Source of the DNA: Chloroflexota bacterium
GTDB lineage: Bacteria; Chloroflexota; Anaerolineae; VGOG01
Assembly: GCA_030611885.1 (NCBI GenBank)
Contig: JAUWOY010000027.1
Span: forward strand, 1-46,889
DNA length: 46,889 bases
Direction: 5' to 3'
Under the pieces are notes generated by a model. It was not told where the DNA came from and made no database searches. It saw only the letters and a program-made list of their open reading frames with translations. The translations under genes and the position numbers were made by a program. This document shows, piece after piece, positions 1 through 46,889 of this stretch. How positions within the stretch are numbered: position 1 is the stretch's first letter; every line of letters begins with the position of its first letter.

Positions 1-547
1 CACCCCAGACGCTGATTTCTTCAAGGGCATACTTGAGCATCAATTGGCTGATGCTATTGACGAAACAACCAACCACCATAAGTTGCAAGGCGGTGTTCAA
101 ACGAAGCCGCGTCTTGGCCTGTTCGTCCTCGTTGCGCTCCAATGAGATCAGCACCGCGCCTGCGACGACGACCCCCACGCCGATGTAGGTCAGTGTGTCG
201 AACCGTTCGCCCAGAAAGAGAAATCCCCATAAGGCGCTAAAGACCGGTGAAGTCTGGGCCAGGGCCACTACGACCGAAGCATCGTTGTAACCCAGGGCTG
301 CAAAGTAGAGCACAATATAGGCCAGGTACACAGCGCCGCTGAAAAAGGCGAGCAATGTGGCTCCCAAAGGCGCGGTGTGAACGTCTACTGTGAGCAGCAT
401 GACAACCGCCGAGATCATGCCGTATGCGCTCATGAAGAAGGAGTAGATTATCGGGTCGGGGATTTGTTTCTCGACAACGAACTTGTCAACGACGCTAACG
501 CCTCCGTTGAGCGCGGCAGCGATAAGCGCTAAGGTCAGCCAACCCAC
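1..547 (-). CDS. EamA/DMT-family membrane transporter (C-terminal part cut by the window edge)
   Basis: Translating the minus strand from a GTG at 547 gives 182 residues with no stop before the edge, so the 3' part is missing. The product is hydrophobic, with several membrane segments separated by short loops, and has the EamA-like stretch ALAQTSPVFSALWGFLFLGE followed by another helix (YIGVGVVVAGAVLISLE). That is typical of one half of a 10-TM drug/metabolite transporter. A GAGG Shine-Dalgarno lies six bases before the GTG, which favours it over an in-frame ATG at 583. It is co-directional with the arginine cluster upstream but separated from it by about 275 bp in which I see no gene or clear terminator. 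The substrate cannot be told from sequence. Confidence 0.8.
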   Translation of the reverse strand, partial: MGWLTLALIAAALNGGVSVVDKFVVEKQIPDPIIYSFFMSAYGMISAVVMLLTVDVHTAPLGATLLAFFSGAVYLAYIVLYFAALGYNDASVVVALAQTSPVFSALWGFLFLGERFDTLTYIGVGVVVAGAVLISLERNEDEQAKTRLRLNTALQLMVVGCFVNSISQLMLKYALEEISVWG

Positions 548-823
548 AAGTAACCTCGTTTCACAGTTTGTTCCTATGCACATCCCTCAATGCAAAACAA
601 AAAGCACAGCCTGTCCTGGCGAGATCGCTTTGCTGCGTCCTCACAGGAGCCACGTCTGTGCTTGCGTACATACCAAGATTCTCTTCCTCCCTGTGAACCA
701 GTATAAGGCTTTCAAGTCTTCAACTTATGCCACTTACAATGCCCTCTTTCGCAATAGGCTTAATGGCAGCATCCATTTGCCGAGATGTTGTTCACCGAAT
801 CTGATAGCACGGGCAGGTTAGAG

Positions 824-3800
824 TTATCTCCCAGATCGATCCCATGAGATCCGTTCTCGACTGAGGGGCATGGACATGCATCGGGGCCCGCCCCGTGCCC
901 GGGATAGCTCGCGTCCCGTGATTTCGATAGCATATTTCCGCCGGTCACGCCGGTAAGAATTATCTCTTGGAATAGAAGCCTCCATCGTCTCTAGGATGGC
1001 TTCTCCTAATTCAGTCAATTTCAATTCTTCATTTTCTACTTTTACTACGTCATGGGCGTGGCAGACTTGGTACCCCGCCTTTTCCAATTCCTGGAAGGTG
1101 CGATAATTCCGCTCATAGCCGATTACTACTCCAGGAGCAACGGCCAGAACATTTGCCCCATCACACAATTGTTCTCGATCTTGATAAAGGGGGTTATCCC
1201 CTCCGACAAAAATGGACTTCAGCCTGTAGTTCGGGGCACCTTCGTAATGCCTTATCGCTTCTTCAAGTTCTTTGACCAGCGAGTTGACTTCGTACGTCTT
1301 GATGCTTTTCAGTTCCTGGGTCTCTGGGTCTCGATCCGCTGTGAGACGAACAACCCGTACTTGCTCAATCCCTTCGGGCACAATCATAGGTTGATAGACG
1401 AGACATTCGTCCTCGCTGAGCATCGTAAAGATCGTGTCCAAGTGCATGGTTGAGCGTTGGGCGGGCATTAAGACGACAAAAATCTCTTCGATGCGAGGAT
1501 CATCATCTTTTTGTTTTTCAAAGAGTTGGGTTGCTAGTTCTTCAAGCATCTCCCGCGTAGTCCGCTCGCTGCATCCGATGGCGAGAATGTGGTCATGGAT
1601 GACAAGGATATCCCCTCCTTCAATGCGCTGAAGCTTGCCCCGCTCTTTGACCTTTTCCAGTTTTTTCCCTGCTTCCCCCTTTCCTCCTTTTATCTCGTTG
1701 GCTTTTTCAGGCCCCTTCTCAGCTGCTTCCTTTGCCTTTTGTATTTCGCTAAAAAAATCAAACCAGAGATCTTGCCTCTCGATGTTGTCCTGTTTCACCA
1801 GGGCCTGCAAAGCATAATGAAGCAGCAGCCCTTCCCGAAGCCGGGCCGGTTTCTGCATGTAACACACGATAGCATTGTCGCCCACCACAGCAGCTGGATC
1901 GCGCATAAAGAGTATATTAGGAATCGGTGTCAGCAAGAAGGGATCAGCATCGTCCAAAAAGAGGGCCGGATGCGATGAATCCGCGGGCACACCCTCAATG
2001 AGTGCCCGAGTCAATTCCTCTGCGCCCTGTTCCCAGCACTCCTTCAGACGGGCCTTCAAAGTCTCCCCATAACTTGGCAACCATTTCCCGCCCCGCTCCT
2101 TGACCGCTTCTCTTTGCAGGTCAACAACTTTATCAAGGACATCGTCCAAACGTTCAATATCTCTTAGAGCCCTGAGGACCAGATCCTCGATTTCATAAAC
2201 TTTTATACCCAACGCTGTCAATAGTTTCCAGAAGTCCCTGTGCTCTTTCTGGGCAGTTTTCAGATCCAAAATATCGTCATAGAGCAGGGCAGTCTTGTTC
2301 GTTGGTGTCAGGTAGGCGAGTTCCTGTCCTGGCCTGTGGAGCACGACCTGACGCAAACACCCGGTTTCTGAGTGAACATCCAATCTGATCTCTTTGGGAT
2401 CTGTCGCATTTGGTTCCGCCGGCCTCGGTTGTTCTGTTTCGGTTTCTTGTTGTGAGCTTTTGACGTGAACAGAAGAAAGTCTATCCTCCATATCACTTCG
2501 TCTTAGCGGTACGTCATCTCGTCTTATCGGCAAGACCAGACTGCGTGGGCCACCGTGCGCCCGCGACAGCTCCGAATCATCCAGGGTGATAACAATACGG
2601 GAATCAGACTCTACGCATTCCTCGACTGCAGTCTGCTCTGCGTCAAGGAAAGTCTCGGCTCTGATAATCTTGTATCCCCACTTGTCCTCTAGATATCTTA
2701 GGGTTTCTTGATTACGCTCAGAGGCAATTAACTTACCAGGCGCCAGAGCCAGCATATTAAGCGCCTGATTGTGCCACTCCCGCTCCTGCAAAATCCGTTT
2801 TTCAACAGTCACCTCTTCGTCGTGAGGTAGACCTACTCCAGCGCAGTAGCCAACATTCTGACAGTCATACTTCAGGCCTACCGATTCCATAGCTTCTTTC
2901 ATGCTGTCATAGGCTTTGACACAGATTTGGCCCTTGTCCAGCCACATCTTGAGCATGGTTAGCTGGGCACCGTACTCTTCCATGATGGACGGGTAGATCA
3001 TGTACTGATCTTTGCCCGCAATTGAGAAAAAAGTGTCAAGATGGTTTTTTTTGTCATCGGCGATAATCGCCACGAGAACAGTCCGGATTTTGCTCCGGCG
3101 TTCGAACAATTCCTTGACCAGCGTATCAATCGCTGCAGCACTGGCTCGGTGACCGCAGCCGATCAGGAGCGTATCTGAGGACAGGACAAAAATGTTACCG
3201 CCTTCCAGCGTGTAGTGCGGTCCCTGGGTGAAGCGAACGTAATTGGCCTCCAAGGTAACGTTGCTATCACCGCTGGCGATCTGGGTATTCATGCCTACAT
3301 ACTCTTTTCCGCCGATTGAGAGCCCGCCAGAGCTGGAGAGCTTGAAATTAGTTCCCTCCAGAGAAACGTGCTCAAACCCTATATGCCCGCGCACCATCTC
3401 TCGCTTTGTGAGGCGACTTTCGAAATCGCCCAACCAGCGCCAGGGGGCAATGCCTTCACGACAAAAACGAGAGTGGTGACTAAAAATGAGGTCAAAGAGC
3501 AAGATTTCGCGGGATCGTACAGCGTGGGCCATACTGCTCATAATGACTCCATCACCAACAACCGTCGCGCAATCGCGGACGAACATCAGGTTAGGAAGCG
3601 GTGGAAAAACGTAAATGTCCTGGCGTAGAAAGCGGGTCAACGACTCTCCCCTGGGTTCACCGCCGATCAGAACGTCAGCCAGCCCTTCTGGAGAATAATC
3701 ACTCAATTGCTTGCAATAGTCAGGTGAATATCCTTCCAACCGACTAACAAGTTCAACAAATTTCCTGCGCCCTTCATAGCCAATCAGATGCAATGTTTCA

Positions 3801-4027
3801 GCTAGTAAATCCTGGAAATAATAGACCACGATGCCGGCCTTTTTCAAGATTTGGACCAGGCAGTCGTGGTCTTTGGCCACTTCTTTCAGGTAAAGGATAT
3901 CATCAAAAAGCATACGCCCAAAGTTCCGGGGCGTGACCATCTCGATCTCCCGGCCGGGCGTATGCACAATGACCTCTCGCAAACGACCAATCTCCGACGT
4001 TACAGAAAGGGGGACGCCATACTTCAT
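824..4027 (-). CDS. Tandem (double-domain) arginine deiminase, N-terminal copy lacking the catalytic Cys
   Basis: 1067 residues, about 2.5 times the usual arginine deiminase (ADI, near 410). ADI converts L-arginine to citrulline and ammonia. Two complete ADI-like units lie head to tail, about 1-505 and 545-1067, joined by a Gln/Glu/Pro-rich linker. Copy 1 has FVRDCATVVGD (Asp152), LEGGN (Glu275), HLDT (His329, Asp331) and the C-terminal loop HGGPRSLVLP, where the nucleophile position is Ser496 (AGT codon). Copy 2 has FMRDPAAVVGD, IEGGD, HLDT (His862, Asp864) and GGPRCMSMP with Cys1050 (TGC), so it keeps the expected catalytic set. A Lys/Glu-rich insertion (about 762-798) precedes the EGGD motif in copy 2. 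The ATG at 4027 follows a GGGAGGG ribosome site; a TTG at 4042 is in frame but less likely. It starts 21 bases after the EF-Tu stop and closes the arginine cluster. I infer one catalytic half and one that may bind arginine or serve only as a scaffold. Confidence 0.88.
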   Translation of the reverse strand: MKYGVPLSVTSEIGRLREVIVHTPGREIEMVTPRNFGRMLFDDILYLKEVAKDHDCLVQILKKAGIVVYYFQDLLAETLHLIGYEGRRKFVELVSRLEGYSPDYCKQLSDYSPEGLADVLIGGEPRGESLTRFLRQDIYVFPPLPNLMFVRDCATVVGDGVIMSSMAHAVRSREILLFDLIFSHHSRFCREGIAPWRWLGDFESRLTKREMVRGHIGFEHVSLEGTNFKLSSSGGLSIGGKEYVGMNTQIASGDSNVTLEANYVRFTQGPHYTLEGGNIFVLSSDTLLIGCGHRASAAAIDTLVKELFERRSKIRTVLVAIIADDKKNHLDTFFSIAGKDQYMIYPSIMEEYGAQLTMLKMWLDKGQICVKAYDSMKEAMESVGLKYDCQNVGYCAGVGLPHDEEVTVEKRILQEREWHNQALNMLALAPGKLIASERNQETLRYLEDKWGYKIIRAETFLDAEQTAVEECVESDSRIVITLDDSELSRAHGGPRSLVLPIRRDDVPLRRSDMEDRLSSVHVKSSQQETETEQPRPAEPNATDPKEIRLDVHSETGCLRQVVLHRPGQELAYLTPTNKTALLYDDILDLKTAQKEHRDFWKLLTALGIKVYEIEDLVLRALRDIERLDDVLDKVVDLQREAVKERGGKWLPSYGETLKARLKECWEQGAEELTRALIEGVPADSSHPALFLDDADPFLLTPIPNILFMRDPAAVVGDNAIVCYMQKPARLREGLLLHYALQALVKQDNIERQDLWFDFFSEIQKAKEAAEKGPEKANEIKGGKGEAGKKLEKVKERGKLQRIEGGDILVIHDHILAIGCSERTTREMLEELATQLFEKQKDDDPRIEEIFVVLMPAQRSTMHLDTIFTMLSEDECLVYQPMIVPEGIEQVRVVRLTADRDPETQELKSIKTYEVNSLVKELEEAIRHYEGAPNYRLKSIFVGGDNPLYQDREQLCDGANVLAVAPGVVIGYERNYRTFQELEKAGYQVCHAHDVVKVENEELKLTELGEAILETMEASIPRDNSYRRDRRKYAIEITGRELSRARGGPRCMSMPLSRERISWDRSGR

Positions 4028-4048
4028 TGTGAGCCCTCCCAAGTGATT

Positions 4049-5257
4049 TTATTCAATGATCTCGGTGATAACCCCTGCACCGACTGTACGCCTCCCATCG
4101 CGGAAGGCAAACCGCAATCCCCGCCCCAGCGCAACTGGGCGGTGAAGTTCGATTTCCATTTCTACATTGTCGCCTGGCATCGCCATTGCTTGATCTTCTT
4201 GTAACTTGATCTGACCGGTAACATCCATGGTTCTAATATATAGCTGTGGGCGATATCCGGTAAAGAAAGGTTTATGACGCCCACCTTCCTCCTTGGTCAA
4301 GACATAGACTTCGGCCTTGCAACGAGAATGGGCCTTAATCGATCCCGGTTCAGCCAACACATGCCCACGTTGGACTTCACCCAGTTCCACACCACGCAAC
4401 AAGCACCCCACGTCGTCGCCGGCCTGGGCCTGCTTCATGTACTTGCCAAACATCTCGATACTAGTTACAACCACGGTTCTTGAGCGGTCACTCAATCCTA
4501 CAATCTCCACCGAATCTCCGACCGAAATGACACCTCGCTCGATTTTGCCGGCCACTACGACCCCCCGTCCCTTGATGCTATACTCTTCGTCGACGGGCAT
4601 CAGGAAAGGTTTATCAATATCTCGTTGAGGCAAGGGAATATAGCTGTCTACGGTTTTCATAAGTTCGATAATCGGCCGGCAATATGGACAATCATCCTTT
4701 CCACAGCCACAATCACGGGCTAGTAGTGCGCTGCCCCGAATCATCGGAACGTCGTCACCCGGATATCCGTACTGACTCAAGAGTTCGGAGAGTTCCAACT
4801 CCACCAACTCGAGAAGCTCTTCATCGTCTACCAGTTCTACTTTGTTCAAGAACACAACGATCGCAGGAACGTCAATTTGACGAGCCAAGATGATGTGCTC
4901 ACGTGTCTGAAGCATCGGACCATGCGTGGCGTCCACGACCAAGATAGCGCCGTCCATCTGGGCAGCACCAGTGATCATGTTCTTAATATAGTCCACGTGA
5001 CCTGGACAATCAATGTGAGAATAGTGCCGGGTTTCTGTTTCGTATTCAATATGGGATGCAGGCACAGTGACAATCCTTAATGCGTCTCGGACGACACCGC
5101 CTTTGGCAATATCCGCGTACGCTTTTTCTTCGGTCAAGCCACGCGCGGCTAGAACCCGTGTGATGGCCGCCGTAAGCATGGTTTTCCCATGGGCAACATG
5201 GCCGATTGTCCCGATGTTTACGTGTGGTTTAGTTCGTTCGTATACTTGTTTCGACAT
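4049..5257 (-). CDS. tuf: Divergent elongation factor Tu paralogue with remodelled amino-acid pocket
   Basis: 402 residues, the normal EF-Tu length, collinear through the GTPase domain and domains 2 and 3. EF-Tu-GTP delivers aminoacyl-tRNA to the ribosome. It keeps DCPGH with the catalytic His, the Thr of switch I (RIVTV for RGITI), and YRPQ and VTG in domain 3. Unusual are GHVAHGKTM for GHVDHGKTT, NKVE for the G4 motif NKCD, and a Cys cluster ([11 protein letters not shown], bases about 4670-4720) before the domain 1-2 junction. In E. coli numbering the amino-acid pocket reads E215D, D216E, F218Y, T228A and N273D, with only H66 kept; R262 is Gly, and E390-G391 (Thermus numbering) are Asp-Arg. 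The ATG at 5257 has a GGGAGAG site. It lies 25 bases after tRNA-Arg(TCG) and 21 before the deiminase, so co-transcription is likely. It may be a specialised paralogue, an elfamycin-resistant copy or a decaying duplicate; the uninterrupted full-length frame argues against decay. Confidence 0.9.
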
Positions 5258-5282
5258 AACTCTCCCTTCACATTGTGGTTAG

Positions 5283-5356
5283 TGCGCCTGGAGGGACTCG
5301 AACCCCCAACCCACGGTTTCGAAGACCGGCGCTCTGTCCAATTGAGCTACAGGCGC
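5283..5356 (-). tRNA. tRNA-Arg(TCG)
   Basis: A 74-base cloverleaf with acceptor GCGCCTG/CAGGCGC, D arm GCTC/GAGC, T loop TTCGAGT and anticodon loop CTTCGAA, giving anticodon TCG (codon CGA, possibly CGG). Discriminator A; D-loop GGA (A20) and C35 fit arginine identity elements. The outermost anticodon-stem pair (C27-U43) is mismatched. CCA is not encoded. It sits 34 bases after argS and 25 before tuf, inside the protein-coding part of the cluster. Confidence 0.93.
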
Positions 5357-5390
5357 ACATTAGCTGAAGATCACATAAGTGGCCTGGGGT

Positions 5391-7823
5391 TTACATCACT
5401 TCTGGTGCTTCGATCCCGAGGAGTGCGAGTCCGTTTGCTAAGGTCTGCCTGGCAGCTCGAACCAGTTGCAGGCGGGCGGCCCGCACTCCATCTGGGACAT
5501 CTCCTCGAAGTACATCACAATTCTGGTAGAAATCGGTGAAAAGGCTGGCCAATTCAAATACGTATGTAGATACCAAGTGTGGTTTGTAACGAGTTGCGGC
5601 CCGCAACACTACGTTGGGAAAGTCCGCAATTTTCTCGATCAAGTTGATCTCCGCTAGTAACTCTGCCTTGGGCCGAGATGTGATCGGTACACCTAGATGG
5701 CTGTAGTCTGGTTCCAGCCCTGAAATGGCTCCGGCCTTTTCCAAAACACGGCAAGCTCGGGCATGTGCATACTGAATATATGGTGCGGAACGGCCTTCAA
5801 AACTTAGAGCCTCTTCTAGATCAAACATGATGACTTTATTATCATCAACACTTATCATCGAGTACTTCATGGCCCCCAAAGCGACTGCCCGCGCAATCCC
5901 CCGTTTCTGTGCATCTTCCAAATCAGGGTTTTTGGCTTCAACTATAGCCAATGCGCGAGACACCGCCATTTCTACAAAATCCTCAAAAGGTACCACATTC
6001 CCTGCCCGAGAAGACATCGTTCCGGTAGGATCTGTCACAATCTCGTATGCCAAATGATAACAGTTCTTGGCTTGCTCAAAGCCCCACAGTTCCAGAACCT
6101 TGAAAACCTGCTTGAAATAGAATGCTTGTCTAACATCCACAACATAAATGGAGCGATCGACCTCATAGTCTTCAAATTTGCGCTTTGCCAGGGCCAAGTC
6201 CTTCGTTGAGTATAGAGAGGTTCCGTCGCTGCGCAAAATCAGAAGCGTGCGGTATTCGCCATCTGTCACCTCTCCGTGTTTGTCTCTCTTTTCGAGACCC
6301 AACAATTTATCAATGTGAACTAACACAGGTCCATCTGGTCGTAGGTCCTCGGCAATGCCTGTTTCCATCATGTCGTCAACGATTTCTTTGCCTTCTTCCT
6401 CGACCTCGCTCTCGTAGAACCAAACTTCGAACTCCGCTCCAAGAAAGTCATAGATTTCCCGGAACTCTTCCATGCTCCATTCTTTGGTCTTCTCCCAAAG
6501 CGCCACCAGCTCCGGATCCTTGGCATCCCAGCGCAGGAAAAGTTCTTTGATTTCTGCGTCCCACTGATCTATGTCGGGCCACCATTCCATTCGGTTATCA
6601 AGCGTTTCACAGAGTTCGAGTAACTCAGATAACGTCTGCCTTTGTTCAGTATCCCAAGCGTGACCATCCCCAGAAGAGCCAGAAGAAGAGATTCCCTCTT
6701 GAATCCAGTTGCTAACTTCTGGCCACAATGTTGGCACATGTTCTCCAACCGCGCCTGCCACGGCGTCTTGAACCCCAATATGCTGCATAACATACAAAGA
6801 TGCTTCGAGCGATCTTCCAGGCAACAGGTTTTCCAAGAGTTGACAGTACAAATCAGCCCCAGCCCCCCCGACAGTAATGGTAAAGCTAAGGTTGTCCCCT
6901 CTGTCCACAACCGCGCCGGATTTCTTTTTCTGGGCCATACTTTCCATACTACTCACAACCAGAGCACTGGATCCCTCTTCCTGGGCCAAGTTTTCAAGCC
7001 CTGATTTGATCTCCTCTACAACTCCTTGCCAGCCAGGGTCTAACTTGTATAGTAGCTGCTCTTTGACAGGACTCTCAAGGTGCTTGTCGACCCAGTTATG
7101 CAGTCTCTCTAGGAAAGAGGGAAGTCGAATCAGATCGTGGATCAAGCCTACCACATGATCCCGAAGCTCAACGCGCTGGTCAGCCTCGGCATAGACCTGG
7201 CCCAACCATTTGCCCCATCCCTCCACCGGCTCCTGCCCTTCATGAAATCTGGTGTAACACCACAAGCACTTGATAACGTGCATCCCAATGTCGCCAAGGT
7301 AATTCGCCGTAATAGTATCGAACCCTGCAAAATCCAGGATCAAAGCCAGAGAGTGGCCCAAACAGACATTGCGGAGGTGGCCCACATGAAAGGCTTTGTG
7401 CGTGTTGGGCTGAGAATACTCTACCATAATGCGTTCGGGCTTTGCGGCACCGCGTCCATAGTTTCGTCCCTCAGCCAGTACACTCTTAGCCAACTGTGAG
7501 GCTAGCGCTGGCACATCGAAATAGAAGTTGACATACCCTCCTTGGGCTCCAACACGCCCTGCTATTTCTACAGATTGCAACGCTTTGGCAATCTCTTCCG
7601 CAATTTCCGGAGCTCGTTCACGCGCAATACGAGATTTTGTCCTTTTGTCTAGATCCAGTCCCTCAAGTTCTTGAGCCGCCAACCTATAAGCAATAGATGT
7701 GGCCAAACCCCAGGCACCGAGAAAGGGAATATTTCGCCATTCGGGAGAGATCGGCTCATATCCAAGAGATTTAACAACGCGATCGAGCTGTTCAGTTAAG
7801 TAGTTTTTCTGAGTGGTTAACAT
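5391..7823 (-). CDS. argS: Arginyl-tRNA synthetase with a large insertion
   Basis: Class I arginyl-tRNA synthetase that charges tRNA-Arg with L-arginine. It has 810 residues against roughly 550-600 in ordinary bacterial ArgRS. The N-terminal additional domain covers about 1-110. The substrate motif SQPNTHKAFHVGHLRN (137-152) holds the HIGH equivalent HVGH at 146-149; the arginine-pocket segment LYSTKD is at 537-542, VDVRQAFYFKQVF at 562-574 and the KMSK-like MSSRAGN at 603-609. The C-terminal anticodon-binding domain is normal (PYIQYAHARA near 681). About 200 extra residues, roughly 215-420, split the catalytic domain after GDIGMHVIK. They include a Ser/Gly-rich stretch and no motif I recognise. 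The ATG at 7823 has AGAGG six bases upstream; the longer frame to 7937 lacks this support. It lies between four tRNA-Arg genes upstream and a fifth 34 bases downstream. Catalytic residues look intact, so I expect an active enzyme. Confidence 0.93.
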   Translation of the reverse strand: MLTTQKNYLTEQLDRVVKSLGYEPISPEWRNIPFLGAWGLATSIAYRLAAQELEGLDLDKRTKSRIARERAPEIAEEIAKALQSVEIAGRVGAQGGYVNFYFDVPALASQLAKSVLAEGRNYGRGAAKPERIMVEYSQPNTHKAFHVGHLRNVCLGHSLALILDFAGFDTITANYLGDIGMHVIKCLWCYTRFHEGQEPVEGWGKWLGQVYAEADQRVELRDHVVGLIHDLIRLPSFLERLHNWVDKHLESPVKEQLLYKLDPGWQGVVEEIKSGLENLAQEEGSSALVVSSMESMAQKKKSGAVVDRGDNLSFTITVGGAGADLYCQLLENLLPGRSLEASLYVMQHIGVQDAVAGAVGEHVPTLWPEVSNWIQEGISSSGSSGDGHAWDTEQRQTLSELLELCETLDNRMEWWPDIDQWDAEIKELFLRWDAKDPELVALWEKTKEWSMEEFREIYDFLGAEFEVWFYESEVEEEGKEIVDDMMETGIAEDLRPDGPVLVHIDKLLGLEKRDKHGEVTDGEYRTLLILRSDGTSLYSTKDLALAKRKFEDYEVDRSIYVVDVRQAFYFKQVFKVLELWGFEQAKNCYHLAYEIVTDPTGTMSSRAGNVVPFEDFVEMAVSRALAIVEAKNPDLEDAQKRGIARAVALGAMKYSMISVDDNKVIMFDLEEALSFEGRSAPYIQYAHARACRVLEKAGAISGLEPDYSHLGVPITSRPKAELLAEINLIEKIADFPNVVLRAATRYKPHLVSTYVFELASLFTDFYQNCDVLRGDVPDGVRAARLQLVRAARQTLANGLALLGIEAPEVM

Positions 7824-8050
7824 GATTGACCTCTTTGAGTCAAGAACTGGTTTGCAGCTTCCGAGCTTTCGGGGCCATCCAGTTTCCTGGAAACGCCGGT
7901 TGAGTAGGCTCGGAGCACAGCGAAAAGCCGTATCCAAGTTACGCGGAACCCCATCCAGACTTGCCTGCTTAATTAGATGCGCCTACAACTACTCAGTCAG
8001 CGCTGGCTCGCCTCCAGGCTGAGAACTGAATGTCCCTGCTAATCTTTTAG

Positions 8051-8124
8051 TGCGCCCGACAGGATTCGAACCTGCGACCTCAGCGTCCGCAGCGCTGCGC
8101 TCTGATCCCCTGAGCTACGGGCGC
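8051..8124 (-). tRNA. tRNA-Arg(GCG)
   Basis: A 74-base cloverleaf: acceptor GCGCCCG/CGGGCGC, perfect anticodon stem CAGCG/CGCTG, loop CTGCGGA giving anticodon GCG (codons CGC and CGU), T loop TTCGAAT, discriminator A. Most bacteria read this box with an ACG anticodon whose A34 is deaminated to inosine by TadA, so a G34 arginine tRNA is unusual. It is the last of four tandem tRNA-Arg genes and lies 227 bases before argS. CCA is not encoded. Confidence 0.92.
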
Positions 8125-8155
8125 GCAATGACAAAGATAACTGATCCACTAATGG

Positions 8156-8228
8156 TGCGCCTGACAGGAATCGAACCTGCAACCTAGGGTTTAGGAGACC
8201 CTTGCTCTGTCCATTGAGCTACAGGCGC
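8156..8228 (-). tRNA. tRNA-Arg(CCT)
   Basis: A 73-base cloverleaf: acceptor GCGCCTG/CAGGCGC, anticodon stem AGGGT/ACCCT, loop CTCCTAA giving anticodon CCT (codon AGG), T loop TTCGATT, discriminator A. It is separated from its neighbours by 31 and 43 bases, consistent with one processed polycistronic transcript. Confidence 0.94.
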
Positions 8229-8271
8229 ACGATTGGTACAGAGCATCTGGGTAGATTCATTGTGTTGTGAG

Positions 8272-8344
8272 TGCGCCTGGCGGGACTCGAACCCGCAGCC
8301 TACGATTTAGAAGACCGGTGCTCTGTCCATTGAGCTACAGGCGC
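8272..8344 (-). tRNA. tRNA-Arg(TCT)
   Basis: A 73-base cloverleaf: acceptor GCGCCTG/CAGGCGC, loop CTTCTAA giving anticodon TCT (codon AGA, possibly AGG), T arm GCGGG/CCCGC, discriminator A. The anticodon stem CCGGT/ATCGT has one mismatch and one G-U pair. Its acceptor stem is the same as those of the CCT and TCG isoacceptors, suggesting local duplication. Confidence 0.93.
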
Positions 8345-8364
8345 ATCTACGATGTTGAAACTAA

Positions 8365-8436
8365 TACCCCCAGGGCGACTCGAACGCCCGCACATGGCTT
8401 CGGAGGCCACTGCTCTATCCACTGAGCTATGGGGGC
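8365..8436 (-). tRNA. tRNA-Arg(CCG)
   Basis: A 72-base cloverleaf: acceptor GCCCCCA/TGGGGGT (G-U at the end pair), anticodon stem GTGGC/GCCAT, loop CTCCGAA giving anticodon CCG (codon CGG), T loop TTCGAGT, discriminator A. It is the first gene of the cluster, starting about ten bases downstream of a -10-like element. Confidence 0.93.
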
Positions 8437-8445
8437 TTTAGCAGT

Positions 8446-8474
8446 ATTTTGCCATAAAACGGCTTCCCTGTCAA
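8446..8474 (-). promoter_or_regulatory. Promoter abutting the tRNA-Arg cluster
   Basis: On the minus strand a consensus -35 TTGACA (8474-8469) is followed by exactly 17 bases and CAAAAT (8451-8446, four of six matches to TATAAT). It ends nine bases before the 5' end of tRNA-Arg(CCG), an ideal place to drive the cluster. Confidence 0.7.
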
Positions 8475-8514
8475 CCGCTCTCCCATTGTGGACCTACGAC
8501 AACGCCTTGGCGAG

Positions 8515-8543
8515 ATTATAGCATAAACGGGATGCAAAGTCAA
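8515..8543 (-). promoter_or_regulatory. Strong sigma-70-like promoter upstream of the arginine cluster
   Basis: On the minus strand TTGACT (8543-8538), a 17-base spacer and TATAAT (8520-8515), with TGC before the -10 (extended -10). It lies just after the stop of the duplicated porB tail and points at the tRNA-Arg genes. A diverged copy is at 10394-10421. Confidence 0.72.
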
Positions 8544-8569
8544 GGAGCGGGCGAACTGTACATTTTACT

Positions 8570-8832
8570 TCACTGACCCACCCTGGCCACCAACCTCTCC
8601 CACTCCCGATCCACGTTCTCCTGGATAAACTCGATGTCCTCCTCGGTGAGGTGGCTGAAGCGGCCCTGAAGCTGGAGGTACTCCCGCACGGGCACATCCC
8701 GCTTGGGCCAGACGTTGATGGTCCACTTCTCCCCATTCTCCACCTCGTAGAGGGGGAAGACCTTGCTCTGCACAGCCAAACGCGAGATGCGGATGGAGTA
8801 GGCGGGCTCCATCTTCCAGCCGGGCGGACAGC
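8570..8832 (-). pseudogene. Duplicated 3' fragment of porB
   Basis: The minus strand encodes about 85 residues nearly identical to the C-terminus of PorB, from CPPGWKMEPAYSIRISRLAV to the end (VARVGQ here, VARAGQ in the full gene), ending with the same TGA. The match begins abruptly in mid-gene, with no start codon, thiamine-binding or Cys motifs. It extends past the stop into the promoter-like sequence. The differences include conservative substitutions (EN for AN, LQ for LK), so the copy is not recent or was acquired from a relative. Confidence 0.85.
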
Positions 8833-8896
8833 CTGGTATATTCACGCAGCCAACTTGCGCCCCATGTTACGCCCCATTGATAGCAATTGCGCCCCA

Positions 8897-10297
8897 TTAA
8901 GGTGCTCTATAGCGTGTCCCCCGGCCTGTTCCCTCGATCTTGACCCAGCCCGTCTTGACCAAAGCCTGCAAATCTCTGAACGCAGTGTTTTTGGACACAT
9001 TGAACAACCGCCGATAGTCTGCGTTGCCCAACTCTTGGCCTTCATTGACCATCAACCGCAAGGCCTCGATCTGCCGCTCATTCAGCCCCAGGGCGCGCAG
9101 ATCGGTCACGCCTTCTTCCGGGATCAAATCCAGGATGCGGTCGCCGGGGCCGTAAAACGTAACAGCGAAGAAGTCGTCCAAATCCTCCAATTGTGGCTCC
9201 GCCAGCCCATGCTCGCGCATCAGACGGCGCATTCGTGCGATACCGGTGCCCCATTTCTCAATGTAAAAGATGTCGTACAGGTAGTTGGCGATGAGGGGAT
9301 TGCGCAGGACGTGCTTGCGTTCGATGTTGGCCAATGTCACGCCCGGCGGCAGCCCGCCGGGGCTGTTGATCTCAATGCGATCGGCAAAGACCATAATGCG
9401 CACACTGGCCCCTTCGATGCGATAGTCACGGTGACAGACGGCGTTGCAGACCGCCTCGCGGACGGCTTCGTAGGGATACTCGGTCACCTCGCGGCGGCGA
9501 AAGCCAACCACTCTGGCAGCCAGGCGGGTGTTGCGGCGGATGAACTGTTCGGCCGCGTCAATCAATTCCGGCAACGTGCCACTCAAGTCGGCCCGGTCAA
9601 TGAAATGGGTCGTGGACGTGCCCTGAAAGCGGGCCACCCGCACCTGGCTGTGGGAAATCCACCCCTGTGGGTCTCGCCCAAAGAAGAGGATCCCAGCGCG
9701 GGTGGGAATGAGCCGGCCCGCCCGTTCAACCACCGCGCCGAGTCCGGTCAGCAGGTCTGGCAATGGGCCGCCCGGGGCGGAGATGCCACGCTTTTTGGCC
9801 CGTTGCGCCAGGTACCAGCGGATGCGCTCCTCGTCCAGGTCGGTGTAGCGCGCTCCGACGACTGGCTGGCGGCCAAATGCAGCATGGCTGCGTGTAAGCA
9901 ATAACCGCTCATACTCGTCCCGCTTGAGTTGCACGTCGGCCGCGCCAACCCGTTTATACGCACGTCCCCTGGCTAGATGAGGGCGATTGTCGCTGGGGGC
10001 AACGCGAACGACGATGACCATACGTCCTTCCACTGGGACGTACTCTACCGACGGATACACGACCGGGTCGGTTGTGCCGGTGATGCGGCTCACGATGCGC
10101 TCTTTGGTGGTCTGACTTACCTCAACACCGATGATCTCGCCCGAATTGCGCACGCCAAAAAGGAGCACTCCACCGTCGGTATTGGCAAAGGCAACCGCAG
10201 TGCGCGTGGCGGTATCCAATTCGGCCAGCGAACGCTTGAACTCTAATTGCTGTCCTTCGCCCTGGCTGACGAGTCGTAAAACGTCATTTGCATTCAT
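8897..10297 (-). CDS. AlbA_2 (Schlafen-like) / HATPase_c_4 DNA-binding transcriptional regulator
   Basis: 466 residues. The N-terminal 120 residues match the AlbA_2 fold (EGQQLEFKRSL, then AFANTDGGVLLFGV). The middle has the GHKL-type ATPase segment usual in these proteins (AVCHRDYRIEGASV, INSPGGLPPGVT, LRNPLIANYLYD, EKWGTGI). The C-terminal 80 residues look like a winged helix (LNERQIEALRLM to DYRRLFNVSKNTAFRDLQAL). Family members are often labelled RecG-like or putative DNA-binding proteins and occur in accessory regions. A GGGGA stretch precedes the ATG at 10297, and a promoter-like element lies 100 bases further upstream. The gene sits exactly between two copies of the porB 3' end, so it probably arrived or was rearranged as a unit. 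I do not know its target. Confidence 0.85.
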   Translation of the reverse strand: MNANDVLRLVSQGEGQQLEFKRSLAELDTATRTAVAFANTDGGVLLFGVRNSGEIIGVEVSQTTKERIVSRITGTTDPVVYPSVEYVPVEGRMVIVVRVAPSDNRPHLARGRAYKRVGAADVQLKRDEYERLLLTRSHAAFGRQPVVGARYTDLDEERIRWYLAQRAKKRGISAPGGPLPDLLTGLGAVVERAGRLIPTRAGILFFGRDPQGWISHSQVRVARFQGTSTTHFIDRADLSGTLPELIDAAEQFIRRNTRLAARVVGFRRREVTEYPYEAVREAVCNAVCHRDYRIEGASVRIMVFADRIEINSPGGLPPGVTLANIERKHVLRNPLIANYLYDIFYIEKWGTGIARMRRLMREHGLAEPQLEDLDDFFAVTFYGPGDRILDLIPEEGVTDLRALGLNERQIEALRLMVNEGQELGNADYRRLFNVSKNTAFRDLQALVKTGWVKIEGTGRGTRYRAP

Positions 10298-10314
10298 GAG
10301 TTTCCCCGCTTAAC

Positions 10315-10395
10315 CTACGCCTCACTCTCCTCCTGCTTACTCTTCCTCGGTTTGATCTGCACCATCGTCGCCCGCGCCACATCATCGTCCCCAAT
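10315..10395 (-). pseudogene. Possible tail of a lost gene
   Basis: The minus strand reads GDDDVARATMVQIKPRKSKQ plus six residues to a TAG at 10317-10315 in an open frame. This basic, Ser/Glu-rich tail resembles a protein C-terminus, but no start, ribosome site or body is present. It lies between the duplicated porB end and the AlbA_2 gene, and may be debris of the insertion that carried that gene. Weak evidence. Confidence 0.25.
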
Positions 10396-10421
10396 TGTAG
10401 CATAAGTGGGTGCAAAGTCAA
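10394..10421 (-). promoter_or_regulatory. Promoter-like element after porB
   Basis: On the minus strand TTGACT, a 16-base spacer and TACAAT preceded by TGC. It is the diverged sister of the element at 8515-8543 and points at the AlbA_2 gene. Confidence 0.5.
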
Positions 10422-10711
10422 AGAAGCGGACGCACTGTACCTTCCACTTCACTGACCCGCCCTCGCCACCAACCTCTCCCACTCCCGATCCACGTTCGCT
10501 TGGATGAACTCGATGTCCTCTTCGGTGAGGTGACTGAAGCGGCCCTGAAGCTTGAGGTACTCCCGCACCGGCACCTCCCGCTTGGGCCAGACGTTGATCG
10601 TATACTCCTCCCCGTTCTCCACCTCGTAGAGGGGGAAGACCTTGCTCTGCACGGCCAAACGCGAGATGCGGATGGAGTAGGCAGGCTCCATCTTCCAGCC
10701 AGGCGGACAGG
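10399..10711. repeat. Long direct repeat, partner of 8517-8831
   Basis: About 315 bases are shared in the same orientation with 8517-8831 at roughly 88-90% identity by eye. The shared block covers the last 85 codons of porB, the stop and about 50 bases of promoter-like sequence. The two copies flank the AlbA_2 gene. Confidence 0.85.
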
Positions 10712-11327
10712 GGGAGAGCATGTGGATGAACTTGGCCCCGCGGATCTCTTTGGCTTTCTGGAACTTGCGCACCAGGTCCTCTGGATAGGCGACGGTGGCG
10801 GTGGCAGCGTAGGGGATGCGATGGGCGGCCATGATGGCCACGATGTCTTTCTTAGGCCTATCCTTGGGATGCCGCACGGGGGTGGTGGTCGTCCAGGCCC
10901 CCCAGGGCGTGGCGGAGGAGCGCTGGATGCCGGTGTTCATGTAGGCCTCGTTATCGTAGCAGGCGTAGATGAAGTCCTCGTTCCGCTCCACGGCGGCGGA
11001 GAGGGCCTGGAGGCCGATGTCGAAGGTGCCGCCGTCGCCAGCCCAGGTCAGCACTGTGGTCTCCGTATCCCCCTGTATCTCCAGGGCGGCCTTGATCCCC
11101 GCTGCCGCGGAGCCCCCCGTCTCGAAGGCGGTGTGCATCAAGGGGATCTTCACCGAAGAGTAGGGGAAGGCCCCGGCGATGATGGACCAGCAGCAAGCAG
11201 GGATAACGAGGATCGTCTCCTCGCCCAGGGCTTTCAAGGCCAGGCGCATGGAGAGCGACCCCCCACAGCCTGGACAGGCCAGATGGCCAGAAAGCAGTAG
11301 TTCCTCATCGGGTATAGCGTAACTCAT
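10449..11327 (-). CDS. porB: Pyruvate:ferredoxin oxidoreductase, beta subunit
   Basis: 292 residues. It binds thiamine diphosphate and, with PorA, PorG and an iron-sulfur subunit, oxidises pyruvate to acetyl-CoA, CO2 and reduced ferredoxin in the anaerobic cytosol. The N-terminal CPGCGGS motif, the thiamine-pyrophosphate motif GDGGTFDIGLQAL and the following DNEAYMNTG are typical of the family, as is the length. The promoter for the downstream AlbA_2 gene begins within about 30 bases of its stop. It is separated from porA by a short repeat block, and the order porG, GltD-like subunit, porA, porB indicates one operon. A related 2-oxoacid substrate (for example 2-oxoisovalerate) cannot be excluded from sequence alone. 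Confidence 0.93.
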   Translation of the reverse strand: MSYAIPDEELLLSGHLACPGCGGSLSMRLALKALGEETILVIPACCWSIIAGAFPYSSVKIPLMHTAFETGGSAAAGIKAALEIQGDTETTVLTWAGDGGTFDIGLQALSAAVERNEDFIYACYDNEAYMNTGIQRSSATPWGAWTTTTPVRHPKDRPKKDIVAIMAAHRIPYAATATVAYPEDLVRKFQKAKEIRGAKFIHMLSPCPPGWKMEPAYSIRISRLAVQSKVFPLYEVENGEEYTINVWPKREVPVREYLKLQGRFSHLTEEDIEFIQANVDREWERLVARAGQ

Positions 11328-11342
11328 GATTAACCTCCATAA

Positions 11343-11412
11343 TCAAATCCCAATGACCAATGACCAAATCCCAATAAATCATTGGTCATTGGTCATTGGT
11401 CATTTGTCATTT
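11343..11412. repeat. Short-period repeat block with dyad symmetry
   Basis: Between porA and porB, units of the type AATGACC occur on the left and their complement GGTCATT on the right, so the block can form a long imperfect hairpin. It runs into the end of porA, whose stop lies within it. Confidence 0.75.
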
Positions 11413-12561
11413 CTTAACCTCTCTCCAGATAATCTCCGTCTCAGGCACATCGTGCCCAAAGGTGTACTCGGCGATGCCTCGGATTGACGCGGGGGTGACG
11501 TCCCTGCCGCCCAGGCCGATGATGAAGCCAAAAATGGGCGGCCGATGTGCCCCGTTGTAGAGGGCCGATTTGATCTCCTCGGCGAAGATGCCGCCGTGGC
11601 CAAAGGAGATGTTGCGATCTATGACCGCCACTTTGCGAGCCCCTGCCAGCGCCTCTCGAACGTCCTCGGCGGGGAAGGGGCGGAACATGCGCATTTTGAG
11701 CAGCCCTATTTTGTGGCCCTCCTCTCGCAGCTCGTCCACCACCACCCTGGCCGTGCTGGTGATGGTGGCCGAGGTCACCAGAACTACCTCGGCGTCTTCC
11801 ATAAAATACTTCTCCACCAGGCCATAGCTGCGCCCGAAGACCTCCTTGAACTCCTCATCAACCTGGCGAGCCACCTCCACCGCCTCCTCCATGGCCCGCT
11901 GGATCTTGTAGCGCAGCTCCATGTAATGGGCAGGCGTTACCAGAGCACCGAAGGCGTGGGGATCGCTCGTGTCGAGCTTGTATTGAGCATTATAGGGAGG
12001 CAGATAGCTATCCACCAACTCCTGGTCTGGGATGTCCACCGGCTCCTGGGTATGGGAGAGGACGAAGGCGTCCAGCACCAGCATGGTGGGCAGAAGTACC
12101 CGCTCGGCGATTTTGACAGCCTGGATGACGCTGTCTAGCACTTCCTGATTGCTCTCGCAGTAGAACTGCAGCCACCCTGTGTCCCGCTGAGCCAGACTGT
12201 CGGTCTGCTCGGTCCAGATTGACCAGCCCGGCCCCATGGCCCGGTTCACGTTGGCCATGACGATGGGGAGTCTGGCTCCAGCCGCCCAGTGGAGCATCTC
12301 ATGCATCAGGGCCAAGCCGTGGCCCGACGTGGCGGTGAAAGCCCGCGCCCCAGCCGATGCGGCCCCGATGCAGGCGGCCATAGCCGAGTGCTCACTTTCC
12401 ACTTTGATGAACTTGGCGTCCAAAAGCCCATTGGCGCAGAACTCCGACAGTATCTCTACGATCTGGGTCTGCGGAGTGATGGGATAGGCAGCGATAACCT
12501 GGGCTCTGGCCAGCCTTGCTCCGTAGGAGACGGCGTGGTTGCCCATGATCACTTTTTCCAT
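11407..12561 (-). CDS. porA: Pyruvate:ferredoxin oxidoreductase, alpha subunit
   Basis: 384 residues from the ATG at 12561, which follows a strong GAGGAGGAG site. It has the PYR domain with AAYPITPQTQIVEIL near the N-terminus, the conserved VESEHSAM (thiamine-activating Glu region) and TATSGHGLALMHEM, then the transketolase C-terminal domain with GHKIGLLKMRMFRPFP and VIDRNISFGHGG. The length is normal for archaeal-type split PorA. It overlaps the upstream GltD-like gene by 13 bases, indicating translational coupling. It forms the catalytic core with PorB. Confidence 0.94.
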   Translation of the reverse strand: MEKVIMGNHAVSYGARLARAQVIAAYPITPQTQIVEILSEFCANGLLDAKFIKVESEHSAMAACIGAASAGARAFTATSGHGLALMHEMLHWAAGARLPIVMANVNRAMGPGWSIWTEQTDSLAQRDTGWLQFYCESNQEVLDSVIQAVKIAERVLLPTMLVLDAFVLSHTQEPVDIPDQELVDSYLPPYNAQYKLDTSDPHAFGALVTPAHYMELRYKIQRAMEEAVEVARQVDEEFKEVFGRSYGLVEKYFMEDAEVVLVTSATITSTARVVVDELREEGHKIGLLKMRMFRPFPAEDVREALAGARKVAVIDRNISFGHGGIFAEEIKSALYNGAHRPPIFGFIIGLGGRDVTPASIRGIAEYTFGHDVPETEIIWREVKK

Positions 12562-14330
12562 TTCAACTCCTCCTCGATGGATATGGCGTAGCGGGGGCAC
12601 TCCTCGGCGCAGATGCCACACCCCTTGCAGTAGTCGTAGTTGATCTCATAGCCCCCCCTTTCATCCCCCCCAAAAGTTGGGGGGGAAAGAGGGGGGGTGC
12701 GAACGATGGCCACGTCAGGGCAGAAGATCAAGCAAGTGTCGCACAGGTTGCAGGTGCCGCAACTGAAGCACCGCTCGGCCTCGGCTTGAGCCTCCTCCTC
12801 GCTGAAGCCCAGGTTTACCTCTTCGAAACCGCGCACCCTCTCTTCGACGAGTCTCTGGGACTGCTCAGTCCGCTCTAGCTCCTCGAAATAGGCCAGGTTC
12901 AGATCCTCGAAGCGAACGATAGCGGGATCTATATTTCTAGGGATGGCATGGACGGCTTCGTCCAGTGGTGGGAAGCCCGCCAGCTCCTCGCTCCTGAGGT
13001 ACTGGTCAATGGCCAGGGCGGCGCGTTTTCCGGAGCCGACCGCGTGGGCCACCGTGCCGAAGGGGATAGCCACGTCTCCCCCGGCGAAGATTCCAGGCCG
13101 GGTCGTCGCTCCAGCTTCATTGATGACAATACGCCCTTGTTCGACCTCTACTGGAAGTTGGAAGTTGGAAGTTGGAAGTTGGAGGAACGAGAGGTCCGCT
13201 TCCTGGGCGATGGCGGGGATGACGGTGTCCGCTTCGATGGTGAACTCCGAGCCCGCGATGGGCAGGGGACGCCGCCGTCCGCTCTCATCGGGTGCCCCTA
13301 ATTCCATCTTCACGCACTTCAGGCCCGTCACCCGGCCGTCTTCGGTCAACAGCTCGACAGGAGCCGTCAGGTAGCGAATCTCGACCCCCTCCGCCAGCGC
13401 CTCCTCGATCTCCTCGGCGATGGCTGGCATCTCCGCCCGCGAGCGGCGGTAGAGGATCGTTACCTCTGATCCCAGGCGCAGCGCCGAGCGAGCGGTGTCT
13501 ATGGCGGTGTTGCCCCCACCGATGACCGCCACCCTGGGGCCCACCTGGACCTCCTCACCCAGGCTCACCTTTTTGAGGAACTCCAGGCCGTGAATGACCC
13601 CCTCAGCATCCTCGCCTGGGATATTCAGCTTGCGACTCTTCTGGAGCCCCACCGCGATGAAGACGGCGTCGTAATCGTCGAGCTCGCTCATCGGCAGGTT
13701 ATCGCCCAGGCGCATCCCGGTTTTGATCTCCACCCCCAGAGCTTCGATGTCGGCGATCTCCCGATCCAACACCTGGCGGGGCAGGCGATACTCCGGGATG
13801 CCCACCCTCATCATCCCGCCCGCCACCGGCAGGGCTTCGAAGACGGTGACGGGGTAGCCAAGTCGAGCAAGGTGGTAGGCACAGGAGAGGCCAGCAGGGC
13901 CAGAGCCGATGACGGCGACTTTACCGAGTGACGGGTCGAGTGCCTCGTTCCTCGTTTCTCGTTCCTCGTTACTCACTGCCCAGTCGGCCAGAAACCGCTC
14001 CATGATGTGGATGGCTATCGCGCCCCCCAACTCCCCGCGATTACATTCGCTCTCGCAGGGATGGGGGCAGACCCGTCCGCAAACCCCTGGGAATGGGTTC
14101 TCCTGCTTGATCAATTCCCACGCCTCTTTGTACTTTCCCTCCTTGATCAGAGCCAGATAGCCGACGACGTCCGACCCGGCGGGGCAGTTGTGATTGCAGG
14201 GAGGGGTTTTATCCACGTACAGGGGCCGGATATACCTCCAGCTCCCCGTCTTGTTGACCAGGGTCGTTCCGAGGGTCATAGGGAGGTAAGGCATATCGGC
14301 TTCAGTTTTGAACACAATCTCTTCGGTCAT
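12549..14330 (-). CDS. GltD-like FAD/NAD(P) and 4Fe-4S subunit of the Por operon
   Basis: 593 residues from the ATG at 14330, preceded by AGGAGGAACG. The N-terminal iron-sulfur fold has CNHNCPAG and PGVCGRVCPHPCESECNR. It is followed by an FAD site (VAVIGSGPAGLSCAYHLA), an NAD(P) site (VAVIGGGNTAIDTARSA) and GIFAGGDVA, as in the glutamate synthase small chain. The C-terminus has two cluster-binding segments, CFSCGTCNLCDTCLIFCP and CKGCGICAEECP, like the delta (ferredoxin) subunit of PFOR. In this operon it most likely passes electrons between PFOR and NAD(P)H or ferredoxin, and supplies the missing PorD. Three repeat-derived segments sit in frame: residues from a tandem repeat at about 13143-13181, another at about 13942-13977, and a palindrome at 12652-12697 between the two ferredoxin motifs. 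Confidence 0.88.
   Translation of the reverse strand: MTEEIVFKTEADMPYLPMTLGTTLVNKTGSWRYIRPLYVDKTPPCNHNCPAGSDVVGYLALIKEGKYKEAWELIKQENPFPGVCGRVCPHPCESECNRGELGGAIAIHIMERFLADWAVSNEERETRNEALDPSLGKVAVIGSGPAGLSCAYHLARLGYPVTVFEALPVAGGMMRVGIPEYRLPRQVLDREIADIEALGVEIKTGMRLGDNLPMSELDDYDAVFIAVGLQKSRKLNIPGEDAEGVIHGLEFLKKVSLGEEVQVGPRVAVIGGGNTAIDTARSALRLGSEVTILYRRSRAEMPAIAEEIEEALAEGVEIRYLTAPVELLTEDGRVTGLKCVKMELGAPDESGRRRPLPIAGSEFTIEADTVIPAIAQEADLSFLQLPTSNFQLPVEVEQGRIVINEAGATTRPGIFAGGDVAIPFGTVAHAVGSGKRAALAIDQYLRSEELAGFPPLDEAVHAIPRNIDPAIVRFEDLNLAYFEELERTEQSQRLVEERVRGFEEVNLGFSEEEAQAEAERCFSCGTCNLCDTCLIFCPDVAIVRTPPLSPPTFGGDERGGYEINYDYCKGCGICAEECPRYAISIEEELKWKK
12652..12697. repeat. C/G-rich palindrome inside the GltD-like gene
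   Basis: Runs of seven C and seven G flank a centre of the CCCCCCCAAAAGTTGGGGGG type, an imperfect palindrome of about 46 bases. It is in frame and encodes PPLSPPTFGGDERGG between two cluster-binding motifs. Related sequence occurs at 37034-37057 and, as a half site, at 46716-46732. Confidence 0.75.
13143..13181. repeat. Heptamer tandem repeat inside the GltD-like gene
   Basis: Five near-perfect copies of TGGAAGT in a row. It is in frame and encodes the stretch LQLPTSNFQLP. A seven-base unit shifts frame each copy, so three units encode seven residues. Confidence 0.85.
13942..13977. repeat. Short-period repeat inside the GltD-like gene
   Basis: Units of CTCGTTC/CTCGTTT/CTCGTTA. Read in frame on the minus strand they encode SNEERETRNEA in the linker between the N-terminal iron-sulfur domain and the FAD domain. 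Confidence 0.7.
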
Positions 14331-14340
14331 CGTTCCTCCT

Positions 14341-14400
14341 TCTGGGTATTGGATATTGGGTATTGGATATTCCAATCTCTAATCTCCAATATCTAATATC
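14341..14400. repeat. Short-period repeat with dyad symmetry
   Basis: Units TATTGGATATTGG on the left and CCAATATCTAATA on the right form an imperfect palindrome. It fills the gap between the GltD-like gene and porG and contains the porG stop codon. Confidence 0.75.
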
Positions 14401-14941
14401 TAACCTCCAAATATGCCTCTCTGGTGGCGGCCACGTTCTCCTCTGGTTTGATAGGCACAGACTCGCGCACAGCCTCGGCGAGGGCCTCCAGGCCCACTAT
14501 GCCCGTGGCCCTGGCAAAGGCTCCCAGGATGGCCGTGTTGACGATGGGCGCGCTCTTAGGCCCCAGCTTGTACTTGATGGCGATGGAGCTGGCGTCAACG
14601 GTGGCCACCCGGTACTTCGCTGGCAGATCGAAGGTAGCGGGATCCTGCTCGCTGTTGATGAGAATCCAGCCGCCTTCTTTCAGGCCGGCGGTAACATCCA
14701 CCGCTTCCAGCAGAGTCGGATCCAGCACCACGATGTGATCGGGCTCGTAGATCTGGCACCGGATTCGCACGGGCCGCTCGTCAATGCGGGTGAAAGCCAC
14801 GACTGGCGCGCCGCGCCGTTCCACGCCGAAGGCCGGGAACGATTGCACGTACCGGCCTTCTTTAAACACAGCAGCCGCCAGCACCTTGGAAGCGATAACC
14901 GCTCCTTGGCCGCCGCGGCCGTGTATCCTGATCTCGATCAT
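14393..14941 (-). CDS. porG: Pyruvate:ferredoxin oxidoreductase, gamma subunit
   Basis: 182 residues, the normal PorG length. It begins [21 protein letters not shown], the family signature, followed by [14 protein letters not shown] and later [13 protein letters not shown]. It is the structural gamma component of split PFOR that completes the alpha/beta catalytic unit. The ATG at 14941 follows an AAGGAGGAAACGC site. It is the first gene of the por operon in transcription order. Its last codons and TAG stop fall inside a short-period repeat, so its C-terminus seems to have been set by repeat insertion. Confidence 0.92.
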
Positions 14942-14989
14942 GCGTTTCCTCCTTCTCCGTTGATGGAAATCTCTGGCATGTTACAACCT

Positions 14990-15036
14990 CCTTGTTGATT
15001 TATTAATTTGTGGATTTGCTGATTTGTTGATTTATG
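14990..15036. repeat. Short-period repeat between porG and the PIN toxin gene
   Basis: Units of GATTTGTTGATTTAT type with period 7-8. The TAA stop of the PIN gene (15034-15032) lies inside it. Confidence 0.7.
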
Positions 15037-15475
15037 AACCTGTCGTCAAGCCATCAGCTTCCAGCACGAATCCATATTGTTCGGCTGCTTCTACGAAGTG
15101 ATGATCGAAGCCAAAGGCATATTGACAACCCATTATCTCCATCACGATTAGGCTAGCGCAGTCCACGATTCCCCAAGTTTTGTCCTCATAGCGCCAGAAG
15201 ATCTCCACAGCCTTGCCTTCTATATCGGGCGTCACATCTTCCCACCACACGAGCTCTTTATCAGTAAGCACTTCGTACAAACTCAGTGCCGGGGCATACC
15301 CAACGCGACTTTTGAGAAAAGATAAAGCTTCGTAAGCGACCCAATTGGTTACCATCAACAAGACATCGCTATCCAGCAAACGCTGATAAATAGCTTTGGC
15401 CTCCTGATGGTACTTATCCTTACGGTACACTATGCTTATCCAAGCAGAGGCATCAACGAAAACGCGCTCTTTCAT
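15032..15475 (-). CDS. PIN-domain ribonuclease toxin (VapC-like)
   Basis: 147 residues. The PIN-domain acidic residues are visible: FVDASAW (Asp8) near the N-terminus, the Glu in VAYEAL, and Asp in TWGIVDCAS and FGFDHHF. VapC-type proteins are Mg-dependent endoribonucleases, often cutting tRNA or rRNA, and are neutralised by a partner encoded just upstream. Its ATG overlaps the stop of the upstream gene as TAATG, the usual coupling in toxin-antitoxin pairs. Being near a tRNA cluster does not by itself imply a shared target. Confidence 0.88.
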   Translation of the reverse strand: MKERVFVDASAWISIVYRKDKYHQEAKAIYQRLLDSDVLLMVTNWVAYEALSFLKSRVGYAPALSLYEVLTDKELVWWEDVTPDIEGKAVEIFWRYEDKTWGIVDCASLIVMEIMGCQYAFGFDHHFVEAAEQYGFVLEADGLTTGS

Positions 15476-15810
15476 TAGCTCTCAGCCCCGTAAAGATAAT
15501 CGCGAAAGTGCTCTGAAACATCGGATGGCATGTTGCTATCTGTGATAATGCCAGCCAATTGAAGTGCTTCCGCCTTGCTTTCGGGCGTGATACACCGCTT
15601 TGATTCCCATCTAGCAAGTTCTGCACGCCTCCGTTCGGCCAATTCACGTAGAGCCGGCGAGAGGAGTTCGCTCCTGATGCTCGGCCTTTCGACAGTGAGA
15701 AGCTCTATTGCCCTGACCACAACTGCAGAGATGTCCACCCCTTCTGTCGTCAAGGCATCCAATCTCTTCACTACCTCGTCCGGCAATTCCATCTGAATTA
15801 CCCTTAACAT
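15475..15810 (-). CDS. Antitoxin partner of the PIN toxin
   Basis: 111 residues from the ATG at 15810, which has GGAGGTG at good spacing; an in-frame ATG at 15816 is too close to that site. The N-terminus (LRVIQMELPDEVVKRLDAL) resembles a ribbon-helix-helix DNA-binding segment; the remainder is charged and helical (LAERRRAELARWES), as expected for a toxin-wrapping tail. Its assignment as antitoxin rests on size, position and the TAATG coupling with the PIN gene. It probably autoregulates the cassette. Confidence 0.75.
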   Translation of the reverse strand: MLRVIQMELPDEVVKRLDALTTEGVDISAVVVRAIELLTVERPSIRSELLSPALRELAERRRAELARWESKRCITPESKAEALQLAGIITDSNMPSDVSEHFRDYLYGAES

Positions 15811-15825
15811 GCCCATTCACCTCCA

Positions 15826-15933
15826 TTAAAAATCTGTTTCTTGCAGAAAGACCACCAAAGCCTGACGCATGACTTCTTCTTCGGTCATGCCCATGTAGGT
15901 AGCGATATCAATTGCTGCTTCCTGAGTCCTCAT
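15826..15933 (-). CDS. 35-residue small ORF ahead of the antitoxin
   Basis: An ATG at 15933 with an AGGAGG site starts a 35-residue frame (MRTQEAAIDIATYMGMTEEE and 15 more) ending at TAA 15828-15826. That stop lies just before the ribosome site of the antitoxin, so the two are likely coupled. The peptide is predicted helical and acidic, resembling a short antitoxin piece; it might be a leader peptide or a remnant of an older antitoxin. Function unknown. Confidence 0.5.
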   Translation of the reverse strand: MRTQEAAIDIATYMGMTEEEVMRQALVVFLQETDF

Positions 15934-15960
15934 CTTGGCAATCCTCCTCGTATTGGCCTC

Positions 15961-16149
15961 TCAGAAGCGATCTCCTCTGGACATCCTGTAACCTGATATG
16001 GCCAGCATATACCCAAATAGGCATATCGCAGCCACGATCAACATTTCTTGCCAACCCAAGAGACCAGTAATATACAACAGATAGGCGCCCATCAATATAT
16101 ACCCTATCCCAGTCAGGAATATAACGAGACCATAGATTTGTTGTATCAT
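15961..16149 (-). CDS. Small two-helix membrane protein (paralogue A)
   Basis: 62 residues from the ATG at 16149, preceded by AGGAGGAGCAACA. Two hydrophobic helices (IYGLVIFLTGIGYILMGAYL and MLIVAAICLFGYMLAISGY) end in the basic tail RMSRGDRF. It is about half identical to the next gene upstream, so the pair are tandem duplicates. I recognise no family; a role in the cytoplasmic membrane is all that can be said. Confidence 0.65.
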   Translation of the reverse strand: MIQQIYGLVIFLTGIGYILMGAYLLYITGLLGWQEMLIVAAICLFGYMLAISGYRMSRGDRF

Positions 16150-16207
16150 TGTTGCTCCTCCTATCAACACTAGCATAGTAGCTGATATGTGTCCATCTTT
16201 TGGCCTC

Positions 16208-16402
16208 TCAGAAACGCTCTTCTCTGGACATCCTGTAACCTGCTACGGATAGTAAATATCCAAATATACAAACCGCAGCAGCGAACGACATGTTTTGCCA
16301 ATTCAAAGGGCTATTCGTATATCCTGTGTACAACAGATAGGCGCCCAGTAACAGGAACCCTAATCCGGCAACGAACATTACGATACCATAGACTCGATGC
16401 AT
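16208..16402 (-). CDS. Small two-helix membrane protein (paralogue B)
   Basis: 64 residues from the ATG at 16402 with an AGGAGG site eight bases upstream. It shares YGIV, GAYLLY and the end GYRMSREERF with paralogue A and has the same two-helix layout. The 58-base gap between the two stops and starts carries its own ribosome site. Unknown function; conserved duplication suggests it is translated and perhaps forms hetero-oligomers. Confidence 0.65.
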   Translation of the reverse strand: MHRVYGIVMFVAGLGFLLLGAYLLYTGYTNSPLNWQNMSFAAAVCIFGYLLSVAGYRMSREERF

Positions 16403-16460
16403 AGTTGTCCTCCTAATTGGCAGTATTTGTTCCATCGCCCGGCCGGGCGATGGCTTATTC

Positions 16461-17363
16461 TCACGTCGCCAGCAGCACCCCTAAGGCCATGGAGACCAGT
16501 TTAGTCTGGTGGGGATCGGAGCGGGAGGCCACTATGATGGGAGACTTGCCGCCCACCACAACTCCCGCCATGTTCCCCTTGGCAAAATAGGTGATGGCTT
16601 TGGCCAGAACGTTGGCCGCTTCGACATCGGGAGGGATCAGAATGTCGGCCCGGCCCGCAACGTCGCTTTTGATGCCCTTGATCTGCGCTGATTCCGGAGA
16701 GATGGCGTTATCCAGGGCCAAGGGGCCATCTATGAGGCCGCCTTTGATCTGCCCCCGGTCGGCCATCTTGGAGAGGTTAGCGGCGTCAAGGGTGGTGGGT
16801 ATCTTGGGATTGACCATCTCTGTAGCGGCCAGGATTGCTACCCTCGGCTGCTCCACTCCCAGACGCTGAGCAACGTAGATGGCGTTTTGGACGATCTCGA
16901 TCTTCTGCTCCATGGTGGGAGCCACCACCACCCCGGCATCGCTGATGAAGATGAGCCGATCGAAGCCGGGGATCTCGAAGATGCCCACGTGGGTCAAGAG
17001 GCGACCCACCCGCAGCCCCACCTCCTCGTCCAGCGCGGCCCGCAGGAAGTCCCCCGTCTCGATCCTGCCCTTCATGGCCATCTGAGCATGTCCTAGATGC
17101 ACCAACTCCATGACCTTACGCGCCGCCTGTTTCGGCTTCGGCTCGTGGATGACCATCATGCGGCGGATGTCTATAGAATTCTCCTGGGCGATTTCCTTGA
17201 TGGCTGCCCGATCCCCTACCAAGACGCACTCACAAAGCTCCTGCGCCTCAGCGTCCTGGGCCGCCAGGAGAATCTCCTTTTCCTGCGCGGCGGCGATGGC
17301 CACCGTCTTGGGCCCTACTTCTCTCGCTTCCTCCATCAATTGAGCAAAACTTGTGATCGCCAT
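16461..17363 (-). CDS. ptb: Phosphate butyryltransferase / phosphotransacetylase family enzyme
   Basis: 300 residues, the usual Ptb length. It moves an acyl group between CoA and phosphate (butyryl- or acetyl-CoA to acyl phosphate), linking acyl-CoA to substrate-level phosphorylation. Family signatures are AQMAMKGRIETGDFLRA, GRLLTHVGIFEIPGFDRLIF, ISDAGVVVAPTMEQKIEI and the C-terminal VVGGKSPIIVASRSD. With PFOR nearby, an acetyl-CoA or butyryl-CoA disposal route is plausible, but no kinase gene is in the window. GAGGT precedes the ATG at 17363. Confidence 0.88.
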   Translation of the reverse strand: MAITSFAQLMEEAREVGPKTVAIAAAQEKEILLAAQDAEAQELCECVLVGDRAAIKEIAQENSIDIRRMMVIHEPKPKQAARKVMELVHLGHAQMAMKGRIETGDFLRAALDEEVGLRVGRLLTHVGIFEIPGFDRLIFISDAGVVVAPTMEQKIEIVQNAIYVAQRLGVEQPRVAILAATEMVNPKIPTTLDAANLSKMADRGQIKGGLIDGPLALDNAISPESAQIKGIKSDVAGRADILIPPDVEAANVLAKAITYFAKGNMAGVVVGGKSPIIVASRSDPHQTKLVSMALGVLLAT

Positions 17364-17408
17364 ACCTCAAACCTCCAATCTCCAACCTCCAACCTCCAAC
17401 CTCCAACC
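17364..17408. repeat. Heptamer repeat between ptb and secA
   Basis: Repeated CTCCAAC/CTCCAAT units, period 7, filling the whole gap between the secA stop and the ptb start. Confidence 0.85.
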
Positions 17409-17409
17409 G

Positions 17410-20247
<2,838 letters not shown>

Positions 20248-20271
20248 AATCTAGCTAACTCTCATCTCTTT

Positions 20272-20301
20272 TTTGAACTTTGGATTTTGGACTTTGGATT
20301 T
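20272..20301. repeat. Short-period repeat between prs and secA
   Basis: Units of TTTGAAC/TTTGGAT/TTTGGAC with period near 7, ending at the prs stop codon. Confidence 0.65.
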
Positions 20302-21279
20302 CTAAGTGGGCACATCCTTCATGTACTCGCCCACCGAAATCCCCAGGTGGACGCGGCGGATAACCTCGCCCAGCAGAGGGGCCACGGACAGAATGGTGAT
20401 GTTGGGTAACATCTTCTCAGGTGGGATGGGGATAGTGTCCGTAGTGACCATCTCTTTGATCTCACATTTTCGCAGGCGCTCCACCGCTGGCGGGGAGAAT
20501 ATGGGGTGGGTGAAGCTGGCGTAGATGTCTTTGGCGCCGTGGCTTTTGACGATGGTCACGGCCTCCATCATTGATCCCGCTGTATCCACCTCATCGTCAA
20601 CGATGATCACGTTCTTCCCCTGCACATCGCCTATGAGCGTCAGCGCTTTGCTGGACGCATCAGTGAGGCTGCGACGTTTCTCCACGAAGGCCAGTGGCAA
20701 ACCCAGCTTCTCGGCGAAGTTGCGGCCTTTTTTGGCGAATCCCAGGTCGGCGGTGACGACTACAGCATCGCGCAGGTTCTTTTTCACGAAGTAATCGCTG
20801 AGAATGTTGAAGGCCGATATCTCGTCGCCCGGAATGCTGAAGAACCCCTGGATCTGGCCCGCATGGAGGTCTATGGTCATCCAGCGGTCGGCCCCGGCCA
20901 CGGTGATCATATCGGCGACGAGGCGGGCGGTGATGGGCACGCGGGGTTGGTCTTTCTTATCGCTGCGGCCATAAGAATAAAAGGGAATCACCGCGGTGAT
21001 GCGCCCCGCGGAGGCCCGCTTCAGGGTATCAATCATGATCAAGAGTTCCATGATGTTTCTATTCACTGGCGAGCATAAGGACTGGATGAGGAAAACGTCC
21101 CGGCCGCGGACACTCTGGCGCAGCCTGATGAAAATGTTCTCGTTTGGAAAGTCCACGATGTCCGCTTGCGAGAGGGGGACCTGTAGGTAATCGCAAATCC
21201 GCTGGGTCAGGGCCGGGTTACCTGAGCCCCCAAAGATCGCCAGCTCCCCGTACATTTTCACCTTGATTTCTTGCATCAT
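20302..21279 (-). CDS. prs: Ribose-phosphate pyrophosphokinase
   Basis: 325 residues. It makes PRPP from ribose 5-phosphate and ATP for nucleotide, His and Trp synthesis. Family motifs are IFGGSGNPALTQRI near the start, FPNENIFIRLRQSVRGRDVF, FYSYGRSDKKDQPRVPI with the catalytic loop region, IDLHAGQIQGFF, and the PRPP-binding VIIVDDEVDTAGSM. The ATG at 21279 overlaps the stop of the upstream GNAT gene as ATGATG/TGA, so they are coupled; the ATG at 21276 is an alternative one codon later. Confidence 0.95.
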   Translation of the reverse strand: MMQEIKVKMYGELAIFGGSGNPALTQRICDYLQVPLSQADIVDFPNENIFIRLRQSVRGRDVFLIQSLCSPVNRNIMELLIMIDTLKRASAGRITAVIPFYSYGRSDKKDQPRVPITARLVADMITVAGADRWMTIDLHAGQIQGFFSIPGDEISAFNILSDYFVKKNLRDAVVVTADLGFAKKGRNFAEKLGLPLAFVEKRRSLTDASSKALTLIGDVQGKNVIIVDDEVDTAGSMMEAVTIVKSHGAKDIYASFTHPIFSPPAVERLRKCEIKEMVTTDTIPIPPEKMLPNITILSVAPLLGEVIRRVHLGISVGEYMKDVPT

Positions 21280-21818
21280 CTCTCCTCTCCCGATTGACCG
21301 GCCTCAAACTCCTCTCGCAGGATGCCCATCATCAACTCATCGTGATACCGTCCATCGCTGAAGCGGGCCTCTCGTAGCCGGCCTTCGTGCCGAAAGCCAC
21401 ACCTCTCGTAGCAGCGGATGGCCCGCTCATTGTAACCATAAACGGTGAGATAAACGCGGTGCAGGTTCATCTCGCCGAAGGCAAAGCCCAGCAGGGTGCG
21501 AATGGCGTCGCTCCCGTAGCCTTTTCCCCAATATTCTTTCTCGCCGATGACAATGCCCAGGTAGGCCCTGCGGTTCTTCCAGTCGAAGTTGTGCAGGCCG
21601 CAGTTGCCGATGTGCACGCCGTCCCCGGTCTCAATGGCGAAGATCCGGCTGTCCTGATCCTCCAACTGAGACTCGAACCACTTCTCCTCCTCGGCCATTG
21701 ACATCGGCATGTACATGGCCAAGTATTGCCGCACCTCCGGATCGTTAAACCAGCGGACAAAGGTGGGAAGATCCTCTCGCTCTATCGCTCTGAGTTTTGT
21801 TTTCTGTCCTTGTATCAT
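21276..21818 (-). CDS. RimJ/RimL-type GNAT N-acetyltransferase
   Basis: 180 residues from the ATG at 21818, downstream of a GGAGG site. It contains the GNAT core LRAIEREDLPTFVRWFNDPE, then GIVIGEKEYWGKGYGSDAIR (acetyl-CoA pyrophosphate loop) and NERAIRCYERCGFRHEGRLR, all typical of the Acetyltransf_3 branch that acetylates protein N-termini or small amines. The frame is open further upstream but lacks a ribosome site. It precedes and overlaps prs by four bases and reads away from the bifunctional-nuclease-family gene. Substrate unknown. Confidence 0.85.
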   Translation of the reverse strand: MIQGQKTKLRAIEREDLPTFVRWFNDPEVRQYLAMYMPMSMAEEEKWFESQLEDQDSRIFAIETGDGVHIGNCGLHNFDWKNRRAYLGIVIGEKEYWGKGYGSDAIRTLLGFAFGEMNLHRVYLTVYGYNERAIRCYERCGFRHEGRLREARFSDGRYHDELMMGILREEFEAGQSGEER

Positions 21819-21889
21819 CTCCGGCCACCTCCATAGATAATTATACACCAACTTTCCAAGATTGAAAAGAATCATCAGATAGAGGCAAT

Positions 21890-21918
21890 TTGTGTGCTCT
21901 GAGCTGTTGTGGTATAAT
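21890..21918 (+). promoter_or_regulatory. Sigma-70-like promoter
   Basis: TTGTGT (21890-21895), a 17-base spacer, then perfect TATAAT (21913-21918). It points at the bifunctional-nuclease-family gene about 60 bases downstream and likely starts the plus-strand replication operon. Confidence 0.75.
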
Positions 21919-21978
21919 CACAAATACCAAGAACCGGCAGTCGCTTCATAAAGACGCATGGGAGAGGAGACAGGGAAA

Positions 21979-22473
21979 ATGATCCGGGTAACCATTGATA
22001 GTATAAGAGCCAGTTTAATGTCCCAGCATCGGGTGGTGATCCTAAAAGATGTAGATAGCGAAAGGTATCTGCCTATCTGGATTGGGCCCTTCGAGGCTGA
22101 GGCCATTACCCTCGAATTGCAGCAAGTCGAGTTGGCTCGCCCCCTCACCCACGACCTGCTGCAAGCGGTCATCACCGCAGTGGGAGCTAGAGTGTCTCAT
22201 GTCCTGGTAAACGATCTGCGCGACGACACCTTCTATGCCCACATCGTCCTGGACAACAACGGCCAGGCCCTGGAGATAGATTCCCGCCCCAGCGATAGCA
22301 TCGCTCTGGCCGTGCGAGCCAAGGCCCCCATCTTCGTGGCCGAGTCGGTGATGGAGAGAGCCGCCATAACGCCTGACGAAGAGATAGGCCCTTCTGATGA
22401 GGAGAGACTATCGGCTTTTCGCGATTTCGTTGAAACCCTTGACCTCGACGCCCTGGGCGAAGAGGAGAGCTGA
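21979..22473 (+). CDS. Bifunctional nuclease family protein (DUF151)
   Basis: 164 residues from the ATG at 21979; an in-frame ATG at 21958 exists, but the GGAGAGGAGACAGGG stretch sits between the two and serves the later one. It has the DUF151 features [40 protein letters not shown] and the ending [18 protein letters not shown]. Family members have been linked to DNase and RNase activity and to stress responses. An acidic 40-residue tail follows the domain, where some homologues carry a UVR motif. It is followed 18 bases later by dnaB. Confidence 0.9.
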
Positions 22474-22491
22474 GAGAGCGATGGTGAAACG

Positions 22492-23835
22492 ATGAACAAA
22501 TCAGAGAGAATGGCGCCTCATAACACCGAGGCGGAAGAGGCAGCGCTGGGATCGCTTCTTTTAGATCCCGATGCTATATTCAATGTGGCCTCCTTCCTCA
22601 ACCCTGAGGATTTCTATCGGGAGAAGAACGGCTGGATCTACGATGCCGTCAGAGACCTCCACAACCGACGGGAGCCAGCCGACTTCGTCACCCTTTGCGA
22701 CGAGCTGGAGCGGCGCGGCCAACTGGAGGAGGTAGGCGGGGCAGCCTACATCACTTTCCTGATCAATGCCGTGCCCACGGCCATCCACGCGGAATACTAC
22801 GCCCGCATCGTAGAGCGCACGGCCATCCTGCGCCGACTGATTGGCGCGGCGGGACAGATTGCGGCCATCGCCTACGAGGACGCCGAAGACGTGGACGAGG
22901 TGGTTGACAGGGCCGAGCAGGTACTGTTTGGGGTCTCCCAGCGCCGCATCACCCGCGATCTGGTGTCAATAAAACAGATAATTGGGGCTTATTATGATCG
23001 GATAGACTACCTGTATCAACACCGTGATGAGCTCATCGGCATCCCCACAAGCTTCCCCCTGCTGGACAAGTTGTTGGGAGGTCTGCAACCCTCCGACCTG
23101 ATCATCGTGGCCGGCCGGCCAAGCATGGGTAAGACGTCGCTCGTCCTCTCCATCGCCCAAAACGCCGCCCGCAAGTTCAACCAGCGCGTAGCTCTCTTTA
23201 GCCTGGAGATGAGTTCCGAGCAGGTAGTGCAGCGTCTCGTCTCGGCCGAGACGGGCATAGATTCCCAAAGATTGCGCCTGGGTGACCTGAAGGACGATGA
23301 GTGGCCCCTCTTCGTCGAGGCGACAGGCATCCTCTCGGAGGTGCCCATCTTCATTGATGATACGCCCTCTATCTCCGCCTTGCAGATGCGAACCAAGTCC
23401 CGTCGCCTCCACGCCGAGCACGGTCTCGATCTCGTCATCGTTGATTACCTCCAGTTGATGCGAGGAGACACTCGGTCGGAGAACCGCGTCCAGGAGATTT
23501 CTACTATCTCTCGGTCACTCAAAGGGTTAGCCAGAGAGCTGAACGTGCCTGTGATAGCTGTCTCCCAGTTATCCCGAGCTGTTGAATCCCGTAAGGATCA
23601 CCTGCCCATGCTCTCCGACCTTCGCGAAAGCGGAAGTATTGAGCAGGACGCGGACGTGGTGATGTTCATCTATCGTGAGGAGATTTACGACCCCGACACG
23701 GAGCGGAAGAACATCGCTGACGTCATCGTGGCTAAACACCGCAACGGCCCCACTGGCAAAATCCCCCTGTATTTTCAAAAAGAGCTGGCTCAGTTCCACG
23801 AATTAGAGTTTCTTCACGAAGAACTAGGTCCCTAA
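22492..23835 (+). CDS. dnaB: Replicative DNA helicase
   Basis: 447 residues, the full DnaB length. The hexameric 5'-3' helicase of the replication fork. It has the N-terminal domain ([16 protein letters not shown]), RecA-like core with Walker [29 protein letters not shown], Walker [33 protein letters not shown] and [20 protein letters not shown]. No intein. It is followed by a DnaD-like gene and a DnaC/DnaI-like loader, so the three make a helicase-loading unit. Confidence 0.96.
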
Positions 23836-23908
23836 ACCGGGTTTTGAGTTTGTGAGTTTCGGGTTTACCTGACCATCTGACCAAGGACCAACAGACCAAC
23901 AGACCAAT
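23836..23908. repeat. Short-period repeat between dnaB and the DnaD-like gene
   Basis: Two adjoining sets: GGGTTTTGAGTTTGTGAGTTT type, then GACCAACAGACCAACAGACCA. They fill the gap and abut the start codon of the next gene. Confidence 0.7.
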
Positions 23909-24617
23909 GAAGAGCTTTTCCGGTTTCCCTGCTGGCAAGGTGCACTTCACCCCCTTGCCTAATCTGTTCTTTAGCAAGCTCCTGCCGGCCATTGATGACT
24001 TGGCCGAGCTGAAGGTGACTCTGCACATCTTCTGGCTGTTGCATCAAAAGAAGGGCTATCCCCGATACGTGAGCCGGCGAGAATTGGAGGCCGACGGGGT
24101 GCTGCTGGGGGGGCTCAAAGGGACGGGACAGGAGCCCGAGGAACGCCTGGAGCAGGCTTTGGAGCGAGCCGTGGCCCGGGGCACCCTCCTCCACGTGACG
24201 GCCCAGCAGGGGGATGAACGGAACGACTGGTATTTCATGAACACCGACGTTGGCCGGAGGACAGTGGACAAGATCTGCCACGGAGAATTGAAGCTCGATG
24301 CAGTCGTCACGCCTAGCGAGGTGCGTCTGGAGGTAGAGCGGCCCAACATCTTCGTCCTCTACGAACAGAACATCGGCCTGCTCACGCCCCTCATCGCCGA
24401 GGAACTCAGGGACGCCGAGAAAACTTACCCCGCCGACTGGATCGAGGAGGCCTTCAGGATAGCGGTGGAGCACAATGCTCGCCGTTGGCGTTACGTGCAC
24501 AGCGTTCTGGAGCGCTGGGCAACCGAGGGAAAAGATCGTGAAAAGGCTAGGAGAGGTTCTAAAGAAGATCGCCGTAGATACATCGAAGGGAAGTATGCCG
24601 AGTATATCGAACACTAA
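23907..24617 (+). CDS. DnaD-like replication initiation protein
   Basis: 236 residues. The N-terminal half resembles a winged-helix domain (LKVTLHIFWLLHQKKGYPRY then SRRELEADGVLL). The C-terminal part has the DnaD/DnaB_2 helical domain: YEQNIGLLTPLIAEELRD, YPADWIEEAFRIAVEHN, RRWRYVHSVLERW. In Firmicutes DnaD helps assemble the helicase at the origin and during restart. Here it lies between dnaB and a loader gene, which supports the same job. A Lys/Arg-rich tail follows. The next gene's start is inside its final codons. Confidence 0.85.
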   Translation: MKSFSGFPAGKVHFTPLPNLFFSKLLPAIDDLAELKVTLHIFWLLHQKKGYPRYVSRRELEADGVLLGGLKGTGQEPEERLEQALERAVARGTLLHVTAQQGDERNDWYFMNTDVGRRTVDKICHGELKLDAVVTPSEVRLEVERPNIFVLYEQNIGLLTPLIAEELRDAEKTYPADWIEEAFRIAVEHNARRWRYVHSVLERWATEGKDREKARRGSKEDRRRYIEGKYAEYIEH

Positions 24618-25962
24618 GGAAGTTCAAAGCTCAAAGCTCAAAGCTCAAAGCGCGGTTTGCCCTATCTGCAAAGGGGCTGGGTATCTGGTCAAGGACGTGC
24701 CCTTTGGCCACCCAGATTTCGGCCAGCTCTATCCCTGCCAGTGCAAGATCGAGGAATTGGAGGCCAGGCGCCTCTCGGACTTGCAGGACTTGAGCCAATT
24801 GGGCGAGCTTTCCCGCATGACCTTTCAGAGCTTTAAGCCTGAGGGCATCGGACTCAACACCCAGAAGCGAGAGAACCTCCGGCGAGCTTGCGAGCGGGCT
24901 ACACACTTCGCCCAGGAATCCGTAGGGTGGTTGGTTCTCAAAGGGGGCTATGGCTGCGGTAAAACCCACTTAGCAGCGGCCATAGCCAACCACCGCATCG
25001 CTGATGGACAGCCCGTTCTCTTCGTGGTGGTGCCCGATCTCCTCGATCATCTGCGGGCTACTTATGCCCCCACCAGCCAGGTCTCCTACGACGAGCGCTT
25101 CGAGCAAGTGCGCGCGGCCCCCCTGCTGATCCTCGACGATCTAGGCACCCAGAGTTCCACCCCCTGGGCCCAGGAAAAACTCTACCAGATACTAAACTAT
25201 CGTTACAACGCCCGGCTTCCCACAGTGATCACCACTAACCGCGAGTTGGAGGAGATTGATCTGCGGCTTCGCTCGCGGCTGGTGGACCCCGACCTGGCGG
25301 AGATTGTCACCATCCTGGCTCCCGACTTCCGCCGCAGCGGAGTGGGCCAGGATCAATCGGAGCTTTCCAGCCTCTCTCTCCACGGTGACAAGACCTTCCA
25401 GACCTTCGACCTGCGCGCCCACGAGCTGCCTCGCGGGGAGCACGAGAACCTCAAGCGGGCCTTCGCTATTGCCAAAGGATACGCCGAGAGTCCGGTGGAC
25501 TGGCTGGTCTTCACTGGGCCTTATGGCTGCGGCAAAACCCACCTCGCGGCAGCCATCGCCAACTATCGGCAGGACCGGGGCTATTCGGCCCTCTTCGTCG
25601 TGGTGCCCGATCTTCTCGACCACCTGCGAGCCACCTTCAGCCCCCAGAGCCTGGTTTCTTATGACCAGCGCTTCGAAGAAGTGCGCAATGCCTCCCTTTT
25701 GATCCTCGACGACCTGGGCACCCAGAGTTCCACGAAATGGGCTCAAGAGAAACTCTTCCAGCTTTTCAATCACCGTTATAACGCTCGCTTGCCTACCGTC
25801 ATCACCATGCAAGAATCGGTAGAGGAATTCGAGAAGACGAACCCCCGCCTCAGCTCCCGCATTTTGGACTTCTCCCGCTGCACCATCTTCGCCATCATTG
25901 CCCCCAGCTACCGTGGCGGAGTGCGGCCTCAAAAACGACGGAGCCACCGGCGTAAGGGTTAG
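24595..25962 (+). CDS. DnaC/DnaI-like helicase loader with two tandem AAA+ modules
   Basis: 455 residues from the ATG at 24595, overlapping the DnaD-like gene by 23 bases. The N-terminus has a zinc-ribbon-like Cys set (CPIC at 22-25, CQC at 48-50). Two AAA+ modules follow, each beginning TFQSF/TFQTF: the first has Walker A GGYGCGKTHLA (Lys123) and LLILDDLG, the second GPYGCGKTHLA (Lys314) and LLILDDLG. The modules are strongly alike over VVPDLLDHLRAT and DDLGTQSST. Module 1 ends VITTNRELEEIDLRLRSRL with sensor-1 Asn and Arg residues; module 2 ends VITMQESVEEFEK, losing TN. Ordinary loaders have one module. In-frame repeat DNA supplies residues 10-19. I infer loading of DnaB, with module 2 perhaps regulatory. 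Confidence 0.85.
   Translation: MPSISNTKEVQSSKLKAQSAVCPICKGAGYLVKDVPFGHPDFGQLYPCQCKIEELEARRLSDLQDLSQLGELSRMTFQSFKPEGIGLNTQKRENLRRACERATHFAQESVGWLVLKGGYGCGKTHLAAAIANHRIADGQPVLFVVVPDLLDHLRATYAPTSQVSYDERFEQVRAAPLLILDDLGTQSSTPWAQEKLYQILNYRYNARLPTVITTNRELEEIDLRLRSRLVDPDLAEIVTILAPDFRRSGVGQDQSELSSLSLHGDKTFQTFDLRAHELPRGEHENLKRAFAIAKGYAESPVDWLVFTGPYGCGKTHLAAAIANYRQDRGYSALFVVVPDLLDHLRATFSPQSLVSYDQRFEEVRNASLLILDDLGTQSSTKWAQEKLFQLFNHRYNARLPTVITMQESVEEFEKTNPRLSSRILDFSRCTIFAIIAPSYRGGVRPQKRRSHRRKG
24624..24652. repeat. Heptamer repeat in the loader gene
   Basis: Four TCAAAGC/TCAAAGC-like units encode VQSSKLKAQS near the N-terminus of the helicase loader. Confidence 0.75.
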
Positions 25963-25993
25963 GCACAGCGATCCTCCTTCTGCGATCAAAACA

Positions 25994-26030
25994 AGACCTC
26001 GGAGGTCTGGCGAGACCTCCGAGGTCTTTT
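25994..26030 (+). terminator. Rho-independent terminator between convergent genes
   Basis: Perfect 15-base arms AGACCTCGGAGGTCT and AGACCTCCGAGGTCT around GGCG, then TTTT. Each arm is itself nearly palindromic. It lies 30 bases after the loader stop and 40 before the end of the opposing kinase gene, so it may serve both strands. Confidence 0.8.
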
Positions 26031-26068
26031 ATCTGCGGCGACGGGGTCAGACAAGGGCTTCGTACTTG

Positions 26069-27814
26069 CTACCGCGGTATCTTCACGGTAAAGGTAGTGT
26101 CGCCTGGCTTGCTCTTAACCACGAACTGGGCCCCATAGGGACTCAGAAGCTGATAACAACTGTGCAGCCCCAGCCCTGCCCCCGCGAGGGTTTCCCCACT
26201 GATGGACTTGGTGCTGAAGAAGGGCTCGAAAAGGTGAGGGATGTTCTCCGGTGGGATACCCACTCCTGTGTCGTGGAAATCAATGTAGACGTATTCCTCG
26301 TTACAGCGCGTCGTGATGGTGAGCACTGGCTTCTCGCAGCCCTCCATGGCGTCTATGGCATTGCTGATGACATTGGAGAAGGATTGACTGAAGTCGCTGT
26401 AGAGGCCTTCAATGTACAAAGGTGCCTCACAGAAATTGTAAACCTTCTCGATATAGTGCTTGAAGCGCGGATCCCCGCTCAAGAACTTCAACTCCTGCCA
26501 AAGCAGATCATTGATGTCAACCAACTGCTTGTGCTCCTCTTGCTCCTGCCGGCTCTTGTACATCAGGTTATCAATGATCTCCTCCATGGTTTTGCCCCCT
26601 CGCTCGATGGCGAACAGCTCCTGACGTATGTTATCATATACCTCGGCAATGTTGGGGGGCATCTCCGACTTACGGCCACCCCGCTGGCTCAGGAGGGCTG
26701 GTAGCATCTCCTCGAAGCATTCCCGTGCCTCTTCGAAGACAAGCTGAGTCCTGCCCCTGATGACTGTCAGCGGAGTGAGGAGGTTATGGGCAATTCCCTG
26801 GGCCAACCGCCCAATGGCTGAGAGCTTCTCGGCCTGTACGAGCTGGGTCTGCAGTTGCTTCCGCAGAGTGATGTCCTGGACGATTTGTACCAGCCTGATC
26901 ACATTACCCTTCGAGTCTCGCAAGGGATAGGTAGACAGGTGCAGGTCTTTTTTCAGCGTAGGCTCTCTCACTTCGACGGTTTGAGGTTCCCCTGTCCGCA
27001 TCGTCTCAATCTGGGGGCAGTAGTCGGGAGGTTCATCCCGATCGTGTAAGACTCGGTAACATTTCTGGCCGATGAGCCTGGCCGGTGTAGTGCCCAGCAT
27101 CTTGGCAAAGGCAACGTTTACCCGGAGGATGTTGAATTCTTCGTCCAGCATGAAGATGCCTTCGGTGATAGCGTCGAAGATTTCCTCCCATTCCCTCTTG
27201 GCACGAACCACATTCTGGAACATCTGCGCGTTCTCGATGGCTGTCCCGATCTGCTGGCCAAGGGTCACCAGCAAGTTAACCTCTTGAGAATTTGGAGTGC
27301 GGCCTCGGCTGAAGACATTCATAATCCCCAGCAGGTTCCCGTTGGCGCTCAGGGGCACGCTGATGTAGGAGCGAAACCCTTCTCTGTCTCGCAAGAATCT
27401 GCCAAGCCGAGGATATTCGGAAATCTCCTGTACCACGATGAGACTGTCCAGCTCAGGGGTCACGGCCGGAAAATCGTGCCCGGCTTTCATGGTGATCAAC
27501 TCTCGGGTAAATTCGCCTCCCATTCCGCGCTGAGCTTTTAATACAAACTCCCCTCTGGCTTCATTTAACAGGAAGATAAACCCCGTCTCTAGTCCCATCG
27601 AGGACAACGCGATATCCAGGGCCTTCTCCAGGATCTCCCGTAGATCAAGCGACGGGCCGACCTCGACGCTGATCTTGTTGAGAGCGACGAATTCCTCCTC
27701 TCTGGACAGCAGCGCATTATTGACTTCCTCCAGTTCGGCAACCTTTTCCTCTAAACTATACCCTTTGAACTTTGAACTTTGAGCTTTGAATTTTGAACTT
27801 TGAACTTCTTCCAT
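26069..27814 (-). CDS. Soluble GAF-PAS hybrid sensor histidine kinase
   Basis: 581 residues from the ATG at 27814, preceded by GAGGAGGGGAG. No membrane helix. Repeat-derived residues occupy 1-17 (VQSSKFKAQSSKFK), then a coiled coil, a GAF domain (about 45-195), a PAS domain (about 205-320; EIFDAITEGIFMLDEEFNIL, then VQIVQDITLRKQ), HisKA with H343 in GIAHNLLTPLTV, and a HATPase domain with NVISNAIDAMEG, DTGVGIPPENI and GAGLGLHS. The residue after the phosphorylated His is Asn, where most kinases have Glu, which suggests weak or absent phosphatase activity. It lies 26 bases after the REC-PAS-HD-GYP gene, so the two likely form one signalling pathway. Confidence 0.9.
   Translation of the reverse strand: MEEVQSSKFKAQSSKFKGYSLEEKVAELEEVNNALLSREEEFVALNKISVEVGPSLDLREILEKALDIALSSMGLETGFIFLLNEARGEFVLKAQRGMGGEFTRELITMKAGHDFPAVTPELDSLIVVQEISEYPRLGRFLRDREGFRSYISVPLSANGNLLGIMNVFSRGRTPNSQEVNLLVTLGQQIGTAIENAQMFQNVVRAKREWEEIFDAITEGIFMLDEEFNILRVNVAFAKMLGTTPARLIGQKCYRVLHDRDEPPDYCPQIETMRTGEPQTVEVREPTLKKDLHLSTYPLRDSKGNVIRLVQIVQDITLRKQLQTQLVQAEKLSAIGRLAQGIAHNLLTPLTVIRGRTQLVFEEARECFEEMLPALLSQRGGRKSEMPPNIAEVYDNIRQELFAIERGGKTMEEIIDNLMYKSRQEQEEHKQLVDINDLLWQELKFLSGDPRFKHYIEKVYNFCEAPLYIEGLYSDFSQSFSNVISNAIDAMEGCEKPVLTITTRCNEEYVYIDFHDTGVGIPPENIPHLFEPFFSTKSISGETLAGAGLGLHSCYQLLSPYGAQFVVKSKPGDTTFTVKIPR
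27764..27808. repeat. Heptamer repeat at the 5' end of the kinase gene
   Basis: Six units of TTTGAAC/TTTGAGC/TTTGAAT on the plus strand. In frame on the minus strand they encode VQSSKFKAQSSKFKG immediately after the start codon. Confidence 0.8.
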
Positions 27815-27840
27815 CTCCCCTCCTCGGTTCACCAAACCGC

Positions 27841-29634
27841 TTAGCTGGGACGGCGCACATCGCCTGTTGGCCAGCCAAGTTGATCACGATCTGTCATCTC
27901 TTGTTCGAACTTGAACCCTTTCTGTTTGAAGAGCTTCAAGCAAGCGCCTACCGCCCCAGGGTCATAAAGGGCACCCCTATTCTGTGAGATCTCCTCCAGG
28001 GCCTTATCTAACCCGCGAGCCGCTCGGTAAGGCTGGTGAGAGGACATAGCGTCAACGACATCGGCTACGCCAATGATTCTTGCTTCCAGCATGATCTCAT
28101 CACCCGACAGCCCTTGAGGGTACCCAGAACCATCTAGCCGTTCGTGATGTTGAAGCACGATTTCGGCCACCGGCCAGGGGAATTCTACGGCCTTCAATAT
28201 GTCGTAACCGATTTGGGGATGAGCCTTAATGATACCGTATTCGAGTTCGGTTATCCCATTGGGATTGCTGAGAATTTCAAGAGGTACACTTATCTTGCCG
28301 ATGTCATGAATCAGTCCAGCCACACGGATCCCTTCGATCTGCTCCTCAGGAAGGCCCATCTCCTGGGCGATGGCATAGGCCAATTGGGTTACCCGCCGTT
28401 GATGACCAGCCATGTAGGGATTCCTCGTCCTGATCGCCGATGCCAGGGCCTGCACCGTTTCATCGAAGGTTCTTCGCAATCTTTCGAGACTGTTCTGAAG
28501 TTCTTCTTCCACCTGCTTGTGCTCGGGGATGTCGGTGAAAACGGTCAGGGTGCCAGCGAAGCGACCTTCCTCAACCCGGGGGCTGCCGCTGACCAGGACG
28601 GGAACCAGCGTGCCGTCCTGGCGGACGAGTTGGAGTTCGTAGCGATCGGCTTCGCCGTGCATGCGCCGTTCGTGAGCCGCCTGGATGCTGGGGTGCTGAT
28701 CGGACGGAACGATGGCCGTCCAGTGCTGGCCCACCAGCTCTTCGGGCGAGTAGCCCAGCAGGTCAGCCGCAGCCGGGTTGACGAAGATAATGCACCCCTC
28801 CGCGTCCTCCACGGCGATGCCTTCGGCCATGTTCTGGACGATGCCCTCGTTGAAGTCTTTCAACCGCCGAATCTCCCCCTCCGCCTGCTTGCGGTCAATG
28901 ATCTCCTGTTGAAGTTGTTCATTCATCTTTTGTAGTTCACGCTGCGTCTTGACGAGCTTTCGGTTTTGTTGAACAGCGTTTTCATAGGTGGAAAGGAGGA
29001 GATTCAACATCTGTTGACGGTCTGAGGTTAGGACGTGACGTTCGCCGTCAAAGACAACCTCCCACTCCTCTTCCGCCCCATCGTTTTTCTGTCGAACCGG
29101 CCTTGCAAGAGCAGATTCGACCTGGGACAGGAGATGATTTTCATAGTACGGTTTGGTGAGACAGTAGTCCACCCCCGCTTTGAGCGCCCGGATAACGTCT
29201 TTGGTATCCGATAGTACTGTGAGCAGTATGACTGGAATATCCCTGAGCACCCCGTCGTGCTTGATCGCCTGGCACATCTCGTAGCCATCCATCACCGGCA
29301 TAATAACGTCGGAAATAATGAGGTCCGGCTCACACTCGCGCGCTGCAGCGAGGCCCTCTTGGCCGTTGGTAGCAACCGTGACCCAGTAACCACGCTCCTG
29401 GAGCAAGTCCTTAAGCTGTGCAACTTGAACCAGGCTGTCCTCGACGATCAAAATGCGCTTGTTCACGATACCCCTCCCCACAGCCATCTCTTGCAGCCGC
29501 TCTGGGTATTCCGGCAGCGATTCTTTGCCCCACCGGCGCTCGATGCCCATTACTTCCAATTCGGCGACCCGTTGGCGCAATTCCGCTAACCCATTCATGA
29601 ATAGTGGCTCCTTTGTCTTATTTTGATCTGTCAT
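27841..29634 (-). CDS. Response regulator: REC-PAS-HD-GYP c-di-GMP phosphodiesterase
   Basis: 597 residues from the ATG at 29634, after a GGGAGG site. Receiver domain about 58-180 with phospho-acceptor Asp109 (LIISDVIMPVMDGYEM) and Lys in LTKPYY; a coiled coil (about 215-265) leads to a PAS domain (FVNPAAADLLGYSPEELVG). The HD-GYP domain (about 400-565) has the HD pair in LIHDIGKIS and the signature HHERLDGSGYPQGL with GYP intact. Such proteins degrade cyclic di-GMP to GMP. It is paired with the adjacent GAF-PAS kinase. A frame extension upstream of 29634 lacks ribosome-site support. Confidence 0.92.
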   Translation of the reverse strand: MTDQNKTKEPLFMNGLAELRQRVAELEVMGIERRWGKESLPEYPERLQEMAVGRGIVNKRILIVEDSLVQVAQLKDLLQERGYWVTVATNGQEGLAAARECEPDLIISDVIMPVMDGYEMCQAIKHDGVLRDIPVILLTVLSDTKDVIRALKAGVDYCLTKPYYENHLLSQVESALARPVRQKNDGAEEEWEVVFDGERHVLTSDRQQMLNLLLSTYENAVQQNRKLVKTQRELQKMNEQLQQEIIDRKQAEGEIRRLKDFNEGIVQNMAEGIAVEDAEGCIIFVNPAAADLLGYSPEELVGQHWTAIVPSDQHPSIQAAHERRMHGEADRYELQLVRQDGTLVPVLVSGSPRVEEGRFAGTLTVFTDIPEHKQVEEELQNSLERLRRTFDETVQALASAIRTRNPYMAGHQRRVTQLAYAIAQEMGLPEEQIEGIRVAGLIHDIGKISVPLEILSNPNGITELEYGIIKAHPQIGYDILKAVEFPWPVAEIVLQHHERLDGSGYPQGLSGDEIMLEARIIGVADVVDAMSSHQPYRAARGLDKALEEISQNRGALYDPGAVGACLKLFKQKGFKFEQEMTDRDQLGWPTGDVRRPS

Positions 29635-29724
29635 CTTGTACGCCTCCCAAAACACGTGGCTGCTTCCAGGAGCGACCGCAAGGACGCGCCACTACTTCTC
29701 GGACAAGGCCCTGGACCGTTTTGG

Positions 29725-29949
29725 CTACTGAACTCCAGACTTGGCCTCTGATTCCCGATGGCGAGAAGATACGCGGCTCTCCTCGAGGTATTCGTTCAAC
29801 ATCTTCAGGCTGTACCTGCGATGGCCGCCTGGGGTGCGGTAGGGAATCAAACTCCCGTCCCTCTCCATCCTTCTCAGAGTGTACAAGCTCACCCGCAGAT
29901 AGTCGGCGGCCTCCTTCGCTGTAAGGATGGTCATTTCCTCTTCTACCAT
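29725..29949 (-). CDS. Excisionase/MerR-like HTH protein (paralogue 1)
   Basis: 74 residues from the ATG at 29949 with GGAGGGTGAT before it. The segment TAKEAADYLRVSLYTLRRME is a MerR-type helix-turn-helix, and RTPGGHRRYS is the wing typical of excisionase-family DNA-binding proteins. It is about 65% identical to paralogue 2. It lies just upstream of the REC-PAS-HD-GYP gene and could control it. No integrase is in the window, so a role in excision is not supported. Confidence 0.85.
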   Translation of the reverse strand: MVEEEMTILTAKEAADYLRVSLYTLRRMERDGSLIPYRTPGGHRRYSLKMLNEYLEESRVSSRHRESEAKSGVQ

Positions 29950-30170
29950 ATCACCCTCCTGCTTACTACTGGCGGACCGGCGAGCTGGCGGTGAACGTCG
30001 TTCCCCAGCCCATCCTGCTTGCCACCTTGATGCTTCCCCCAGGCCACTGAGCAAACTCATCAAACCGGGATCTGATCTCCTGGCAGGGGATACGTGAAAC
30101 GTCAAACGTAAAACGTGAATTACCTGGCACGGAACACGCAACACGTCTTCACGTCTGGCTCGTCCTTCCC

Positions 30171-30371
30171 CTATCGGTGAGAACGGGAAGACCTGCGGCT
30201 ATTATTGAGATATTTGTTCAACATCCTGATACTGTACCTGCGATGCCCCCCAGGAGTGCGGTAAGGCACCAATCCACCATTGCTCTCCATCCTGCTCAGG
30301 GTGAACATGCTCACCCGCAGGTACTTCGCAGCTTCCCTGGCGGTCATGAGGCTTACCCTATCCTTTGCCAT
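30171..30371 (-). CDS. Excisionase/MerR-like HTH protein (paralogue 2)
   Basis: 66 residues from the ATG at 30371, preceded by AAGGAGGTGTGAAA. TAREAAKYLRVSMFTLSRME and RTPGGHRRYS match paralogue 1. The C-terminus is Ser/Arg-rich. A promoter with an extended -10 lies 80 bases upstream. Between the two paralogues, 220 bases hold a short-period repeat (about 30089-30155, ACGTGAAACGTCAAACGT type) and no further gene. Confidence 0.85.
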   Translation of the reverse strand: MAKDRVSLMTAREAAKYLRVSMFTLSRMESNGGLVPYRTPGGHRRYSIRMLNKYLNNSRRSSRSHR

Positions 30372-30450
30372 TTTCACACCTCCTTTCCTTGCCGGCCGAA
30401 GAGTTATCCAAAAGCGGACAAAACGGCTGTAAATTATCTGAACTGTTTGC

Positions 30451-30459
30451 ATTATAGCA
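30451..30459 (-). promoter_or_regulatory. Extended -10 promoter element
   Basis: The minus strand reads TGCTATAAT, a perfect TATAAT with a TGN extension. There is no convincing -35 at 16-18 bases. It is placed 80 bases upstream of HTH paralogue 2. Confidence 0.55.
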
Positions 30460-30719
30460 AATTCTGTCCAGGTTTGGGGTGAAGGAAGCGTTAATTCGGC
30501 ATTAATTTGGCGTGAAAGAGGTAGGGCTCCCAGTGAGACTGCTCCGTGTTCAAAGGGATAGCGCGGATTCTGTACCCTGGCCTATGCCCTTAAGAGGATG
30601 GAGAACTCATCGGGTGCAAATGGGTTCAGAGGCGAAAGAGTTATTGGGGGGCAGATGAGGATTGGGGCACCAGTCACCTGGCTGGGGGCGTCGTGCCTTG
30701 GATCCCGTTCGGAAACCCT

Positions 30720-30754
30720 TAAAAGTAAACGCTAGTCCAATGGTGGACTAGCGT
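30720..30754 (-). terminator. Rho-independent terminator after the OmpR-type regulator
   Basis: Perfect ten-base arms ACGCTAGTCC/GGACTAGCGT around a six-base loop, followed on the minus strand by TTACTTTT. It is placed 56 bases after the response-regulator stop. Confidence 0.8.
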
Positions 30755-30809
30755 CTAGTGGGAGAGTCTTGAGTTTCCGGACAGGTTCGAATTGCCAGGC
30801 TCCAGATCG

Positions 30810-31499
30810 CTATGCAGCGACGATATAGCCGTGGCGGGAGACGGTTTTGATATAGGTGGGGTCGGTGGGCGAGGGTTCGATCTTGGCCCGGATGTTCTTG
30901 ATATGTGCTCTGACCAGGTTAGGGTCGCCCGTGCCTGGGGGGTATTCCCACACCTCTTGCAGCAATCTCTCGGTGGAGATTACCTCTCCGGCGTGCTTCA
31001 TCAAATAGTAGAGCAACTCAAACTCTACCGGAGTAAGGAGAAGGACGTGGCCGTCCACGTTCAACTTGAAGGTGCGGGGATCGAGGGAGAGGGCGCCGAC
31101 TTCCAGGGGGGCTTTGGGCGCCTCACTTGGCATACTGCGGCGCAAAAGGGCTCTCACCCGCAGCTCTAGCTCTCGGAGGTCGAAGGGCTTCGTCAGGTAG
31201 TCATCGGCCCCGGCCTCGAAGCCTTCGATTTTATTCTCGATTTTGCCTTTGGCCGTCAAGAACAGGATAGGCACAGAAGCCACGTTGGGGAGAGTGCGGA
31301 TGCGGTGGCAGACCTCAATGCCATCCATGCGGGGCATCATGATATCCAGCACCACCAGGTCGGGACACTGTTGTTTGATCAGTTGCAGGGCCTGAGCACC
31401 ACCGTAAGCGACAACCACCTCGTGGTCCTTGCGCCGAAGGGTGCGCTCTACTGTCCCAGCAACATCTCGATCATCATCAACAACTAGGATGCGGGCCAT
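30810..31499 (-). CDS. OmpR/PhoB-family response regulator
   Basis: 229 residues. Receiver domain with acidic DDD at 8-10, phospho-acceptor Asp in LVVLDIMMPRMDGIEV, and Lys in DDYLTKPFDLRELELR; then a winged-helix output domain with LTPVEFELLYYLMKHAGEVI and VRAHIKNIRAKIE. It binds DNA as a dimer after phosphorylation. A GGAGGTG site precedes the ATG at 31499. It lies 22 bases downstream of the membrane kinase gene, so the two form a two-component system in one transcript. Confidence 0.95.
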   Translation of the reverse strand: MARILVVDDDRDVAGTVERTLRRKDHEVVVAYGGAQALQLIKQQCPDLVVLDIMMPRMDGIEVCHRIRTLPNVASVPILFLTAKGKIENKIEGFEAGADDYLTKPFDLRELELRVRALLRRSMPSEAPKAPLEVGALSLDPRTFKLNVDGHVLLLTPVEFELLYYLMKHAGEVISTERLLQEVWEYPPGTGDPNLVRAHIKNIRAKIEPSPTDPTYIKTVSRHGYIVAA

Positions 31500-31521
31500 G
31501 GAGCACCTCCAAAATAAGGGG

Positions 31522-33132
31522 TTAGTCCTGCTTTTCAGCCGAAACTTGATCTGCTATCGGCAGGGTCACGGTGACAGTTGTTCCCTTTCCTTCTTCACTG
31601 TCTATCTCAATACGCCCATTGTGCCGTTCAATGGTTTTATAAGTGATGTATAACCCCAAACCCGTGCCCTTGTTCACGTCCTTGGTCGTGAAGAAGGGTT
31701 CGAATACCTTGTCCAGGTTATCTTGGGGGATACCAACGCCTGTGTCTGAGATAAGCACCCGGACGGCTTTGCCAGACCCATCCAACCGGGAGGTGATGCG
31801 AATCTCGCCCCTTTGCTTGGCGGGTATAGCGTCCCGTGCGTTGATCAGCAGGTTAATCCAAACATCTTCTAGATGGTGGGGGCTGCCTGGCACCAAGGGC
31901 AAATCTGCAGCCAGGTCTTTGATTATAGAAACATTAGACCTCTCGATCTGATAGGCGATAAGGGAAAGGGCGCTATCAATGGAGCCGTTTATATCCATGG
32001 GGGCCAGTTCATACTCCTCCTGGCGGGAGAAGGACAACAGGTTCCCAATAACTTTGCTGGCCCGCTTCCCTGACCGTTCGATAGCTTTGAGGGACTCGTA
32101 TTCCGGTTGGCCTGGCTTCATATCCATCATCAGCAACTGGGCATCGCCGATTATGGTCGTCAAGGGGTTCCGGATCTCATGGGCGATCCCGGCAGCAAAT
32201 TCCCCAATCGCTGAGAGCTTAGCCGATTGAAAAAGATGAGCCTTTGCTGTCGCCAGGTCATCATAAGCTTCATTCAAGTCATGGAAAAGCCGGGCATTGT
32301 CAATGGCCACGCCGATTTGACTGCCTATGGAGGTAAGCAACTCCACGTCCTGAGAAGAGAAGTGGCGGAGATCGTGGTTGGCAATGTTCATCACCCCAAG
32401 CACCTTGTCCTTTGCCCTTAACGGTATGCAGGCCAAAGACCGAAATCCCTCCTCTTTCATCTTCAACTCTATCTTCGAGAGGTCAGCTTCCTCGGAGATG
32501 TCCTCTACTAAGATCGGTTTCCCTGACTGCCCTGCCCGCCCGGTCAGCCCCTGCCCTGGTTTCAGCGAATCCGCTTCGTGAAGCAACTCCTCAGAAAGGC
32601 CACGATAAGCGGCAAAAGACAGTTCTTTGGTTTGCTCATCCATCAGGGCTATGGCGCCCGTTTCTATCCTCATCACCTCCAGCACCTTCTCCAAAGTGCT
32701 GTTCAGAATCTCCCCTAGATCCAAAGATTGGCTGACTGTGGCTGCGATGGCATTGAGAGCAGAGATTTTCTTTAGGTTCTCTGTTTCCTTCTCAATTTCT
32801 ATTACCCTATTTCTCCATGTCAGGATAAGCCCTGCAATGGCAGCTATGAACAGACCGAGCTTGGGAATGATGAGATACTCGCTCTGCAACACGTGCGAGA
32901 ACAGGTAAGTCCTGGAAGCTTCATCCCTGGCCGTGAACCAGGCGCTGAAGAAGATACTATCAATGACCAAGACTGCAAGTCCCAGGAGTAGGATGATTCT
33001 GGCAACTGTAACAACTCTTGACTCCTCGGTCTTGGGTCGCTCGTATTTCGTCAGAAATACCAGAACGATGAGACCCCAGACGAGGACCAGAAGCCAATAT
33101 ACAACTATAGAGATATAATCAGAGAGAATCAT
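31522..33132 (-). CDS. Membrane-bound GAF histidine kinase
   Basis: 536 residues. Three hydrophobic helices at the N-terminus (about 8-28, 42-64, 86-106) hold it in the cytoplasmic membrane; a GAF domain (about 125-285) senses a cytosolic ligand; HisKA has H318 in GIAHEIRNPLTTIIG; the ATPase domain has NLLINARDAIP, DTGVGIPQDNL and GTGLGLYI. All kinase boxes look intact, including the Glu after His. The upstream region carries a TATAAT promoter, and translation begins after an AT-rich stretch without a clear ribosome site. Partner: the OmpR-type regulator 22 bases downstream. The signal is unknown. Confidence 0.92.
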   Translation of the reverse strand: MILSDYISIVVYWLLVLVWGLIVLVFLTKYERPKTEESRVVTVARIILLLGLAVLVIDSIFFSAWFTARDEASRTYLFSHVLQSEYLIIPKLGLFIAAIAGLILTWRNRVIEIEKETENLKKISALNAIAATVSQSLDLGEILNSTLEKVLEVMRIETGAIALMDEQTKELSFAAYRGLSEELLHEADSLKPGQGLTGRAGQSGKPILVEDISEEADLSKIELKMKEEGFRSLACIPLRAKDKVLGVMNIANHDLRHFSSQDVELLTSIGSQIGVAIDNARLFHDLNEAYDDLATAKAHLFQSAKLSAIGEFAAGIAHEIRNPLTTIIGDAQLLMMDMKPGQPEYESLKAIERSGKRASKVIGNLLSFSRQEEYELAPMDINGSIDSALSLIAYQIERSNVSIIKDLAADLPLVPGSPHHLEDVWINLLINARDAIPAKQRGEIRITSRLDGSGKAVRVLISDTGVGIPQDNLDKVFEPFFTTKDVNKGTGLGLYITYKTIERHNGRIEIDSEEGKGTTVTVTLPIADQVSAEKQD

Positions 33133-33179
33133 TTTTTATCTATCTTATCGTTTCGATGTCACCTTTGCTATTTAACACT

Positions 33180-33208
33180 ATTATAACCTATTTTTTGTAT
33201 TTATGCAA
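33180..33208 (-). promoter_or_regulatory. Promoter of the kinase/regulator pair
   Basis: On the minus strand TTGCAT (33208-33203), a 17-base spacer and TATAAT (33185-33180), about 48 bases before the kinase start codon. Confidence 0.55.
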
Positions 33209-33209
33209 A

Positions 33210-33249
33210 ATCCCAAAAAGGGCCATGAGCCGCCAGGACTCATAGCCCT
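33210..33249 (-). terminator. Terminator overlapping the end of the GNAT gene
   Basis: The minus strand folds AGGGCTATGAG with CTCATGGCCCT (one mismatch) and is followed by TTTTTGGGATTTT. The stop codon of the GNAT gene lies inside the stem, so gene end and terminator are fused. Confidence 0.72.
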
Positions 33250-33944
33250 CCCAGCCTGCCTCGGCAAGAGAACTCGCGGTAGCCAGTGAAGCGATAGCCA
33301 AGAGCTTCACAGACCCGAATCGAAGCAGTGTTGCCCTCGGCGACGATGTAGAGGGGCTTGATCCCTTCTTGCAGCAATTCAGCAGTGCAGGCCGAGACGA
33401 CTGCCCTGGCCAGGCCATGTCCCCGGAAACCCTCCTGGGTGCAGACGCCGACCTCGGCAAAGTAAGGCGAGCGCCAGTTTGTGTCTGCGGCCGCGATCAC
33501 GCTTTCGCCGTCCCTGATCTCAAAGCGAGGGAAGCGGTCTCCCCTGGCTACCTTTTCGACGGGGTGGCGAAAATCTGGGTGGAAGCTCTCCTCGTCAACA
33601 GTGTAGATCAGGTTGTAGTGCTCATCCCAGGTGACGAGACATCGCCTCAGGAGCGAGGCCCTTTGCTCTTTCGCGGCGAAGAGGTACTCTCGTCCCTCGT
33701 CCAGGTGATTGGATAGGAGAGCGGATAACACGTCGTCGGAGTCGGCTCGCATCACCACCAGGGGGGTGAAGAGGTCATGTGCGGTTTGACAGACGGCCAG
33801 GAAGCCGACGACGACTTCCTGGCCGCAAGTGAAGAGCCGCGTCCGTTTATGATAGAGGGTGTAGTAAGCGGTGAGGGCGTCCTTTGGGGAAGTGGGCGAC
33901 AGCAAGTGAGCAATGAAGCGCCGTTGCTTGCCATTGACGGTCAT
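33240..33944 (-). CDS. GNAT-family N-acetyltransferase
   Basis: 234 residues from the ATG at 33944; longer starts would run into the PIN gene. The C-terminal half carries the GNAT acetyl-CoA fold: AEVGVCTQEGFRGHGLARAV (the R-x-x-G-x-G/A loop) then AEGNTASIRVCEALGYRFTG. The N-terminal 110 residues are less familiar and may be a second, degenerate GNAT-like half. It starts one base after the PIN toxin stop and lacks a good ribosome site, so it may be translated by coupling. Substrate unknown. Confidence 0.75.
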   Translation of the reverse strand: MTVNGKQRRFIAHLLSPTSPKDALTAYYTLYHKRTRLFTCGQEVVVGFLAVCQTAHDLFTPLVVMRADSDDVLSALLSNHLDEGREYLFAAKEQRASLLRRCLVTWDEHYNLIYTVDEESFHPDFRHPVEKVARGDRFPRFEIRDGESVIAAADTNWRSPYFAEVGVCTQEGFRGHGLARAVVSACTAELLQEGIKPLYIVAEGNTASIRVCEALGYRFTGYREFSCRGRLGGL

Positions 33945-33945
33945 A

Positions 33946-34362
33946 TTATAATCGTTTTTCAACAAGAGAGACGAAGGTCCGCACATCAACGATCTCAATC
34001 TCTTCAAAACGTCGCAGCACTTTGAGGTCAGGATCACCGGTCACAATGTACTGTGCCCCACCAGCCAAGGCACATTCGATGACCAGGTTATCGTCTGGAT
34101 CACGACAGACATCAACTTTACGAGTGGGCGTTACCAAACGGACATAACCACGCACGTTGTTGATCACTTTGTCAGCTTCCTTTGCCGACAAACAAAATGG
34201 CTTATCAGGCCTGGTCAGGACATCTCTGAGCTCATCAAGAAGCGATTCACAAGTTACCACCTCTACTTTGCCCTGCTTAGCAAGATGGAGAGCCCGTCGG
34301 GGCAGCCCACGCCAAAAGGTGCCGGAGATGAATACGTTAGTGTCGTACAAAGCGATGATCAA
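33946..34362 (-). CDS. PIN-domain toxin (second module)
   Basis: 138 residues. PIN residues are Asp7 in ALYDTNVF, the Glu/Asp set in ESLLDELRDVL, DPDDNLVIECALAG and VTGDPDL. This branch (PIN_3, COG1569-like) often pairs with small antitoxins. The start overlaps the antitoxin stop by four bases (ATGA). It is predicted to be a Mg-dependent RNase. It is not similar in detail to the PIN protein at 15032-15475, so the two modules are independent. Confidence 0.87.
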   Translation of the reverse strand: MIIALYDTNVFISGTFWRGLPRRALHLAKQGKVEVVTCESLLDELRDVLTRPDKPFCLSAKEADKVINNVRGYVRLVTPTRKVDVCRDPDDNLVIECALAGGAQYIVTGDPDLKVLRRFEEIEIVDVRTFVSLVEKRL

Positions 34363-34592
34363 CGTTCTCTCCTGAACTCGTGAACGATTTGAGCCACATC
34401 TTCTTCAGTTAAATGGGTAAACCCCTTCTCTTTGGCCAAGTTCTCTGCCCAAGCATCGAACTCTATTACCTCTCTGGCCTTGACCAAATCCCGCCATCTC
34501 AAGAATTTGGCAAAATCCAGCACCTCCAGGACTTTCTCGCCGGGGAGTTCCTCTATTACATCGCGTAATTGTTCAGCATAACCGATGGTCAT
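34359..34592 (-). CDS. Antitoxin of the second PIN module
   Basis: 77 residues, acidic, beginning TIGYAEQLRDVIEELPGEKV and containing VLDFAKFLRWR, the pattern of DUF2281-type antitoxins. AGAAGGAGGGCACG precedes the ATG at 34592. Assignment rests on this pattern, the size and the four-base overlap with the toxin gene. Confidence 0.8.
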   Translation of the reverse strand: MTIGYAEQLRDVIEELPGEKVLEVLDFAKFLRWRDLVKAREVIEFDAWAENLAKEKGFTHLTEEDVAQIVHEFRRER

Positions 34593-34607
34593 CGTGCCCT
34601 CCTTCTG

Positions 34608-35903
34608 TTACGGATACATACGTCCCAGCAGCCTCGGGAAGGGGATCGTCTCCCGGATGTGCTTCACGCCGCAGATCCAGGCCACAGTACGCTCCAGGCC
34701 CAGGCCGAAGCCGGAGTGGGGCACCGATCCGTATCGCCGCAGGTCGAGATACCACTCATAAGCCTGCCGAGAGATGCCAAGCTGCTCCACCTGCTGTTCC
34801 AGATATTCGTAACTCGCGCTGCGCTGACCGCCCCCGATGATCTCACCGTACCCTTCAGTAGCCAGCAAATCCACCGAAAGACAAACCTCCGGCCGCTCAG
34901 GGTCAAATTCCATGTAGAAGGCCTTGCACTGAGTTGGATAATGGTGGACGAAGACCGGCTTCTCAAAGTGCTCGGCCAGGACCACTTCGTGAGGGGCCCC
35001 GAGATCATCCCCCCACTCGATGGATACACCTTCCCGGTGAAGGATTTCAACTGCCGAGTCATACGTGAGGCGCGGAAACGGTGGGTTCACCTTTTCCAGC
35101 AACGTGGTATCGCGCTCGAGGGTCTTCAGCTCTTCAGCTCGATTCTTCAGCGTGGTCTGGACGACGTAGCTGACCAGCTCCTCCTCGACCCTCATGCACT
35201 CGTCCAGGTCAGCCCAGGCCATCTCCGGCTCCACCATCCAGAACTCCAGCAAGTGGCGGCGGGTCTTCGACTTCTCGGCCCGGAAAGTGGGGCCGAAGCA
35301 GTAGACCTTGCCGAAGGACATGATCTCGGCCTCGTTGTAGAGTTGGCCGCTCTGGGCGAGATAGGCCCGCTCCCCAAAGTAGTCGGTCTCAAAGAGGGTG
35401 GTGGTGTCCTCGCAGGAGGAGGGGGTGAGGATGGGGGTGTCCAGATTGATGAAGCCGTGGGAGTCCAGCCAATCGCGGATGGCCCGCACCACCTCGGCCC
35501 GCACCCGCAGGATAGCATGCTGCCTGGAGGAGCGCAGCCAAAGGTGGCGGCGATCCATCAGGAACTCCACGCCGTGCTCCTTGGGGGTTATGGGGTAATC
35601 CTCGGCCAGTTGCACGATCTCGACGGCGTTCGCTGTGAGCTCATAGCCGCCCGGCGCCCGCTTGTCCGCCCGCACCGTGCCGGTAACGATCAGGGATGAC
35701 TCCTGGGTCACCGCTCTGGCTGCTTCGAACCCCTCAGGGGACACGTCATCCTCAAAGACCACGGCCTGGATTATGCCCGTCCCGTCCCGCACCAACAAGA
35801 ACTGGAGCTTGCCCTTATCGGTCTTGTTATAGAGCCAGCCCTTGAGGGTTACCCCCTTGCCCTCGTGGGCGGCGATGTCTTCGATATACGCGTGCTCAGT
35901 CAA
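34608..35903 (-). CDS. asnS: Asparaginyl-tRNA synthetase
   Basis: 431 residues, class IIb. It has the N-terminal OB fold for the anticodon ([20 protein letters not shown]), motif 2 region [20 protein letters not shown] and motif 3 [15 protein letters not shown]. The pocket segments resemble AsnRS more than AspRS, although an archaeal-type non-discriminating AspRS is an alternative I cannot fully exclude. The start appears to be TTG at 35903 with AGGGGG nine bases upstream; no ATG fits. It ends 15 bases before the antitoxin start codon of the second PIN module, an unusual closeness for an essential gene. Confidence 0.9.
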
Positions 35904-35935
35904 GATTGTGCCCCCTTGTCTTCGTCAGTTTTCTC

Positions 35936-36034
35936 ACAAACAGGTGATGAGTCAACGAGTAATGAGTTAATGAGGTGCCCGCTGCCTCATTGCCTTATTG
36001 ACTCGTTGACTTGTTGCCTCGTTGACTTCATCGT
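35936..36034. repeat. Short-period repeat upstream of asnS
   Basis: Units GAGTCAACGAGTAATGAG on the left and the complement-like TTGACTCGTTGACTTG on the right, period 7-8, giving weak dyad symmetry. It fills the gap between the nucleoside permease stop and asnS. Confidence 0.7.
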
Positions 36035-36044
36035 CACGTCAAGT

Positions 36045-36998
36045 TCAACCCTTCTCCTCCCTCGCATACGGCAGCCCCAGGGCGGCTGGCGCGCCTACTC
36101 GCTTGCTGAAGGCCTCCCACCAGGTGATGATCACCAGCACCAGGATGGTGAAGGCGTAGGGAAGCATCCCCAGGAAGGCGGCAGGGATGGTGGTCCCTGC
36201 GGCCTGCATGCGGAACTGCACGGCGTTGATCCCCCCGAAGAGCACGGCTCCGACCACCGCCCGCAGCGGGTCCCAGGTGGCAAAGATCACCAATGCGACG
36301 GCGATCCATCCCCGCCCGGCGGTCATCCCTTCCGTCCAGCCAGGGGTGTAGGCCAGCGACAGGTGTGCCCCGCCCAGCCCCGCCAACATCCCACCCAGGA
36401 TGGTGTAGAGATAGCGGGTGGCGGTCACGTTCACCCCCAGGGCGTCGGCTGCCTGGGGGGACTCGCCGACCGCCCGCAGGTGGAGGCCGGGCCTGGTCCT
36501 GCGCAGATAGAACCAGGCGATGGGCACCAACAGGTACATGGCGTAGACCAGCAGGTCCTGGGCGAAGAGGGCCTTGCCGAGAACGGGTATGGAGGAGAGG
36601 CCAGGGATTTCCAGCTTGCCGAACTTCGGCCCGATGAGACCCACCAGGGGGCTGCCGTCAGGGCCGAGCCGCTGCCCCAGGAAGCTGGCCAGTCCGCTGC
36701 CGAAGATGGTGAGGGCCAGCCCGCTGACCGTCTGGTCAGCCCGGAGGGTGATGGTCAGGAAGGCATGGATCGAGGCCAGAAGCCCGCCGACAATGATCCC
36801 TGTCGCCACCCCAGCCCACGTGCTCCCGGTCCTATAGGCGGCGGCGAAAGCAGACACCGCGCCCATGATCATCATCCCCTCCAGCCCCAGGTTGAGAATC
36901 CCCGACCGCTCGGTGTAGATCTCGCCAACGGCGGCGTACACGAGTGAAGTCCCGGCCCGAACGGTGACGGCCAAGATGGAACCGAGAAGTGCGATCAT
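36045..36998 (-). CDS. ABC nucleoside transporter permease 2 (YufQ-like)
   Basis: 317 residues from the ATG at 36998, after GGAGGGATAGAGAG. It is highly hydrophobic with 8-10 helices. It has the BPD_transp_2 signature EIYTERSGILNLGLEGMMIM near the N-terminus and VGESPQAADALGVNV in the cytoplasmic coupling loop, then GGAHLSLAYTPGWTEGMT. It pairs with permease 1 to form the channel of a BMP-type importer (purine nucleosides, perhaps riboflavin-like solutes). It starts four bases after the permease 1 stop. Confidence 0.92.
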   Translation of the reverse strand: MIALLGSILAVTVRAGTSLVYAAVGEIYTERSGILNLGLEGMMIMGAVSAFAAAYRTGSTWAGVATGIIVGGLLASIHAFLTITLRADQTVSGLALTIFGSGLASFLGQRLGPDGSPLVGLIGPKFGKLEIPGLSSIPVLGKALFAQDLLVYAMYLLVPIAWFYLRRTRPGLHLRAVGESPQAADALGVNVTATRYLYTILGGMLAGLGGAHLSLAYTPGWTEGMTAGRGWIAVALVIFATWDPLRAVVGAVLFGGINAVQFRMQAAGTTIPAAFLGMLPYAFTILVLVIITWWEAFSKRVGAPAALGLPYAREEKG

Positions 36999-37002
36999 CT
37001 CT

Positions 37003-38139
37003 CTATCCCTCCATGCTCTCTTGCCATGCTTCTCCCTCCCCCAACTTTGGGGGAGGGTCGGGGTGGCGGCTGCTCCCCGTTCGCCGCTCCAGGCGGATGC
37101 GATATTTGGTGAATAGATCCCCGCCCAGCACGAAGAAGAGGATGGCTCCCTGCAGCACCAGGGCCACCGCTGCGGGGAGCTGCATGGTGATCTGGATCTG
37201 ATCGCCACCCACCAGGAGCCCGGCCAACAGGATAGCGACTACCAACACTCCCCAGGGGTTCAGCTTTCCCAGCCAGGCCACGATGATGGCGGTGTAACCG
37301 TAGCCCACCGACAGCCCTTTTTGCAGGCGGTGGGAGATGCCGGCCACCTCGGACATCCCCGCCAGACCGGCCAGTCCCCCGCTGAGGACCATCACCAGGA
37401 TGACGTTACGCACGATATTGATGCCGGCGTAGTGCGCCGCCCTGGGATTCTCGCCGATCACCCGGATCTCGTAGCCCCACTTGGTTCGCCTCAGGACAAT
37501 CCAGATGAACAAGGCCGCCACTACAGCGAAGATCACTCCCAGGTGGAACCGGGTGCCGGGCAGGCGAGGCAGCCAGGCTGCTTGTGGGAACTGCGCGGTA
37601 CCGGGAAACCCGTAGCCTTGCGGATCCTTCCACGGCCCGTAGAACAGGTGTTCAACCAACAAGATGGCGATGTAGTTCATCATTAAGGTGGTGATGATCT
37701 CGTTGACGCGGAGGTAAGCCTTGAGCAAGGCCGGGATCAAGCCCCAGAGCGCGCCGCCGAGGAAGCCGGCGACGATCATCGCTGGCAGCAGCAGGGGGGC
37801 TGGGATGCGGTTCGCCCAAAAGAGCGCGACCCCTGAAGCGGCGATCCCGCCCACTGCCAACTGCCCCTCGGCGCCGATGTTCCAGAAGAGCATCCGGAAG
37901 GCCACGGACACCCCCAGGCCGCACAGCATCAGCGGGATGGCCTTGACCATCGTCTCCGAGACGTTGTACTTACCGCCGAAGGCTCCCAGGGCCATCGCCT
38001 TGTAGGTCGTCAGTGGGTTGGCTCCGGCAAGAGCCAACAACACCGCCCCCGCCAACAATGCCAGAACAACAGAGGCGATGGGCACCAGGAAAGCGGTGAG
38101 ACGGGAATAGTCCTGGCGTTTTTCGATAATCAATCTCAT
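37003..38139 (-). CDS. ABC nucleoside transporter permease 1 (YufP-like)
   Basis: 378 residues, hydrophobic. It has the family segments LTTYKAMALGAFGGKYNVSE, FRMLFWNIGAEGQLAVGGIA, VNEIITTLMMNYIAILLV and VIGENPRAAHYAGIN (coupling loop). The C-terminal 25 residues (RHPDPPPKLGEGEA) come from a G/C-rich palindrome rather than the family core, so the protein has been extended by repeat insertion. GGAG lies eight bases before the ATG at 38139. It heterodimerises with permease 2. Confidence 0.92.
   Translation of the reverse strand: MRLIIEKRQDYSRLTAFLVPIASVVLALLAGAVLLALAGANPLTTYKAMALGAFGGKYNVSETMVKAIPLMLCGLGVSVAFRMLFWNIGAEGQLAVGGIAASGVALFWANRIPAPLLLPAMIVAGFLGGALWGLIPALLKAYLRVNEIITTLMMNYIAILLVEHLFYGPWKDPQGYGFPGTAQFPQAAWLPRLPGTRFHLGVIFAVVAALFIWIVLRRTKWGYEIRVIGENPRAAHYAGINIVRNVILVMVLSGGLAGLAGMSEVAGISHRLQKGLSVGYGYTAIIVAWLGKLNPWGVLVVAILLAGLLVGGDQIQITMQLPAAVALVLQGAILFFVLGGDLFTKYRIRLERRTGSSRHPDPPPKLGEGEAWQESMEG
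37034..37057. repeat. C/G-rich palindrome in the end of permease 1
   Basis: Perfect nine-base arms CCCTCCCCC/GGGGGAGGG around AACTTT. It is read in frame as DPPPKLGEG at the C-terminus of permease 1. Same family as 12652-12697. Confidence 0.8.
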
Positions 38140-38149
38140 AAGCAGAACT

Positions 38150-38236
38150 CCAAACTTTAAACCTTAAACTTTAAACCTTAAACTTCAAACTTTAAAGTTT
38201 AGAGTTTGAAGTTTGAAGTTTAAAGTTCAAAGTTTA
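38150..38236. repeat. Heptamer repeat with dyad symmetry
   Basis: Units AAACTTTAAACCTTAAACTT on the left and TTTAAAGTTTAGAGTTTGAA on the right, so the block can form a long hairpin. It holds the stop of the four-helix-bundle gene. Confidence 0.85.
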
Positions 38237-38658
38237 CGTTGGTCTTTCAGGATTAGCGTGCTGAGGATACGAGCGAGCTGCATGGCCTCATCGGTCAGGA
38301 ACGCGGCTGCCTCAACGTCGCCAATAGCAGCTTCTTGGATCAGATGACACCAATAATGAGATTCCCTGGCTTCCTTACGAGCAATGCTGAACTTGTGGAT
38401 GCGATCCTTCACAGATTCCGCTCCGTATCCCTCTTCGACATTGGCACCAACAGAGGTACCAGACTTGATCAACTGGTAAGCAAGGTGGCGCTCGGTAACA
38501 CCTGCAGGCAATCGTCTCACGAGCTCCACAACCATCAACCCGAACTCAAAGGTGCGCTCTATGATGTCGAACGGTGGCTTCGCACCCTCGGCCATGCGCC
38601 GAGCCAACAAAGCCCCACGCTTTCGCCGTCCCCATGTCTCCCTGCCACCTGCCACCAT
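38227..38658 (-). CDS. Four-helix-bundle protein (23S rRNA intervening-sequence family)
   Basis: 143 residues as the longest frame (ATG 38658 after AGGGGGG); an ATG at 38595 would give a 122-residue product closer to family length. Family features are FDIIERTFEFGLMVVELVRRL, the polar segment LIKSGTSVGANVEEGYGAES, FSIARKEARESHYWCHLI and EAMQLARILSTLI. Relatives are found in 23S rRNA intervening sequences and dispersed in genomes, with unknown function. It interrupts the ABC operon between the ATPase and permease 1 and is bordered on both sides by short-period repeats, one of which supplies its TGA stop. Confidence 0.85.
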   Translation of the reverse strand: MVAGGRETWGRRKRGALLARRMAEGAKPPFDIIERTFEFGLMVVELVRRLPAGVTERHLAYQLIKSGTSVGANVEEGYGAESVKDRIHKFSIARKEARESHYWCHLIQEAAIGDVEAAAFLTDEAMQLARILSTLILKDQRKL

Positions 38659-38664
38659 GTGCCC

Positions 38665-38712
38665 CCCTATTTAAAGTTTAAAGTTTGAAGTTTGAAGTTT
38701 GAAATTTGAACT
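38665..38712. repeat. Heptamer repeat at the end of the ABC ATPase gene
   Basis: TTTAAAGTTTGAAGTTTGAA-type units. On the minus strand it is read in frame as the last residues of the ABC ATPase (QISNFKLQTLNFK) and supplies its stop codon. Confidence 0.82.
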
Positions 38713-40220
38713 TCCGTTCCAGCCATCATCAGGCCGATCTTTTCAATATCCGCTCCCTCGGTATCAACGACACCCATGATCCGGCCTTCGTACATTACGG
38801 CGACGCGGTCGCTGATGGTCAGCAGCTCGTCCAGGTCCTCGGAGATGAGGAGGATGGCCGCTCCCTCCTCCCGCTGCTTGAGCAGGAGGTTGCGCACCGA
38901 CTCCGTGGCCCCGACGTCCAACCCCCGCGTGGGGTGCACGGCCACCATCAGCTTGGGGCCGACGCTGATCTCGCGGGCCAGGATGGTGCGCTGGAGGTTG
39001 CCGCCGGAGAGGAGCTTGACCGGCGTCTCCTGGCTCGGGGTGGCGATGTTGAAGGCCTCGATCAGCCTGGCCGCGAAACGGGCGATGGACGGGCGGTCCA
39101 GAAACGGTCCCTTGGCCAGAGGCGGGTCGCGGTAGCTCTTGAGGATGACATTGTCGCTGACCGCCAGGTTGGGCACCAGACCCATTCCCAGCCGATCCCC
39201 CGGCACGTGGCTCACCTGCTCCCGGATCACCCGACGAGGGGAGCAGTTGGTCAGGTCACAACCGGCGATGAACACGCCCCCCTCCGTCGTCTTCCGCAGC
39301 CCGGTGATCACTTCGGCCAGCTCTCGCTGCCCGTTTCCCGCCACCCCTGCGATCCCCAATATCTTCCCCTGACGGATGGTGAACGAAACGTCCTTCAGGG
39401 CCGGCAGCCCCTTGTCGCTGAGCGCGCGCAGGTTGCGGACTTCTAGGATAATCTCGCCCGGTTCGACGGGCGTCTTCTCCACCTGGAAGAGCACCTCCCG
39501 ACCGACCATCATGCGGGCCAGCTCCTCCTTCGTGGTCTGGCCGGTGCTCACCGTGGCCACCACTCTTCCGCCGCGCAGGACGGTAATTTGGTCAGAGATG
39601 GCCATCACCTCGCCGAGTTTGTGGCTGATGAAGATGACGGCCTTTCCCTCGCTGGCCATGCGCCGCAGGGTGACGAAAAGCTCCTCCACCTCCTGGGGGG
39701 TGAGCACGGCGGTAGGCTCGTCCATGATCAGGATGTTCACCCCGCGATAGAGCATCTTCAGGATCTCGACCCGCTGCTGCTCCCCCACCGAGAGCTGCCA
39801 GATGCGGGCTCGGGGGTCCACCTGCAGGCCGTACTGCCTGGAGAACTCGGCGATCCGGCCTTCGATGCGCGCCATATTGAGGAAGAAGCGCGGGGTCTTG
39901 AGCCCCAGGATGACGTTCTCGGCCACCGTCTGCGGCTCGACCAGCATGAAGTGCTGGTGCACCATCCCGATTCCCAAAGCGATGGCGTCTCGTGGTGATT
40001 GCAGGTTGGCTCTGCGCTCCCTGATATAGATCTCCCCCTCGTCGGCCCGGTAGAGGCCGGAGAGAATGTTCATCAGGGTGGTCTTGCCCGCTCCGTTCTC
40101 GCCCAGGAGGGCATGCACCTGGCCCGCCTGCACCTCCAGGTCAACGTGGTCGTTGGCCAACACGCCGGGGAAGCGCTTGGTGATTCCCCGCATCCTCACC
40201 AATGGAGTATCTGTGGACAT
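38667..40220 (-). CDS. ABC nucleoside transporter ATPase (YufO-like, two nucleotide-binding domains)
   Basis: 517 residues with two fused ATPase domains. Domain 1: Walker A LLGENGAGKTTLMNIL, signature LSVGEQQRVEI, Walker B ILIMDEPTAVLTPQE. Domain 2: GVAGNGQRELAEVITGL as a Walker A-like segment, LLSGGNLQRTILARE, and LMVAVHPTRGLDVG as a Walker B variant. This arrangement is usual for sugar and nucleoside importers of the BMP type, with domain 2 degenerate. The C-terminus reads into a short-period repeat. It is transcribed after the binding-protein gene and separated from it by a terminator and repeats. Confidence 0.93.
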   Translation of the reverse strand: MSTDTPLVRMRGITKRFPGVLANDHVDLEVQAGQVHALLGENGAGKTTLMNILSGLYRADEGEIYIRERRANLQSPRDAIALGIGMVHQHFMLVEPQTVAENVILGLKTPRFFLNMARIEGRIAEFSRQYGLQVDPRARIWQLSVGEQQRVEILKMLYRGVNILIMDEPTAVLTPQEVEELFVTLRRMASEGKAVIFISHKLGEVMAISDQITVLRGGRVVATVSTGQTTKEELARMMVGREVLFQVEKTPVEPGEIILEVRNLRALSDKGLPALKDVSFTIRQGKILGIAGVAGNGQRELAEVITGLRKTTEGGVFIAGCDLTNCSPRRVIREQVSHVPGDRLGMGLVPNLAVSDNVILKSYRDPPLAKGPFLDRPSIARFAARLIEAFNIATPSQETPVKLLSGGNLQRTILAREISVGPKLMVAVHPTRGLDVGATESVRNLLLKQREEGAAILLISEDLDELLTISDRVAVMYEGRIMGVVDTEGADIEKIGLMMAGTEVQISNFKLQTLNFK

Positions 40221-40243
40221 ATTCTCATCCTGTGATTTTGTTC

Positions 40244-40299
40244 GTAGTGACGACTTTAGTCGTCTACAATTGGGCCAGGGCGACTGAAGTCGCCACTAC
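40244..40299. repeat. Inverted-repeat element (GTAGTGACGACTTTAGTCGTC type)
   Basis: The left half GTAGTGACGACTTTAGTCGTC and right half GGCGACTGAAGTCGCCACTAC mirror each other, and each half is itself palindromic. It resembles a dispersed miniature repeat; no transposase gene is nearby. Confidence 0.75.
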
Positions 40300-40335
40300 T
40301 AACCCCAGCCCAATAATTCGCCAGACTCCAGTACG

Positions 40336-40376
40336 AAAAAGGGTTCTGGCAGGCGGCTGGCTACCTGCCAGAACCC
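40336..40376 (-). terminator. Terminator/attenuator between binding-protein and ATPase genes
   Basis: Thirteen-base perfect arms GGGTTCTGGCAGG/CCTGCCAGAACCC with a ten-base loop, followed on the minus strand by TTTTT. It lies inside the importer operon and would let more binding protein than transporter be made. Confidence 0.8.
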
Positions 40377-40393
40377 CCGTGACGATTTGTGGT

Positions 40394-40489
40394 TTATTTG
40401 GGGATGGTGCCGACAACCCCTTCGACCAGCCAATCGAAGGCCAGCTTCTCCTCGTCGGGCATGGTAGCCCCAAAGGTAACTAATGGACA
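40394..40489 (-). pseudogene. C-terminal remnant of a second BMP lipoprotein gene
   Basis: The minus strand reads CPLVTFGATMPDEEKLAFDW followed by LVEGVVGTIPK and a TAA at 40396. This parallels the end of the intact binding protein (DGEMLSMAWFVEGVVGTIE). The remnant has no start or body. It suggests a former tandem duplicate now deleted except for its tail. Confidence 0.7.
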
Positions 40490-40535
40490 GGCAGGCGGAG
40501 GGTCAGAGCACTTTGCCCTCCGCTGCCTGCCTGTC
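40486..40535. repeat. Long hairpin between the remnant and the binding-protein gene
   Basis: Arms GACAGGCAGGCGGAGGG and CCCTCCGCTGCCTGCCTGTC pair with a single bulge around a 13-base loop. No T run follows on the minus strand, so it is more likely an mRNA 3' stabiliser or a dispersed repeat than a terminator. Confidence 0.65.
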
Positions 40536-40550
40536 AGCTTACTCACTAGA

Positions 40551-41672
40551 TCATTCTATCGTGCCCACCACGCCCTCCACGAACCAAGCCATGGAAAGCA
40601 TCTCCCCGTCGGTCATCTTTTGGCCGTCGGCCACCTTGACGTTGCCGTCTTGGCCTTTGATGGGGCCACAGAACACGTCCCACTCGCCGCTCAGGATCTT
40701 CTGCTTGTAGTCATTCACCAGAGCCTTCACGTCGCCGGGCACCTGGGGGCTCAACGGAGCCAGGTCTACGGCCCCGTCCTTCATCCCGCCCCAGTACTGA
40801 CCCGTCTTCCAGGTGCCGTCCATGGCCGCCTTGACGCGGTTGACGTAGTACGGCCCCCAGTTCCACACCGGGCTGGTCAGCACCGTGTCCCCCACGAACT
40901 GCCGCATATCGGAGTCGTAGCCGATGCTGACCATGCCCCGCTCCTGGGCCGCCTTCTGGGGCTCGGTGGTGTCCTGGTGCTGAGCGATCACGTCGCAGCC
41001 CTCGTCCAGCAGGGCCACTGCCGCCTCTTTCTCCTTCACCGGGTCGAACCAGGTCTGGGTCCACACCACGTGCACTGTGGCCTCCGGATTGGCAGTGCGC
41101 ACCCCCAGGGCGAAGGCGTTGATGCCTCGGAGAACCTCGGGGATGGGGAAAGCGGCCACGTAGCCGATCTTGTTGGTCTTGGTGGCCTTGCCCGCCACCA
41201 GACCAGACAGGAAGCGCGGCTGGTACATGCGGCCGAAGTAGGTGGCCATGTTATCGGCGGTCTTGTAACCGGAGCAGTGCTCGAAGAACTTGTCCGGGAA
41301 CTCCTGGGCCACGGTGAGCATGGGATCCATGAAGCCGAAGCTGGTGGCGAAGATGACGTCGTAGCCTTTCTTGGCAAAGTCGCGGATGACCCGCTCGGCG
41401 TCGGGGCCTTCGGGCACGTTCTCGATGAACGCGGTTTCGACGCCCAGTTCCTTCTCCACCATCAGGCGGCCCTGTTCGTGGGCCCAGGTCCAGCCCAGGT
41501 CGCCGATGGGCGCCACGTAGACGAAGGCCGCTTTCAGCTTCTCCGTCGGTGGCGGCGGCGTAGGCGTTGGCGGCACTGGCGTCGGTGTCGCTGCTGGTTG
41601 GCAAGCTGTGATCAGCATAGCCACGACCGTCACCAGGGCCAGTAAAGTCCAAAGTCTCTTGCTTTTAAACAT
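40551..41672 (-). CDS. BMP-family nucleoside-binding lipoprotein
   Basis: 373 residues. The signal peptide has a hydrophobic core and lipobox LITAC (Cys24), followed by a Pro/Thr-rich spacer, so it is anchored outside the membrane. The BMP/PnrA fold is visible in KAAFVYVAPIGDLGWTWAHE, DVIFATSFGFMDPML, GKATKTNKIGYVAAFPIPEV, DVIAQHQDTTEPQKAA and SIGYDSDMRQF. It captures nucleosides or similar solutes and delivers them to the permeases encoded downstream. AAGGAGGAACGAAG precedes the ATG at 41672. It is first in the operon. I see no clear promoter in the 150 bases upstream. Confidence 0.92.
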   Translation of the reverse strand: MFKSKRLWTLLALVTVVAMLITACQPAATPTPVPPTPTPPPPTEKLKAAFVYVAPIGDLGWTWAHEQGRLMVEKELGVETAFIENVPEGPDAERVIRDFAKKGYDVIFATSFGFMDPMLTVAQEFPDKFFEHCSGYKTADNMATYFGRMYQPRFLSGLVAGKATKTNKIGYVAAFPIPEVLRGINAFALGVRTANPEATVHVVWTQTWFDPVKEKEAAVALLDEGCDVIAQHQDTTEPQKAAQERGMVSIGYDSDMRQFVGDTVLTSPVWNWGPYYVNRVKAAMDGTWKTGQYWGGMKDGAVDLAPLSPQVPGDVKALVNDYKQKILSGEWDVFCGPIKGQDGNVKVADGQKMTDGEMLSMAWFVEGVVGTIE

Positions 41673-41826
41673 CTTCGTTCCTCCTTTTAGAAAATGTGTC
41701 GTGCTGGAACTCTCTTTCCTCGAAAACCAAAGCTTCTGGCAATCACCCCCTTTCCTTTGGCATTAGTACCTTCCGAGTTCTCGGTTTGAGCGTTCGCCTT
41801 AGTTCACATCGAATGTGCACGGTACT

Positions 41827-43380
41827 CTATGGCGCGACCATCGGCTGCTGTTCCCCATGGGCCAACCTGTGCAATTCCTCAAACTGAGCCCGCACTTCCT
41901 TCATGTGCTGCTGTGCGTGGAAGGCAGCCACCCGCCTCACGACCTCGTCCTGCACCGCTCGGGGGTTGGGAACATACAGGAAGTCGAAGTCCCGGGCCTG
42001 GCCGGCCGTCTGGATGTACACGTGACCCCAACCCAGGATGCGTGCCTCCAGGTTGGGAATTTCATACCGCACGTCCTGGATCTGGCTCAGGCTAGTTTCC
42101 TTCTTGTCTTCGAAGACAAAGGGGATTCTCTCGATGTCAATCAAGCGATCAGGCGTCACCAGGTATTCATCGTTACGCCAATCCTGATACTGCCGGACAA
42201 ACAACAACAGATCAATTAGCCAGAGGATGGTGACCACAAGCAGGGTGATAGAATTCAAAGGGACAAGTTTGGCTCTTGTCAGGAAAGCGAAAACGCCAGG
42301 CAAGGCAAGTAGGAGCAACCCTGGTACTATAGTTTCACGGAGCAGAACGATCCAGTGCTTGTGCCAGGTGACGACATCGTCTTCCACCAGGGGCCCAAAG
42401 GGTAAGAGGCGTGCCAGCCAGGGGAGTCTTTCCTTGCGTTTCCTCCGAGGTTGGGCATGCCCGATGAGTTGAAAGATACGGATCTGGACTTCCCGTGGAT
42501 CTGGCACTCCGTCGAAGCGAATCAAGCCTGTCCTGCTTGCTGTTTCGATGAGCACATCGCCGAAGTTGAACAACAGCTCCACAGGGTTATTGACCTGGAT
42601 AGAGACATTCTGAATCTGACGCAAGCTGGCCTCGTGCCTTTCCTCAAAGAAGAAGTACGCCCGTTCGATGCGGATCACACGACGATTGGTGACGATGAAG
42701 CTATCGTTGCCCCAATCGTATAATTGGAGAATCATCCACACGGCGATGAGCGACAAAAGCAAGGAACCCAGCACCACGGCTACACTCATGAAAGCGGTGT
42801 GCGAGAACACGTTCCATAGGCCAAAAGCAAGTAGGACAAAAGCAAGGCCGAGCGGGAGAGCATTTCTTTCCAGGAGCTTCATCCAGTGACGGCGCATGAC
42901 AGGAAACTCCAGTTCCTCGCCGGGCTGCTGGCCGGGGAATTCCTCCCTGGTGGCCGTGGGTGCCTCGGCCAGGGTGGGAGTCGGCTGTGGCGGGACCAGC
43001 GTGTTCTGGCATAGACGAATCGCCAATTGCACGAACGCTTGCACGTCCTCCCGTCGAGGGATGTGGCTACGATGAACCACCTCGTTCCTGATGGCGTTGA
43101 GGCGTATGAGCTCGTCCACTGCCGTCTGATCCAGCAACGCTGGAACCCTGGCCCGCACCAGTTGGACCAGGTCCGGGAACTTCGTAGCCCTGGGATCAAA
43201 GTCCGGGTCGAGCTGGCTCAGATAGCCACCCAGCACGTCCTTGATCAACTCCCGGACATCCACCATAGCCAGGCGTAGCTCTCCCTCGGTGTCGGCCTTG
43301 ACCAGTTGCTCAACCTGAATGGTGAGGAAATTTGTAGCCTTATCGCGCCAGGTAGTAGCTCTCACGAGTCCTCCACTCAT
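41827..43380 (-). CDS. Membrane protein with two bacterial PH (bPH2) domains and an RNxxxH-bearing N-terminal domain
   Basis: 517 residues from the ATG at 43380; a GTG at 43365 has GGAGG at better spacing and may be the true start. The first 130 residues are soluble and helical, with R98-N-E-V-V-H103 in LNAIRNEVVHRSH, the Rx4H pattern of HEPN RNases. Two units follow, each a pair of membrane helices plus a PH domain: DSFIVTNRRVIRIER with RQIQNVSIQV, and DEYLVTPDRLIDIER with SQIQDVRYEI. The PH part resembles YdbT/DUF304 proteins. It is divergent from the transglutaminase gene. The combined architecture is unfamiliar to me. The longer frame to 43470 lacks support. Confidence 0.75.
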   Translation of the reverse strand: MSGGLVRATTWRDKATNFLTIQVEQLVKADTEGELRLAMVDVRELIKDVLGGYLSQLDPDFDPRATKFPDLVQLVRARVPALLDQTAVDELIRLNAIRNEVVHRSHIPRREDVQAFVQLAIRLCQNTLVPPQPTPTLAEAPTATREEFPGQQPGEELEFPVMRRHWMKLLERNALPLGLAFVLLAFGLWNVFSHTAFMSVAVVLGSLLLSLIAVWMILQLYDWGNDSFIVTNRRVIRIERAYFFFEERHEASLRQIQNVSIQVNNPVELLFNFGDVLIETASRTGLIRFDGVPDPREVQIRIFQLIGHAQPRRKRKERLPWLARLLPFGPLVEDDVVTWHKHWIVLLRETIVPGLLLLALPGVFAFLTRAKLVPLNSITLLVVTILWLIDLLLFVRQYQDWRNDEYLVTPDRLIDIERIPFVFEDKKETSLSQIQDVRYEIPNLEARILGWGHVYIQTAGQARDFDFLYVPNPRAVQDEVVRRVAAFHAQQHMKEVRAQFEELHRLAHGEQQPMVAP

Positions 43381-43453
43381 GGGCTTTGAGACTTGTCTAC
43401 TTTTAGATTTTACCACAAAATCGCTTTTATGGAAAGCGAACCCTACCCACAAC

Positions 43454-43482
43454 TTGCCCCCAATTTTCATTTGAAGTATAAT
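43454..43482 (+). promoter_or_regulatory. Promoter of the transglutaminase gene
   Basis: TTGCCC, a 17-base spacer and perfect TATAAT at 43477-43482, about 108 bases before the start codon. Confidence 0.55.
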
Positions 43483-43589
43483 TGTTCTCAGAGCCCAGAG
43501 GAGGTCGTGAACCTTTTGGTCTGCCTGGCAGTATTACAGTTGAAACACGCCGCCTGGAAGCGAGATCACTAAAGTAGGTGTCGCCAAAA

Positions 43590-45863
43590 ATGAAGTCTGA
43601 ATCGAGATTGCGCGAAGGATGGACAGTCCTGGTTTTGATAATCTGCATGCTTCTCAGCGTGGCCTGGCCTATCCGCACCGCCGAATGGACTGAGGGCCTG
43701 GACATTCTATATTTTGTAGCTGTGGGGTCCGCGCTTGCTGGCTTCTTCCTGGCTAAAAGCATATTCCCCGATGTGGTGGCACATTTGTTCAGCCTGGTTT
43801 ATGGGGTAGCATGGGTGGCGTTTTTGGGAGGGAATCTCCTGGCCTCTCAGTTCACCTGGCGCGAAAGGTTCATCGAACTGGGGATTCGCGTGAACGAGTG
43901 GCTGTGGACGGCTACGCACGGCGGTACCAGCGAGGATAACCTCATTTTCGTCTTGCTCCTGGCACTGATCCTCTGGCTGGCGGGCTATCTTTCCGCCTGG
44001 TATAATTTCCGCGAGGACAAGGCCTGGCAATCAGTCATCCCCTGTGGCCTGGTCTTGCTCTGGAATCTCTACTATGCTTCCCCTCAATTAGAGTTGTACC
44101 TGGTGGCCTATCTTTTCTTCGCCCTGCTCGTGGTGATGCATTCCAACCTGTTGATCCGGCAGCGAGAGTGGCGGACGGCCAGGGTTCACTACAGCTCCGA
44201 CATCGGCTTAGCCTTCCTCCGAGCCGGAGTCATCTTTTCCCTCGTGGTCATCACCTTCGCCTGGCTAGCGCCCGATGCTATCGCCAGCCAGCAACTCTCC
44301 GACATAGGAGCGTTTCTGGATGAACCCTGGCTGAAGATGCAGGAGAACTGGAGTCGCCTTTTTGCCGCTGTCAGGTATTATGGTGCGGTCTATCCCAATC
44401 CCTTCGGCAATTCGCTGGGCCTGACAGGGCCCGTCCACCTCAGCGAGGTGGCCGTGATGGACGTGCAGTCCTCTGTGGGACGGTATTGGCGGGCGGCCGT
44501 CTACGACCAGTACACCGGCTCTGGTTGGCTCAATAACGATAAAGAGAGCATTAGCCTGGAAGCCGACGACTCCTCTCCTCTGACGCTGCCTGAATATGAG
44601 ATGCGCCAGGAGATCACTCAAACCATCACCACATTTCTGCCCGGCAGGACAATGCTCTTTGCTGCCGCTCAGCCTCGCCGGGTGGATCTGTCGGCCTGGG
44701 CAGTAGTGAGTTATGTGCCCCCCGTTCCACCAGGCGAGGAGCCTGAGTCCTACGTGGCCGAGGAAGAGGGAGTGATTACCCCCGTCTCAATGCTTTATAG
44801 TCGTTCCCGTCTGAAACAGGGCCAGAGCTACACCGTCATCTCTTCCATCTCCGGGGCCGACGAAGACAGCCTGCGCGCGGCAGGGGATGACTATCCAGAT
44901 TGGATCCTCGACCGCTATCTCCAGTTGCCACCGAGTCTACCGTCGCGCGTGCGCGATCTGGCAGAAGAGATCACCGGAGATCACGACAACGTCTACGACA
45001 AAGCCACGGCCCTGGAGAACTACTTGCGAAGGATAAAGTACAACGAGCTGATCGAAGCGCCACCTGAGGGCCAGGACGGCGTAGATTATTTCCTCTTCGA
45101 CATCCGCGAGGGTTACTGCGATTACTACGCTTCGGCCCTGGCCGTGATGGCCCGCGCGGTCGGCATCCCGGCGCGGGTGGCAGCGGGCTATGGCCAGGGT
45201 GAGTACAACCCTGATACGGAATCCTACCGAGTGAGGGAAAAGGATGCCCACGCCTGGGTGGAGGTCTACTTCCCTCGCTACGGCTGGGTGGAATTCGAGC
45301 CTACGGCCGCGGAGCCGCTCTTAGTTCGACCCAAGCCCCCCAAGGTCGTTGAGCCGTCGGAAGACCGCAGCGGATTCAGAGGTCCGGGCCATGACGAGCC
45401 GATTCCTGATGACGATGTCTTCCCTGAAGATAGAGGTGGGTTCATCCCTAGCCAGGCCCCGGGGAGGTGGCAGGCAGTTCGCTGGTTGGTTGGCCTGCTC
45501 TTGCTTTCGATACCAGCGGGCTTGGCGGCATTTTGGGCCTGGCGCGAGCGGAAACAGAAGGGGTTGAACCTGGTGGAGCGAGTCTACGAGAGGCTGTGCA
45601 ATTTTGCCCGTCGGCTGGGCATCGAACTCCAGCGACACCAGACGCCGTACGAGTACGCTGCCGCTTTGAGCACCGTCATACCTGAGGGGCGAGGCCCGGT
45701 GCAGCGCATCACCGATCTGTATGTGAGGGAGCGCTTCAGCGGCAGGGAAGTCAGTGGACAGGAGGCTGGGGAAGCCTGGCAAAGCCTGAGGCCCATTCTG
45801 TGGCGCAGTTGGCTGCGGCGGAAGCTGGCGAGGTTTCAACGCCGGGTCTCTTCCCGGAGATGA
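43590..45863 (+). CDS. TgpA-like membrane transglutaminase
   Basis: 757 residues from the ATG at 43590; a GTG at 43578 is in frame but has a poorer ribosome site. About seven membrane helices lie in the first 230 residues, an extracytoplasmic part follows, and the transglutaminase core has Cys510 in REGYCDYYASALAVMARAVG and His554 in KDAHAWVEVYFPRYGWVEFE. A further helix (WLVGLLLLSIPAGLAAFWAW) precedes a cytosolic DUF4129-like tail. Such proteins act at the cell envelope, cross-linking or cleaving proteins. In many genomes they are found with an AAA ATPase (MoxR) and a DUF58 gene, neither of which is here. It ends at a strong terminator. Confidence 0.9.
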   Translation: MKSESRLREGWTVLVLIICMLLSVAWPIRTAEWTEGLDILYFVAVGSALAGFFLAKSIFPDVVAHLFSLVYGVAWVAFLGGNLLASQFTWRERFIELGIRVNEWLWTATHGGTSEDNLIFVLLLALILWLAGYLSAWYNFREDKAWQSVIPCGLVLLWNLYYASPQLELYLVAYLFFALLVVMHSNLLIRQREWRTARVHYSSDIGLAFLRAGVIFSLVVITFAWLAPDAIASQQLSDIGAFLDEPWLKMQENWSRLFAAVRYYGAVYPNPFGNSLGLTGPVHLSEVAVMDVQSSVGRYWRAAVYDQYTGSGWLNNDKESISLEADDSSPLTLPEYEMRQEITQTITTFLPGRTMLFAAAQPRRVDLSAWAVVSYVPPVPPGEEPESYVAEEEGVITPVSMLYSRSRLKQGQSYTVISSISGADEDSLRAAGDDYPDWILDRYLQLPPSLPSRVRDLAEEITGDHDNVYDKATALENYLRRIKYNELIEAPPEGQDGVDYFLFDIREGYCDYYASALAVMARAVGIPARVAAGYGQGEYNPDTESYRVREKDAHAWVEVYFPRYGWVEFEPTAAEPLLVRPKPPKVVEPSEDRSGFRGPGHDEPIPDDDVFPEDRGGFIPSQAPGRWQAVRWLVGLLLLSIPAGLAAFWAWRERKQKGLNLVERVYERLCNFARRLGIELQRHQTPYEYAAALSTVIPEGRGPVQRITDLYVRERFSGREVSGQEAGEAWQSLRPILWRSWLRRKLARFQRRVSSRR

Positions 45864-45879
45864 TCAGTAGCAAGAAAAC

Positions 45880-45911
45880 GCCGCTGGGTCTCGCGACCTG
45901 GCGGCTTTTTT
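45880..45911 (+). terminator. Rho-independent terminator
   Basis: An 11-base-pair stem GCCGCTGGGTC/GACCTGGCGGC (two G-U pairs) with a TCGC loop, followed by TTTTTT and preceded by AAAA. It lies between convergent genes and may act in both directions. Confidence 0.85.
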
Positions 45912-45922
45912 CTTTGGGCGGC

Positions 45923-46675
45923 TCAATGGATGGCTTGCCGCACTCGGCGGGAGAGAGTACCGAACTCCGCGCTGTATAACATCTCCAGGCGGCGAGGCCG
46001 TGGCAGAGGAACGGGGACGGTCGCTTCGATGCGGCCTGGCCGGGAGCTCATGACCAGGATCCGATCGGCCAGAAAGAGGGCCTCCTGAATGCTGTGGGTC
46101 ACCATGACCACTGTCTTCCGCTTCGCCTGCCAGATGCGTAGCAACTCCAGATTCATGTTCTCCCTGGTCAGGGCATCCAGCGAGCCGAAGGGCTCGTCCA
46201 AGAGTAGGATGGCCGGATCGTGGACGAGAGCTCTGGCGATAGCCACTCGCTGCTCCATCCCCCCCGACAGTTCATGAGGGTAAGCATCCTCGAAGCCCTC
46301 CAGCCCCACCAACTTCAGAAGTTCCCTGGCTTGCTGACCTGCCACCTCAGCTCTCAGGCCCTTGATCTCCAGCGGCAGGGTGACGTTTCTGAGGACGGTG
46401 CGCCAGGGCATCAGGTTAGCCTTCTGGAAGACGAAGCCAATCTGGCGGCGGGGGGCAGTCAGCAACTCCCCTCCCAGATAGACCCTGCCACTGGTGGGCC
46501 GCACCAGGCCACCCAAGACCCGCAGCAAGGTTGACTTGCCGCAGCCCGATGGCCCTACGATGCACAGGAACTCCCCGGCACCAACCTGAAGGGAAACACC
46601 TTCCAGGGCTTCCAGGGAACCTTGCTGCCCAAGATAGGTCATGGTTATCTCATCGGCCACTAAAACTGGCTCCAT
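45923..46675 (-). CDS. SsuB/TauB-type ABC transporter ATPase
   Basis: 250 residues from the ATG at 46675. Walker A is in VGPSGCGKSTLLRVL, the Q loop in FVFQKANLMPWRTVLRNV, the signature is LSGGMEQRVAIARAL, Walker B is ILLLDEPFGSLDAL and the H loop VMVTHSIQEALFLADRILV. This is the nitrate/sulfonate/taurine (and riboflavin- or thiamine-precursor) importer branch. The signature Met for Gln (GGMEQ) is common here. The frame continues upstream to 46807 through repeat-like sequence without a start I trust. The partner permease and binding protein would lie beyond the window, or are absent. Confidence 0.9.
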   Translation of the reverse strand: MEPVLVADEITMTYLGQQGSLEALEGVSLQVGAGEFLCIVGPSGCGKSTLLRVLGGLVRPTSGRVYLGGELLTAPRRQIGFVFQKANLMPWRTVLRNVTLPLEIKGLRAEVAGQQARELLKLVGLEGFEDAYPHELSGGMEQRVAIARALVHDPAILLLDEPFGSLDALTRENMNLELLRIWQAKRKTVVMVTHSIQEALFLADRILVMSSRPGRIEATVPVPLPRPRRLEMLYSAEFGTLSRRVRQAIH

Positions 46676-46715
46676 AAGTTTGCCTTTGGAGATCATGAAT
46701 TCAGAGTATCTTCTC

Positions 46716-46732
46716 AAAAAGTTGGGGGAGGA
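46716..46732. repeat. Half copy of the CCCCCAACTTT-type palindrome
   Basis: AAAAAGTTGGGGGAGGA matches one arm and centre of the palindromes at 12652-12697 and 37034-37057. Confidence 0.55.
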
Positions 46733-46743
46733 CAAATCCAGCA

Positions 46744-46845
46744 CCGGTCGAGTAGGAGCGTAGCGACGTATCGAGGCCAAGCGGGTTGTCGGTAGACCCG
46801 CTCGCATCCTGGGTTTCGATACGACCTGAAGGTCTACTCAACCGG
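46744..46845. repeat. Imperfect inverted repeat upstream of the ABC ATPase
   Basis: CCGGTCGAGTAGGAGCGTAG with GTATCGAG on the left mirrors TTTCGATACGACCTGAAGGT and CTACTCAACCGG on the right. The TCGATACG...CTACTCAACC pattern resembles dispersed BOX-like repeats of high-GC bacteria. A related stretch (CTACTCAACCGGCG on the minus strand) occurs in the argS leader near 7891-7904. Confidence 0.65.
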
Positions 46846-46889
46846 CGGATGCTCGCTATGCCCACATGCACTCCTTTCCCCCCAAAATA

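Follow-up and report, generated by a model that had tools for sequence, protein, structure and literature searches.

Bulk EF-Tu is regarded as a general-purpose factor; elongation factors with a dedicated cargo have been described for selenocysteine and, in the mitochondria of nematodes, for serine carried by tRNAs that lack the D-arm. SelB is an EF-Tu-like factor with a dedicated tRNA; as described, it differs from EF-Tu at H67Y, E216D, D217R and N274R, its pocket being re-specified at positions 216, 217 and 274 (PMC4150793). For EF-Sep, the residues H67, E216, D217, F219, T229 and N274 were randomized (PMC6386890). The nematode mitochondrial EF-Tu2 is presented as an EF-Tu paralogue for one standard amino acid, serine, likely acting through the aminoacyl pocket (PMC4013460). 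Divergent second EF-Tu proteins occur in Streptomyces as EF-Tu3 and actEF-Tu, which are described as condition-specific and antibiotic-resistant in passages that mention no accompanying tRNAs or synthetase (PMC4342817). A tRNA-Arg-directed accessory function in bacteria is that of CtdA, reported as a canavanyl-tRNA-Arg deacylase (PMC10018355).

The locus described here lies in a stretch of 46,889 bases, which we call the window. Its EF-Tu has D216 in common with SelB, but SelB is basic (D217R, N274R), has a changed H67 and serves anionic selenocysteine, whereas the operon EF-Tu is acidic at 274 and keeps H67, with position 217 varying among E, K, D, A and Q across its family. At 402 aa it ends as EF-Tu does, without the C-terminal mRNA-binding extension of SelB, and its predicted cargo is a standard amino acid read at sense codons. 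EF-Tu2 has a C-terminal extension and works with mitochondrial tRNAs that lack the D-arm, whereas the present system is bacterial, with cloverleaf tRNAs in one operon with a synthetase and a deiminase. The positions changed are the same as in EF-Sep and EF-Sel, and F219Y is identical to a change reported for EF-Sep (PMC6386890); those factors, however, came from laboratory selections for anionic residues, whereas the operon EF-Tu is natural and has N274D. CtdA is a standalone B3/4 editing protein, while the three operon proteins carry no such domain by Pfam. Like the deiminase of arcABC systems the tandem protein scores above the arcA cut-off (TIGR01078, 508.7 bits), but it has two halves, one without the catalytic Cys, and is encoded within a translation-gene operon.

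Organization of the operon

The gene order was as originally predicted: on the minus strand, from 8543 to 824, a near-consensus promoter-like site is followed by tRNA-Arg genes with anticodons CCG, TCT, CCT and GCG, then argS, the tRNA-Arg(TCG) gene, a variant tuf gene and the gene of a tandem arginine deiminase (Table 1). The intergenic gaps, calculated from the coordinates, are 20, 42, 28, 226, 34, 24 and 21 nt, and the earlier values were correct to 1-2 bases. ARAGORN found five tRNA genes in the window, all of them tRNA-Arg and all on the minus strand. Promoter-like sites numbered 16 between positions 400 and 10500, compared with 6.6 ± 2.7 in shuffled sequence. The leader of argS showed no significant folding (z −0.48) and had no match in an Rfam scan. 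A gene for an EamA-family transporter, truncated by the end of the contig, follows the operon on the same strand after 240 nt.

Table 1. Coordinates of the operon and its neighbouring features in the window
Feature	Position	Strand	Remarks
Copy of the 3' end of porB and of the promoter-like region after it	8515..8814	-	89% copy of 10394-10693, directly before operon
Promoter-like site TTGACT-17-TATAAT	8515..8543	-	11/12 consensus, TG before -10; pattern match only
Second promoter-like site TTGACA-17-CAAAAT	8446..8474	-	10/12, just upstream of first tRNA; pattern match only
tRNA-Arg(CCG)	8365..8436	-	92% identical to housekeeping copy
tRNA-Arg(TCT)	8271..8344	-	acceptor GCGCCTG..CAGGCGC, A73
tRNA-Arg(CCT)	8153..8228	-	acceptor GCGCCTG..CAGGCGC, A73, CCA encoded
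tRNA-Arg(GCG)	8050..8124	-	acceptor GCGCCCG..CGGGCGC, A73
argS leader	7824..8049	-	226 nt; no significant fold, no Rfam match
argS	5391..7823	-	810 aa, ATG 7823; PF00750 + PF05746, TIGR00456
tRNA-Arg(TCG)	5282..5356	-	acceptor GCGCCTG..CAGGCGC, A73
Variant tuf	4049..5257	-	402 aa; pocket H67, D216, E217, Y219, A229, D274
Codon of Asp216	4589..4591	-	Glu in 98/98 others
Codon of Tyr219	4580..4582	-	Phe in 98/98 others
Codon of Ala229	4550..4552	-	Thr in 98/98 others
Codon of Asp274	4412..4414	-	Asn in 93/98, Ala in 5/98 others
Tandem arginine deiminase	824..4027	-	1067 aa from ATG 4027
N-terminal deiminase half	2498..4027	-	~residues 1-510; Ser496 codon 2540-2542
C-terminal deiminase half	824..2395	-	~residues 545-1067; Cys1050 codon 878-880

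A second set of arginine translation genes

The original prediction had named the other argS, tuf and tRNA-Arg copies of the genome as a check on its reading, and all three have separate second copies. Typing of the 52 listed tRNA places of the genome gave five further tRNA-Arg, with the same five anticodons, on five other contigs; a separate 555-aa argS and a separate canonical tuf also lie elsewhere. Relocation of housekeeping genes was therefore rejected as an explanation, and since these second copies are on other contigs the operon constitutes a duplicate line. Arginine was the sole multi-anticodon amino acid for which every anticodon found was present twice.

The five operon tRNAs scored 64.6-73.4 bits in Rfam against a gathering score of 29. 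They are ordinary cloverleafs whose anticodons, the same as the host's, cover the six sense codons for Arg. Four of the five have anticodon loops identical to those of the housekeeping tRNAs, and four of the five differ from the host's in the acceptor stem (3-70 G-C instead of C-G); A73 is present in 5/5 operon tRNA-Arg compared with 2/5 housekeeping ones. No systematic difference was found between the T-stems of the two sets. A private T-stem signal for the variant EF-Tu was accordingly rejected, and nothing in these sequences appears to make the operon tRNAs private to it through the T-stem. Codon supplementation, an option added during the follow-up, was unsupported because the operon anticodons equal the host's five; Arg codon use is also ordinary, at 6.8% in the operon genes versus 7.5% in ten other genes of the window.

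The operon ArgRS, scanned like the other two operon proteins as its longest frame, scored 387 bits against TIGR00456 (cut-off 261.65), thus passing the equivalog score, and has both the catalytic and the anticodon-binding domain (PF00750 and PF05746). The start at ATG 7823, giving 810 aa as in the relative P0129, is more likely than TTG 7937. Its identity to the 555-aa housekeeping ArgRS is 29%, and its closest named relatives among the matches listed are from Sphaerobacter and Thermomicrobium. Residues E135, N140, H146, Y538 and D542, which we take to have a role in arginine binding, were invariant in 20/20 aligned ArgRS, the housekeeping enzyme included; E135, N140, Y538 and D542 presumably correspond to the arginine-binding E148, N153, Y347 and D351 of yeast. 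In a tree of 51 chosen rows the five linked ArgRS fell into more than one group (2 changes), although the root is unsure because the housekeeping row is very long.

The variant EF-Tu has a changed amino acid pocket

The variant EF-Tu reached the EF-Tu equivalog score (TIGR00485, 593.5 bits; cut-off 522.4). It belongs to a family of 24 sequences, delimited by a switch-I motif, that is monophyletic, being set apart by a branch with 100/100 support. These were compared with 98 other EF-Tu (97 listed matches and the genome's own), which are the nearest to the query and not a random sample. In an alignment of 402 positions, six were fixed in 24/24 variants and absent from the 98. Four of these six (E216D, F219Y, T229A and N274D, in E. 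coli numbering with Met1) are among the six pocket residues randomized for EF-Sep, and the overlap gave a hypergeometric value of 2e-7, or 7e-8 without the defining motif, both descriptive only. The general-purpose pocket (E216, D217, F219, T229, N274) is absent from the variant, with the four changes in 24/24 versus 0/98. Given EF-Sep and SelB, the changed positions are independently tied to amino-acid choice.

T62, H85, N136 and K137 are kept in 24/24 variants, H67 is kept too, and for this reason the variant looks like a working GTPase. Members of the window's clade have GHVAHGKT or GHIAHGKT, and the window's protein has Glu for Asp139. The unusual switch I was rejected as the key oddity of the protein, since IAKGG..R also occurs in 10/98 other EF-Tu whose pocket is otherwise ordinary, N274A being present in five of the ten. 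The earlier statement that each protein departs from its family norm thus holds for the EF-Tu pocket and for the N-terminal deiminase half, but not for switch I.

A second subgroup of the family (11/24) has Lys (10) or Gln (1) at position 217, a change that lowers the acidity of the pocket, and no member of this subgroup was linked to argS. An arginine role might therefore not apply to every member of the family.

The predicted structure of the variant (pLDDT 83.8, pTM 0.63) matched solved EF-Tu with a TM of ~0.5 and an rmsd of ~8-12 Å. These values are probably due to domain orientation, and the model adds nothing beyond the fold.

The tandem deiminase has one predicted active half

At the nucleophile position the N-terminal half of the deiminase has Ser496, with His491, in 7/7 sequences, where the C-terminal half has Cys and Arg. 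The N-terminal half keeps H329 and D331, and the C-terminal half keeps H862, D864 and Cys1050, the last in 7/7. On these residues the N-terminal half is predicted to be non-catalytic and the C-terminal half active. In the window's protein the C-terminal half also contains a lysine-rich insertion, the length of which varies among relatives. The predicted structure was poor (mean pLDDT 63, pTM 0.48) and was left unused.

Distribution in other genomes

Neither the variant tuf nor the tandem deiminase was found in the same-family genomes G400 (79% complete) and G401 (94% complete), in which the genes after porB differ from those of the window. The variant EF-Tu profile, run on 396 class and 400 phylum genomes (overlapping samples), found only the window's own protein, as did a search of three genomes of the order; the tandem deiminase was likewise found only as the window's own in 400 phylum genomes and three family genomes. 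In GTDB r220 (84,980 species), where records very near the window's genome may be missing, a tandem deiminase pattern gave 60 pattern matches with none confirmed, and in viral contigs 10 with none confirmed. A DNA pattern for switch I gave none in GTDB r220 genomes, with the same caveat on near records, and none in viral contigs; it demands Leu/Phe before TVP and Ala/Ser after, and so misses P0008-P0010, P0029 and the gene of the window itself. Listed full-length phage matches to the variant EF-Tu (best 20 of 58) reached at most 60.9% identity, as did the listed full-length plasmid matches (best 5 of 1400); 16 plasmid records stood at 60-80% and one at 80-90%, over unknown length. For the deiminase all phage (13) and plasmid (408) records were below 60%, the best 5 and 20 listed being at 25.8-30.5%.

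Outside this genome, a contig of 124,956 bases carries deiminase, EF-Tu and ArgRS together at 68-89% identity, contigs of 26,712 and 24,721 bases carry EF-Tu with ArgRS, and one of 8,990 bases carries deiminase with ArgRS, co-location on all four resting on equal lengths given for the longest contig and not on their DNA. Such pairing was not seen for 20/23 other EF-Tu variants and 4/6 other deiminases among the matches listed, many of which are on short contigs. From these sequences the distribution of the operon appears sporadic.

A proposed parallel arginine line and its alternatives

We give roughly even weight to the reading that the cluster, a complete second arginine apparatus, works alongside the housekeeping system as a separate line for charging and delivering arginine only. 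The original prediction had proposed a self-contained line of this kind, to which the full second apparatus and the family-wide EF-Tu pocket change now add; among the purposes that it listed, nuclease immunity has lost ground. The operon synthetase would charge the private tRNAs with arginine, and the variant EF-Tu would then deliver the charged arginine tRNAs to the ribosome. Its pocket, made roomier and more acidic by N274D, E216D and T229A, would prefer a cationic side chain, as a mirror image of the basic pocket of SelB. The deiminase may control how much free arginine is present or remove compounds that resemble it, and the dead half is a likely arginine sensor. The purpose that we prefer, and hold with the least certainty, would be to bypass a housekeeping route that is starved, or poisoned by something such as an arginine antimetabolite, so that arginine is still incorporated, or still incorporated accurately. 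A precedent is the ArgRS of a canavanine-living Pseudomonas, reported to discriminate only 12.9-fold against canavanine (PMC10018355). A housekeeping line that kept running would, however, still deliver analogue-charged tRNA.

More tentatively, at somewhat less than even weight, we propose a natural bacterial EF-Tu family dedicated to one of the standard amino acids, mirroring SelB with a pocket that is acidic and not basic, and found here in a complete, transplantable arginine branch parallel to the host's, with the Lys217 subgroup a sister line of other specificity. If a parallel line exists, one standard amino acid can have its own lane to the ribosome, the whole arginine branch being doubled with a pocket-changed EF-Tu. 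The operon would make testable how EF-Tu selects its cargo, and would supply natural parts for orthogonal translation, its synthetase, its five tRNAs and its elongation factor having probably co-evolved. If its purpose is antimetabolite tolerance, it would be a kind of translation self-protection for which we found no description in the literature searched.

The same parts could have tolerance of one arginine-directed poison as their sole function: the deiminase would destroy the analogue, the ArgRS avoid charging it and the EF-Tu pocket refuse analogue-charged tRNA. We regard this as unlikely, though it fits all parts, the sporadic distribution, the weak canavanine discrimination cited above and the nearby EamA-family transporter. 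The ArgRS has no editing domain by Pfam, however, the deiminase, EF-Tu and ArgRS had no PADLOC matches, and the housekeeping tRNAs would still be mischarged.

It is improbable that the operon is an arginine rationing or energy switch, in which the dead half would sense arginine, the deiminase would degrade it when plentiful for ATP (with carbamate kinase), and the private line would supply translation when it is scarce. The conserved dead half is consistent with this, as are argH, a homologue of carbamate kinase that scored 356.6 bits (curated cut-off 358.25), and a single weak further deiminase-family match in the whole genome. But arcB, arcC and arcD were not seen among the translated ORFs of the window, which were read by eye and not all searched by family, and the remodelled EF-Tu pocket and the duplicate tRNAs would be left unexplained.

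Immunity to a colicin D-type tRNA-Arg-cleaving toxin through resistant tRNAs is very unlikely. The doubled tRNA-Arg set and its changed acceptor stems and A73 speak for it, but this purpose, suggested originally, is weakened because an anticodon-loop nuclease would cut both sets where loops are identical, as they are in four of five; the ArgRS, EF-Tu and deiminase would moreover be superfluous. The objection from the loops does not extend to a nuclease that cuts the acceptor stem.

There is similarly little chance that the contig is chimeric or misbinned and the operon that of another organism. The genome bin (108 contigs) is 5.6% contaminated, the operon junction sits at a 300-nt near-repeat, and the GC content of the operon protein genes (50-51%) differs from that of the por genes (60-63%). 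Yet the two copies of the near-repeat are 11% divergent over 300 nt, which would make misassembly there unlikely, the independent 124,956-base contig has the same protein set, and the cluster would be unusual in any host because its EF-Tu has an altered pocket. The truncated porB copy over 8565-8831 is 92.5% identical to the genome's own porB end, 92.9% to that of G400 and 88.0% to that of G401. A G400-like source was dropped, since the near-equal identities tell nothing of origin; own duplication appears equally possible.

Finally, it is highly improbable that citrulline, or another arginine-derived residue, enters proteins through deiminase action on arginyl-tRNA with the variant EF-Tu picking the product, by analogy with SelA/SelB: the resemblance in form to the Sec pathway (a dedicated factor with an altered pocket, own tRNAs, a residue-modifying enzyme) and the lysine-rich insertion of variable length favour it, but the more acidic pocket of the window's subgroup suits arginine and not neutral citrulline, insertion would be proteome-wide because host anticodons on these tRNAs decode each of the six sense Arg codons, and Arg codon use in the operon is ordinary.

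Duplication of the arginine genes

The gene content and order of the original prediction (five tRNA-Arg genes, argS, tuf and a tandem arginine deiminase, with no tRNA for another amino acid) were borne out. Along the minus strand, a near-consensus promoter is followed by tRNA-Arg CCG, TCT, CCT and GCG, a 226-nt leader, argS, tRNA-Arg TCG, tuf and the deiminase gene, and no tRNA beyond these five was found in the 46,889 bases of the window. A search of the genome bin, which comprises 3.45 Mb in 108 contigs (contig 37 being the window) and has a completeness of 93% and a contamination of 5.6%, returned 52 tRNA places, 51 of them above the gathering score, and all 52 were typed with ARAGORN on the returned loci and fetched stretches. 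Ten were tRNA-Arg, of which five belong to the operon; the remaining five lie elsewhere in the bin, outside this contig, and carry an identical set of anticodons. Asn GTT, Gly GCC, Ala GGC, Ala CGC and Met CAT were also present twice, as was Leu TAG with one copy below the cut-off; arginine was the only multi-anticodon amino acid for which two copies of every anticodon were found among the 52 places. It had been allowed that the operon might hold the only argS and the main tuf of the genome. This is not the case: contig 74 carries a second argS (555 aa) and contig 18 a canonical tuf, and fragments of tuf are located at contig ends (contigs 4, 14 and 26). The operon is a duplicate of the arginine genes and not their sole copy.

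The operon ArgRS has 29% identity to the housekeeping ArgRS and resembles the type of 717-738 aa that is annotated for Sphaerobacter and Thermomicrobium. It also matches a phage family of unknown function (see table), and an ArgRS-like family is, by this match, carried by phages. The operon tRNAs differ from their housekeeping counterparts to varying degrees (92% identity for CCG, 74-83% for the other four). The acceptor GCGCCYG..CRGGCGC is common to four of the five operon tRNAs, and A73 to all of them; G73 occurs in three of the five housekeeping tRNA-Arg, all of which have C-G at 3-70. Anticodon loops are the same in four of the five pairs, and no systematic difference between operon and housekeeping tRNAs was seen at T-stem pairs 49-65, 50-64 and 51-63 across the five pairs.

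Features of the operon and its surroundings
Feature	Position	Strand	Remarks
Arginine operon	8543-824	-	Tandem deiminase ends at 824
ArgRS	5391-7823	-	Matches phrog_15344, 315 bits; 592 positions
EamA-family transporter	2-583	-	PF00892, 59.4 bits; 240 nt downstream of deiminase, same strand, cut by contig end
Truncated porB copy and downstream promoter-like region	8515-8814		Directly before operon; 89% over 300 nt to own porB end region
Own porB 3' end region	10394-10693		Counterpart of truncated copy; both carry TTGACT..TAYAAT site
SLFN_AlbA_2 + HATPase_c_4 gene	8897-10297	-	Between intact porB and truncated copy
Promoter-like site	10421-10394		Upstream of SLFN_AlbA_2 + HATPase_c_4 gene
Weak deiminase-family match (own genome, contig 79)	G000:C79:8176-8544		22.8 bits, just at Pfam cut-off; only other one listed for genome

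The variant EF-Tu and its amino acid pocket

The best 120 of 8000 EF-Tu from a protein search were compared together with the EF-Tu of the window and the housekeeping EF-Tu of its genome. The switch-I motif TVP was present in 24 and absent from 98, the latter being close to the query by score rather than a random sample. In a tree of 52 rows (all 24 variants, ten switch-I lookalikes and 18 others picked by hand), a branch supported at 100/100 separated all 24 from the other rows. A profile built from 19 of the variants gave at least 727 bits for full-length variants and at most 706 for the rest; the truncated variant P0016 scored 685.8.

Six of the 402 positions of the window's EF-Tu are fixed in all 24 variants and absent from all 98 others: Pro66, which belongs to the motif that defines the 24, and Asp109, Asp223, Tyr226, Ala236 and Asp282. 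Asp223, Tyr226, Ala236 and Asp282 correspond to E. coli E216, F219, T229 and N274, respectively. For the engineered EF-Sep, Park et al. randomized six residues (H67, 216, 217, 219, 229 and 274; PMC6386890), and four of our six fixed positions (216, 219, 229 and 274) lie within that set. Position 217 varies among the variants (E in 10, K in 10, D in 2, A in 1, Q in 1). The changes Glu to Asp and Thr to Ala would give room in the pocket, and Asn to Asp would add negative charge. In contrast, SelB, which accommodates an anionic residue, shows the opposite charge change; its differences from EF-Tu are H67Y, E216D, D217R and N274R (PMC4150793). A larger, more acidic pocket would fit arginine, and the variant tuf is located among arginine genes.

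A second subgroup counts against an arginine rule for the whole family, as it is less acidic (Lys at 217 in 10, Gln in 1) and none of its members was linked to argS among the matches listed. This sister subgroup (P0018, P0019, P0021, P0025, P0026, P0029, P0031, P0048, P0052, P0075 and P0106) also has a changed pocket, with Gln at 217 in P0025 and Lys in the others, and its domain II stretch differs, being YYIKGRGTV.AS-like in most. It possibly serves another amino acid. Five further EF-Tu (P0100, P0101, P0119, P0122 and P0127) have the same switch-I type and N274A in an otherwise ordinary pocket; three of them are on contigs of 0.49-1.7 Mb.

The tandem deiminase

Seven proteins among 7994 candidates scored, the window's own included, are tandem deiminases. 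Ser replaces the catalytic Cys in the N-terminal half of all seven, and the residue preceding the GG pair there is His (HGGPRS); the C-terminal half carries Arg at this place (RGGPRC, or RGGARC in one protein). Also kept in the C-terminal half are the Cys itself and the segments F-RD, EGGD and MHLDT, residues with roles known from the solved enzymes. The N-terminal half is predicted to be dead yet is conserved, and is therefore probably kept for binding; a role as arginine sensor would be a guess. Carbamate kinase (just below the curated cut-off) and argH were found in the genome, so that citrulline could be used further.

Linkage and distribution

The protein database holds no neighbourhood data, and co-location was read from equal values of the longest contig, which are a pointer rather than read DNA. 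A value of 124,956 bases is common to deiminase P0002, EF-Tu P0009 and ArgRS P0129, 26,712 to EF-Tu P0010 and ArgRS P0130, 24,721 to EF-Tu P0020 and ArgRS P0132, and 8,990 to deiminase P0006 and ArgRS P0131. With the best 120 of 6820 ArgRS matches compared, 20 of the 23 other EF-Tu variants and four of the six other deiminases had no contig match. Within the window's EF-Tu subgroup, P0020 (66% identity) and P0022 are the first to split off, with weak support (85/57) for the remaining eleven members. As P0020 is itself linked to an ArgRS, the link between EF-Tu and ArgRS looks old.

No relative was found in two pattern scans (deiminase and EF-Tu) of 84,980 GTDB species or of viral contigs; the EF-Tu switch-I DNA pattern, with Leu or Phe before TVP and Ala or Ser after it, excludes the window's own gene, P0008-P0010 and P0029, and both sets may omit records very near the window's genome. 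Overlapping samples of 396 class and 400 phylum genomes likewise gave no relative except the genome itself. One plasmid record, outside the matches listed, has an EF-Tu-like place with 80-90% identity to the variant EF-Tu over an extent not given.

Genomic setting

In two relatives of the same family, G400 (79% complete) and G401 (94%), the variant tuf was not found and there was no deiminase match. In both genomes porA and porB align collinearly with those of the window (84-89% DNA identity). By gene names read from translations, porB is followed in G400 by an MntR-like regulator and a FeoB-like transporter, and in G401 by a PHP-domain gene, dnaA and one tRNA-Arg(CCT), which is 98.7% identical to the housekeeping CCT tRNA of the window's genome and 75% to that of the operon. 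Judged from these sequences, the operon occupies a variable site. GC content is 50-51% in the operon protein genes, 60-63% in the por genes and 57.5% in the remainder of the window; in the stretch of the downstream EamA-family gene it is 52.8%. The module was probably acquired, although its absence from G400 and G401 may reflect loss there rather than acquisition in the window's genome.

The truncated porB copy was considered as a sign of origin from a relative and rejected. Its coding part is about equally close to the window's own porB (92.5%) and to that of G400 (92.9%), and thus its source cannot be told. The SLFN_AlbA_2 + HATPase_c_4 gene gave partial PADLOC matches to pAgo-associated models.

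Possible function

No locus with this content was found in the open full-text literature (subscription papers lie outside this scope). Nor was one found there in connection with a dedicated EF-Tu and tRNA-Arg (PMC3037878 included), a second ArgRS or elongation factors specific to one amino acid; phrases that did occur were 'serine-specific elongation factor' and, for a giant virus, 'duplicated arginyl-tRNA synthetase'. Our preferred reading, at about even odds, is that the operon works as a parallel charging and delivery line dedicated to arginine. Arginine rationing, insertion of citrulline into protein, immunity to a toxin and an assembly or binning artefact were weighed as less likely alternatives. 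If the purpose were to tolerate an arginine antimetabolite, each part of the operon would have a task. Canavanine is less basic than arginine, so the acidic EF-Tu pocket could sort the two at the delivery step. At the charging step, ArgRS can discriminate against canavanine poorly, by 12.9-fold in one bacterium (PMC10018355).
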